49,581 nt of DNA from an uncultured Parvularculaceae bacterium (GTDB lineage: Bacteria; Pseudomonadota; Alphaproteobacteria; Caulobacterales; Parvularculaceae): the NCBI GenBank assembly GCA_938015425.1, contig CALLPQ010000007.1, positions 1 through 49,581 of the forward strand, read 5' to 3'. Position 1 is the stretch's first letter. Each line of letters starts with the position of its first letter. Positions 1 to 49,581 of the stretch are shown one piece after another. The translations under genes were made by a program, and so were the position numbers. Under the pieces are notes generated by a model that was not told the DNA's origin, did not search any database, and saw only the letters and a program-made list of their open reading frames with translations.

Positions 1-184
1 AGAGCCTCAGTCAAAAACCGTTAAACCCGTTCAGCAGGTTGTAAATCAGACATTCATTACAACACTTTCATACGGCTTCGGCTCTATACCCCAAAAGCTG
101 AGAGCCTGAGGTGTAACGAGTTGGGGCAAACTAACGTCTGACCCACAGCTTTTATATCTTATCTCGCTTTTCCCTTTAGGCTCT
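1..184 (+). repeat. AGAGCC element, copy A (full length)
   Basis: This is an imperfect inverted-repeat element of two arms, 1-85 and 101-184, split by a 15-bp spacer. Each arm begins with AGAGCC and ends with GGCTCT. The right arm reads as a diverged reverse complement of the left arm; the shared core in the right arm is GTCTGA, matching TCAGAC in the left. The same design recurs at 186-370, 5604-5787, 15013-15117 and 25879-26026. The window starts exactly on the first base of the element, so the left edge may be cut. I do not recognise a named family. It encodes no convincing protein. Confidence 0.85.
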
Positions 185-185
185 C

Positions 186-370
186 AGAGCCTGAACGAAA
201 ACTCGTTATACACCTTCAGCAGGTTGTAAATCAGACCAATCATTTCAACAGTTTCACACGGTTACGGCTCTAATTCTTTAAAGTGAGAGCCTGAGGTGTA
301 AAGAGTTGGGGCAAACTGACGTCTGATCCACTGCTTTTTATATCTTATCTCGCTTTTCCCTTTAGGCTCT
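186..370 (+). repeat. AGAGCC element, copy B (full length, tandem to A)
   Basis: The arms are 186-271 and 286-370, with a 14-bp spacer at 272-285. It lies one base after copy A in the same orientation. The right arm is 85 bp and closely matches the right arms of the other copies, including the stretch TATATCTTATCTCGCTTTT. Its last two bases are part of the purH stop codon (TAG on the minus strand), so the element abuts the coding end with no intergenic space. Confidence 0.87.
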
Positions 371-1997
371 AATGTCTAAAATGGCGCATGCCTGTAAACA
401 CCATGGCAAGACCCGCCTCATCAGCGGCGGCAATCACTTCATCATCGCGCATGGAACCGCCCGGTTGAATAACCGCCGTTGCCCCCGCATTCGCCGCGGC
501 TAACAAACCATCAGCAAACGGAAAGAAAGCATCAGACGCGACAACAGAACCTTTTACCAAGGGGTTGGTTTCCCCGGCTGCTTGCGCGGCATCCATCGAC
601 TTGCGGGCCGCAATCCGGCTTGAGTCAAGACGCGACATTTGCCCCGCCCCAACACCAACCGTCGCCCCTTCTTTCACATACACAATGGCATTTGACTTCA
701 CATGCTTTGCCACTTTGAAAGCAAACACCAAATCATTAAGCTCTTGCTCGGTTGGCGCACGTTTTGTAACGGTTTTCAAATCCGATTTTACTATCTGTCC
801 ATGATCGCGTGATTGCATTAAAAACCCGCCAGCGATAGGCCGAATGATTTGCCCTTTTGTTGTCGGATCTGGCACCCCATCTGTGATAAGCAATCGTAAA
901 TTCTTTTTAGCAGCAATAATCTCCCGCGCCTCATCACTCACCCCAGGGGCAATAATCACTTCGGTAAATATCTGGGTAATTTCTTCCGCGGTCTGTGCAT
1001 CTAACGGTTGGTTAAGAGCAATAATGCCCCCAAACGCCGATACAAGATCGCATTTTAAAGCGCGCTTATAGGCCTCGGCCCCGGTCTTCCCTCTGGCAAC
1101 GCCGCAAGGATTGGCGTGTTTAATAATTGCAACTGTTGGCACTTCGCGGTCAAATTCCGCAATACATTCAAACGCTGCATCGGTGTCATTAAGGTTATTA
1201 TAGGACAAGGCTTTACCTTGCAATTGTTTGGCCCGCGCCACGCCCGCGCGTTGATCACCGTTTAGATATAAAGCCGCTTTTTGATGGGGGTTCTCTCCAT
1301 ATCTAAGCTCGCTCGCCAAGGTGCCGGCAATACTGACATTTCGGGGGAAATCTTGCTCCAACGTTTGCGCAAACCAGTTTGAAATTGCCGCATCATAATG
1401 GGCCGTGCGCGCATAGGCCCGTGCCGCCAATATCTTCTTTAAATCGCCCGTTAATCCCCCCTGATTGCGTATCTCTTCAAGAACTTGCTCATAATCATCT
1501 TTATGCGTTACAACACCAACATGACCATGGTTTTTGGCCGCGGCCCTGATCATCGCCGGGCCCCCAATATCAATATTTTCAACGCATGTTTCATAATCGC
1601 CGCCTGCCGCAACCGTTTGCTCGAACGGATATAAATTGACCACCAATAAATCAATGGGCAAGATATTATGGTCTGCCATGGCGGATAAATGACTTTGATT
1701 GTCACGCAGCGCCAATAACCCGCCATGAATATTGGGATGCAGGGTTTTAACACGGCCATCCATCATCTCGGGAAAATTGGTAAGCTCACTAACATCACGA
1801 ACCGGCAAACCCTCGTCGCGCAACAATGTGGCAGTGCCCCCCGTTGAAACCAGCTCGCATCCCGCGGCAACCAATTGCCGGGCAAAATCACTTATGCCCG
1901 CTTTATCGGAAACAGACAGTAACGCCCGTCGAACAGGGGTAATGTCAGCGGCAGGGATATCAGATTTATTATTACCGGACTTGTTGTTTTCAAGCAT
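369..1997 (-). CDS. purH: Bifunctional AICAR transformylase / IMP cyclohydrolase PurH
   Basis: PurH catalyses the last two steps of de novo IMP synthesis: formylation of AICAR with 10-formyl-THF, then ring closure. The 542 residues fit the family's usual length of about 530. The N-terminal MGS-like cyclohydrolase part shows [15 protein letters not shown] and DGRVKTLHP. The C-terminal transformylase part shows [24 protein letters not shown] and QPGGSMRD, and the protein ends in FTGMRHFRH. The ATG at 1997 has GGAG eight bases upstream. It is the last gene of a minus-strand run from rpe. A short hairpin with a T run sits just before its ribosome site (2008-2033), and repeat copy B touches its stop codon. 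Confidence 0.97.
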
Positions 1998-2007
1998 GGG
2001 GAATCTC

Positions 2008-2033
2008 CAAAAAAACCTAACCGTCTGTTAGGT
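2008..2033 (-). terminator. Hairpin plus T run in the purH leader
   Basis: Read on the minus strand, ACCTAAC and GTTAGGT form a 7-bp perfect stem with a 5-base loop (2015-2033). The last stem base begins a run of seven T, directly followed by the GGAG ribosome site of purH. This has the shape of a weak intrinsic terminator or attenuator between the SDR gene and purH. The stem is short and only 3/7 GC, so function is uncertain. Confidence 0.45.
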
Positions 2034-2195
2034 CCAGAAATCTCCTAATGCAAGAGTAAAAACAAATATCGTAATTTTGTGACAAATTACGAGATAAGAG
2101 AGGGAGAAAAACCCAATATGATAATCATGGGAGGGGATGCAAAATCATCAACCCAGTTCTCCATCTTCACAGCCAGATATCAGCCATTTCGATTT

Positions 2196-3395
2196 TTAGC
2201 TATTTTGGCGTTTTTCCGACTTTCGGGAACTCTCCCGCACTGAAAACTCGGGCACAAGATGGTGGACAGCTTCATCAAGCTGCTTTTGTTCTCCCTGCAA
2301 GGCATGGGCGATCACATCAGACAAGCGCGGGTTCAATAACGGTAAATCAATCATCGCCGGAGAGGCCAACAACACACCATCTGCGCCTGTTTTGATTAAT
2401 TTATCCGTGTCCAGAAAAATTTCTTCATAGAGTTTTTCACCGGGCCGCAAGCCTGTAAACTTAATCTCTATATCACGTCCCGGCACCTTGCCATTTGCTT
2501 CGATGATGCGTTTTGCAAAGTCCAGTATACGCACCGGCTCGCCCATATCTAATACAAAAACACGCCCATCATGGGTGAGGATGCTTTTCTCCCGATTATC
2601 AAGGCTGGCCGCTTGTAACACCAGTTGAACCGCTTCCCGCGTCGTCATAAAATAACGAGAAATATCAGGGTGGGTAACGGTCACGGGCCCACCGCGCGCA
2701 ATCTGGCGCATAAATAAAGGGGCTACAGATCCGGTAGAGCCAAGCACATTACCAAAGCGAACTGTCACAAACCGCGTATCATTTTGTGCAACATCCAAAG
2801 CCTGAGCATAGAGTTCGGCAATACGTTTTGTTGCACCCATAAAGCTTGACGGGTTAACCGCCTTATCGGTTGAAATAAAGACAACTGTTTCTGCTTTTAT
2901 TTCAATCGCCGCATCAAAAACATTTTTTGCCCCAAAAACATTTGTCATTGCACCGGCGCATCGGTTTTCCTCTACTATCGGCACATGTTTAAAAGCCGCC
3001 GCATGCAGAACAATTTCGGGACGATGGGCGTCAAACACTTCATCAAGGTGGGCTTGGTTACACACATCCGTAAGAGAAGAGGTCACTTTATCACCGTGAC
3101 CATTTTCACGCATTTCCAAGTCAATCTGGTAAAGATTGAATTCCGCATTATCAACCATCACCAAATGTTCAGGGTCAAAGGCAATCGCTTGACGAACAAG
3201 TTCCGCCCCGATGGTGCCACCGGCACCCGTGATTAATACCCTTTTACCATTGATCAATCGGCGCGCTGCGCGCTGGTCAATCCGGCGGGGGGAACGAGAT
3301 AATAAAAGAGATAAATCAATATCATCTGTATAGAGAAAATTGTTCTGGTTTAAAGAAGGCGATTTCTTGCGGAAAATAGATTTTAGCAACCCCAT
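2196..3395 (-). CDS. Short CapD/WbpM-type nucleotide-sugar dehydratase/epimerase (SDR)
   Basis: This is an extended SDR enzyme of the polysaccharide biosynthesis group (CapD / WbpM / FlaA1), which acts on UDP-GlcNAc-type sugars. Using the ATG at 3395 (399 aa; preceded by AGGGGTTGAG), the NAD(P) motif GAGGTIG is at residues 57-63. Further signatures are FKHVPIVEEN, FISTDKAVNP and MGATK, in which Met replaces the usual catalytic Tyr, as in WbpM-type dehydratases. RPGEKLYEE is in the C-terminal part. The four membrane helices of full-length WbpM are missing, so this is the soluble form. An ATG at 3425 would add ten residues. It lies between the heparinase-like gene and purH on the same strand, which suggests a role in envelope or capsule sugar synthesis. 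The exact substrate cannot be read. Confidence 0.88.
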   Translation of the reverse strand: MGLLKSIFRKKSPSLNQNNFLYTDDIDLSLLLSRSPRRIDQRAARRLINGKRVLITGAGGTIGAELVRQAIAFDPEHLVMVDNAEFNLYQIDLEMRENGHGDKVTSSLTDVCNQAHLDEVFDAHRPEIVLHAAAFKHVPIVEENRCAGAMTNVFGAKNVFDAAIEIKAETVVFISTDKAVNPSSFMGATKRIAELYAQALDVAQNDTRFVTVRFGNVLGSTGSVAPLFMRQIARGGPVTVTHPDISRYFMTTREAVQLVLQAASLDNREKSILTHDGRVFVLDMGEPVRILDFAKRIIEANGKVPGRDIEIKFTGLRPGEKLYEEIFLDTDKLIKTGADGVLLASPAMIDLPLLNPRLSDVIAHALQGEQKQLDEAVHHLVPEFSVRESSRKSEKRQNS

Positions 3396-3577
3396 CTCAA
3401 CCCCTATTACAATGATTTTTATCAAGAAATTTATTATTCACACTACCCACACAATTTGCAAGCTTTTGATCAATGAGCGAAAATAAAATCCACCATCTTT
3501 ACCGAGGATATCTTCCACCAATAATGCTCCTTTAGCAAAGCCAAAATGCAGAATTACCAGATTTTTAGGCGCCGCAT

Positions 3578-5479
3578 CTAAACCCCATCTAAACGTTTAA
3601 AAGCCCATTTTACCAAAATGTTGTGGGGTTCATCACCAACCCCCTCAACATATGGTGGTCTTGTTTCATTCTCTTGGTCTGCTTTGCCCGCCTCATTGTC
3701 TAATTCCCCATTGCCATCAGCGGGCCCGATAACAATATGCTCCGCCGTTACCGGACGCCCCCCCGCCCCGCAATAAACGCTTTTTTCAAGCCGGACACCC
3801 TTATAGTTCGTCCGAAAGCGCCATCCCTCCTGATTAGGAAGGATCAAGATAACCGAGCGCCCATCACGCGCCAACGATGTTTTTATCTCAGGGTGAAGGT
3901 GAAAGCGAATACGCCAATCAAGACCATAAATAGAAGGCAGCCCCATAACACGGTCTTCCCCCCGAAAATCATCACCGCCAGCGGTTAAATATAAGCGTCT
4001 GGAATGGCCGGCCCACCCTTGGGGAATATCTCCCATAAATTGCGTTTTACCGCCCATTTCCGCGGCGCTATTGAACGATTTGGCAGGAGCACTTTGTTGA
4101 TGTTCAAGAGCGAAAGCGCGTCTGATCTCCAACAAAATCCCGCTCATACCCTCATCACGTTGATAGAGTGTTTTGCCGTTATAGAGCGACGAACGGGAGC
4201 GTTCCGGCCCTTGGAGACTAAAACTCGAATGAGCCGAAGCCTGACGCAGTGCTTTAGCCCAATCTCCCCCAAGGTGGTCGCCATTACCGCAATTGCCAAC
4301 AATTCTGACCCGTCCTGAAGAAAAATGGAAAGACCCCGCACTATCAAAACCGGTTTGGGTCTGCTCGGTTTTCCCGCCCACATCGGCGATCACCAAACCG
4401 CGCGCCGCATTCATGCGTTGATAAAACGAATAACGGGCAAACCCGATCGGCATCGTATCTTGTTCAACCACTTGCCCTGCCGCAATTAACATGCGCGGGT
4501 CCGCTTCATAGCCCCCATTAAAGATCGTAAGCCGACCATCAGGACAGCGAAAGAATTGCACCATGACCGCAGCCCGACTTAAAGCCAATCGCAAATATCC
4601 CGGCAATGGCAATTTGCGCGCCTCATAGGCACTGACAATCATGTGCAAGCGCACCACCAATTCAAGTTGTAAAGAAGGATTACGGCTAACATGCCCCCCA
4701 TCAGAGCGAACCTGCAAGCGTAATTCCCGCCGCATTAATTCTTGTCCCCGCTCAATCGCAACCTCGCAAGAAGGAATACATAAACCGGCAAGACATAAAC
4801 TCATCGCCGTCATCAACATACTGGTTCCAGGGGCTGCCTTGTGGGCAATATGGGCAAGATGGCGGGTTTGCCGCGCCATGGAATTCAACACCCGACTGCG
4901 CCATAACGCATCCCCGCTCTTTAATAAAAAATCGCATTGAGAACACATATGCATTAACCGTTCGGCCACCAAATCAGGCGTCCAGCTTTCTGCAGACCAT
5001 TGTTCAAAATGGTCCAACCATCCCGACAATAGATTATGGGTTACTTGCTTTGGGGAGGTTAACTCCTCCTCGGTTAAGTCACGGGTTAGATTTTCGCCAT
5101 TCAAGGCAGCCATATGATGAAGCCACGAAAACTCATGGGCAAAACGAAAAAGCATCTCGTTATTTGGGGTACGCTCATTAGACAAGTTTTGCCAAAAACG
5201 AGACGTTTGTTTTATATCTGCGCCTTGAAAACCGATTGCGTCGCTGTCTGCATTTGGTTTGCCAGAATGTGCCCCACCAAAATTCATCCGTCCACGCATA
5301 ATATCCAGACCAATATCACGATCTGGCGTTAGCGGATAGCTGGGCTGAAAGTAAATCCGGTCCGGTGTCGGCCCTTTAAGCTTGGCCTCATGCAACGGTC
5401 TTGCTTTCCACACCTTTTGAATACGCGATAAAACCCCGTCACCCGCTTCAATATTTTTTGAACTCTGATTACTCGTCAT
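3578..5479 (-). CDS. Heparinase II/III family protein
   Basis: The 633-residue protein has the layout of alphaproteobacterial heparinase II/III-like proteins: an alpha-helical N-terminal half and a C-terminal beta-rich domain. Recognisable stretches are PDGRLTIFNGG, RGLVIADVGG, SSFSLQG and RIRFHLHPEI. Family members are polysaccharide lyases or relatives; in many alphaproteobacteria the gene sits beside purH, as here. No signal peptide is evident at the N-terminus (MTSNQSSKNIEAGDG), so an export route is not visible. The ATG at 5479 is preceded by AGGG. Upstream on the same strand is rpe, separated by repeat copy C. The real substrate is unknown. Confidence 0.85.
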   Translation of the reverse strand: MTSNQSSKNIEAGDGVLSRIQKVWKARPLHEAKLKGPTPDRIYFQPSYPLTPDRDIGLDIMRGRMNFGGAHSGKPNADSDAIGFQGADIKQTSRFWQNLSNERTPNNEMLFRFAHEFSWLHHMAALNGENLTRDLTEEELTSPKQVTHNLLSGWLDHFEQWSAESWTPDLVAERLMHMCSQCDFLLKSGDALWRSRVLNSMARQTRHLAHIAHKAAPGTSMLMTAMSLCLAGLCIPSCEVAIERGQELMRRELRLQVRSDGGHVSRNPSLQLELVVRLHMIVSAYEARKLPLPGYLRLALSRAAVMVQFFRCPDGRLTIFNGGYEADPRMLIAAGQVVEQDTMPIGFARYSFYQRMNAARGLVIADVGGKTEQTQTGFDSAGSFHFSSGRVRIVGNCGNGDHLGGDWAKALRQASAHSSFSLQGPERSRSSLYNGKTLYQRDEGMSGILLEIRRAFALEHQQSAPAKSFNSAAEMGGKTQFMGDIPQGWAGHSRRLYLTAGGDDFRGEDRVMGLPSIYGLDWRIRFHLHPEIKTSLARDGRSVILILPNQEGWRFRTNYKGVRLEKSVYCGAGGRPVTAEHIVIGPADGNGELDNEAGKADQENETRPPYVEGVGDEPHNILVKWAFKRLDGV

Positions 5480-5603
5480 ACCCTGTTACGCCTGATTACG
5501 ACCCCCATTAAGAAATATGATTATATCACAATTTTTTAGAAATATCATCTGGCTACTGCACATTCATGTAAATTATTATACAAGCCCCCACTTTCAATCC
5601 CTA

Positions 5604-5787
5604 AGAGCCTAAAGGGAAAAGCGAGATAAGATATAAAACGCTATGGATCAGACGTTAGCTTGCCCCAACTCGTTACACCTCAGGCTCTCACTTTAAAGGT
5701 TTAGAGCCGAAACCGTGTGAAATCGCTGAAATGAATGTCTGATTTACACCCTGCTGAAGGGGTTTAACGATTTTGTTTTCAGGCTCT
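5604..5787 (-). repeat. AGAGCC element, copy C (full length, opposite orientation)
   Basis: The arms are 5604-5688 and 5703-5787 (85 bp each) around a 14-bp spacer. The conserved arm comes first on the plus strand, so the element is reversed relative to copies A and B. It lies 43 bp past the rpe stop codon and about 125 bp before the heparinase-like start, so a transcript running through would carry a long foldable RNA between the two genes. Confidence 0.87.
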
Positions 5788-5830
5788 AACAAGGATGAAA
5801 CAGTTCACCTGGATAGAACACTCTTACATC

Positions 5831-6526
5831 TTAAAAAGATTGCAAGAATTCAGGTGTGCCGACGGGGGTATGACCACGCAATGATTTTATATTGTGTGCA
5901 TATTCGTCACGTTTCCCTTTAAACACAGCAGAGCCAGCAACAAGCATCGTCGCCCCCGCTTCCAACACGAAAGGCGCCGTTTTTTCATTTACCCCGCCAT
6001 CCACCTCAAGGATAATCTCACGTCCGGTTCGGTCAATCATCTGACGCAAAGTCTCTATCTTTCGTAATTGGGAATCAATAAACTTCTGGCCACCAAAACC
6101 CGGATTAACACTCATCACCAATATCAAATCAACGTCATCCATTACCGCCTCAAGGATAGAAGCGGGCGTGGCGGGGTTTAACGCAACCCCCGCTTTCATG
6201 CCATGGGATTGAATTGATTGAATTGTCCGGTGCAAATGGGGCCCTGCTTCGGGATGGACCGTCAGTATATTCGCACCCGCCTTGGCAAATTCTTCGATAT
6301 AAGGGTCAACAGGCGAAATCATTAAATGCACATCAAATGGCAATGTGGTCGTTTTGCGAAGAGCCTTCACCACCGCTGGCCCGATTGTAATATTGGGCAC
6401 AAAATGGCCATCCATCACATCAACATGAATAGCATCTGCGCCAGCTATGGTGATATCCGCAATTTCTTCTCCCAATCTGGAAAAGTCAGCGGATAAAATC
6501 GAGGGGGAAATTGCAATTGGTTTCAT
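5831..6526 (-). CDS. rpe: Ribulose-phosphate 3-epimerase
   Basis: Rpe interconverts ribulose-5-P and xylulose-5-P in the pentose phosphate pathway. The ATG at 6526 gives 231 aa starting [15 protein letters not shown], the usual family N-terminus. A farther in-frame start at 6577 would add 17 unconserved residues, and AAAGG lies before the chosen ATG. Metal and catalytic residues are visible: His34 and Asp36 in IHVDVMDG, His67 in [19 protein letters not shown], and the second Asp in LEVDGGVN. A strong terminator (6614-6642) separates it from the upstream lipoprotein gene, so it probably has its own promoter. Confidence 0.97.
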
Positions 6527-6613
6527 AAAACGACCTTTTATTGCTTCATTCCCTACCCTATTGCTCCAGATTCGCAAAGCACAATAAGTATTTTTAAAAC
6601 AGCGCCAAAATAT

Positions 6614-6642
6614 AAAACCCCCGCCTTTCTGGCGGGGGTTTT
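6614..6642 (-). terminator. Rho-independent terminator
   Basis: AAAACCCCCGCC and GGCGGGGGTTTT form a 12-bp stem around a short loop, with A/T runs on both sides. It lies downstream of the glycine-zipper lipoprotein gene (minus strand) and upstream of rpe. The symmetry means it could work in both directions. Confidence 0.9.
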
Positions 6643-6727
6643 ATGGGTCACTTGGTAAGTTGTTTCAAACTCATTATGCAATGTTCCAGCATAAGTTTGC
6701 CAGCATGAGTCTGAAAGAGTATGATTT

Positions 6728-7297
6728 TTAAGCCGGTAAAATCCTTACAAATCGTCCATATTCCACCCGCACATTAGAGCCAACATCAGTCACCGGATTA
6801 CGGTCTTTTTGAACCACCGTTATGATCCGTCCATCTTCGAGTTCAACAGTATATCTATATCCGTTACTAGAGGTCGCGCCTTGTTCGATCGCGGCCCCAA
6901 CAAGCCCGCCTAGAATAGCGAAACCAACACCCGCTGCGGCATTGCCACGTCCATAACGTCGATTACGTCCGACATTAGAACCGAGTGCCCCGCCAAGAGC
7001 AGCACCACTAATAGCGCCGATACCAGAGTTTGAACCTTGCACATTAATGGGCTCAACGCCCACTAGGCGTCCCGCCAAAATCTCCGAAGGCACACCAACA
7101 CTAGAACGGTTATAAGTATTTCCATCCGTTACACAGCCGCTGAGCAACATCGTCGATGCGGCAATCGCCGCGAATATAACCTTGCTCGCTGATTTTGATC
7201 CAGCCGTTTTTGAAACAGCAGAAGATTTAGCCGCCTTTACAGGTAGATCCAGTGCTTCAAGATTAGCATTTTGAGTATATTTAGATGGGTTCAACAT
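6728..7297 (-). CDS. Glycine-zipper outer-membrane lipoprotein (SlyB / 17-kDa antigen type)
   Basis: The 189-residue protein has a lipobox LLSGC with Cys55 as the likely lipidated residue. A Gly/Ala-rich 2TM glycine-zipper segment follows, at about residues 90-140 (GAISGAALGGALGSNVG and AAGVGFAILGGLVGAAIE), then a small beta domain with YTVELEDGRIITVVQ. Such proteins are envelope structural lipoproteins. The ATG at 7297 has AAGGAAA upstream. The odd point is the very long region before the hydrophobic signal core: about 38 residues rich in Lys, Ser and Ala, with no internal ATG before residue 50 that would shorten it. Confidence 0.85.
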   Translation of the reverse strand: MLNPSKYTQNANLEALDLPVKAAKSSAVSKTAGSKSASKVIFAAIAASTMLLSGCVTDGNTYNRSSVGVPSEILAGRLVGVEPINVQGSNSGIGAISGAALGGALGSNVGRNRRYGRGNAAAGVGFAILGGLVGAAIEQGATSSNGYRYTVELEDGRIITVVQKDRNPVTDVGSNVRVEYGRFVRILPA

Positions 7298-7461
7298 TTA
7301 AATTTTCCTTAATCTAAATTAAGCCGCCAAATGAGGCAGCAATAAGACGCGATCAGGGCATTTCCCTGTTTTAATCTCATAAATCATTGTAATTATTAGT
7401 TAATACTCATTAACCATATTTATAACGACGGTAAACCGCTTCGGCAATACAACAAATCGTG

Positions 7462-8187
7462 TTAATATCGATTATTATAAGGGTCGGCGCGATCTGTCCT
7501 TGAAGCTGTATCTTGATTATACGATTTAACTGGTTGAGGGCGCAATTTTTTCATAAATCTAGATGTGCCAACCCAAGTCATGGCTGTCATGCCAATGCCC
7601 GTCATAATGCCTGCACTCCAGTGCAAATCAAACACGGAGACCCCCGTAAAGCCGATCATGGCGAGGCCACCAATCAGGATCAACATTCTCGCGGGGGAAG
7701 ATAGGGCCGAAGCCGCGGCTTTTGCTGCCATTTTAGGGGCCTCGGCAATTTTCTCACGCGTAAACTCAACGCTACGGCGCACAGCAGGGCCAGCATTTGC
7801 AACAATATTCATCATCCGATTGGCGCCCACTAACTTATATAACGCCCCTAAAATCAAAGCCACAGCACCGCCAATGAGCCAACCATTAGGGCCCTTTTGA
7901 GAAACTGCCTCAGCTGAAGTAGCCTTGGTTATTGAGCTATCGTGAGCGTTTAAAGCTTCAGAATTCAGGGTTTCATAAACAGGCATGATTGTTTCCGTAC
8001 GATCACCGCTATAGCCAACGAGTTGAGCTCCAATGCCCCCCATTGCGGCTAACGCCAATAAAGAAGCAGCTGCAACTTTCATTTGCGCCATGCCCGATGA
8101 CTTAGAATTCTTTTGAGAAGAGATAATATCTCCATCCCTTAATGCTTGATCAATCATATCTTTTTGTGACAGCGTCATAATATCCAT
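7462..8187 (-). CDS. Unknown membrane protein with about four hydrophobic segments
   Basis: I do not recognise this 241-residue protein. It has a polar N-terminus, a first hydrophobic stretch at about 35-55 (VAAASLLALAAMGGIGAQLV), a linker with many Ser/Thr/Ala, a second segment at about 102-118 (WLIGGAVALILGALYKL), an amphipathic Ala/Lys region (EKIAEAPKMAAKAAASAL), and two more segments at about 165-205. The basic, polar tail ends DRADPYNNRY. The ATG at 8187 is preceded by AAGGAG. It is followed on the same strand by the glycine-zipper lipoprotein after 164 bp, but a shared role cannot be shown. Confidence 0.75.
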   Translation of the reverse strand: MDIMTLSQKDMIDQALRDGDIISSQKNSKSSGMAQMKVAAASLLALAAMGGIGAQLVGYSGDRTETIMPVYETLNSEALNAHDSSITKATSAEAVSQKGPNGWLIGGAVALILGALYKLVGANRMMNIVANAGPAVRRSVEFTREKIAEAPKMAAKAAASALSSPARMLILIGGLAMIGFTGVSVFDLHWSAGIMTGIGMTAMTWVGTSRFMKKLRPQPVKSYNQDTASRTDRADPYNNRY

Positions 8188-8275
8188 TGTCTCCTTTGCA
8201 TTCCTCTATTAAATGGGAAGCAATCGGCACCAATTCAACCTGCCAATAAAGGCAATAATAAGGAAATCACACAAC

Positions 8276-9319
8276 ATGGAAAAAAGACGTCTCGGCCACA
8301 CAGATATTGAAGTGAGCTGCCTATGCCTTGGCACCATGATGTATGGTGACCAAATGGACGAGAAAGACGCTTTTGCCCAGATGGATGCAAGTTATGAGCG
8401 CGGTATAAATTTTTTCGACACAGCCGAACTTTATACAATCCCGCCCAAGGCGGAAACGCGCGGCTTATCAGAAAAAATTGTCGGCAACTGGATGAAAGCA
8501 CGGGGCCTGCGTGACAAAATTATTCTCGCCACTAAAGTCGTTGGGCGCTCGCCCATGCCATGGATTAGAGACGGGGAAATGACCCGATTAGATAAAGCGC
8601 AAATTACCCGCGCCGTTGACCGCAGTTTAGAGATTTTACAAACGGACTATATCGACCTTTATCAGTTGCACTGGCCTGATCGCACCGTGCAGGTTTTTGG
8701 GCGCAACCCCCTTGGCTATAGGCATTATGAAGATGATTATATTGCTTATGAAGAAACACTGGGTGTTCTGAACGACTTATGCAAAGCGGGTAAAATCCGT
8801 CATGTGGGACTCTCTAACGAAACCCCATACGGCACTATGAAGTTTTTAAAGCTAGCGAATGATAAAAACTGGCCGCGCATGCAGTCCATTCAAAACGCTT
8901 ATAATTTTTTGAATCGGGAGTTTGAACTTGGCTTGGCCGAAATTGCCATCGAAGAAAAAGTCGGTTTGCTGGCTTATTCGCCAATGGCCCAAGGGGTGTT
9001 GTCAGGGAAATATCTTGATGGGCAACTGCCAAAAGGATCACGCGGACAAATGTTCGGGCGTCTGGACCGTTACAAAACCCCTAGCGCGGAAGCCGCTATC
9101 CGAGCGTATGGGGAGCTTGCGAAGGAATTAAACGTTGACCCGTCAGCACTGGCAAATCAATTCGTCACGACCCGAAGCTTTGTCACCTCGAATATATTCG
9201 GTGCCAGCAATATGCAGCAGCTGGAGACGGTGTTTGCATCTCTTGAGATTGAATGGACTCATGAGATTAATGTTGCCGTGAATAAAATTCACGAAAACAT
9301 CCCAAACCCCTGCCCTTGA
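8276..9319 (+). CDS. Aldo/keto reductase (Tas-like)
   Basis: This is an NADP(H)-linked aldo/keto reductase with a TIM-barrel fold. The ATG at 8276 gives 347 aa and the typical start MEKRRLGHTDIEVS; AAGGA lies upstream. The in-frame codon at 8213 would add 21 unconserved residues. The catalytic tetrad is visible: Asp48 and Tyr53 in NFFDTAELY, Lys87 in ILATKV, and His132 in YQLHWPD. The C-terminal cofactor region includes FGASNMQQLE. Length and the GLSEKIVGNWMK segment resemble Tas-type reductases. It is a single plus-strand gene, divergent from the membrane-protein gene ending at 8187. The substrate is not deducible. Confidence 0.92.
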   Translation: MEKRRLGHTDIEVSCLCLGTMMYGDQMDEKDAFAQMDASYERGINFFDTAELYTIPPKAETRGLSEKIVGNWMKARGLRDKIILATKVVGRSPMPWIRDGEMTRLDKAQITRAVDRSLEILQTDYIDLYQLHWPDRTVQVFGRNPLGYRHYEDDYIAYEETLGVLNDLCKAGKIRHVGLSNETPYGTMKFLKLANDKNWPRMQSIQNAYNFLNREFELGLAEIAIEEKVGLLAYSPMAQGVLSGKYLDGQLPKGSRGQMFGRLDRYKTPSAEAAIRAYGELAKELNVDPSALANQFVTTRSFVTSNIFGASNMQQLETVFASLEIEWTHEINVAVNKIHENIPNPCP

Positions 9320-9968
9320 CTTGAACGAGTACAATTAACTCATCTGAACATGAATGATCTTTATCTTATTCATGTCTAGAGGATCATGTAAGAATAGAAA
9401 TTTACGCCGCAAAAATTCAAACTGCCGACACAAAGGTTTTAAAAACCTGATTATATTTATAAATTTGGGTTCATGTGGAAAAATTCTGCCTAAACAGGTG
9501 ATTCGGTTCTGGTTAAAAACCACAAAATAGAATAGTTTCCAAAAAGTAAATTTTGTGTAATTTTTGGTTAATTCTGGGCCTTATTACTGATACTATGTAA
9601 CCAATAGGGGCTATGTCACCAGTAGGATTAAGGGGATAAATTCCAGATTGAGCAGGACGACATAATTAACTGGCCATATTCACCAGACATAATTCACTAA
9701 ACAAGCATAACTCACTAAATTTAGGGACAAACTTTCAAGATCAGATAGAGAAATCTAACAGAGCAGAATAATCTCATGGGGCAGTCTCAATCATATATCT
9801 CACTGTTCCATCCATACGGCCCCTTAAAGGATCCGGGAAAAGGTTTCAACAAAGGGGAATAGCTTTCGATAAAGAGAATTGATAAGTTCTTAAAAACACT
9901 TTTTATTGGGCACCAGTAAGCAGATATTTAGGCAGATATTTTTGAATAGATGACATTTTGGATAAACA
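9320..9968. other. 649-bp AT-rich intergenic region without a recognised gene
   Basis: No convincing coding frame is seen here. Short inverted repeats are present: ACATGAAT / ATTCATGT (9348-9375, 12-base loop) and AGGTTTT-A-AAAACCT (9434-9448). A loose run of CATAATTxAC-like words occurs at 9660-9720. The promoter of the downstream sensor kinase must lie in this stretch, but I could not place one with confidence. Confidence 0.5.
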
Positions 9969-12782
9969 ATGACGGATAAAAATAAACTAAACTCATCTCT
10001 GCCTCAGCAACCTCCCTCAACCATCAAAGGGGATGCGATCGCGGCTCAGGCAAATGCATTGGCCACTTCAAAAAGTCAGTCACAAGAGGTTATTTCAGAC
10101 GAATTGCCTTTTAAGTCTCCAAAAGATAATCGTGCAAATATTCACCATGCAGATGATCAATCGACAAAAATCACTTTCGACAGCGATGCGGCAACAAATG
10201 AAGAAGACGCAAGACCCGCTTCTTTTACAAAGGCCCAGACAAATAAACCTTCTGATTATCTCTATAAATTCTCGCCTAAAGGCCTCATCATCCTAACGGG
10301 TTTGTTCCTTGCGGTTATTACGGCATTATTAATCTTCAAAATGAATGGGGAAGACAAAAGCCGCCGTATAGAAACCGAATTACGCATTAATCAAACGGTG
10401 CAAAACGGCACCCGTAAAATGAATATTGATATCATGACGGGTAACCCACCCGGTCAAGAACTAGGATCGGACTTACCCCCGGGGGCGCAAGTTATTTTCT
10501 ATCACCTCTCGGCAAATGGTACGATCCTCGCTATCGCCAAAGCCATTCCCGATGAAATTATACAAGACGATAAAGCGCCAATACTTGATGCCCTAACCAT
10601 CGCCTCATTACCTTTGGAAAATGTTGGTAATGTTATTCTGGATTTTTCTGACAAACCCTTGGCAACCAGTTGGCAACCCCTTGATAACGGGGAAATCCTG
10701 CTCGCTGCAACCCCCGCACGTGACATGTTTGCCCGACCGCCTTTGTGGATAAATTATCTTGTACTCCTTGCGACCATCGCCATTCTGTCAACAGTTTTGA
10801 TGCAAGCCTTTATTCGGCAGAGTTTTGCCGCAAAACAAGCCATTAACGCATTGGATGATTATTTCGATACCAACGATGCTATGGAAAATGGACGCTGTTG
10901 CCTTTGGTCTTTCGACGCAGACACCCGTAAGGTCAGTCTATCCCGCTCAATATTAGAGCCATTAGGCCTTGGGGCACGTGATCGCAGTTTTAGCCTACAA
11001 GAATTAGCATCTCTCATTCATCCAAAAGACCTACAAGCCACTTTGGAGATATTTACGGGGGAAAGACAAGACGGCAAAAAACTGGACACGAGCGAGATCA
11101 ACGCAAGGCTGAGACGTAGCGGCGGCGGTTGGTCAACCATCCTTATACGGACAGCCAAGGACACTTCTCAGGATAAGAAACAAAGAAACGGCATTGTTTT
11201 CGATATAACCGGCCTAATTTTTGAACAAACCCGAAATACCGCCGCAAACCAGACAGCCCCCCAAATTGCAACCGAATTACTATCAAAAGGCACGGAAAAA
11301 GAAAATCAGCGCCGCATTGTAGCCGCCGCCATTTCATCGCACTTATCTGAAAAGAAAACCGCTACCTCGCCCTCCCAAAACAATACGCCTTTATCTATAC
11401 TAACCAAAGGGGCTTTGACCCACGATAAACAAGTCGGGCACTCTATTGATAAAGAGCGTTCATTATCTTCTAGTCCAACTCTTTCTGACGAAACCAGCAA
11501 AAAACTTTTAGATGCAATTGAAACCATACCGGATGCTTTTATTTTATGGGATAATAACGGGAAACTCATCTGCTGGAACCGACGTTTTGCAACCTTATTT
11601 AAAATTCCAGCCTCTAAACTTCAACGCGGGTTAAGGATTGAAGACGTAAGCGCACTGTCCGGAACTGGCGCAGAAATTATCAAGAAATATTTTTCCCCCG
11701 CTGACCCTAAAGATATATCCCAAAAGCAATCTTCCCTTGAGGTCGAAGTGCCCGGCGATCGCTGGGTCCACATCTCGCGCCGGCAAACCCGTGAAGGCGA
11801 CATCGTTTGCATGGCCTCCAATGTAACAGATGTAAAACGGCGTGCACGGGCCTATCTTAAACGCGAACGTCACTTAGAGCGCATTGTTGCCGATCTTGAG
11901 AAATCACGCCGTGAACTTTCGGAGACAACGCGCAATTACGCCTTTGAAAAACGCCGTGCTGAAGAGGCAAGCCGCTCTAAATCAGAATTCCTAGCCAATA
12001 TGAGTCACGAATTGCGCACCCCGCTTAATGCCATTAACGGGTTTTCCGAAGTGATGCAGTCAGAGCTTTACGGTGCTTTAGGAAGTGATAAGTACAAAGA
12101 ATACATTACCGACATTCACAATAGCGGAAAACATCTACTTGAGCTGATTGACGATATTCTCGATATGTCACGCATAGAAGCGGGCCGCCTGCAACTGGAA
12201 CCCCAACGCATTGAACTAGAACGCACCGTGAAAGAAAGTATTCGCCTTATAACGCGCCACGCAGAAGAGGGTGAAGTTTCCCTGATCACATCCGTTTCAA
12301 ACATACCAACAATCTGGGCTGATGTGCGCGCCACCAAACAGATTATCTTGAACCTACTTTCTAACGCAATTAAATTCACCCATGAAGGGGGCAATGTAAC
12401 CCTATCCACCCAATCCAACCTTGATAGTGTTTCCATCATCATAACGGATACCGGAACGGGGATTGAAAAAGATAAATTACAAAAATTGGGCAGCCCCTTC
12501 GAGATGGGCGAACAACATTTTGCTAAAAATAAAAAAGGCTCCGGCTTGGGTCTCGCTCTTTCAAAGTCATTAATGGAACTACAAGACGGTATTCTGGCGA
12601 TTGTCAGCAAGCCTGGAAAAGGCACGATTGCCTGCGCCACTTTCCCGCGCCGCGAGGGGGCAAAAATAAACCTTCCGGAATTCATCCGTAAGGACGCCCA
12701 CATTTTAACCGCCGAACCTGGAACGGTTCAAAAATTACTGCCTCAAAAAGAAATAGATAATTCAGTACACGCGGCTGAATAA
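9969..12782 (+). CDS. Membrane PAS-domain sensor histidine kinase (PleC/DivJ-like C-terminus)
   Basis: The 937-residue kinase has a long polar cytoplasmic N-terminus (1-100), TM1 at about 104-124, a periplasmic loop, TM2 at about 261-282, a PAS domain at about 309-415, a low-complexity linker, a second PAS at about 512-625 (PDAFILWDNNGKLICWN) and a coiled stretch. Next is HisKA with phospho-accepting His680 (SHELRTPLNAI), then HATPase_c with NLLSNAIKFT, DTGTGI and KGSGLGLALS. It has no receiver domain. The kinase core resembles the alphaproteobacterial PleC/DivJ group, which controls the cell cycle through DivK/CtrA, but the resemblance is not proof of that role. An Hpt gene follows on the opposite strand. 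The ATG at 9969 has no strong ribosome site. Confidence 0.9.
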   Translation: MTDKNKLNSSLPQQPPSTIKGDAIAAQANALATSKSQSQEVISDELPFKSPKDNRANIHHADDQSTKITFDSDAATNEEDARPASFTKAQTNKPSDYLYKFSPKGLIILTGLFLAVITALLIFKMNGEDKSRRIETELRINQTVQNGTRKMNIDIMTGNPPGQELGSDLPPGAQVIFYHLSANGTILAIAKAIPDEIIQDDKAPILDALTIASLPLENVGNVILDFSDKPLATSWQPLDNGEILLAATPARDMFARPPLWINYLVLLATIAILSTVLMQAFIRQSFAAKQAINALDDYFDTNDAMENGRCCLWSFDADTRKVSLSRSILEPLGLGARDRSFSLQELASLIHPKDLQATLEIFTGERQDGKKLDTSEINARLRRSGGGWSTILIRTAKDTSQDKKQRNGIVFDITGLIFEQTRNTAANQTAPQIATELLSKGTEKENQRRIVAAAISSHLSEKKTATSPSQNNTPLSILTKGALTHDKQVGHSIDKERSLSSSPTLSDETSKKLLDAIETIPDAFILWDNNGKLICWNRRFATLFKIPASKLQRGLRIEDVSALSGTGAEIIKKYFSPADPKDISQKQSSLEVEVPGDRWVHISRRQTREGDIVCMASNVTDVKRRARAYLKRERHLERIVADLEKSRRELSETTRNYAFEKRRAEEASRSKSEFLANMSHELRTPLNAINGFSEVMQSELYGALGSDKYKEYITDIHNSGKHLLELIDDILDMSRIEAGRLQLEPQRIELERTVKESIRLITRHAEEGEVSLITSVSNIPTIWADVRATKQIILNLLSNAIKFTHEGGNVTLSTQSNLDSVSIIITDTGTGIEKDKLQKLGSPFEMGEQHFAKNKKGSGLGLALSKSLMELQDGILAIVSKPGKGTIACATFPRREGAKINLPEFIRKDAHILTAEPGTVQKLLPQKEIDNSVHAAE

Positions 12783-12904
12783 TGTAATTTTTTACATTAA
12801 CGCCCGCCATTAACCCCAGTCAGTAACGCCCGCAGTGGAACTGTCCGGTTAACAATGCAGCATCTTTAAACGATCAAACACCGCTATTGATATAACACCG
12901 CTGG

Positions 12905-13252
12905 TTATACAGCGCGGCTGAGTAAATGCTCTTCAAAGGCCTGACGGGCTTCTTCAAATTGCAAGATCATAGCTTCAATTTCGAACGTATCAATCGGCTC
13001 ACCATTACGGCAATAATTTTCAATATCCCTTGCCCCTGACGCTAACCCACTAGCGCCAACATTTGCTGAAGACCCTTTAATGGCATGGGCTGTGCGGGCT
13101 GCGTTCTCATAATCTTCTTCGTGGAGTTGATCACGCATCGCATCTAACAAGCCCTCGGTAGAACTCCAAAATGCTTGCAAAATTTCACGCGTTCCATCAA
13201 TGCCTGCCACATCAATCAACCCGTCTAATTGTTCTTTATTTAAATGCGACAC
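12905..13252 (-). CDS. Hpt-domain phosphotransfer protein
   Basis: This 115-residue single-domain histidine phosphotransfer protein carries the motif HAIKGSS, with His56 as the phosphorylated residue, followed by the usual Gly/Ala-rich second helix. It would shuttle phosphate between a hybrid kinase and a receiver. Its start is GTG at 13252. It is convergent with the sensor kinase at 9969-12782, which lacks a receiver domain, so the two are not an obvious pair; a response regulator is not in the window. Confidence 0.88.
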   Translation of the reverse strand: MSHLNKEQLDGLIDVAGIDGTREILQAFWSSTEGLLDAMRDQLHEEDYENAARTAHAIKGSSANVGASGLASGARDIENYCRNGEPIDTFEIEAMILQFEEARQAFEEHLLSRAV

Positions 13253-13472
13253 TCACCCAAACTCCTAAAAACACTCTATTTTGACTAATATAGCCGGATC
13301 TTCTTAATTATCTCCAACAATCAAAAAGAAAAAGAAGCCCCATAATCACAGATATTCACGCAACGACCTCTTTTTGGTGGCCTATCTTGTTCCAATAATG
13401 TAAAAAAATCGTCTAGATATTAAAAATAAAAGCAATTCGACAAAATTAATGTCAGGTGAGGAATTATTAATC

Positions 13473-14996
13473 ATGCAAGCAACAGATAATACGGACGTTT
13501 CGTCCGGCGTTACGTGGTCATCAAAGACCGCTTTTATCCTAGCGGCCATCGGCTCGGCGGTTGGTCTCGGCAATTTATGGCGGTTTCCCTATGTAGCGGG
13601 TGAAAATGGCGGCGGCGCGTTCGTTATTTTCTATCTGATATGCGTGATTTTAATCGGTCTACCGGTGCTTGCAGCCGAACTATTTATCGGTCGCCGCGGC
13701 GGGAAATCCGCAGTTGGCAGTGTTGTCACCATCGCCAAAGCCGAAGGACGCTCCAGCATTTGGGCGGCTCAATCATGGATCGGGATGTTTGGCTCTTTCG
13801 TTATACTTACCTTTTATTCCGTAATCGCGGGTTGGGTGCTTTCATTCGCTGTGACGATGACAGGCAGTTTATTCAGCTCAATCGGGGAAAACGGGATGGG
13901 GGCCCTAACAGGGGGTGCATTTGCCGGAGAAACTAAAGATCAGGTTAACGCCCACTTTACGGATTTATTAGCAAACCCGACCCGAATGATTATCTTCCAC
14001 GCTATATTTATGATTGTCACCGTCGGCATTGTGGCCCAAGGCCTGAAAGGCGGTATCGAAAAAACCGTTACTATACTCATGCCGGCCTTTTTCGTGATGT
14101 TAATCGTGTTGCTCGGCTTTTCTTTAGTACAAGGTGACCGCGCACAAGGGTTTAACTTTTTGCTAGGGGTTCGGGTCGATGCCCTCCTTGAGGGGGTTAA
14201 AGACGGTTCGGTTGTCAATGCCGCTCTTGGTCAAGCCTTCTTTTCTATCGGCTTGGGATCCGCGCTAATGTCAACATATGGCGCGTATATGAGCAAAACC
14301 ACTGATATTCCAAGTTCGACACGTCTTATCGGTCTTGCCGATACGGGTGTTGGTATTGTCGCCGGGCTTGCATTATTTCCGATTGTTTTTTCTGCCGGAC
14401 TAGCACCAGGCGATGGACCAACCCTAATGTTCCTGACCTTGCCGCTTGCTTTCCAGACTATGCCTTTTGGCGCGGTTTTCGGGATTATCTTCTTTATTCT
14501 TGCCTTCTTTGCGGCCATCACCTCTTCAATCGCTTTACTGGAGTCCTCCACCAAATGGGTTGATGAGCAAAGCAGTGGCAATAATCGCTTTATGGCTGCG
14601 CTGATTTTAGGCATCATCGTCTTTATAATTGGTATTGCAAATGCTTTATCTCAAGTGCCAACAACACTGGCTGATGGAACACCCAACGATATTTTCTGGA
14701 ATACGTGGCAACCCCTTGGCAGTTTCCCTTTATTCGAGGGGTTAACGCTGCTCGATTTCCTCAGTAAAACCACTGATTTGATTCTGCCGATTGCGGGCTT
14801 TATCACAGCTATTTTTGCAGGCTGGATTGTTTCTACGGCGACATCACGAGAAGAATTGGGCTTCAAATCCGAAGCCTGGTACCAACGCTGGCGCTTCCTG
14901 ATCCGCTGGGTTTGCCCCGTGGGTATTGGCGCTGTGATTGCGTACAGTTTCATCTATCCCCTGATTAAAACGATAATTAAACTATTAGGGTCATAA
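13473..14996 (+). CDS. Sodium-dependent transporter, neurotransmitter:sodium symporter (SNF) family
   Basis: This is an inner-membrane sodium-coupled symporter, probably for an amino acid. TM1 carries the family signature SAVGLGNLWRFPYVAGENGG, which forms sodium and substrate sites. About 11-12 hydrophobic helices follow, including GQAFFSIGLGSALMSTYGAY (TM6 region) and AAITSSIALLE (TM8 region). The 507-aa form from the ATG at 13473 is chosen because GGTGAGGA lies just before it; an ATG at 13449 would add eight residues without a ribosome site. Repeat copy D starts 16 bp after its stop. Confidence 0.93.
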   Translation: MQATDNTDVSSGVTWSSKTAFILAAIGSAVGLGNLWRFPYVAGENGGGAFVIFYLICVILIGLPVLAAELFIGRRGGKSAVGSVVTIAKAEGRSSIWAAQSWIGMFGSFVILTFYSVIAGWVLSFAVTMTGSLFSSIGENGMGALTGGAFAGETKDQVNAHFTDLLANPTRMIIFHAIFMIVTVGIVAQGLKGGIEKTVTILMPAFFVMLIVLLGFSLVQGDRAQGFNFLLGVRVDALLEGVKDGSVVNAALGQAFFSIGLGSALMSTYGAYMSKTTDIPSSTRLIGLADTGVGIVAGLALFPIVFSAGLAPGDGPTLMFLTLPLAFQTMPFGAVFGIIFFILAFFAAITSSIALLESSTKWVDEQSSGNNRFMAALILGIIVFIIGIANALSQVPTTLADGTPNDIFWNTWQPLGSFPLFEGLTLLDFLSKTTDLILPIAGFITAIFAGWIVSTATSREELGFKSEAWYQRWRFLIRWVCPVGIGAVIAYSFIYPLIKTIIKLLGS

Positions 14997-15012
14997 CCAA
15001 CAGAGGTTACTT

Positions 15013-15117
15013 AGAGCCTAAACAAAAAAGCGAGATAAGATATAAAAAGCTGTGGATCAGACGTCAGTTTGCCCCAACGCGTTACACCTCAGGCTCTCAC
15101 TTTAAGGAATTAGAGCC
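15013..15117 (-). repeat. AGAGCC element, copy D (one good arm, one decayed arm)
   Basis: 15013-15097 is a complete 85-bp arm with AGAGCC/GGCTCT ends. A 14-bp spacer and a fresh AGAGCC at 15112 follow. The second arm is badly decayed; traces such as CACCCTGTTG and GGTTTACATCTG at about 15140-15165 align with the arm seen in copy C. The element sits directly after the symporter stop codon, in the same orientation as copy C. Confidence 0.8.
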
Positions 15118-15192
15118 GCATGAGTCATAAATCATAAGCCACCCTGTTGGGTTTACATCTGGACAAATAGTCTAGCCACCAAACACTTTAAG

Positions 15193-15224
15193 AGCCCGCA
15201 CGAGACTTTCCGTGCGGGCTTTTT
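15193..15224 (+). terminator. Rho-independent terminator after the SNF transporter
   Basis: AGCCCGCACG and CGTGCGGGCT form a 10-bp GC-rich stem with a 9-base loop, followed by TTTT (the stem's last T extends the run to five). It lies about 200 bp after the transporter stop and past repeat copy D, so transcripts ending here would carry the repeat. Confidence 0.88.
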
Positions 15225-15401
15225 AAGGCCTAGTGTTTATCATCATATTGATCCTTATAGGTAAAGCAGGCTGCGCTGATTTATCGCCTGTTTGCCCCGG
15301 ATATAGGCCCAAACGTGATTGGTATTTTCAAAACCGTCCTTATATAAGTTCAATCACACCGACAATTTGCACCATCTCATTTTTCACTTTACGAGCATTT
15401 T

Positions 15402-15599
15402 ATGAGCACATTCGTTTTTTTCCTAATTCCCATTGCCCTTGCCGCCACTGCCATTATTCTTGGTATCGGTATTTATTCCATGGCGAAGGGCGGGGCTTTC
15501 GCGCGTGAAAACGGCAATAAGTTGATGCGCCTAAGGGTCACCGCCCAAGCAATTGCCATCGCGATCATCATGCTATTTCTGTTTTTATCCGGTCGATAA
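15402..15599 (+). CDS. HIG1-type twin transmembrane protein
   Basis: This 65-residue protein has two hydrophobic helices (about 5-27 and 44-63). The polar joint MAKGGAFARENGNKLMRLRV matches the hypoxia-induced/HIG1 'twin transmembrane' family. Family members associate with respiratory complexes in the inner membrane; the role here is inferred. In other alphaproteobacteria this gene precedes a cob(I)alamin adenosyltransferase and etfBA; here the adenosyltransferase is missing and etfB follows after 125 bp. Confidence 0.85.
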   Translation: MSTFVFFLIPIALAATAIILGIGIYSMAKGGAFARENGNKLMRLRVTAQAIAIAIIMLFLFLSGR

Positions 15600-15724
15600 T
15601 TTTAGCCCCAAATTGCATCTGCACGATATAACTTGAAACTGCGCTCATAGATTGATAGCCAATAGATGTAAGGCTATTGTCCACTCCACCTTTAATTTCC
15701 CCATTCCTATTTCAGGAGCCTCTT

Positions 15725-16474
15725 ATGAAAGTTCTCGTACCGATCAAACGCGTCATTGATTATAATGTCAAAGTACGGGTTAAGTCTGACCAGTCAGGCG
15801 TTGATCTTGCCAATGTTAAAATGTCCATGAACCCTTTCGATGAAATTGCCGTCGAGGAAGCCGTTCGATTAAAAGAAGCAGGCACCGCCACCGAGATTAT
15901 TGCTATCTCTATCGGCCCGGAAAAGGCCCAGGATCAAATCCGCCAAGCCTTGGCCATGGGCGCGGATCGAGGCATTTTAATCAAAACTGATGAAACTGTC
16001 GAACCTTTAGGGGTTGCCAAATTATTAAAATCCGTATGCGAAGCAGAAAACCCAGAATTGGTCATTATGGGGAAGCAAGCCATTGATGATGACTCTAACC
16101 AGACGGGTCAAATGCTGGCCGCTCTTTTAGGGTGGGCACAAGGAACCTTCGCCTCGCAAGTCAAAAAAGAAGGGGAGCAATTACATGTGACCCGCGAAGT
16201 CGATAGTGGCTTACAAACTATCGCGATTTCATTACCAGCCATCGTCACCACAGATTTGCGCTTGAATGAACCCCGTTATGCCTCGCTCCCCAACATTATG
16301 AAGGCAAAGAAAAAACCTCTTGATGTGAAAGAGCCAAGTGATTTTAGTGCGGATATAACCCCGCGCCTTACCACTTTAAAAGTCACAGAACCACCAAAAC
16401 GGGAGGCTGGCATTAAAGTCGAAACCGTTGCGGACCTTATTGACAAACTTAAAAATGAAGCGGGAGTTCTTTAA
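15725..16474 (+). CDS. etfB: Electron transfer flavoprotein subunit beta
   Basis: EtfB pairs with EtfA to carry electrons from acyl-CoA and other dehydrogenases to ETF:ubiquinone oxidoreductase. The ATG at 15725 gives 249 aa, the usual length, starting [17 protein letters not shown], with AGGAG upstream. An earlier in-frame codon at 15677 would add 16 unconserved residues. Typical stretches are [38 protein letters not shown] and the signature region [24 protein letters not shown]. It is immediately followed by etfA (one base between stop and start), so the two are translated together. Confidence 0.97.
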
Positions 16475-16475
16475 A

Positions 16476-17405
16476 ATGACAGCTCTAGTTCTTGCTGACC
16501 ATAATGGTCAAAATCTTGGCGACTCTGTTGCAAAAACCGTGGCCGCTGCGGCTGCCCTTGGCGGTGATGTAGACATTCTGGTTGCTGGTCACGATAGTGC
16601 CCAAATCGCCAATGAAGCGGCAACCATTAATGGCGTCCGCAAAGTGTTGCATGCGGACGATACAGCCTATGCAAACATGATGGCCGAACCTGTAACCAAT
16701 CTGCTTGTCTCTATCGCAGATGGATATGACGCATTTTTGGCCCCTGCCACCGCAAACGGCAAAAATATTATGCCGCGCCTTGCCGCATTATTAGATGTGA
16801 TGCAACTTTCAGATATTATTGGTGTCGAAGGTGACGATACATTTATCCGGCCAATCTATGCCGGTAATGCTATCCAGACGGTTAAATCATCGGACGCGAA
16901 AAAAGTCATCACTGTGCGCGCCACAGCTTTTAAAGATGCGGGCGATGGCGGTTCGGCCACAATTGAAACTGTTGATGCGGCGGGCCCTTCCGATTTATCA
17001 TCCTTTGTGGGAGAGGAATTATCAAAATCGGATCGTCCAGAACTAACGGCGGCCAAAATCATCATCTCCGGTGGCCGCGCCTTGGCGTCCACAGAAAATT
17101 TTGAAAAGCTGATTTACCCAATCGCTGATAAAATAGGGGCCGCCGTTGGTGCCTCCCGCGCAGCGGTGGACGCGGGCTATGTGCCCAATGACTATCAAGT
17201 GGGCCAAACCGGTAAAGTGGTCGCCCCGGAACTTTATATTGCTGTTGGCATCTCCGGCGCTATCCAACATCTCGCCGGTATGAAAGATTCCAAAGTGATC
17301 GTCGCCATTAATAAGGATGAAGATGCGCCGATCTTCCAAGTGGCTGACTATGGTCTTGTGGCCGATTTATTTACGGTCTTACCGGAACTGGAAGCCGCAC
17401 TTTAG
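16476..17405 (+). CDS. etfA: Electron transfer flavoprotein subunit alpha
   Basis: EtfA carries the FAD of the ETF heterodimer. The 309-residue protein starts [12 protein letters not shown]. The C-terminal FAD-binding domain is clear: [40 protein letters not shown] and [19 protein letters not shown]. The ATG at 16476, with GGGAG inside the end of etfB, fits the start of the family; an upstream in-frame start lies inside etfB and is not needed. A strong terminator follows at 17456-17483, separating the etf pair from the dehydrogenase gene. Confidence 0.97.
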
Positions 17406-17455
17406 GGTAACGGTTTTTCCCTATCCCTTTATTCATTTAAAGCAGGTGTTAATTT

Positions 17456-17483
17456 AAAGCGGGCAGAAATGCCCGCTTTTTTT
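17456..17483 (+). terminator. Rho-independent terminator after etfA
   Basis: AAAGCGGGCA and TGCCCGCTTT form a 10-bp stem with a 4-base GAAA loop and a following T run. It marks the end of the etfB-etfA transcript. Confidence 0.93.
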
Positions 17484-17567
17484 AATATATTGCGGTGCAA
17501 TAGAGCCTTTATATTTACACAAAACCCGCTAGGGTTAGCTCATCATTCATAAATAGGAATAGTGATC

Positions 17568-18446
17568 ATGATTGAGGTTAAAAAAGTTGGTGTTATTGGC
17601 GCCGGACAAATGGGAAACGGAATTGCCCACGTACTCGCGGTGTCAGGGTATAACGTGATTATAAACGATATAGACCCAAACCAGCTGACCCTCGCTCGTG
17701 AATTAATCGAAAAAAACCTGACCCGCCAAGTGGCCAAATCACTTATCGAGCCAAGCGATATGGAAACGGCCCTCGCCCGGATCAGCCAAACCACCAACAT
17801 TGCCGATCTTGCCGACTGTGACATGGTCATTGAAGCCGCAACAGAAAATCAGAACGTTAAAAATAAAATCTTCAGTACACTTTCGACTATTTTAAAACCT
17901 GAAGCGATCATGGCGAGTAATACATCCTCCATATCGATTACCGGCCTTGCCGCCAACACTGACAGACCAGAACAATTTATCGGCCTACATTTTATGAACC
18001 CCGTACCGATTATGCAATTGGTCGAAGTCATCAGGGGGATCGCGACCAGCCGCGAAACTTTTGAAACCATTAAAGACATGGTCAAACGCATTGGCAAAAC
18101 CATGGCCGTATCCGAGGATTTTCCGGCCTTTATCGTTAATCGCATTTTAATGCCTATGCTGAACGAAGCCATCTACACATTATATGAAGGTGTGGGTACG
18201 GTTGAAGCCATTGATAAAGGCATGAAACTTGGCACTAACCATCCCATGGGGCCGTTGGAGCTCGCAGATTTTATCGGCCTCGACACATGCCTATCAATTA
18301 TGCAGGTTCTTTATGAAGGGCTTGCGGATAGTAAATATCGTCCGTGTCCATTATTGGTAAAATATGTAGAAGCCGGATGGCTTGGCCGCAAAACCGGACG
18401 CGGCTTCTATGACTATTCCGGTGATGTCCCAGCCCCGACAAGATAG
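17568..18446 (+). CDS. 3-hydroxybutyryl-CoA dehydrogenase
   Basis: This NAD-dependent 3-hydroxyacyl-CoA dehydrogenase (292 aa) oxidises 3-hydroxybutyryl-CoA or works in reverse in C4 metabolism. The Rossmann motif GAGQMGNGIAHV is at the N-terminus. Catalytic features are the SNTSSIS loop and GLHFMNPVPIMQLVEVI with the His-Glu pair. The C-terminal dimer domain has NRILMPMLNEA and GRKTGRGFYDY. The ATG at 17568 has AGGAA seven bases upstream; a GTG two codons earlier is less likely. Its place behind etfBA supports a role feeding acyl-CoA oxidation. Symbols fadB, hbd or paaH are used for relatives, so none is fixed here. Confidence 0.93.
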   Translation: MIEVKKVGVIGAGQMGNGIAHVLAVSGYNVIINDIDPNQLTLARELIEKNLTRQVAKSLIEPSDMETALARISQTTNIADLADCDMVIEAATENQNVKNKIFSTLSTILKPEAIMASNTSSISITGLAANTDRPEQFIGLHFMNPVPIMQLVEVIRGIATSRETFETIKDMVKRIGKTMAVSEDFPAFIVNRILMPMLNEAIYTLYEGVGTVEAIDKGMKLGTNHPMGPLELADFIGLDTCLSIMQVLYEGLADSKYRPCPLLVKYVEAGWLGRKTGRGFYDYSGDVPAPTR

Positions 18447-18514
18447 TAATCTGCAATTGAGTTTTTCAACAAATCATGCATTATTAACTCTCCAAACCTT
18501 AAAGGAGAATTATA

Positions 18515-18718
18515 ATGGCAGTAGCAAGAATTACAGAAATTATCGCAGGGTCAACCAAAGGCTTTCAAGAAGCCGTTGAGGACGGTATTAGTCGCGCAAA
18601 TAAAACATTAAAAAACGTTGAGGGTGCATGGATTAAAGACCAGAGCGTTATTCTTGATAATGGAAAAATTAAAGAATATCGCGTCGTGATGAAAGTCACT
18701 TTCATTTTGAAAGACTAA
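18515..18718 (+). CDS. Dodecin family flavin-binding protein
   Basis: The 67-residue protein matches dodecins, small proteins that assemble into a hollow dodecamer and store or buffer flavins. Family features are the start MAVARITEIIAGSTKGFQEAV, the helix that follows (EDGISRANKTLKNVEGAWI) and the last strand EYRVVMKVTFILKD. AAAGGAGA lies before the ATG. A near-perfect terminator follows at 18751-18780. Confidence 0.94.
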   Translation: MAVARITEIIAGSTKGFQEAVEDGISRANKTLKNVEGAWIKDQSVILDNGKIKEYRVVMKVTFILKD

Positions 18719-18750
18719 TACAATTCACGATTAAAATGTGAACCAAATTC

Positions 18751-18780
18751 AAAAAGGCCGCCCCGAAAGGCGGCCTTTTT
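18751..18780. terminator. Rho-independent terminator, probably bidirectional
   Basis: AAAAAGGCCGCC and GGCGGCCTTTTT form a 12-bp stem around CCGAAA. It lies between the dodecin gene (plus) and the lipoprotein gene (minus), which converge here, and it can serve both. Confidence 0.93.
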
Positions 18781-18840
18781 ATTTAGTTTTTTAAGGAAGA
18801 ACACACAATGTTTAACGCGAACGGCTCTTCCTTTAAATAC

Positions 18841-20556
18841 TTACTTTGAATGGGTGACTTTCATATTTAAGAGATTAGGCAGAGTCTGCGGCGTTGCTTG
18901 CGCCACGCCCCCAAGTTCAAAGAAAGAAACAGCTTCATCAGGCTTTGCACTTATTTCTATTGTTCCGCCCTCTCCTAAAAAGCTTGCCACCGCATCCACA
19001 TAATCACTAAACAGAGGATTGATCGCAGTGATTTGCGAGCCCCCTAACCGCACCATAGCCGGCGCAGAACCACGCAGATCGGCACCGGTCCCCGCGCCCA
19101 TTTGAATGGCCGCAATATCAAACACTGCATCCAGTAGAGATTTATCTTTAATCTTTAAGCTGAAGTTTTGAAAATTACCAACCCCTATAAGGCCCGCTTG
19201 ATTTTCTTCTTCAACCATGGTGGCAATTTCATTAAATTTTAAATTACCCATATTCATGTCAAAAGAGAGGTCAGCAAAATTATCCGTGTTAAACGCAAAA
19301 CTCACATCTGCGCTGCCTTTTTCGTCATCCCAATCCCACACCATATTGGAATCACCTTTAACAGAATTAAGACCGTTTTTCGTCAGCACAGATCTAAACT
19401 GGTCAAACTCTTCTCCATCAGGAATATAAGCCGTAAAATCCATGACCGTATCTTTGGAGTTCGTTTTAATCACATTAGGCACAAGCCACGTAAACTGATC
19501 CATTGAAAATGTAGTGGATTTGGTTGTGGAAAGAAGCTTACCGCCAATATAGCTTTCCATATCTTTATAATCGCCGCGGCCCAAGCTTATTAAATTACGT
19601 GCCGATGTTGGGGGAATTTCCCCTTTAAGACCATATTCAAGCAACCCTGATGCATCAATTCCATTCCATTCCATGGATGCGACTTTGACCTGCTGACCAC
19701 TTAATCCAAGCGCCGCGCCAAGAGGACCATCAATCAATCCTTCAAGTTGGGGAGGAATGCCCTGAAGAGCCTCGCTCAAAGCTTCTCTGGACTGAACAAA
19801 ACTATAATCAAGATTTTTAGCAATGATGGAATTTAATTTTCCCCCGCCTATCCCAACAAGACGCATATCGGGGGCGTTCATCTTCAATTCGCCAAACTCT
19901 TTATTTTTGATATCCAGGTTCATATCTTTAAAAAACACACCGCCAAGATCAAACATATTAAAGAATTGCGCTGGTAGTGTTGCATCGCCCTTAGTGTTAT
20001 CAATTCCCCCTTGACGAAGTTTCAATTTATCGAACTCTACTCCGCCAATGGTAAAGTTTTCATATTCGTCACCCTCAACGCTTGCTTCGCTTTGAGCGAC
20101 ATTAATGTCATATAACCGGACCTTTTGGAATATGGTCTCAAATGACGCATCAAACGCAGCCGTTCCGTTTTTAACGAGATCGATTGCTTTTTCGTCCACA
20201 CCAAAAAGTTCAGCCTTGGCGATCGTAATTATCCCGCCATCGCCACTATCAAATTTTATATTTGATACAATTGTCGCGCCTAGACTTTCGTCAAACTGAA
20301 CTGAGCCATAGGGTTTTTCGCCGTCATATCCAAAAGACTCAATAAAGCCATCCAGATCAAAAGCGGATGCATTTTTAAGAGTATATTTCGCTCCAAAGGG
20401 TGACGTCGCTGATGCGGCAGCCTGGGAAACCCGGGAAGCCGAAGCCGAGCTGCTGACCGAAGACTCTGATGAGCCTACTGACTTTGAAGAATTATCACCG
20501 CACCCAAACAGGATCAGTGAAGCTGCGCCGGCAAGTAAGAATGATTTGAGTGTCAT
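18841..20556 (-). CDS. Unknown 571-residue lipoprotein
   Basis: A lipoprotein signal peptide is clear: MTLKSFLLAGAASLILFGC, with Cys19 in the lipobox LFGC. A Ser-rich linker follows and then a long, probably beta-rich periplasmic body with repeated motifs of the type FxLDGFxESFG, LxNLxFN and FxNFSLKI. These look like the alternating strands of AsmA-like or other lipid-facing beta proteins, but I cannot assign a family. The ATG at 20556 has AGGGGA upstream. It stands alone on the minus strand. Confidence 0.8.
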   Translation of the reverse strand: MTLKSFLLAGAASLILFGCGDNSSKSVGSSESSVSSSASASRVSQAAASATSPFGAKYTLKNASAFDLDGFIESFGYDGEKPYGSVQFDESLGATIVSNIKFDSGDGGIITIAKAELFGVDEKAIDLVKNGTAAFDASFETIFQKVRLYDINVAQSEASVEGDEYENFTIGGVEFDKLKLRQGGIDNTKGDATLPAQFFNMFDLGGVFFKDMNLDIKNKEFGELKMNAPDMRLVGIGGGKLNSIIAKNLDYSFVQSREALSEALQGIPPQLEGLIDGPLGAALGLSGQQVKVASMEWNGIDASGLLEYGLKGEIPPTSARNLISLGRGDYKDMESYIGGKLLSTTKSTTFSMDQFTWLVPNVIKTNSKDTVMDFTAYIPDGEEFDQFRSVLTKNGLNSVKGDSNMVWDWDDEKGSADVSFAFNTDNFADLSFDMNMGNLKFNEIATMVEEENQAGLIGVGNFQNFSLKIKDKSLLDAVFDIAAIQMGAGTGADLRGSAPAMVRLGGSQITAINPLFSDYVDAVASFLGEGGTIEISAKPDEAVSFFELGGVAQATPQTLPNLLNMKVTHSK

Positions 20557-20737
20557 AAAATATCCCCTTCAATATTATGATTAATTACCGGCTTCACGTT
20601 ACCGATAGGGTTGCATTGTGTGTTCTTATGATAAAACAGATAGTGATTCTTTGGTTAAATATCCACTAAAGATCAAAAAAAGACGATAAAACGAACAAAC
20701 AAATCGGCAAAACGAGACATAAAACGCGCAAAACCAT

Positions 20738-21349
20738 TTATCTTTTAATTTTTTGGCCTTTAATTGCAGCATTTATCAGCCTTATTGCCTCAGGGCTATC
20801 CCAAACTGCTTCTCCTGTTAGTCGGCCAATCTCGCGACCATTAGCAGAATAGAGGATTGAAACCGGCAGAATATTTGCCCCGCCTATAGCGCTAGCAAAC
20901 AATAATCTAGGGTCCGCATAAAGGTCTAATTGATCAATCTCCAACTTATCCAGATAAGCCCCTGCCGCCTCCGGCCCTCTAGGATCAGCCGCTATGGCCA
21001 CAACCTCGAACCGGGTCTTGTCAAACTGGTTTTGCAAACGGTTCAGGGAGGGCAATTCTTTCAAACAAGGCGGGCACCAAGTCGCCCAGAAGTTCACGAG
21101 AACCGTTTTCCCTTTAAAGTCCTCAAGAGATATCATTTCCCCCTTATGCTCGAACGGAATGGCGGGTGCATTGCGCGGGGGAAAGGCCAAGGTAAAATCT
21201 GCCATTTCTCCGGTTAAAAATGCGGGGCTATTATCTATATTAGGTTTTATCAAGGCCGATATTATGACATAAACCATAATAACAGCCCCTAACCCGCCCC
21301 ATATCATCAACCAAAATCGGGGCATTTTCAGATAATCACGCAGCTGCAT
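20738..21349 (-). CDS. TlpA-like membrane-anchored thiol-disulfide oxidoreductase
   Basis: The 203-residue protein has one N-terminal membrane helix (about 14-32) and a periplasmic thioredoxin fold with the active-site motif WATWCPPC. It is typical of TlpA/ResA proteins, which keep cysteines of cytochromes or copper-site proteins reduced. The ATG at 21349 ([15 protein letters not shown]) has AAGG upstream. The open frame continues upstream to 21592, but that part lies inside argH on the other strand and is not conserved. Only 25 bp separate its start from the divergent argH start. Confidence 0.9.
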
Positions 21350-21374
21350 TATTATAACCTTCAGAAATCTGTTT

Positions 21375-22829
21375 ATGACAAACCGTAACAGCCCGCCACA
21401 TGATAGGGTAGCCCCTTCAACTGATACACACAATCCAGCAAAAAATAGCAATAGCATGTGGGGAGGGCGTTTTGCTGCAGGGCCTGCCGCCATTATGCAG
21501 GAGATCAATGCCTCCATCGATATCGATAAACGATTATGGCGCGAAGATATAGCCGGATCAAAAGCCCATGCCAGCATGTTAGCCGCCACCAATATTATAT
21601 CGCCCCAAGATGCGGATAAGATTCACGCCGGCCTTGATAAAATTGCTTCTGAAATTGAAGCAGAACAATTTCTCTTTTCTGCGGCGCTGGAAGATATTCA
21701 TATGAATATCGAGGCCCGTTTAAAAGAAATTGTTGGCGCACCAGCGTCACGGTTACACACGGCGCGTTCACGCAACGATCAGGTGGCAACAGATTTCCGC
21801 CTATGGGTGCGAACAGCCTGTGATTCAATCGACATTGCCATCACGCAGTTGATGGAAATATTGGCCCGAAAAGCCTTAGACCATCACGACACATTAATGC
21901 CCGGCTTCACCCATTTACAAACAGCACAACCCATAACCTTTGGTCATCACTGTCTTGCCTATGTGGAAATGTTATCACGCGATAGAACACGGTTTCAAGA
22001 TGCCAGAACCCGCATGAACGAATGTCCCCTTGGGGCGGCGGCCCTTGCGGGTACCTCTTTTCCCATTGACCGACATCACACAGCGCAAAGTTTAGGGTTC
22101 AACCATCCTTTAGCCAACTCACTGGATGCGGTTTCCGCGCGCGATTTCGCCATAGAGGTTTTATCAGCCGCGACTATATCCGCTATGCATCTATCGCGCT
22201 TGTCAGAAGAGATCATTATCTGGGCCAGTGCGCCTTTTAATTTCATCACTTTATCGGATTCCTTTTCAACGGGGTCTTCCATCATGCCACAAAAAAGAAA
22301 TCCGGATGCGGCAGAACTGATCCGCGCCAAGGTCGGCCATATGGCCGGTGCTTTCACCAATTTAGTGATTATGATGAAAGGCCTGCCTCTTGCCTATGCC
22401 AAAGATATGCAAGAAGACAAAGCCACCACCTTTAGAGCCATTGATGATTTTGCCATGTGTCTTGCCGCTATGTCAGGCATGATGGCTGATTTAAAGGTGA
22501 ACAAAACCACGATGAGACAAGCCGCCGCTGGATCACACGCCACAGCCACAGATCTGGCTGACTGGCTGGTGCGCACGCTTAACATGCCCTTTCGTGATGC
22601 CCACCATGTCACGGGAACATTGGTGGCCCTTGCCGATAAAAACAATTGCACCCTTGCCGAGCTTTCATTAAATGATATGCAGCAAATAGAACCGGCAATG
22701 ACCGATGATATTTTTTCAGTATTAAGCGTCGAAGCTTCGGTGCGATCACGCACTTCCTATGGAGGCACGGCCCCTGATAATGTTCAAAAAGCTGCTCAAA
22801 ACTGGCTAACCAAACTGAAGGTGAATTAA
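21375..22829 (+). CDS. argH: Argininosuccinate lyase
   Basis: ArgH splits argininosuccinate into arginine and fumarate, the last step of arginine synthesis. The 484-residue protein carries [45 protein letters not shown] and the lyase signature [12 protein letters not shown] with the mobile catalytic Ser loop. From the ATG at 21375 the first 27 residues are extra compared with proteins that begin near MWGGRF, so the ATG at 21456 is a possible alternative; neither has a strong ribosome site. The gene is followed one base later by lptM and then lysA. argG is elsewhere in the window (45321). Confidence 0.96.
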
Positions 22830-22830
22830 T

Positions 22831-22950
22831 ATGTTAAAAAATATAATGCTTATACTGTTTATCACATCAATTTTAACTGCCTGCGGAAAAAAGGTTCCTG
22901 TACGCCCCCCCGATACGCATAGTGATACTCATATTGAAATTACGAATTAA
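22831..22950 (+). CDS. lptM: LptM-type small lipoprotein
   Basis: This 39-codon gene between argH and lysA encodes a peptide beginning MLKNIMLILFITSILTAC, a lipoprotein signal with Cys18 in the lipobox LTAC. It continues GKKVPVRPPD, matching the short CGxKGPL.xP pattern of LptM (YifL) proteins, which assist assembly of the LptD LPS translocon. The ATG is one base past the argH stop, and GAAGGTG in the argH end serves as ribosome site. The argH-lptM-lysA order is typical of proteobacteria. Its small size means it is easily missed. Confidence 0.87.
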   Translation: MLKNIMLILFITSILTACGKKVPVRPPDTHSDTHIEITN

Positions 22951-22992
22951 ACCGTCAGTTTATCAAAACTCTTCTTCAAGGTATAAAGCCCC

Positions 22993-24258
22993 GTGCATCA
23001 CTTTAATTATAAAAACGGCACCCTCTTTGCGGAAGGTATTGACTTAGACCAATTAAGCAAAAAAGTTGGTACACCCTTTTATTGTTATAGCGAGGCCACA
23101 TTGCGCCGGCATGTGCAAGTGTTCCAGCGGGCTTTTGGCGGCGCAAATATGTTGACAGCCTTTTCCGTAAAGGCAAACTCGAATATTGCCGTTTTAAAAA
23201 TACTGGCCAGCGAAGGCGCGGGCGCTGATGTGGTTTCTGGCGGTGAATTAAAGCGCGCAAGAGCGGCCGGTATTGCCTCGGACAAAATTGTTTTCTCGGG
23301 TGTTGGCAAAACCGCTCAAGAGTTAACGCTTGCCCTGCAAGAAAACATTCATCAATTCAACGTTGAATCCGAACCCGAATTAAATCTATTAAACGAGATT
23401 GCCATTTCTCTTGGCACCAAAGCGCCCATAGCATTCCGTGTAAACCCCGATGTGAGCGCGGGGGGGCACGAAAAAATTGCCACGGGTGTCGCTGAAGTCA
23501 AATTTGGTATTCCGTGGGCCCGCGCCAGAGAATTTTATGCAAAAGCAAATGCCATGGCAGGGATCGAGGTTAAAGGGGTGGATGTCCATATCGGGTCACA
23601 AATTTCCGATCTTGCGCCGTTTGAAACCGCCTTTAAAAAGGTTGCCGTTCTGGTTACACAGTTACGCGAAGACGGGTGCACGATAGATCGCATTGACCTT
23701 GGGGGCGGTCTTGGCATTCCCTACGGGGATAGCCCCGTAAACCCGCCGCACCCTGACGAATATGCCAAAATGATTAGGCAAATCGCCGATCCGCTTAATG
23801 TTCAATTGATTTTTGAACCGGGCCGCATGATCGTTGGTAATGCCGGCATTCTTGTTTCCAAAGTCGTATACGTGAAAGAAGGAGCCGAGCGCCAATTCCT
23901 GATTATTGACAGCGCGATGAATGATTTAATCCGCCCTGCCCTTTATGATGCTTATCATAACTTAATTCCCGTTAAAGAACCAACCACGAATGAGCGTCAA
24001 GATTATGATATTGTCGGACCCATTTGTGAAACCGGTGATCGCTTTGCCAGAGATCGGGATATGCCCGTTTTAAAGCAAGATGACTTGGTGGCCTTTATGT
24101 CTGCCGGGGCTTATGGCGCTGTGCAAGCATCGGAATATAACACAAGACCTTTAATACCCGAAGTTCTCGTAAATGGTGATCAATATTGCATCATCCGTCC
24201 GCGTCCAGATTATGAAGATATATTAAAGCGAGATATTATTCCCGATTGGATAAAATAG
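22993..24258 (+). CDS. lysA: Diaminopimelate decarboxylase
   Basis: LysA is the PLP enzyme that turns meso-diaminopimelate into lysine. The 421-residue protein shows the PLP lysine Lys60 in AFSVKANSN, the glycine loop DLGGGLGIPY, EPGRMIVGNAG, and the substrate-side motif GPICETGDRFA with Cys from the other subunit. The start is GTG at 22993 (MHHFNYKNG), with AAGG 12 bases upstream. It ends the argH-lptM-lysA run and is convergent with the phosphatase gene after 8 bp. Confidence 0.96.
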   Translation: MHHFNYKNGTLFAEGIDLDQLSKKVGTPFYCYSEATLRRHVQVFQRAFGGANMLTAFSVKANSNIAVLKILASEGAGADVVSGGELKRARAAGIASDKIVFSGVGKTAQELTLALQENIHQFNVESEPELNLLNEIAISLGTKAPIAFRVNPDVSAGGHEKIATGVAEVKFGIPWARAREFYAKANAMAGIEVKGVDVHIGSQISDLAPFETAFKKVAVLVTQLREDGCTIDRIDLGGGLGIPYGDSPVNPPHPDEYAKMIRQIADPLNVQLIFEPGRMIVGNAGILVSKVVYVKEGAERQFLIIDSAMNDLIRPALYDAYHNLIPVKEPTTNERQDYDIVGPICETGDRFARDRDMPVLKQDDLVAFMSAGAYGAVQASEYNTRPLIPEVLVNGDQYCIIRPRPDYEDILKRDIIPDWIK

Positions 24259-24266
24259 AACTGGTT

Positions 24267-24734
24267 TCATTCGTGTTTTTCAAGAAAATCAAGAAAGCCC
24301 TCCGCGCCGCGCTCCAATAGGTCAAGCACCGTTTCAAACCCTTCTGCCCCGCCATAATAAGGGTCAGGGGTTTCTTTGGTTTTCGTATCACCGTAATCAA
24401 GAAACAGTTTAACCACACTGTCACGATTTGGCGGTGCCATTTCCATTAAATCTGCATAATTTGAACGATCCATTGGCAAAATAAAATCAAATTCATAAAA
24501 GTCGGAAAAATCGACTTGGCGGGCCCGTTGCTTGCTAATATCAATACCGCGCTCTGCCGCTGCTTTAATCATTCTTTCATCAGGCGGGTCACCAACATGC
24601 CAGCCACCTGTGCCCGCTGATTCAATCAGCAAATCCATTCCGCGCTTTTGTGCCTGCGCCCGCAAAACACCTTCAGCCGCGGGGGAGCGGCAAATATTAC
24701 CAAGACAGACAAATAAAACTTTCTTCACCCGCAA
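24267..24734 (-). CDS. Low-molecular-weight protein-tyrosine phosphatase
   Basis: The 155-residue cytoplasmic phosphatase carries the P-loop CLGNICRS (Cys10 nucleophile, Arg16) near the N-terminus and the general-acid Asp in TPDPYYGG. Bacterial members often control exopolysaccharide tyrosine kinases. The start is a non-ATG codon: TTG at 24734 or GTG at 24728, both within reach of AAGGG. The TTG directly follows the TGA of the upstream GNAT gene, so the two are almost certainly translated as a pair. Confidence 0.93.
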   Translation of the reverse strand: MRVKKVLFVCLGNICRSPAAEGVLRAQAQKRGMDLLIESAGTGGWHVGDPPDERMIKAAAERGIDISKQRARQVDFSDFYEFDFILPMDRSNYADLMEMAPPNRDSVVKLFLDYGDTKTKETPDPYYGGAEGFETVLDLLERGAEGFLDFLEKHE

Positions 24735-25877
24735 TCATCCCTTTACTGATTTTTCGCGTAATTTTTCGCGTGTTGTTCTGGCAAAATGCTCAAGACGCAG
24801 GGACATTTTAGGGCGCTGCAATGCATAGCTGACAATCTGGGGCCCCGCTTGACCAAGACTTAATTTATACCGATCATCACCGCCCATAAAATCATAAATC
24901 AATTGCCCCTTCTGTAAATGGTCTTCAATCATCAAACTGTGGGCCGTTAAACCCGGCTTTAATTTGTTATTCTTTTCCGTTACAAACCCACTACAATAAA
25001 ATAAAACTTGCCCTCTATCGATAAAATTATAAAGCCACCCTATCAACTGCGTTCCGGCACTAATTTTTACAAGTTCGACACTATGGTCTTTTATGCCCGA
25101 TCTGATTAAACGATGATGAAAATCAGTGTAGATAGGGTTTCCCATTGCAGATGTTTTGCCGCGGGCACGCCATTTCTCTTGATGCAATACCCCCAATTGC
25201 GAGAAAAACGCACATCCTTCATCCCCATCCCTTGCCCGTTCAATATGTAAGGGGCCGATATTTTTATAAAGTTTTAATGAACGACGGATTTGCGTGCGGG
25301 TGTTTTTGCTTAATGTACCCAAATATGAATCACAATCCTCAACCCCGTCGCGGCGCAAAGCCGCCAAATCAACATAGGCCGAACCGGCCTCCGCCCGCCG
25401 ATAAGTGTTCGGCATAATCTGTGTGGTCATTTCCTCTTGGAGATGGGTGGCCCCTGGAATGATAATCTCATCCCAATGGGGGGACTGTTGACCATTAAGA
25501 AAATCAAGCAAACTTTGCCAGACTGCTTTTTCATGATCCCGTACACAGAGTAAATTATTATACTCGATTGTCATACTATCACGGTCAACCTGCCCCGTGC
25601 TTTGCAAAACCAGCTGGCGCAGTTTTAAAACATGATGACGAACCTCAACATTTAAACAAAATAATCCAAGAGCGATATCGCGCCCATCCTCTGTTTTTAT
25701 CTCGGCAAGGAACGGCATTTCTTCCAGACCCGCAAGCCATGTGCCGATCCATCGCCATGATAAAAAGAAAGGACGCTCACTTTGACGCTCCAATTGCGTC
25801 CACCGGCGCTCTAGGCGTGTGAACGCGTCAGGGTTATTTTCTAATTGCGTAAAAATGATCAAATAGGGTTGGGTCAT
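24735..25877 (-). CDS. GNAT-fold acetyltransferase (BioF2 / CelD-like)
   Basis: The 380-residue protein resembles FemAB/BioF2-type GNAT proteins, annotated in many alphaproteobacteria as 'acetyltransferase involved in cellulose biosynthesis'. Supporting features are the N-terminal RPFFLSWRWIGTWLAG, the conserved FFSQLGVLHQEKWRARGK in the middle, and the acceptor half GWLYNFIDRGQVLFYCSGF with IYDFMGGDDRYKLSLG. Such proteins modify surface sugars or cell-envelope peptides; the substrate here is unknown. It is translationally coupled to the LMW phosphatase. Its ATG at 25877 is two bases from repeat copy E, whose end supplies the AGG before the start. Confidence 0.82.
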   Translation of the reverse strand: MTQPYLIIFTQLENNPDAFTRLERRWTQLERQSERPFFLSWRWIGTWLAGLEEMPFLAEIKTEDGRDIALGLFCLNVEVRHHVLKLRQLVLQSTGQVDRDSMTIEYNNLLCVRDHEKAVWQSLLDFLNGQQSPHWDEIIIPGATHLQEEMTTQIMPNTYRRAEAGSAYVDLAALRRDGVEDCDSYLGTLSKNTRTQIRRSLKLYKNIGPLHIERARDGDEGCAFFSQLGVLHQEKWRARGKTSAMGNPIYTDFHHRLIRSGIKDHSVELVKISAGTQLIGWLYNFIDRGQVLFYCSGFVTEKNNKLKPGLTAHSLMIEDHLQKGQLIYDFMGGDDRYKLSLGQAGPQIVSYALQRPKMSLRLEHFARTTREKLREKSVKG

Positions 25878-25878
25878 A

Positions 25879-26026
25879 AGAGCCTAGGTTAAAATATATC
25901 TCCACATAACGGGATTCGATCAGGCTCACTTTTTAAAATATAGAGCCTTGGAAGTATTGGTTTGCGGCAAACGAACGTCTGATCCAATGCTTTTTACGTC
26001 TTGTCTCGCTTTTTCGATCAGGCTCT
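25879..26026 (+). repeat. AGAGCC element, copy E (shortened first arm)
   Basis: A full 85-bp arm lies at 25942-26026 with AGAGCC and GGCTCT ends and the shared core ACGTCTGATCCA. The other arm, about 25879-25927, has shrunk to roughly 49 bp but keeps AGAGCCT at its outer end and AGGCTC at its inner end. The element fills the divergent gap between the GNAT gene (minus, ATG at 25877) and the homocysteine methyltransferase gene (plus, ATG at 26133). Confidence 0.8.
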
Positions 26027-26076
26027 ATGAGATAAACACTCAACATTTCAATAATTATCCTTGTCATCACGTTATA

Positions 26077-26110
26077 TTTTATCATATAAAGATTTCCTTA
26101 TATGATAAAA
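26077..26110. promoter_or_regulatory. 13-bp AT-rich perfect inverted repeat before the MetH-type gene
   Basis: TTTTATCATATAA and TTATATGATAAAA are exact reverse complements, separated by eight bases. The palindrome ends 22 bp before the ATG at 26133 and just ahead of its CGGAG ribosome site. It could be an operator or a weak 5'-UTR hairpin. No SAM or cobalamin riboswitch is recognisable in the 106 bp between the repeat and the start. Confidence 0.6.
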
Positions 26111-26132
26111 CCCTCTCATCGGAGTTACAGAT

Positions 26133-27200
26133 ATGCAGGATAATTTCCCCAATCGTCAAGAGCGGATAAAAGCACTTCACCTTGCATTAGAGGAAAGAGT
26201 TTTGGTGCTGGACGGGGCTGCGGGAACGTTTATCCAGCAATATGATCTTGATGAGCAAGGCTATCGTGGGGAACGCTTTAGCGCATGGGGACAAGACGTA
26301 AAGGGGAATAATGATCTGTTGATCCTCTCGCGCCCTGATATCATCACCGACATGCATAACGCCTATCTTGACGTGGGCGCCGACATTATCGAAACCAACA
26401 CATTCTCCGCCACCACCATCGCCCAAGCCGATTACGGGATGAAAGAGCTTGTCACCGAATTAAACTATGAAGGGGCGAGGCTAGCCCGTGAAGCGGCAGA
26501 CGCCGCCTCCACACCGGAAAAACCGCGGTTTGTAGCCGGTGCCATGGGACCAACCAATCGCACCGCTTCAATCTCCCCCGATGTGAATGATCCGGGAATG
26601 CGTAATGTTGATTATGACGAACTGGTCGAAGCCTATCGTCACGCCGCCAAGGGATTATTAGAGGGCGGGGTCGATATCATTCTTATCGAAACCATTTTTG
26701 ACACCCTTAATGCAAAAGCGGCAATCCATGGGGTGCAAGATCTCTTTGATGAATTAGGGTATAAAGTACCTTTGATGTTATCGGTCACCATCACCGATCA
26801 ATCAGGACGCACCCTATCTGGCCAAACCACTGAAAGTTTCTGGAACGCGGTGCGCCATTCAAACCCCTTATTGGTGGGGGTTAATTGCGCTTTGGGGCCG
26901 GATTTAATGCGTCCTTATGTGGATGAGATTTCGCGAATCGCCGATACTTATATTTCCGCCTATCCCAATGCAGGATTACCCAACGCATTTGGCGGATATG
27001 ATGAAACACCGGACTCCATGACGGTGCACCTCGAAGAATGGGTAAAATCAGGCTTGATCAATGTGCTCGGTGGATGTTGCGGCACCACTCCCGCCCATAT
27101 CGGGGCTTACGCAAAAGCCGTTCACGGATTAGTCCCACGCAAAAAGCCCGAAATTGCTACAGCCATGCGGTTATCCGGCCTTGAACCCTTCACGATGTAA
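26133..27200 (+). CDS. Homocysteine S-methyltransferase domain protein (N-terminal MetH module)
   Basis: The 355-residue protein equals the homocysteine-binding first module of cobalamin-dependent methionine synthase. Zinc ligands are visible: Cys252 in VGVNCALGP and Cys315-Cys316 in GGCCGTTP. N-terminal signatures are [14 protein letters not shown] and [16 protein letters not shown]. It ends [10 protein letters not shown], just where full-length MetH passes into the pterin-binding domain, so this is a split MetH. The partner carrying the pterin, cobalamin and activation domains is not in the window; the next gene is an SPFH protein. The ATG has CGGAG upstream. Confidence 0.9.
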
Positions 27201-27557
27201 TTTGCTACCATTATAGGTCCATCATCGTGCCCGATCAGCATATGCAACGATCTTTGCCCTGAAATTCATTTTTTTAAGGGGGTCAGCAAGGGTGCTTGTC
27301 TTTAATCAAGCCATAAGCGCTTAATGAGCGATCTTAACCCAAGATTAACCAAAACAGTCAGAAATATAATAGATTTCCCAACTGCACTCCTTTTTCAGCA
27401 TCACTGATTAGGGAACAGAAATTCGTTTATCCACATTTTAACGCTCAAAACAAGCATTCTGAGAAGTCACATAGTTTAAAAAAAGGTATTTTCAAGACTG
27501 GAAAAACCACTTTTTCGTCACAATTTATAATAGATCAGATAATGAGAAGGAAATATT
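27201..27557. other. 357-bp intergenic region before the SPFH gene
   Basis: No coding frame is supported here. The stretch holds the CtrA-type motif described separately at 27334-27348, several A/T runs, and GAGAAGGAA as ribosome site for the SPFH gene at 27558. No obvious terminator for the MetH-type gene is visible. Confidence 0.5.
27334..27348 (+). promoter_or_regulatory. CtrA-type binding motif (TTAA-N7-TTAA)
   Basis: TTAA, seven bases (CCCAAGA), TTAA, followed by CC, matches the consensus bound by the alphaproteobacterial cell-cycle regulator CtrA. It lies about 210 bp upstream of the SPFH start. The motif is short, so chance is possible; binding is an inference. Confidence 0.4.
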
Positions 27558-28475
27558 ATGGAAGCATTTGGAATATTTGTTATTGGGGCACTGGTTGTTG
27601 CGGTTATCGTTGGGGTATCGGTTTTTAAAGTCGTCCCACAAGGGTTTGAATTTACGGTTGAACGGTTTGGACGTTACACCAAAACCCTAAAACCAGGATT
27701 GCATATTCTGGTACCGTTTTTTGACCGAATTGGCCGTAAACTGAATGTCATGGAACAAGTTCTTGATATTCCTGCACAAGAAGTGATCACCCGCGATAAC
27801 GCCATGGTCCAAGCCGACGCGGTGGCCTTTATCCAGATTATGGACGCCGCCGCCGCTTCTTATGAGGTCTCCCAACTAGACCGCGCCATCGGTAACCTTG
27901 CCATGACAAACATCCGTACTGTGATTGGTTCTCTTGATTTGGATGAAGTTCTATCAAATCGCGACGATATTAACGAGCGCTTATTACGGGTGATCGACGC
28001 GGCAACCCAGCCATGGGGCATCAAAGTAACACGTGTAGAGATTAAAGACTTAAATCCGCCAAACGACATCACCGAAGCCATGGCCCGCCAGATGAAAGCC
28101 GAACGTTTAAAGCGCGCGGAAATTTTAACCGCAGAAGGTGAAAAACAATCGGCTATCTTGCGCGCAGAAGGCGAGAAACAATCTGCCATTCTCGAGGCGG
28201 AAGGACGCCGCGAGGCCGCTTATAAAGACGCTGAAGCCCGCGAGCGCGAGGCACAAGCAGAAGCAAAAGCCACAGAAATGGTGAGCGAGGCCATCGCAAA
28301 AGGAGATGTGCAAGCGATCAATTATTTCGTTGCGCAAGATTATGTCAAAGCGTTTGAAAAACTGGCGATCTCTCCGCAACAAAAAACGGTCATCGTGCCG
28401 GCAGAACTAACCGCGCTTTCCAGCACAATTGGTGGCATATCGGCCCTGACAAAAGCGGCAACAGGAGAGAAATAA
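27558..28475 (+). CDS. SPFH/Band-7 membrane protein (stomatin/QmcA-like)
   Basis: The 305-residue protein has an N-terminal membrane helix (about 3-22), then the SPFH domain: VVPQGFEFTVERFGRYTKTLKPGLHILVPF reads as the typical first part, with VLDIPAQEVITRDNAMV following. A coiled region rich in Glu, Ala and Arg comes next (KAERLKRAEILTAEGEKQ, with a repeated EGEKQSAI). Such proteins form oligomeric membrane scaffolds and regulate partner proteases. The cognate NfeD-like gene follows, the usual pairing. AGAAGGAA precedes the ATG. Confidence 0.94.
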   Translation: MEAFGIFVIGALVVAVIVGVSVFKVVPQGFEFTVERFGRYTKTLKPGLHILVPFFDRIGRKLNVMEQVLDIPAQEVITRDNAMVQADAVAFIQIMDAAAASYEVSQLDRAIGNLAMTNIRTVIGSLDLDEVLSNRDDINERLLRVIDAATQPWGIKVTRVEIKDLNPPNDITEAMARQMKAERLKRAEILTAEGEKQSAILRAEGEKQSAILEAEGRREAAYKDAEAREREAQAEAKATEMVSEAIAKGDVQAINYFVAQDYVKAFEKLAISPQQKTVIVPAELTALSSTIGGISALTKAATGEK

Positions 28476-28505
28476 AACCCGTAAAAAAGGTTTTATCACA
28501 CCAAA

Positions 28506-28535
28506 GATCAGACCCTGACTATTCAGGGTGATGAT
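28506..28535 (+). promoter_or_regulatory. Intercistronic hairpin between SPFH and NfeD genes
   Basis: ACCCTG and CAGGGT (28512-28529) form a 6-bp stem with a 6-base loop, and outer GATC/GATC bases extend it imperfectly to 28506-28535. An AT-rich 8-bp stem (ATAAAACC / GGTTTTAT) lies just before it. There is no T run, so an mRNA-stability or partial attenuation role fits better than termination. Confidence 0.4.
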
Positions 28536-28564
28536 CTCATTAAAATGCAGAGAAAGGAAATGCA

Positions 28565-29053
28565 ATGGAACAGATCGTTCATTTTTTTGAAACAATACCT
28601 TTCTGGTATTGGTGGATACTGACATTAGGCCTATTAGCCTTAGAAGTCATGACGGGCACAACCTATTTATTATGGCCAGCAGCGGCGGCGGTTATTACCG
28701 GTTTTAGTGCGCTCTTCCCGTTTTCCAACTCTTGGCAATTGCAAATCTTACTATTTACAATCACCACGGGAATATTAATGATGATTGCTGCCCCGCGCCT
28801 TAAACCATGGCTGGCAAGTGCTCGTCACGATCATGAATTGTTAAATGAACGCGGCACCCGCAAAATTGGCCGTAAAGTCAGCGTTAATAGTGATTTTTCC
28901 AACGGTAATGGGCATGTGCGCCTTGACGATACGCTATGGTTGGCGGAAAGTGAAACAGGCGAGGATTATCCAGCAGAGACAAAACTGGAGATCACCCGCG
29001 TAGAAGGGGCAAAACTTTACGTAAAGGCAATCGATCAAAACCAGTCGGAATAA
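28565..29053 (+). CDS. NfeD-like membrane protein
   Basis: The 162-residue protein has three or so hydrophobic segments at about 12-90 (WYWWILTLGLLALEVMTG, LWPAAAAVITGFSALF, ILLFTITTGILMMIAA). A C-terminal OB-fold-like domain follows, with GRKVSVNSDFSNGNGHVRLDD and KLEITRVEGAKLYVKAI. NfeD proteins work with SPFH partners in membrane microdomains. The gene follows its SPFH partner after 89 bp, with AGAAAGGAA before the ATG. Confidence 0.92.
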   Translation: MEQIVHFFETIPFWYWWILTLGLLALEVMTGTTYLLWPAAAAVITGFSALFPFSNSWQLQILLFTITTGILMMIAAPRLKPWLASARHDHELLNERGTRKIGRKVSVNSDFSNGNGHVRLDDTLWLAESETGEDYPAETKLEITRVEGAKLYVKAIDQNQSE

Positions 29054-29118
29054 AGGTTTTGATACGGCGTAAAAGCATAACTATTTAGGGGGTAATGTGG
29101 ATATGGAAGGAGATTATT

Positions 29119-29511
29119 ATGAGAAGCACACTGAGTATCATCACAACACTTTTGATGGCCGGAGTCATCTTGGCCGCTGCAATGTTTGTATTACCGCAAT
29201 GGAATGTATGGCGGGCTGAAATGCAAGGGCGGGCGGCATTGGCGCAAGCCGAAAACGAACGCAAGGTACAAATCGAAGAAGCAAAGGCGCGCCTTGAATC
29301 ATCCAAATATTATGCTGACGCCGAAATCGAACGCGCCAAAGGCGTAGCCGAAGCCAACCGCATCGTTGCCGAAGGGCTTGGCGGTGCAGAAGGATATTTA
29401 CGCTATTTATGGATTAATAAGCTGGGCGAAAACGGGCAGGATGTTATCTATATCCCGACAGAAGCCGGTATCCCCATATTAGAAGCGGGCCGCACAGTAG
29501 AACCCAATTAA
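29119..29511 (+). CDS. Small single-helix protein resembling the C-terminal part of an SPFH protein
   Basis: The 130-residue product has one N-terminal helix (about 7-26, LLMAGVILAAAMFVLPQW) and a coiled Ala/Glu/Arg region (RAALAQAENERKVQIEEAKA, then ERAKGVAEANRIVAEGLGG). The tail is YLWINKLGENGQDVIYIPTEAGIPILEA, like the end of HflC/prohibitin proteins but without an SPFH domain. The ATG at 29119 is preceded by GGAAGGAGA; an earlier in-frame start at 29095 is less likely. It is the third gene of the SPFH-NfeD cluster and may add a coiled-coil subunit to the same complex. Confidence 0.78.
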   Translation: MRSTLSIITTLLMAGVILAAAMFVLPQWNVWRAEMQGRAALAQAENERKVQIEEAKARLESSKYYADAEIERAKGVAEANRIVAEGLGGAEGYLRYLWINKLGENGQDVIYIPTEAGIPILEAGRTVEPN

Positions 29512-29524
29512 GCGTAGACCCCAA

Positions 29525-30400
29525 TTGATACACCTAAAGACAGATAAAAACGAGGCAGGCCTTACAACATTTGGGGCCTGCCTCACCCATTTTAGACATA
29601 ACGGCCATGATATTTTGCGCCCAAACGAGCCGTTCATTCAAAACCCGTTAAAGGCTGCCTGTTTTCCGTGTGCCCCTTATTTTGGACGTATTCCAAATGG
29701 CGTCCCGTTAAGTGGTGATGGTTTTAAACATCAAACCGAACATTCAACCCTTTCCCATTGGCCTTTATCCCTAACCCATAAGGATATTGATACGCCCATT
29801 CATGGGGAGGCATGGGTTTCGCCTTGGCAGTTGGCGCAGGTGGAAGAGCAAAACCATCATCAAACAATCCTAAGCCACCATGCCCCCGCAAACACAAATG
29901 GGAAATACCCCTTCGGGTGGCAAGCGACAAAAACTATTACCCTTAACCAGCAATCTCTTTCTATTGATCTTACGATAAAAAATACCAATGCCATTACCGC
30001 CCCCTTTGGCTTGGGGCTGCACCCGTTTTTTCAGCGATTACCAGACACGCAATTGCAATTCGACTATGAAACCCTGCACACACCGCCGGCATTTGCGCCC
30101 ATCACCCTTGATCAATATCCATTCCCGAAAAAATCGGCACTCCCCGATTTCACGATTGACCATAGTTTTATCGGTTGGGGTGGTCGCACCATTATAACGA
30201 CGCCTGATAAGCCGACAATCATGATAGAAAGCAATGCCGCTTACCTTCATCTCTATGCTCCTCAGGGGCAGAATTTCTTTTGCCTTGAGCCAGTCACTCA
30301 ATTACCCGGCGCGTTTTCATCCCCGCCCACATTAAAAAAGATGATGCTTGAACCACAACAATCGCGCCGCTTAACCATGACCATAAGCTGTAACATTTAA
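29525..30400 (+). CDS. Aldose 1-epimerase family protein
   Basis: This 291-residue galactose-mutarotase-like beta protein interconverts sugar anomers. Conserved family features are PYFGRIPNG near the N-terminus, the catalytic His region TPIHGEAW, LGLHPFFQRLPD in the middle, and the general-base Glu in FCLEPVTQLPGAF. The only start consistent with the N-terminus is TTG at 29525, 13 bp past the previous stop, with no clear ribosome site, so it may depend on translation of the gene before it. A bidirectional terminator follows at 30416-30456. Confidence 0.9.
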   Translation: MIHLKTDKNEAGLTTFGACLTHFRHNGHDILRPNEPFIQNPLKAACFPCAPYFGRIPNGVPLSGDGFKHQTEHSTLSHWPLSLTHKDIDTPIHGEAWVSPWQLAQVEEQNHHQTILSHHAPANTNGKYPFGWQATKTITLNQQSLSIDLTIKNTNAITAPFGLGLHPFFQRLPDTQLQFDYETLHTPPAFAPITLDQYPFPKKSALPDFTIDHSFIGWGGRTIITTPDKPTIMIESNAAYLHLYAPQGQNFFCLEPVTQLPGAFSSPPTLKKMMLEPQQSRRLTMTISCNI

Positions 30401-30415
30401 AAATCTGACCCAGAT

Positions 30416-30456
30416 AAAAAGAGCGTAATTCCGGATTTGGAATGACGCTCTTTTTT
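30416..30456. terminator. Bidirectional terminator between convergent genes
   Basis: GAGCGT-A-ATTCC and GGAAT-G-ACGCTC form a long stem with one mismatch, flanked by AAAAA and TTTTTT. It lies between the aldose epimerase gene (plus) and fba (minus), and serves both ends. Confidence 0.93.
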
Positions 30457-30487
30457 AATTAGAATATAATCAGGTTCGGTCTGGCCC

Positions 30488-31534
30488 TTACCCTTCCAGC
30501 TCTTTTGACCATGTACCCAATTGGGCAAGTCCGTTCATTTTGGCCCGATGGGCAAATGCGGCGCTGCCTGCCGCTACATTTTCAGGTTTACCTTGCCACG
30601 CTTGAAGGGCCGCCGTTTGTAACGCCCGACCATATGAAAAAGATAACGCCCACGGCATTTTATCTTTATACGCTGCATTCATTGTATTGAGATTTTCAGT
30701 GGCTTCGATTTCTGACTGCCCGCCTGATAGAAACACAATGCCCGGAACCGCAGCCGGCACACAAGCACGAAAACAATCAACTGTCTTTTCTGCAATCTCT
30801 TCACTGCTGGCTTGCTTGGGAGATTTTTTACCCGCAATCACCATATTGGGTTTCAAGATAACACCTTCCAAGGCAACGCGTGCTTCGCCCAACGCGCCAA
30901 ACAATGCGTACAACGAAGCATGGGTCACCTCGCAACAGCGATTAATATCATGATCACCATCCATCAACACCTCAGGCTCAACAATAGGTACGATGCCCGC
31001 TTCTTGGCAAAGGCTGGCATAACGCGCCAATGCTTCTGCATTCGCCTTTAAACTATAACGGGTTGGTATGGCATAAGAGCCATTAATTCCTTGCTGTGCA
31101 CCTACATCAATCACCGCGCGCCATTTTGCGAACCGTGCACCAAGCTTATGATATTCCGCCAAGCGCTCGCGCAAACCATCAAGCCCTTCGGTCACGGTTT
31201 CCCCTGGGAAACCATGAATGGCTTTGGCACCGGCATCCACTTTAATACCGGGGATAGAGCCCGCATCCTTAATCAGCTTCACCAAAGGCGTGCCATCAGC
31301 CGCATTTTGGCGGATGGTCTCATCGTATAAAATAACGCCGGAAATATTCTCTTCCATCGCCGCTTTGGTACGAAACAACATCTCACGATAATCACGCCGC
31401 GAGGTTTCAACCGATTGTGTGTTGATGGTATCAAAGCGCTTTTTAATGGTGCCTGTCGACTCATCCGCCGCCAGAATACCTTTTGCAGGTGCCACCATGG
31501 CAACAGCAATTTTATTCAATTCAGTTACGTTCAT
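30488..31534 (-). CDS. Class I fructose-bisphosphate aldolase
   Basis: Class I aldolase cleaves fructose-1,6-bisphosphate through a Schiff base, without metal. The ATG at 31534 gives 348 aa with GGGAGGA upstream, and the start MNVTELNKIAVAMVAPAKGI fits the family. Key stretches are LAADESTGTIKKRF, the Schiff-base lysine Lys228 in VILKPNMV, VEPEVLMDGDH and FLSGGQSE. The frame continues 38 codons upstream but without conservation. It ends the sugar-phosphate run tkt-gap-pgk-fba, about 214 bp after pgk, so it may have its own promoter. Confidence 0.96.
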   Translation of the reverse strand: MNVTELNKIAVAMVAPAKGILAADESTGTIKKRFDTINTQSVETSRRDYREMLFRTKAAMEENISGVILYDETIRQNAADGTPLVKLIKDAGSIPGIKVDAGAKAIHGFPGETVTEGLDGLRERLAEYHKLGARFAKWRAVIDVGAQQGINGSYAIPTRYSLKANAEALARYASLCQEAGIVPIVEPEVLMDGDHDINRCCEVTHASLYALFGALGEARVALEGVILKPNMVIAGKKSPKQASSEEIAEKTVDCFRACVPAAVPGIVFLSGGQSEIEATENLNTMNAAYKDKMPWALSFSYGRALQTAALQAWQGKPENVAAGSAAFAHRAKMNGLAQLGTWSKELEG

Positions 31535-31748
31535 ACTATCCTCCCAGACATTGAACAGATTAATAAAATTGCTGTTTTGATATTGCTTTATGGCCTTGCA
31601 ATCAACCCTGAAGATGCAGAAATAAGCCGCATCACAATAGCAGCGCAATCACACTCAGATAATCAGCCCCCTAAATGGGTATAGGCATGGGTTATAACAA
31701 TGGATTACACCGTTACACTGGCCATCAATAGTGCCTGGCCTCACAAGG

Positions 31749-32948
31749 CTATTTTTCTAATGCTTTAACACCGGGGAGGGTTTTACCTTCAAGCCATTCC
31801 AAAAACGCGCCACCTGCTGTTGAAACATAGGTGAAATCATCTCTAACTTGCGCATGGTTAAGGGCCGCAACCGTATCACCGCCCCCCGCAACAGCGACCA
31901 ACCCATTATTTTTAACGCGTTTAGCCGCAAATTTTGCAGCTTCAACCGTTGCTGTATCAAAGGGGGAAATTTCAAAAGCACCCAAAGGCCCATTCCAGAC
32001 CAATGTTTTAACGCTCTCCATCTTTTCAGCAATCAAGTTGACACTATCGGGCCCTAAATCCAGCATCATTTCATCGGCTCCGATATCCTCAATCGGCACT
32101 GTCCGGTTAGCGGCCCCCGCTTTAAATTCTTTTGTCACAACCGCGTCAGTTGGCAAGATAATCTCGCAATCTTGTTGCTCTGCCTGCGTCATAATTTCCT
32201 GCGCTGTATCCAGTAATCCGGGTTCACACAAAGATTTACCAACCCCGATATTTTGGGCCAACAAAAATGTATTTGCCATCCCACCGCCAACAACCAGTTT
32301 GTCGGCATTTTTAATCAAGTTTAACAAAAGCGGAATTTTCGTGGAAACCTTCGCCCCGCCCACAACCGCCATCATGGGTCGCACTGGATTAGACAAAGCC
32401 GCCCCCAGATAGTCAAGTTCCCGCTCCATGGCCAATCCCGCCATTGCAGGTAACAAGTGGGCCAACCCTTCGGTCGAGGCATGGGCGCGATGAGCCGCAG
32501 AAAATGCATCATTCACATATAAATCGCCATTTGCCGCCAATGCTTTGGCAAAATCAGGATCGTTTTGTTCTTCGCCCGCATGAAAGCGGGTATTTTCCAA
32601 GAGTAACACATCTCCGTTACTCAGTGTATTGATGGAATCTTGTGCCGCATCACCAATACAGTCTGCAGCAAAGCGAATAGGTTTCGTGTGAAAGTGCTGA
32701 CCCGCCGCAAGGGCAACCGGTTTTAACGACATCTCCAACCGCACTTGCCCTTTTGGGCGGGCAAAATGCGAAAGTAAAATAACTTTCGCACCGCGTTCAC
32801 TCAAATTTTTTATCGTGGGTATTGCCCGCTCAATACGGGTGGCATCGCTCACACGGCCATCCTCGCCAAATGGCACATTAAAATCAACGCGCACAAAGAC
32901 ACGTTTACCCGAAACATCAAAATCGTTTACGCTATGATAGTTTGCCAT
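31749..32948 (-). CDS. pgk: Phosphoglycerate kinase
   Basis: Pgk transfers phosphate between 1,3-bisphosphoglycerate and ADP in glycolysis, and runs in reverse in gluconeogenesis. The 399 residues match the family length. Signatures are KRVFVRVDFNVPF, LLSHFARPKG, NDAFSAAHRAHAST, VVGGAKVSTK and the nucleotide end VAVAGGGDTVAAL. The ATG at 32948 lies 24 bp after the gap stop codon, so it is part of the tkt-gap-pgk transcript. Confidence 0.98.
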   Translation of the reverse strand: MANYHSVNDFDVSGKRVFVRVDFNVPFGEDGRVSDATRIERAIPTIKNLSERGAKVILLSHFARPKGQVRLEMSLKPVALAAGQHFHTKPIRFAADCIGDAAQDSINTLSNGDVLLLENTRFHAGEEQNDPDFAKALAANGDLYVNDAFSAAHRAHASTEGLAHLLPAMAGLAMERELDYLGAALSNPVRPMMAVVGGAKVSTKIPLLLNLIKNADKLVVGGGMANTFLLAQNIGVGKSLCEPGLLDTAQEIMTQAEQQDCEIILPTDAVVTKEFKAGAANRTVPIEDIGADEMMLDLGPDSVNLIAEKMESVKTLVWNGPLGAFEISPFDTATVEAAKFAAKRVKNNGLVAVAGGGDTVAALNHAQVRDDFTYVSTAGGAFLEWLEGKTLPGVKALEK

Positions 32949-32972
32949 CTCATTACTCTATAAAACTGAACC

Positions 32973-33983
32973 CTACAGGAATTTTGCCATCACCAAGGCG
33001 GTGTCACTCATACGCGTAGAAAAACCCCATTCATTATCATACCAGGACAGCACACGAACCAATTTTCCTTCAAGGATTTGCGTTTGTGATAGCGCCAAAG
33101 TGGACGAGTGAGGATCGTGATTGAAATCAATGGAGACCAAAGGCTTATCGGTAACCCCTAATATACCTTTTAATGGGCCCGATGCCGCAGCCGCGATCAT
33201 CGCATTATTAATCTCTTCAACACTGGTGTCACGCGACGGCGTAAATACCAAATCAACCGCCGAAACATTGGGGGTTGGTACACGAATAGAAGATCCGTCA
33301 AGTTTGCCGTTTAATTCAGGCATCACCAATCCCACCGCTTTTGCAGCCCCGGTTGATGTGGGTATCATCGAGACAGCAGCCGCCCGTCCACGATACAAGT
33401 CTTTATGCATCGTATCTAATGTGGGTTGATCACCCGTATAGGAATGGATTGTCGTCATATACCCACGCTCAATCCCCACTGTGTGGTGCAACACTTTAGC
33501 AAGGGGCGCAAGACAATTGGTGGTGCATGACGCATTAGAAACAACAATATCATCTGCCCCCAATGTGCCATCATTCACGCCATATACGATGGTTTTATCG
33601 GCATTTTTTGCCGGCGCTGAAATCAACACGCGCTTTGCACCGCCCGCCAAATGGGCCGAGGCTTTTTCTTTATCCGCGAAAATACCCGTACATTCAAAAA
33701 CAATATCCACACCCAGATCACCCCAAGGTAATTTGGCTGGATCGCGCTCGGCCAATACTTTTATAGGGCCGCGCCCCACATCAATACTATCCTTGGTTAC
33801 TTTCACATCATTTGGAAATCTACCGTGTACGGAATCATATTGTACTAAATGCGCATTTGTCTCAACTGGACCTAGATCATTAATCGCTACCACTTCAATA
33901 TCCGAGCGGTTATTTTCCAGAATGGATCGTAATGCCAAACGGCCAATGCGACCAAATCCGTTAATACCAATTTTTAGTGTCAT
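32973..33983 (-). CDS. gap: Type I glyceraldehyde-3-phosphate dehydrogenase
   Basis: Gap is the NAD-dependent phosphorylating dehydrogenase of glycolysis. The 336-residue protein has the Rossmann start [12 protein letters not shown], the active-site Cys153 in [12 protein letters not shown], and [11 protein letters not shown], and ends with [18 protein letters not shown] precedes the ATG at 33983. The gene is 10 bp after the transketolase stop, so the two are co-transcribed. Confidence 0.98.
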
Positions 33984-33993
33984 AATAGATCTC

Positions 33994-36012
33994 CTACTGC
34001 GTTAACTCATTTACTTTGTTGATAATTGCATCAACGGTTATACCAAAATGTTCATAAAGCGCCGGTGCCGGTGCCGAGGCTCCAAAACTCTTCATACCAA
34101 TGAATGCGCCCCGATCACCAATCAACCGGTCCCATCCTTGCTGAACGCCTGCCTCGATGGCGATACGTGGTTTATCACCCAATACTTCCATACGGTAAGC
34201 CGCATCTTGTTCTTCAAACAATTCCATACAAGGCACCGAAACAACGCGGGCACGCACACCATCACACGCTAATTTTGCCTGCGCTTTAATGGCCAATTCA
34301 ACTTCGGAACCACTCGCCAATAAAGTAGTATGATAATCTGGTGCATCTGCAAGAATATATGCCCCGCGTGCACACAGATTTTCATCAGTATGGGTTAGCC
34401 GTGCTGGTTCCAGCCCCTGACGGGTTAGAGACAAGATTGATGGCGTTTGTTGATTATTAATCGACAAAGCCCAACATTCAGCTGTTTCAATAACATCTGC
34501 CGGACGGAACACATGTAAATTAGGGATAGCGCGCAACGCCGCCAAATGTTCTACCGGTTGGTGGGTTGGCCCATCCTCACCCAAGCCAATCGAATCGTGG
34601 GTCATCACATAAACCACCCGCAACCCCATCAAGGCCGAGAGGCGAATTGCCGGACGGCAATAGTCTGTAAACACCATAAATGTTCCGCCATAGGGCACAA
34701 TGCCCCCATGCAAGGCCATCCCGTTCATCGCGGAGGCCATGGCATGTTCGCGAATACCATAATAAACATAACGGCCCGCATAATTTTCGCTGGAGTAAAT
34801 GCCCAAACTCTTCGTCTTGGTGTTATTCGATCCCGTCAGATCCGCGGATCCGCCAATGGTTTCTGGCACGGCTTCATTGATCACCTCTAGCACCATTTCA
34901 GAGGCTTTTCGCGTGGCAACTTTTGGCTGGCTTTCTGCAAGGCCGCGCTTAAAGCCATTGATGGCTTTATTGACATCGTCCGCATAATCTCCGCGCAAAG
35001 CCTTTTCAAAGGCGGCTTTATGATCATGACTTTGCAAGCGCTTTTCCCAATCTTCACGCACGCCCGCGCAGCGTCCACCAATTGTTCGCCATGCCGACAA
35101 TATATCATCAGGAATATGGAAAGGGGCGTGGGGCCAATTTAACGCTTTGCGCGCACCCGCAATTTCTTCTTCCCCCAACGGGGCCCCATGTGAAGAGGAT
35201 TTGCCCGCTTTTGTCGGGGCGCCCAACCCGATAGTGGTGCGGCAAGCAATCAAGCTCGGCTTATCCGATTGCTGCGCCGCTTGTATCGCTGCGGCAATAG
35301 CCTCGGGGTCATGTCCATCAATCCGGACACAGTCCCATCCCGACGCTTCAAACCGCATGAGCTGATCCGTGCTATCTGACAAATCAATAGGGCCATCAAT
35401 CGAAATTCCGTTATCGTCCCATAGCACGATGAGTTTGCGCAATTTTAAATGACCGGCCATGGCAACAGCTTCTTGGGATATGCCTTCCATCAAACAGCCA
35501 TCACCCGCAATCGTATAAGTATAATGATCCACCAGATCATGACCAAACCGGCTGGCTTGGTGGGCTTCCGCCATCGCCATACCCACAGCATTGGTTATGC
35601 CTTGCCCTAACGGGCCTGTGGTTGTCTCGACCCCCGGTGCATGGCCATATTCGGGATGGCCAGCGGTTTTTGCGCCTAATTGGCGAAAATTTTTGATATC
35701 TTCAATATCCATCCCGTCTATGCCGATTAAATAATTAAGGGCATAGATCAACATAGAGCCATGGCCGGCAGATAGAACAAACCGATCGCGGTCCGGCCAT
35801 TGGGGGAATTTTGCGTCATATTTCAAAAACTGGCCAAACAACACGGTTGCCACATCGGCCATGCCCATCGGCATGCCCGGATGGCCCGATTTTGCCTGCT
35901 CCACCGCATCCATGGCTAAAGCGCGAATCGCATTCGCCATTTGCTTGGGCGCTATTTGGAAAGAGGGAATGGTGCTTTGGGCTGTCGACTGGGAATCGGG
36001 TGATGAGGTCAT
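33994..36012 (-). CDS. tkt: Transketolase
   Basis: Transketolase moves two-carbon units in the pentose phosphate pathway using thiamine diphosphate. The 672-residue length is standard. Signatures are [12 protein letters not shown], the TPP/Mg motif [13 protein letters not shown] ending in [23 protein letters not shown], the [12 protein letters not shown] pyrimidine region, and the C-terminal [22 protein letters not shown] lies before the ATG at 36012. It leads the minus-strand run with gap and pgk, and is divergent from the DUF4164 gene, a common alphaproteobacterial arrangement. Confidence 0.98.
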
Positions 36013-36285
36013 TGAAACGCCTTTTGAAGTAACACCTTGGGGCTAACACAGCCTAAAGGCTGGCACTAAAGTTTTGCGGCTGGCACTATAAGTTCTGCGC
36101 CCAATAATAAAGCGCAATTCAATTCAGCCCTGTCTTGCATTGACAAAACTCTCTGGTCAAGAGGCAGGGGGAAATTTGGATAAACAATCTGCTTTTGCCA
36201 ATGATAAGAGCTTTAAGGAGGGATTTCATTTTGCTAATCATCACTATCTCTTCTATAATAATTTCACAGAAATGGAGGAGATCAC

Positions 36286-36504
36286 ATGTCATCTCTTGAA
36301 AACTCGGTTTACGATCTCGCTAAAGCCCTAGAAGACCTCGAATTACGAATTGACGAGCGCCTCGAGGATGAAACCAATAATCACGAACATTTTGAAACGA
36401 TCCGTCGTCAAGCCCATGCAGCCTCAACCCATGCGCGGCGGGCCTCAACCAATTTGGCGTCCCTTATTACGGATATGAAAGCATTGCTCCCCCAGAATAA
36501 ATAA
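36286..36504 (+). CDS. DUF4164 family small coiled-coil protein
   Basis: This 72-residue, mostly helical and charged protein (SSLENSVYDLAKALEDLELR) fits the DUF4164 group found beside zapA and opposite tkt in alphaproteobacteria. The function of the family is unknown; the pairing with zapA suggests a cell-division link. GGAGGAGA precedes the ATG, a strong ribosome site. Confidence 0.82.
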   Translation: MSSLENSVYDLAKALEDLELRIDERLEDETNNHEHFETIRRQAHAASTHARRASTNLASLITDMKALLPQNK

Positions 36505-36717
36505 ACGGAGCAATTGTTGATCTTAACATTGATGTCATGGGAATCGATTTTGAAGGTCGCTCTTAATTTTTGATCTAGATTTGTTTTAGCCCAACCTGAT
36601 TTTAACCGGCCTTATTTTCCAATTACCCGTAATACACATTACTCTTAATACCCATTACTCTTCATAATAGGCAGAATCATTTTAAAATCGGCAATTCACT
36701 AACAAATAGGAACTCTG

Positions 36718-37110
36718 ATGCCCAACATCGACATCACCATCAATAACAGAATGTATAAAGTCAGTTGCGACGCCGGTCAGGAACAGCGTTTAATGAGCTT
36801 ATCAAAATGGGCCGACGAACGGGTTAAAATGATTGCAGACGAATTGGGTCAAATCGGCGATACGCGCCTCATGTTACTCACATTATTAATGGTAAGCGAC
36901 GAACTGTTTGAACTTAAAGACCGCCTTGCGACCCAAAACGGCCAAGGCGCTCAGATTGATTCCGATGCAAAAAGCAATACGACAGAAGAAGATACATCCC
37001 AAATTATTGATGCCGCCACATCCAGAATAAATGCTCTAACGCAACGCTTACCACCGCGAAACATCCAATCTGAATCTCAATCGGGTTTAGAAGGCAATAT
37101 CGTTGAGTAA
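36718..37110 (+). CDS. zapA: Cell division protein ZapA
   Basis: ZapA bundles FtsZ filaments at the division ring. The 130-residue protein starts MPNIDITINNRMYKVSCDAGQ, the typical ZapA beta strand, followed by EQRLMSLSKWADERVKMIADE and a long helix. The C-terminal 40 residues are low-complexity. The ATG at 36718 has AGGAAC upstream. In many alphaproteobacteria the next features are 6S RNA and 5-formyl-THF cyclo-ligase; here an unrelated convergent gene begins 126 bp later. Confidence 0.92.
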   Translation: MPNIDITINNRMYKVSCDAGQEQRLMSLSKWADERVKMIADELGQIGDTRLMLLTLLMVSDELFELKDRLATQNGQGAQIDSDAKSNTTEEDTSQIIDAATSRINALTQRLPPRNIQSESQSGLEGNIVE

Positions 37111-37236
37111 AATCATCCGTATTCAAATAGAATGGATTGATCATAAATTGATCACGCCCCGTATCATCGGCAAGCGCAAACCGAAACCCCTTACTCAACG
37201 AAACTCTAACTCACGGAACTCTAACTCAACGAAGCC

Positions 37237-37899
37237 CTAATCAAGCATCGACGTTAATTTGTCGAGCACTTCATCAAGGCCGCCTGTCATTCCGCCAATC
37301 ACTTTAACAAATTCACCTGCCCCTTGCGATAAGGTTTTAATGGTTTCAGGTTCCAGACTAAAATCCATACCGCCTTCAACAGCTTTATCAATTGCCGGCT
37401 TTAATGTAGTCTCAACCAGAGATTTAAACTCTTCCAACATCACATTAACACCATCTGTATCTACTTTTTGCAACTGTCCCATCAACGGTCCAATAAGCGC
37501 GTGATCTTTCAGCGCCTCAAACTCCCCGAACAGGTCAGGCATTTTTGGTAAACCGGGCAAAGCCATCACCGCAGATATAAGCGCGCTTGCCCCGGCAGTC
37601 GTCATTAATCCCGAAGCTTTATCCGTAACAGAATTATTGTCAGAGCGCGCATCGGATGGCGCCCCATCACCGTCAAGCATAGAGATAATATTATCAAAAC
37701 CCCCTTGGGTTTCTCCCATACCGTCCCGAAATTTTTTAACAACCCCGACCATTGTTGCCAATTGGCCGGCCATAGCCGGGTTTAAAACGCCAGAGTTTTT
37801 TGCTCCGTTCATTAAGGCCACAACCGCCGCGCCAACAACGGCGCCAATACCGCCGCCAGATAAAATCAATGTCAGGTTTTCTTGGATAAAATCAATCAT
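37237..37899 (-). CDS. Unknown 220-residue protein with one N-terminal hydrophobic segment
   Basis: I do not recognise this protein. It starts MIDFIQENLTLILSGGGIGA, with a Gly/Ala-rich hydrophobic stretch at about 10-32 that may be a membrane anchor. A polar linker and further Gly/Ala/Met-rich helices follow (ASALISAVMALPGLPKMPDL), then a charged helical tail. GAGG precedes the ATG at 37899; seven more codons are open upstream. It is convergent with zapA and upstream of no clear partner. Confidence 0.7.
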   Translation of the reverse strand: MIDFIQENLTLILSGGGIGAVVGAAVVALMNGAKNSGVLNPAMAGQLATMVGVVKKFRDGMGETQGGFDNIISMLDGDGAPSDARSDNNSVTDKASGLMTTAGASALISAVMALPGLPKMPDLFGEFEALKDHALIGPLMGQLQKVDTDGVNVMLEEFKSLVETTLKPAIDKAVEGGMDFSLEPETIKTLSQGAGEFVKVIGGMTGGLDEVLDKLTSMLD

Positions 37900-38011
37900 A
37901 ATAACCTCATTCGCCTTCAAAGTAGGCTCAGCAATAGATATTCAGTAAAAAATTTAGTAAAACTATGGATAAAAGAGCGCCCGAATAACGGGGCTTATAT
38001 CCCGCAAGTCT

Positions 38012-38383
38012 CTAATTTTGTTGGTAACGCTCAAGACGCGCACATAAAGATGTAATCCCTGTACGGAATTTTTGATTAACTTGCCGTGCTGCCTCCAGGC
38101 CCTGATGGGATTGACCAATCGAACGGCTAATAAAATCGCTGGGGGTCGCAAAACGACCAGACGCCAAACATTCTAAAACTTTATTTTGATCTTCTTTGGT
38201 CAAGGTGATGTAAAATTTATCCCCCTCGCCTTCCGCCCCGCTCATAACCGTTTGTGGATCAGCAGAATGCCCATTGGGGTCGACGATCCCCAATTTATTT
38301 TGATCAAGTGCATTTTGTTGAGTGTGAACACCATTATCCGGATCATTCGCACCTAAAACCGTTTTTGACCTATCTTCAATCAT
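38012..38383 (-). CDS. Small protein with a possible ribbon-helix-helix segment
   Basis: The 123-residue product begins with a polar, probably disordered half. A segment then resembles the RHH fold of ParD-like antitoxins: KFYITLTKEDQNKVLECLAS, then GRFATPSDFISRSIG (strand, helix, 'SGRFATPSDF' turn, helix). Family assignment is tentative. The ATG at 38383 has GAGGGG nine bases upstream; a GTG at 38410 is an alternative. No toxin gene of the ParE/RelE type is seen next to it. Confidence 0.6.
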   Translation of the reverse strand: MIEDRSKTVLGANDPDNGVHTQQNALDQNKLGIVDPNGHSADPQTVMSGAEGEGDKFYITLTKEDQNKVLECLASGRFATPSDFISRSIGQSHQGLEAARQVNQKFRTGITSLCARLERYQQN

Positions 38384-38646
38384 AATTGAAAACCCCTCAT
38401 CTATCGACACTTTAATCAGTCGGCCCCAACCATCAAAACTATGACAGTCATATCATAATCACCCTGTGAGCTCGGCCCGAGTGCCCCAATTGTTGAATAT
38501 TATCCACTATATTGGACATATTATGGGCGATAAGTCCAATATAAAGCTGTCATTCACCCTTTTGGTCGGGGCAGTGTTGCCGCAAATCTATAGTTTTCAG
38601 GCCCCCATGATAACGCCCTAACCAGCACATTATTGCTCAATTGCGC

Positions 38647-40434
38647 TTATGTGATCAATTTTAAGGTCCCTTGATTAGCCTCAAGGGCCTCCATGGTCGC
38701 CTTATACCCTTCTTCAACAGCTAAATCGTAAGATTTCCATGCTCTTAAATCAACGCCTTGCACCGCTGGCGAAATCATGATGTCCGCTGGGTGATAAAGC
38801 ATGGTGCTCTCGCGTCTGGTGGTTGCAGACCGCATCAACAACCCGACAATAGGCGGCGGGGTGCGAAACCCGTGATGTCGAACCCAACCCCAAAACCCTA
38901 TATCATGGCGATAATCTTCCGGATCAATGGTGCCTCGGCGCGCCACATCAATCCCGATATTCACCCCGCGATGGGTTAAGGACATAAGGTCAGTAGGGAA
39001 ATTATTGATCAAAGCCCCGTCTACCAATAAATGATTAGGCTTCACAATAGGCGGTAAAATCCCCGGTAGGGAGATGGTCGCCCTCAAGGCTTGCACTAAC
39101 GAGCCGGTGCGATGCACATAAGCACTGCCGTCGGTTAAATCTGACGATACACAAAAGAATGGCAACACCATATCTTCAATCAAAACATCCGTGAAATGTT
39201 CTTTTAACCGTGCCTCGACCACTCTGCCTTTTGCTAAAGAAACCACCGGCAATTGAAAGTCAGAGAGCGGATTAGTATCGACAAAGGCCGCCTTCATTCG
39301 CCGATCAACCTCATCGTCGCTCCACCCAAGCGCCACCGATGCAGCAATGATTGCCCCCATGCTGGAACCACAGGCAAAATCAATAGGGATACCTTTTTCG
39401 CGCATGGCCCGCACAGCACCAACATGGGCATAGGCCCGCGCCCCGCCGCCAGAAAGCACAATGCCCACTGACCGCCCCGTGATCACACGCGCTATTCGTT
39501 GCGGGGTTTCTCCATCACGCCAACAAAAAATCCGTTGGGCTTGTAAAGCATCACGCCATTCCAAAACCGAGCTTGAGGTTTTTCCCTCCTGCAACATCAC
39601 TAAGTCCACCATCCTGAATTTACGCGCTGGCGAACTATTATCCGACGCTAAGGGGAATGGTTTTGGCGGTTTTGCATCACGGCGGGCATACACAAAAAAT
39701 CTATCGGCATGGCGCAACACAAACCTATACCAAGGTGATCCATCGACTCTGGCACTCAAAATTATGACATCTTGACTGGCTTCTTCTTTTTCAAATGCAA
39801 AAGGATCAGGCGCCTCATCACGATCTTCAAACCAATTGGCCTTAAGGTTTAATTTTCGAACCTCTTTACATAATAAATTCGCATAATGATCAACATCAAT
39901 TGATGGGGATGATCCGATAAAGGCAAAAACCTTGGGTGACGCCTTTTGAAAAGTTTCGGATGAACGACGAAACCGCCTTAAAATATAACGTGACATCATG
40001 GAGGCTAAATCCCCATGATCCTCATAAAGTCGATCAAAATCTTCATGGCGGATGGCAAGAACCTGGGTATCGCGCAAAGCATAAACCGTGGCGCTATGGC
40101 GCTCATCGAGCAATAAGGACATCTCCCCCACGGGTTCTCCTGCCCCTATATAGCCAAGTATGTTCTCACTTTGTTGATCAACTTGATTGGCAGCTTGACT
40201 GGTAGCTTGAGTGGCAACCCCTTTATCAATCCCGGTGCCCAGATAAGCACCAGAAACCACCAATCGCCCCGACAATACAAAATAGACATAATCAGACGGG
40301 CTTTTTTGTTCATACAAGATAGCCCCGCCCGGCAGCGAAAACCATTTACCAATCCGCGCAAGTTGACTGCGAGTAGTGGCATCCAGATCTTTTAAAGGGT
40401 CTAATTTCGCAAGACGCTCTTCAATGATTTTCAT
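38647..40434 (-). CDS. Patatin-like phospholipase with N-terminal cyclic-nucleotide-binding domain
   Basis: The 595-residue NTE-type protein has a cNMP-binding (CAP-ED) domain at about 10-155 (LPGGAILYEQ, GEMSLLLDERHSATVYA) and a middle linker. The patatin domain follows at about 322-500: GIVLSGGGARAYAHVG (oxyanion), GSSMG with nucleophile Ser358, and catalytic Asp472 in VDGALINN. It should be a serine lipase or lysophospholipase controlled by a nucleotide ligand. A 12-bp tandem repeat (40182-40217) codes for a Gln/Ala/Thr-rich loop inside the cNMP domain. The ATG at 40434 lacks a strong ribosome site. Confidence 0.93.
   Translation of the reverse strand: MKIIEERLAKLDPLKDLDATTRSQLARIGKWFSLPGGAILYEQKSPSDYVYFVLSGRLVVSGAYLGTGIDKGVATQATSQAANQVDQQSENILGYIGAGEPVGEMSLLLDERHSATVYALRDTQVLAIRHEDFDRLYEDHGDLASMMSRYILRRFRRSSETFQKASPKVFAFIGSSPSIDVDHYANLLCKEVRKLNLKANWFEDRDEAPDPFAFEKEEASQDVIILSARVDGSPWYRFVLRHADRFFVYARRDAKPPKPFPLASDNSSPARKFRMVDLVMLQEGKTSSSVLEWRDALQAQRIFCWRDGETPQRIARVITGRSVGIVLSGGGARAYAHVGAVRAMREKGIPIDFACGSSMGAIIAASVALGWSDDEVDRRMKAAFVDTNPLSDFQLPVVSLAKGRVVEARLKEHFTDVLIEDMVLPFFCVSSDLTDGSAYVHRTGSLVQALRATISLPGILPPIVKPNHLLVDGALINNFPTDLMSLTHRGVNIGIDVARRGTIDPEDYRHDIGFWGWVRHHGFRTPPPIVGLLMRSATTRRESTMLYHPADIMISPAVQGVDLRAWKSYDLAVEEGYKATMEALEANQGTLKLIT
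40182..40217 (-). repeat. 12-bp coding minisatellite in the patatin gene
   Basis: There are three units with the shape CTTGAxTGGxAx in a row. In the protein they give a run of related tetrapeptides (ATQ-ATSQ-AANQ) in a loop of the cNMP-binding domain. The period is a multiple of three, so copy changes would keep the frame. Confidence 0.75.
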
Positions 40435-40497
40435 TGATTATAAAACTCACAAAGTTGGCCGTAATCACTCCCCCTAAAGATGGCTTAAAATTAAACA

Positions 40498-41202
40498 TTA
40501 GTAAAGTGCACGAACTAAATCAGGTAACTTTGAAATTTCATCAAGCTCATGAAATTTTGGTTGGCCCACAGGGCGCGGGGCCTGTTCCAGCACCCATGTT
40601 TGCTCATGGGGAATATGCACCCCCCAACACCCTGCATCCAACGCCGGGATTATGTCCGATTTTAAAGAATTCCCCACCATCATGCACCGCTCGGGGTTGC
40701 CATCATGATGGGTAAAAAGCGTTTGATAGGTTTGGGTTGTTTTTTCGCTCACGATCTCCACCGCATTAAATAAATCCCCCAAAAGCGAAGCTGCCAATTT
40801 TTGTTCCTGATGCAATAAATCGCCTTTGGTGATCAGGATAATCCGGTAATCGCCTTGAAGCTGTTCAATGGTTTGTTTTACCCCCGGCAACAAAATGACA
40901 GGATGGGCCAACATCTCTTTACCCACATCAATAATCGCTTTGGTAATAGAGGCAGGAAGATTATTGTTTGATAAAACGAGGGCTGCATCCAACATACACA
41001 ATGTAAAACATTTAACGCCATATCCATAAATATGGATATTTTTATAGTGGGCAATATTATATTCGCGCTCTATATCTTCGGGTGTTGCGTAAGGAGATAA
41101 AATTTGCGCAATTTCTTCTTCGGCAAGACGAAAAAAATGTTCATTTTGCCAAAGCGTATCATCCGCATCAATACCAATTGTCGTTAATGTTTTATTATTC
41201 AT
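40498..41202 (-). CDS. HAD-superfamily hydrolase
   Basis: This 234-residue haloacid-dehalogenase-type phosphatase has motif I IGIDADDTLWQN (Asp12 nucleophile, Asp14), motif II ILITKGD, and motif III/IV around MVGNSLKSDIIPAL. The cap region lies at about 25-95. The substrate is unknown. The ATG at 41202 is preferred; the frame opens six codons earlier with a TTG. It lies at the end of the rdgB-hemW-cdd run on the same strand, 128 bp after cdd. Confidence 0.88.
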   Translation of the reverse strand: MNNKTLTTIGIDADDTLWQNEHFFRLAEEEIAQILSPYATPEDIEREYNIAHYKNIHIYGYGVKCFTLCMLDAALVLSNNNLPASITKAIIDVGKEMLAHPVILLPGVKQTIEQLQGDYRIILITKGDLLHQEQKLAASLLGDLFNAVEIVSEKTTQTYQTLFTHHDGNPERCMMVGNSLKSDIIPALDAGCWGVHIPHEQTWVLEQAPRPVGQPKFHELDEISKLPDLVRALY

Positions 41203-41330
41203 CCGTTCATTCACTCGCAAACCGCATAGTTAAATTATTTATTTCAAGGCGTTTTTATCAAAATTCATAAATCACTTTCAACAGGCCCCAGAAAGAACCA
41301 CGAATAATAAACAATGAGAGTAACCAAACC

Positions 41331-41738
41331 CTAAAGAATAAAACTTTCCGGCAATAAATCAGCCATGGAAAATATTTGGGTTTGCCCATCTTTATCCCGT
41401 AACAGGATTTGCGTATCTTTTTCAGCAAATTCCGCAATCCGCTGCCGACAACCGCCACAAGGGGGACAACGTCCCAATTCATCCGCCTCTTTTGGGCCAC
41501 CTACAATCGCGATCCGTTTAATCTTATCGCCGCCCCCCATAACCATAGCTGCAATGGCGCTACTTTCTGCGCAATTGCCCAAGGGATAAGCCGCATTTTC
41601 AACATTACAGCCAACATAAACCTCACCATTATCGGCCTCTATAGCTGCCCCCACAAAAAACCCTGAATATGGCGCATGGGCATTTTTCCGCGCCATTAAT
41701 GCTTGTTGAAAAAAATCCGCTTCACTTATTTTCGCCAT
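41331..41738 (-). CDS. cdd: Cytidine deaminase
   Basis: This tetrameric-type cytidine deaminase (135 aa) converts cytidine and deoxycytidine to uridine forms. Zinc-site residues are visible: Cys56 with catalytic Glu58 in GNCAESSAI, and Cys94 and Cys97 in CPPCGGCRQ. The start and AHAPYSGFFVGAAI are typical, and it ends SMADLLPESF. AGGAG precedes the ATG at 41738. It follows hemW on the same strand after 50 bp. Confidence 0.95.
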   Translation of the reverse strand: MAKISEADFFQQALMARKNAHAPYSGFFVGAAIEADNGEVYVGCNVENAAYPLGNCAESSAIAAMVMGGGDKIKRIAIVGGPKEADELGRCPPCGGCRQRIAEFAEKDTQILLRDKDGQTQIFSMADLLPESFIL

Positions 41739-41788
41739 AGGATCACTCCTGATTCATGTTCCACATCTCTATTACCTTCATATCAAAA

Positions 41789-43114
41789 TTAAAAAAGTAA
41801 TTTTTGCACAATCCCGTCTAACAAACGGCGGCCATCCTCGCTGGCTTTCAAATATTGATCCTTATACTCTAAATATCCTTGATCAATAAGCATATTCAAA
41901 TTTTTTCGCCGAACGCCATCATTAAAAAGATAGTCGTTCTGGCGTAGAGGTATACCTTTTTGCAATCGAAGCCCCATAGAAAAACGCTCTTGCATTTGCT
42001 GCTCTAACGACAAAATTTCGTGCTCCGCCAAACCATGGCCTGATTTTGCACAAGCCTTGAGATAATCAGCGGGTTTTAAAAATGTTTTCGTAGCAATACG
42101 CTGTTTTTCTTTGTGGTCCCAATTTCCTTTTATTAAAGTCTCTGGTATTAAAGTCTCTGGTATTAAAGTCTCTGGTATTAAAGTCTCTGGTATTAAAGTC
42201 TCTGGTATTAAATTCTCTGGCATCAAAGTCACTCGCCCATGCGCGCCCGGCCCGATACCAATATAATCTTGATGCTGCCAATATAATAAATTATGCACCG
42301 CTTCGCCGTGAGGTTTGGCGAAATTTGAAATTTCATAATGCGCATACCCCGCTTGCTGACATTGCGCCACGGCCAGCTCGTAAAACTCTGCCAGCTTGTC
42401 TTCATCAGGCATTTTTAACGCGCCGCGCTGTTGCGCCAATCCAAAGGCCGTTCCTTGCTCAATCGTTAATTGGTATAAAGAAAGATGGTCCGTCGATAGT
42501 GCAAAAGCTTGCTTCAACTCTTGTTCAAACTTTTCTAGAGATTGGGAAGGCAAACCATAAATCAAATCAAAAGTTACAAGGCCGATTTGGTTTTGCGCGG
42601 CCTCGATGGCCTTTTTCGCCTGCACGCCATTATGGTCACGCCCTAAAAATTTCAATTGGCCATCATCAAATGATTGCACCCCCAATGAAAAACGATTGAT
42701 CCCGATAGCCGAAAATTCATGATAGGCAGAAAGTTCAATATCAGCCGGATTAACCTCAAGGGTAATTTCCGCTTCATCCTCAAACCCCCATAATCTTTCG
42801 CATGCCTCAATCACCGCACCAAGCACAGACAAAGGCGCTAATGAAGGCGTACCCCCACCAAAATACAAGCTTGTTAATTTTCGCCCCCGATTTTGCTTCT
42901 GGTTTTGCTTCTGGTTTTGCTTCCGGTTTTTTCCTTGTGTCAGTTTAGCCCAATAATCCAGCTCTGTTGTAAAAGCTGTAATCCATACCTCATCATCTAC
43001 ATTACGATCTTTATACACATTAAAATCACAATAGGGGCAAATGCGGGCACAGTAAGGCCAATGCACATAAACCCCCATAGCATTAGCATCCATAGTTTTT
43101 TGGTGATCAACCAT
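41789..43114 (-). CDS. hemW: HemW-like radical SAM protein (heme chaperone) with minisatellite insertions
   Basis: HemW belongs to the radical SAM, coproporphyrinogen-oxidase-like group; HemW proteins bind heme and pass it to respiratory proteins rather than making it. The cluster motif CX3CX2C is Cys22, Cys26 and Cys29 (HWPYCARICPYCDF). Other family marks are SLYFGGGTPSL, LEVNPAD, NRFSLGVQSFDD and GIGPGAHGRV. At 441 residues it is long because of two low-complexity insertions encoded by tandem repeats: KQNQ-type at 42891-42926 and ETLIP-type at 42131-42220. It follows rdgB by 17 bp. Both insertions are in frame, so the gene looks intact. Confidence 0.93.
   Translation of the reverse strand: MVDHQKTMDANAMGVYVHWPYCARICPYCDFNVYKDRNVDDEVWITAFTTELDYWAKLTQGKNRKQNQKQNQKQNRGRKLTSLYFGGGTPSLAPLSVLGAVIEACERLWGFEDEAEITLEVNPADIELSAYHEFSAIGINRFSLGVQSFDDGQLKFLGRDHNGVQAKKAIEAAQNQIGLVTFDLIYGLPSQSLEKFEQELKQAFALSTDHLSLYQLTIEQGTAFGLAQQRGALKMPDEDKLAEFYELAVAQCQQAGYAHYEISNFAKPHGEAVHNLLYWQHQDYIGIGPGAHGRVTLMPENLIPETLIPETLIPETLIPETLIPETLIKGNWDHKEKQRIATKTFLKPADYLKACAKSGHGLAEHEILSLEQQMQERFSMGLRLQKGIPLRQNDYLFNDGVRRKNLNMLIDQGYLEYKDQYLKASEDGRRLLDGIVQKLLF
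42131..42220 (-). repeat. 15-bp coding minisatellite in hemW (six units)
   Basis: The unit TATTAAAGTCTCTGG is repeated from 42131, 42146, 42161, 42176, 42191 and 42206. The first five are identical and the last has one change. It encodes the pentapeptide ETLIP in tandem, located after the conserved GAHGRV motif and before KPADYLK, where other HemW proteins have a short loop. Confidence 0.95.
42891..42926 (-). repeat. 12-bp coding minisatellite in hemW (three units)
   Basis: TTTTGCTTCTGG occurs twice and then once with a C. On the coding strand it gives the charged, polar run KQNQ-KQNQ-KQNR between the N-terminal radical SAM motif and the strand TSLYFGGG. Confidence 0.9.
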
Positions 43115-43131
43115 GTGGATAAACCTGAATA

Positions 43132-43761
43132 TTACTCACCAAAACAGACCCCAACCAGTTTTGAAAACGCATCCGCACGGTGTGACATAGCGTGTTTTTT
43201 AGCAGGTTCCATCTCGGCGAAAGTGATTGTTTGTCCATCGGCAACAAAAATCGGATCATATCCAAACCCTTTTGTGCCTCGCGGCGGAAATTGCAATTTT
43301 CCATCAACCCGTCCTTCAAACAAATATTCCTCACCGTCGGGAAAGGTTAAACACAGCATACAAACAAAATAGGCGCGACTATCATTACGCCCGTCGCCAT
43401 CATCCAATTGGTCGTAAAGTGCCTTGCGCACTTTCTCCATCCCGAATTCAAAATCACGCTTGCCATCCTCACGTTCGGCCCAGCGCGCTGAATAAATTCC
43501 CGGCGCTCCTTCAAGCGCCACCACACACAAACCACTATCATCGGAAAGGGCTGGCAATCCTGTGGCTTTAGCCGCCGCTTGGGCTTTCAAACTGGCATTG
43601 GCGGCAAAACTTGTCCCTGTTTCCTCAACATCTTCAAGGCCCAAATCATAGGCCGAGACGACTTCCATCCCATAAGGCATTAGCAAGTCCGCAATCTCGC
43701 TTATCTTACCTTGATTGTGACTTGCAATAACCATCTTGCCGGGGGTGAGTTTAGGAGACAT
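43132..43761 (-). CDS. rdgB: Non-canonical purine NTP pyrophosphatase (RdgB/HAM1)
   Basis: RdgB removes ITP, XTP and dITP so that they do not enter nucleic acids. The 209-residue length fits. Family features are MVIASHNQGKISEI, SFAANASLKAQAAA, ALSDDSGLCVVALEGAPGIYS, PRGTKGFGYDPIF and SHRADAFSKL at the end. AAGG precedes the ATG at 43761. It is first in the run rdgB-hemW-cdd on the minus strand; the divergent rlmN starts 283 bp away across a small repeat region. Confidence 0.97.
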   Translation of the reverse strand: MSPKLTPGKMVIASHNQGKISEIADLLMPYGMEVVSAYDLGLEDVEETGTSFAANASLKAQAAAKATGLPALSDDSGLCVVALEGAPGIYSARWAEREDGKRDFEFGMEKVRKALYDQLDDGDGRNDSRAYFVCMLCLTFPDGEEYLFEGRVDGKLQFPPRGTKGFGYDPIFVADGQTITFAEMEPAKKHAMSHRADAFSKLVGVCFGE

Positions 43762-43839
43762 AAATAGACCTTGGTGAGCGTGAAAGATTTAATATGATAG
43801 CTAAGTAACCGTCCGGCATTACGCGCTTTTAATATTGCC

Positions 43840-43903
43840 GCACTTTGATATTTCTGCACTTTAATTTCGCTGCAATGTGATTTTGCTACAATGCGATTTT
43901 GCA
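43840..43903. repeat. Degenerate 16-bp tandem repeat (four units)
   Basis: Units at 43840, 43856, 43872 and 43888 align as GCAxTxTxATxTTxCT-like 16-mers. Units 3 and 4 are most alike (GCAATGTGATTTTGCT / ACAATGCGATTTTGCA). They lie in the 283-bp divergent region between rdgB (minus) and rlmN (plus), which otherwise shows no gene. Confidence 0.7.
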
Positions 43904-44044
43904 CGCATTTTACCACAATCATATTCCCTTATGCACGAATTCTGGGGGAAATCGATATTAATTTATAGGCAGTCAATTCGGCTTACATTTCTAGCGCCTA
44001 TCATGTTGCTTGCCCTTAAAGGCTCTTGGGGGTAAAGCTGGCTT

Positions 44045-45226
44045 ATGACCAAACATATTCTTGACATTTCCAATGGCCACTCAGCTAACCCCAATACTGA
44101 CGCCACACCCGACACTGCCTGCGTAAAAAACAAAGGCTTACAAGATGTCATTGGCCTCACCCGCCCCGAATTGGCCCAAGCTCTGGTAGAAGCTTTCGAC
44201 CTAGACCCGAAAAAAGCAAAGATGCGGGCCAGTCAAATATGGCGATGGGTCTACCATTTTGGTGCAACCCATTTTGACGCCATGACCGATTTAGGCAAAG
44301 AGATGCGGGCCATTTTGCCAGATCATTTTTCCATTTCAAGGCCAGAGATTATTGAAAAACAGGTTTCCACCGACGGCACTCGAAAATATTTATTAAAGTT
44401 CGGTCCCGGGGTTGAAGCCGAATGCGTTTTTATCCCCGATGTGGGGCGTTCTGGCGCACTGTGTGTTTCTTCACAAGTGGGGTGCACCTTAAATTGTACT
44501 TTTTGCCATACAGGAACGCAAAAGCTTGTCCGCAATCTTACCGCTGCGGAAATTGTCGGACAGGTGATGGTGGTCAAAGATGATTTGGGGGAATGGCCAT
44601 CTGACAGCGACACCCGCAAACTTTCCAATATCGTCTTTATGGGCATGGGGGAACCGCTTTATAATTTACCCCATGTGGGCACTGCCATTGATTTGATCAG
44701 CGATGAAAACGGCATTGCGCTCTCACGCCGCCGCATCACGGTTTCAACCTCGGGTGTGGTACCGCAAATGCACCCCCTTGGCCTGGAAACCAATGCCATG
44801 CTGGCCATTTCGCTTCACGCTGTGCAAGATGAATTGCGCGATGTTTTGGTGCCTATCAATAAAAAATACCCTTTAAAAGAGTTATTGCAAGCCTGCCGTG
44901 ACTATCCCGGTCTTTCTAATGCGCGGCGCATCACCTTTGAGTATGTAATGCTAAACGGGGTCAATGATAGTCTTGTGGAGGCACGGGAGCTTGTAAGATT
45001 GTTAAAAGGCATCCCCGCTAAAATAAATCTTATTCCGTTTAACCCGTGGCCCGGCGCCCCTTATGAATGCTCCTCATGGGAACGAATTGAAGGTTTTGCA
45101 GACTTGGTCAACCGCGCCGGATATGCGTCCCCCATCCGGACCCCGCGCGGCAGAGACATTGCCGCGGCTTGCGGACAGTTAAAAAGCGAAAGCATCAAAG
45201 AACGCGCCAGCGCCCGACTAAAATAA
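44045..45226 (+). CDS. rlmN: 23S rRNA A2503 C2 / tRNA A37 methyltransferase RlmN
   Basis: RlmN is the radical SAM enzyme that methylates C2 of A2503 in 23S rRNA and A37 in some tRNAs. The 393-residue protein has the cluster motif CX3CX3C-like signature CTLNCTFC (Cys147, Cys151, Cys154), the region [20 protein letters not shown] and [11 protein letters not shown]. The methyl-carrying C-terminal cysteine is in the family position (AAACGQL). The N-terminal [13 protein letters not shown] helical part is conserved too. It lies upstream of argG on the same strand. Confidence 0.97.
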
Positions 45227-45320
45227 TTAAAAACCGGCGCACCTCAAATCGCAGATCGTTAAAACCGTGAACGGTGTAGCAAAATGCACTCCTATTATAA
45301 AAACTAAAGAAGCACAAACT

Positions 45321-46523
45321 ATGACACAAAATATCAATAAAGTTGTTCTCGCATATTCCGGCGGTCTTGATACGTCCGTTATCCTGAAATGGCTGGAAGT
45401 AGAATATAATTGTGAAGTGGTCACCTTCACCGCCGACCTTGGCCAAGGGGAAGAACTTGAACCCGCCCGCCGCAAGGCAGAACGGGCCGGCATTAAAGAT
45501 ATTTTTATCGAAGATTTGCGCGAAGAATTTGTCCGTGATTTTGTCTTTCCCATGTTCCGTGCCAATACAGTCTATGAAGGACAATATTTATTAGGCACAT
45601 CCATTGCCCGCCCTCTTATTTCCAAACGTTTGGTGGAAATCGCGCGCGAGACAGGGGCCGACGCCATCTCCCACGGGGCCACAGGGAAAGGTAATGACCA
45701 AGTCAGGTTCGAGTTAAACGCTTATGCCTTAAATCCAGACATCAAAGTCATCGCCCCATGGCGCGATTGGGATTTATCAAGCCGTGAAAAACTAATCGCT
45801 TTTGCCGAACACCATCAAATCGAAATTCCCAAAGATAAACGCGGCGAGGCCCCGTTTTCTGTAGACGCTAATCTTTTGCACACCTCATCAGAAGGCAAAG
45901 TTTTAGAAGACCCCGGCCAGCCCGCCCCCGAATATGTTTATCAACGCACCGTTAACCCCGTTGACGCACCAGACACGCCCGAAGAAATTACCATCAGTTT
46001 TTTGCGCGGCGATGCCATTGCCATTAACGGCCAACAAATGAGTCCGGCAGTTTTACTCACCACACTGAATGAATATGGCGGTAAACACGGTATTGGTCGC
46101 CTTGATCTGGTCGAGAACCGGTTTGTGGGCATGAAATCCAGAGGCATTTACGAAACACCGGGCGGCACCATATTGCTGGCGGCCCATCGCGGTATTGAAC
46201 AAATCGCTCTTGATCGCAATGTTGCCCATTTAAAAGACGAGCTGATGCCGCGCTATGCAGAGCTTATTTATAACGGGTTCTGGTTCGCGCCGGAACGCGA
46301 AATGCTACAAGCCGCCATTGATAAAAGCCAAGAGCATGTGGAAGGCGACGTCACCGTAAAACTTTATAAAGGCAGCGCCGCCGTGATCGCCCGCACCTCG
46401 CCCAAATCGCTCTATTCAATGGCCCATGTGACATTTGAAGAAGACAATGTCTACGACCAAAAAGATGCAGAAGGCTTTATCAAACTAAACGCTTTAAGAT
46501 TAAAGCTAGGGGCCAGAAGATAA
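45321..46523 (+). CDS. argG: Argininosuccinate synthase
   Basis: ArgG joins citrulline and aspartate using ATP. The 400-residue form from the ATG at 45321 starts [19 protein letters not shown], with the PP-loop [10 protein letters not shown] at the N-terminus; 18 extra codons upstream are not conserved. Other marks are [29 protein letters not shown] and [12 protein letters not shown]. Ribosome-site support is weak (AAAGAAG). Its partner argH is at 21375. Confidence 0.97.
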
Positions 46524-46869
46524 GATAAATAATCACCCCCATCTTGTCACCGTCGCCCCCTCCTATCACACCCGCCCCCTCCCGTCACCCCCGCAAAAGC
46601 GGGGGTCCATATCGAGACACCGACTCAAATCACATGAAAACTAACCTATGGATTCCCGCCTGCGCGGGAATGACAGATACCCAAAGCTCACCCCATCTCT
46701 GTCACACCCAATACGTCACCCCCGCCCCCGCCCGTCACCCCCGCGAAAGCGGGGGTCCACATCGAGACACGTGTCAAGGTTTCTCACAATTCCATTAATT
46801 CAATCGAAAATGGGCGGTTTGCCCCCTCATTACCCTTGGCTTTTGATATCGACGATGTTTTTGATCGCA
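46524..46869. repeat. Left REP-like palindrome cluster flanking the GIY-YIG gene
   Basis: Three 26-bp hairpin-forming palindromes lie here: 46584-46609, 46649-46674 (opposite sense) and 46734-46759. Two share the core CCCCCGC...GCGGGGG; the third is TTCCCGCC...GCGGGAA. They alternate in sense, like BIME pairs, joined by conserved linkers such as TCGAGACAC. C-rich tracts fill the rest. Apparent reading frames here are translations of repeats and are not supported as genes. Confidence 0.9.
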
Positions 46870-47157
46870 CTAATGATTGAGGCTTAAATAAAGATCATTC
46901 CATTTCGGGTTCATTCCCTCAATCAGATCGATTTTCCATTGCCTATTCCATTTTTTCATTTGCTTTTCTCGCGATATCGCCTCATCAATACGGTCATAAA
47001 TTTCGTAATAAACCAACCTATGCACCTTATATCTCCGTGTAAAGATCGCTCCTTCTCCTTGTTTATGCTCATAAACACGCCTGCCAAGATCATTGGTAAC
47101 GCCGATATATAATGTACCATTTTTTTGACTGGCCAAAATATAAACATAATAGGACAT
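46870..47157 (-). CDS. Small GIY-YIG nuclease-domain protein
   Basis: The 95-residue single-domain protein carries the catalytic signature: YYVYILASQKNGTLYIGVTN (GIY-type Y-Y, with the second YIG), then Arg in GRRVYEHK and a downstream Glu in SREKQMKKW. Family members are site-specific nucleases or DNA repair enzymes; many stand-alone ones are of unknown role. The ATG at 47157 is chosen because the sequence farther upstream (to 47280) is a translation of the neighbouring palindrome. It lies between palindrome clusters on both sides. Confidence 0.88.
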   Translation of the reverse strand: MSYYVYILASQKNGTLYIGVTNDLGRRVYEHKQGEGAIFTRRYKVHRLVYYEIYDRIDEAISREKQMKKWNRQWKIDLIEGMNPKWNDLYLSLNH

Positions 47158-47464
47158 ACCCATAATCATATGGGTTTGATGCCAATTGTCACTAAAAAAG
47201 CGGACCTTACGCCCTATCTCTGTCACACCCCTCCCCTCACCCTCGCGCAGGCAGGGGTCCACATCAAGGAACCGACTCAAATCACATTAAACGCAAACCA
47301 TGGATTCCCGCCTGCGCGGGAATGACAGATACTCAAAGCTCATCCCATAACTCTGACCCCTAATCCCGTCACCCCCGCCCCCTCCTGTCACCCCCGCGAA
47401 GGCGGGGGTCCACATTGAGACACCAACTCAAATCACACTAAAACGAACCATAGATTCCCGCCTG
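47158..47464. repeat. Right REP-like palindrome cluster
   Basis: Palindromes lie at 47236-47261 (degenerate), 47301-47326 and 47387-47412, with a half-palindrome at 47451-47464 that stops near the hairpin tip. Linkers such as ACCGACTCAAATCACAT repeat those on the left side of the GIY-YIG gene. The half copy forms the end of the neighbouring glycosyltransferase reading frame. Confidence 0.9.
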
Positions 47465-48529
47465 TAGAACCAGAGCATCTTTGGATTCTGCCTCTAAGCG
47501 GCATTGCGATTGCGGCGCGGTTTTGGGTTTGCGCGCTTGCCAGTCTTGCCAAATTACCCGCACAGCATAGAGCAAGGCTGGCCATATAAACAGTGATGCG
47601 GGCCATAACATCACACTGAGCAAAGCCAGATGGTAGCCAGGCGGGCCAGCGTGTTTTTCTTGGACGCTAAAGAGTTTGCCTCCCAGATCGTGTCCCAGAC
47701 TCGTGCGTAAAAACCCGCCATCCGTATGGATATAAATATATATCGTCCAAGGTAGCCAGAGTAGGACAAATACAATAATTGCGGGTTCATAAAGCAAGGG
47801 CCGCGCCCATGCCAAAGGCCCAGTAAAAATTCTATAACAGGTCAAGCATAATATTATGATAGCGGCTAAAATTGGGCCTTTTATCATGATTGACACGCCT
47901 AAAGCGATCCAAAATAACCAGATAGGGAAATGGGGTTTTTGGCGGGTTTTGTTATTTTGGGGCGCGTCTTGATGTTGATTGTCTTGGTGTAGATTATTTG
48001 GTGCGCTTTGATCGTCATAGTCTCCAAATTGGGCCTGTAAGGCCAAAAGCGCAGCAAAAAGCGTTGCGGATAATCCGCATAAAACCGCATCAGTTTTGGC
48101 AATATGGCCTTCAAAGATAAATAATAGGCTAGAGGCCAGTAGGGCTGCACTGATAAAGGCAAATTGCCGATCTATAATTTTCGCGCAACCCCAATAACTC
48201 ATGATCACAGCGAGTAAAGCCCCGAGTAAAGAGGGCAGCCTGTGCATCCATAGCTGTCTTACATTAGGTTTTGCATTAGCGCCGCCAAAAAGATGTATCA
48301 CTCCACTTTGCAACCAATAAATACCCGCAGGCTTTTTATGCCGGGCTTGGTCTTGGAATTTAATATTAAGATAATCCCCCGTTTCAACCATTTGGATAGA
48401 GGCTTGGGTATATCGGGCTTCATCGCGGTCAATAATGGGCAGGCTTGAAAAGCCTGGCAAGATTAAGGCCAAGGTCAACACACATAACAGGGCAATATGC
48501 TGCCATTTATGTAAAGAGAATTGAGCCAT
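47438..48529 (-). pseudogene. ArnT/GT83-type membrane glycosyltransferase, C-terminally truncated
   Basis: The 363-residue frame has the N-terminal half of an ArnT-like (GT39/GT83) enzyme, which moves a sugar from a polyprenyl carrier to lipid A or proteins. It shows the catalytic Asp-Glu motif LPIIDRDEARYTQAS, KKPAGIYWLQS and about eight hydrophobic helices. Full-length relatives have about 550 residues. The match stops at ESKDALVL, and the last residues QAGIYGSF are encoded by half a REP palindrome. The missing part should include the remaining helices and C-terminal domain, so activity is unlikely. A Gln/Asn/Asp-rich loop sits at about residues 180-200. Confidence 0.82.
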
Positions 48530-48702
48530 AGCGCGGAGAATTTCATGAATTGGCCCGCTTTATACGAGCGCTTGGTAAAACTGCAAGGCGCGCAACCTAT
48601 TCTGTCGATAACTTAATGGGACTTTTGGAAAAAAATATAGACATAGGTAATATGGCAATTATCACAACGATATGACAAAGCCGCCTTTATGATTTTATCA
48701 AG

Positions 48703-49221
48703 ATGGCCGCATTAGGGTTTGGGTATAGAAGGCATATGATAAATCTGCGCGATATGCATAAATTTATGGCCCAGCCCAGCGCGCCAATATTAGACCTCTG
48801 CGTTGTCGTGCCTGCTTTTAATGAGGCGGAAAATCTTGGCCCTTTGGCGGCTGAAATTGACGCCGTGCTTAAAGACTTTACCTATGAAATGATTTTTGTC
48901 GATGATGGCTCAACCGATAATAGCGTACAAAAGCTACAAGATTTAAAGCAGCATTATCCTACTCTAAGAGCGCTATCTCACCGCGTTAATGCAGGGCAAT
49001 CGCGAGGTTTGCATTCGGGTATTATCGCCGCGCGCGCCCCTATCATTGCCACACTTGATAGTGACGGGCAAAATGATCCCGCAGATATTCCTAGGCTCTA
49101 TCAAGCTCTTATGCGCGGTGAGGCCGCTGATAATTTGGCTATGATTGGCGGGCAGCGCCAAAACCGCCAAGATAGCTGGTCTAAAAAATGGGCCTCACGG
49201 AAAACAAAATACGTCATCTGA
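48703..49221 (+). pseudogene. GT2 glycosyltransferase (DPM1/ArnC-like), C-terminally truncated
   Basis: The 172-residue frame encodes a GT2 domain with VVVPAFNEAENL, FVDDGSTDNS, NAGQSRGLHSGI and the metal motif TLDSDGQNDP. Homologues continue past IGGQRQNRQDSWSKKWASR for another 70-80 residues including the acceptor region; here the frame becomes KTKYVI and stops at 49221. The break falls at about 49200, where the sequence switches to AT-rich DNA without similarity. The true start may be the ATG at 48736 (AGAAGG upstream). It is divergent from the ArnT-like gene, so both genes of one sugar-transfer pathway are broken. Confidence 0.8.
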
Positions 49222-49581
49222 AACCCGTCTATACTTCCTTGTTTTCACTAATGGTTGGACATTTGGAAATGTGTGAGAAGTTTGAAAAATTTCTTATCTC
49301 TATTGTTCTTGGAAACAATCCTGGATAATCCTGATGTCCCATGTCCCTTACGTCTTTTCGGTTTTTTAAACAAGTGAATAGACCTTTGGTTTTTGTTTTT
49401 GTATAATTTGGCATATGCAGCGATGCTACAAAATATATTTATCAAAACAAAAGAATATCATTAAATTGCGTCATAATGTTTTGCTAACGATCTCCTCCGC
49501 GAATTTTGCAGTACCTCTGTATACACCGTTGACAACTGAGTTAGTTGACCAAAAGCACTTTTGACCTTTTCTGAAATTTAT
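49222..49581. other. AT-rich right-edge segment without a recognised gene
   Basis: The sequence from about 49201 on has no supported gene, and its composition is AT-richer than the neighbouring GT2 gene. A 38-codon open stretch on the minus strand reaches the window edge but has no start or recognised family. The segment may belong to an inserted element or to a different assembly path. Confidence 0.4.

Follow-up and report, generated by a model that had tools for sequence, protein, structure and literature searches.

The window, by which we mean the whole stretch of DNA that was analysed (49,581 bases), is the complete contig C7 from a 2.55-Mb draft genome that is 78% complete and distributed over 183 contigs. 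Towards its right-hand end the window contains argG, an array of short palindromes surrounding a small gene of the GIY-YIG type, and the truncated, divergent genes of an ArnT-like protein (PMT family) and a family 2 glycosyltransferase (GT2). The coordinates are collected in Table 1. At 86% identity the argG gene is like those of the family to which the genome itself belongs (f1), and it anchors the contig to its host. Two other kinds of repeat were seen in the window. A MITE-like family of 100–134 nt with AGAGCCT... ends occurs in both orientations (1–372, 5593–5787, 15010–15133 and 25930–26033), with one copy sitting at the contig start (1–372), and a 15-nt unit (TATTAAAGTCTCTGG) forms a tandem array at 42116–42250.

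Table 1. Features in the right-hand part of the window
Feature	Position	Strand	Remark
argG	45321–46523	+	86% identity to genomes from same family
CGTC REP, stem ACCCCCGC	46584–46609	+	strict pattern
CGTC REP, stem ATTCCCGC; dimer with 46584	46649–46674	−	strict pattern
CGTC REP downstream of GIY-YIG gene, usual inward orientation	46734–46759	+	strict pattern
Predicted GIY-YIG nuclease gene (UPF0213-like)	46870–47151	−	Pfam PF01541, E = 1.6e-18
Degenerate CGTC REP	47236–47261	+	missed by strict pattern; read from sequence
CGTC REP, stem ATTCCCGC, upstream of GIY-YIG gene	47301–47326	−	strict pattern
CGTC REP, stem ACCCCCGC; partner of cut half palindrome	47387–47412	+	strict pattern
Half CGTC-type REP palindrome, left arm ATTCCCGC plus CTG	47454–47464		18/19 against intact copy; right arm absent
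Junction of host REP array and putatively foreign ArnT/GT2 fragment	47464/47465		repeat match ends; coding frame reads through
Truncated ArnT-like frame (PMT family)	48529–47438	−	last eight codons in REP arm, loop and spacer
Truncated GT2, divergent partner of ArnT	48703–49199	+	homology stops near 49199
3′ end of frame without assignment, at contig end	49471–49581	−	tail from 49200 has 34% GC

The palindrome array and the break at 47464/47465

According to the available text of a published survey (PMC3733652), REPs of the CGTC-1 family carry a CGTC or TGTC tag, an 8-bp stem starting with A, a 4-nt loop and a CCA tail. They occur mostly as head-to-head dimers, are abundant in Alphaproteobacteria, take in the Neisseria dRS3 and Rickettsia RPE-6 repeats, and seem to be without a dedicated transposase. 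The palindromes in the window share the GTC tag, the stem, the loop, the tail and the dimeric arrangement with the REPs described there. In the copies at 46649 and 47301 the minus strand gives TGTC-ATTCCCGC. Stems of 8 bp starting with A enclose a 4-nt loop in both versions of the repeat (ATTCCCGC-GCAG-GCGGGAAT and ACCCCCGC-GAAG-GCGGGGGT), and in intact copies the stem is followed by the tail (GCGGGAAT-CCA). Head-to-head dimers are formed by 46584(+) with 46649(−), by 47236(+) with 47301(−), and by 47387(+) with the cut copy (−). The palindromes thus match the CGTC-1 family.

The outermost palindrome is present only by half. Bases 47446–47464 (AACCATAGATTCCCGCCTG) are the same as those of the intact copy at 47296–47314 in 18 of 19 positions (95%), and the larger stretch 47364–47449 is 86% identical to 46561–46646. 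Because the half palindrome closes this longer repeat unit, a chance match is excluded. Intact copies read ATTCCCGC-CTGC-GCGGGAAT, the matched stretch being continued there by the right arm (CGCGGGAATGACAG). In the cut copy the arm (47454–47461) is followed by CTG (47462–47464), three bases of the four-base loop, at which point the repeat match stops and the sequence switches to TAGAACCAGAGC. The break is therefore inside the loop, one base beyond its centre, which confirms the claim of the sequence-only reading that the palindrome is broken at its hairpin tip. There is no right arm past 47464, and a search for the missing arm gave no significant alignment at 49199 or from there on to the contig end. 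The CCA tail of the intact copies is CTA in the cut copy.

The ArnT-like frame reads through this break. On the minus strand it ends with GAA TCC AAA GAT GCT CTG GTT CTA / CAG GCG GGA ATC TAT GGT TCG TTT TAG, so that the protein ends with ...ESKDALVL followed by QAGIYGSF and the stop. The last eight codons had been taken as the inner half of the palindrome; this is correct for the first four (CAG GCG GGA ATC), which lie in the arm and loop, but the last four (TAT GGT TCG TTT) belong to the REP tail and spacer. Similarly, the coding match had been taken to extend to ESKDALVL. The frame does run into the REP, but reliable homology to ArnT ends slightly earlier, with alignments stopping at residues 323–341. 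As the stop codon that the frame meets inside the REP is there by chance only, the short protein would be the product of a broken gene and not one with a designed end.

The ArnT/GT2 fragment and the contig tail

The ArnT-like product has 363 residues, compared with 568–603 in relatives, and lacks the C-terminal part of a functional full-length ArnT (about 570 residues). The GT2 product is similarly short, with 172 residues compared with approximately 255. The divergent ArnT/GT2 pair is intact in relatives and also on another contig of the same genome (C30). As both genes in the window are cut, the stretch between 47465 and about 49199 represents a fragment with a break at each end. When the assembly was searched for the lost halves of the two genes, only the intact C30 paralogues were matched. 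The sequence at 49200–49581 is unlike either flanking part, and no other copies of the tail (49190–49581) were found in the assembly.

A tree built from 40 ArnT proteins places the fragment in the clade of another family of the order (f5), with support of 100/98, and the C30 copy in the f1 clade (98/89), that of the genome's own family. Of 418 windows of 1.7 kb from the same genome, no more than 1.9% attain the dinucleotide signature of the fragment, although the genome's own C30 region too has windows with an odd signature; the GC content, GC3 and codon usage of the fragment are ordinary for the host. The search for an intact ArnT closely related to the fragment gave matches of approximately 50–60% identity at best, none of them close. 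In none of the sampled f1 relatives did argG adjoin an ArnT gene, a GT2 gene or a closely similar GIY-YIG gene, and the region 46540–49581 gave no match to plasmids. We also considered an in-place deletion within an ancestral argG–ArnT neighbourhood; this was rejected, as ArnT stands beside argG in no sampled relative from the same family.

The f5 phylogeny of ArnT against the f1 affinity of argG, the dinucleotide signature and the absence of the fragment beside argG in f1 relatives together argue that the fragment is foreign. The sequence-only reading had described a gene that ends inside a palindrome. The end of the gene does lie within the palindrome, but this is not a case of a native gene cut by a palindrome, the gene being part of a foreign fragment with a break at either side. 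The fragment side of the junction comprises the last 2.1 kb of the draft contig, and since the fragment reaches the contig end, it is compatible with both the horizontal insertion of a gene fragment and a chimeric contig. Whether the join arose within the cell or during assembly is, in our estimate, a roughly even matter.

The GIY-YIG gene and its association with CGTC REPs

The gene at 46870–47151 is the sole Pfam GIY-YIG match in the assembly and has the REP array on both sides. Five residues of active-site type (Y6, Y17, R27, H31 and E64) are conserved in 83 of 83 aligned rows, and the product is predicted to be a GIY-YIG nuclease. It resembles the UPF0213 GIY-YIG proteins of known structure (PDB 1zg2 and 1ywl, both labelled hypothetical) in being a single domain of about 90–110 residues.

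We examined 82 GIY-YIG loci, consisting of the window's own, the matches of a class-wide search, records from a plasmid collection, and more copies and genomes that the same search supplied. REPs were scored by a strict rule (GTC, an 8-bp stem starting with A, a loop of 3–7 nt, then CCA) up to a distance of 250 bp from the gene. By this rule a REP lies within that distance in 48 of the 82 loci, which are partly non-independent as some share a genome or come from related genomes. Inward-facing REPs were found upstream in 36 loci, downstream in 36 and on both sides in 29, the last group thus having inverted ends of the kind expected for a transposable element. A REP in the wrong orientation alone was seen upstream in four loci and downstream in four. 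Of the 29 loci with inward REPs on both sides, 21 have left and right stems that are alike; when left and right sides were paired at random, the mean was 4.2 and the maximum in 1000 shuffles was 11. Inward, stem-matched CGTC REPs were noted around the gene at 46870–47151 and in loci L278–L319 and L326–L367.

The REPs are concentrated around the genes, with 110 in the 41 kb closest to them and 23 in the 128 kb farther away. Under the same rule, REPs were found in 0/29 argG loci, 1/38 ArnT loci and 2/80 further ArnT loci, compared with 21/29 of the class-wide GIY-YIG loci, the control loci being other genes in partly other genomes. The remaining 34 of the 82 loci have no strict REP, and several of these have variant palindromes in the corresponding places. 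Outside the strict pattern, the Neisseria copy of the GIY-YIG gene lies within an array of dRS3 repeats, and in Aeromonas too the gene has palindromes on both sides. Relatives of this gene in many bacteria lie between matching palindromes, and on that account the protein is a candidate enzyme for the spread of these REPs. The available text of the CGTC-1 survey (PMC3733652) does not mention GIY-YIG, whereas here inward REPs bracket the GIY-YIG gene with stems that match locus by locus. In the open-access literature searched we found nothing that ties GIY-YIG to dRS3 or to repetitive extragenic palindromic sequences, which is no proof of novelty.

The distribution of the unit suggests that it moves. 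In Azospirillum lipoferum 4B, a REP dimer, the GIY-YIG gene and a second REP dimer sit between sufB and sufC, and in relatives with flanks that are 95–96% identical the same site has neither the GIY-YIG gene nor a palindrome. Among Shinella plasmids, the GIY-YIG unit is present in some and missing in others. Both cases have the pattern of presence and absence characteristic of a transposable element. Neither a clean duplication of the target nor an exact insertion boundary was found when the Azospirillum and Shinella insertions were compared with the empty sites, because the intergenic DNA around the empty sites has diverged.

There are also signs that the unit decays. One REP pair of Sinorhizobium meliloti Ak57 (L311, 1167–1350), which adjoins an intact unit, still has between its two REPs a C-terminal remnant, 26 residues long, of a GIY-YIG gene. 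The sequence of this pair and its remnant indicates that it is a deleted derivative of a GIY-YIG unit. In Sinorhizobium sp. C101, the site that has two units in Ak57 is occupied by a single palindrome, the left part of which corresponds to the left REP and the right part to the right REP (L323, near 667–700). This composite can be read as the result of recombination between two REPs.

The arrangement may be compared with that of the REPtron, in which the gene for a RAYT (TnpA-REP) protein, a Y1 HuH enzyme, is flanked by inverted REPs with a GTAG tag, and short REP pairs occur elsewhere in the genome. The two have in common a single enzyme gene between inverted REPs, together with short REP pairs. 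Unlike the REPtron, the window has a gene for a predicted GIY-YIG nuclease with CGTC REPs, and no Y1 HuH gene lies between the REPs.

Palindrome tips and the origin of the join

To place the break in context, palindromes were searched for by their exact left arms, a search that sees breaks past the left arm and not within it. Each of the eight exact left arms (TGGATTCCCGC) in the host genome has a right arm after it. In a relative (G001), the right arm is at the usual distance after 36 of 49 exact left arms and foreign sequence is held in the tip of the other 13. In 11 of these a second palindrome (CCCCCGATCAGGTCGGGG) stands in place of the loop, one has a composite of ~74 nt and one has an insertion sequence (IS) of ~1 kb; searching from the right arm gives more copies of the composite. 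The IS (C5:106546–107596, locus L263) encodes an rve transposase and lies in the loop of a REP-like palindrome with a 6-bp target duplication, CCTTCG. The disruption is at the tip in the disrupted G001 palindromes, and in those that were read through to the end an insertion has left the far arm in place. These insertions indicate that the tips are real insertion points in the family. Palindromes of G001 are also nested within the tips of others, up to three levels deep, with one hybrid occurring 11 times (L223–L233, L262). Partial palindromes in 394 kb of G001 were matched at the level of the Markov control, and consequently only the exact-arm cases were used for this genome. The exact-arm search revealed no plain half palindrome like that of the window in the host genome or G001, and 50 kb of S. 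meliloti contained no half REPs.

Several explanations of the join have to be weighed. The last 2.1 kb may come from another organism of the sample and have been joined at the repeat by the assembler or through a chimeric read, with no biology at the tip. We take this to be a serious contender, somewhat short of an even chance. It fits an incomplete, highly divided draft genome with the fragment at the end of a window that is a whole contig, as well as the foreign ArnT phylogeny, the breakage of both genes, the unusual dinucleotide signature and the tail of 34% GC. Against it, the fragment matches the host in codon usage, GC and GC3, and at the junction no common sequence is visible of a length that could lead an assembler astray. 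A different route would have an IS enter the palindrome tip and later cause a deletion or replacement in which the IS was lost together with the right arm and the ArnT/GT2 fragment was introduced. REPs are known targets of IS elements (ISRm22, IS621, ISPpu9 and others), in one case at the palindrome axis (PMC1525189). The G001 element is like them in lying at or near the axis, and provides a precedent from the same family. The window junction differs from such cases in having no IS and no second arm, and as there is no IS remnant and the ArnT coding sequence begins immediately, we regard this route as improbable.

The sequence-only reading had seen the break as a possible scar of the palindrome's mobility, produced by hairpin cleavage followed by joining or deletion. 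On this model, the folded palindrome would have been cut at its tip, by a hairpin nuclease or the REP-associated GIY-YIG enzyme, and the end joined to other DNA. Parts of this stand: the break is in the loop, and a plausible mobility enzyme, a nuclease gene tied to this class of REP, lies within the array. The foreign sequence in G001 tips and the collapse in C101 of a REP pair to one palindrome made from parts of both could also be brought in its favour. However, the window provides a single event, and with ~10 of ~150 possible break points per repeat unit lying in a loop, such a position has a chance of ~7% by proportion. Moreover, the G001 tips that were examined keep the far arm and resemble insertions, the C101 collapse is also explained by recombination between direct-repeat arms, and no second plain half palindrome was found here or in the 50 kb of S. 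meliloti. Cleavage of a hairpin is therefore an unlikely origin for this particular join. As for the array itself, the GIY-YIG genes could merely be sitting as passengers in REP-rich intergenic DNA.

The account that we favour, with rather more confidence than doubt, is that the array represents the remains of a REP-GIY-YIG-REP mobile unit together with derived dimers, and that its outer REP was cut and became joined to a foreign fragment. The half palindrome would then be the cut outer end of a CGTC REP array around the GIY-YIG gene, and the array itself most likely what is left of a small mobile unit with its palindromes facing inward. The REP dimers may derive, at least partly, from REP-GIY-YIG-REP through internal deletion. 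At 47464/47465 the last REP would have been joined to a foreign fragment carrying the 5′ halves of ArnT and GT2, and this would require illegitimate joining alone, whether cellular or a product of assembly. We infer that the nuclease mobilises REPs; its probable action would be to nick or cut the palindrome in its folded form.

In a wider form of this proposal, which we consider evenly balanced between true and false, GIY-YIG would be the dedicated mobility enzyme of CGTC REPs, including the dRS3 repeats of Neisseria. REP-GIY-YIG-REP would be the autonomous form and the dimers its internal deletions, with the enzyme acting on the folded palindrome and exchange taking place at or near the tip.

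The junction matters less than the link between GIY-YIG genes and REPs, and would be ordinary to a specialist. It does serve as a warning that a gene end within a repeat at the edge of a contig could be of foreign origin or an artefact. CGTC REPs occur widely among Alphaproteobacteria and, in the form of dRS3, in Neisseria, and the survey of the family, in its available text, reports no dedicated transposase (PMC3733652). A nuclease gene bracketed by REPs with matched stems, together with a derivative that still holds a remnant of the gene, offers a concrete candidate for how CGTC REPs spread. If true, the link between GIY-YIG and CGTC REPs makes the spread of these repeats a testable question.
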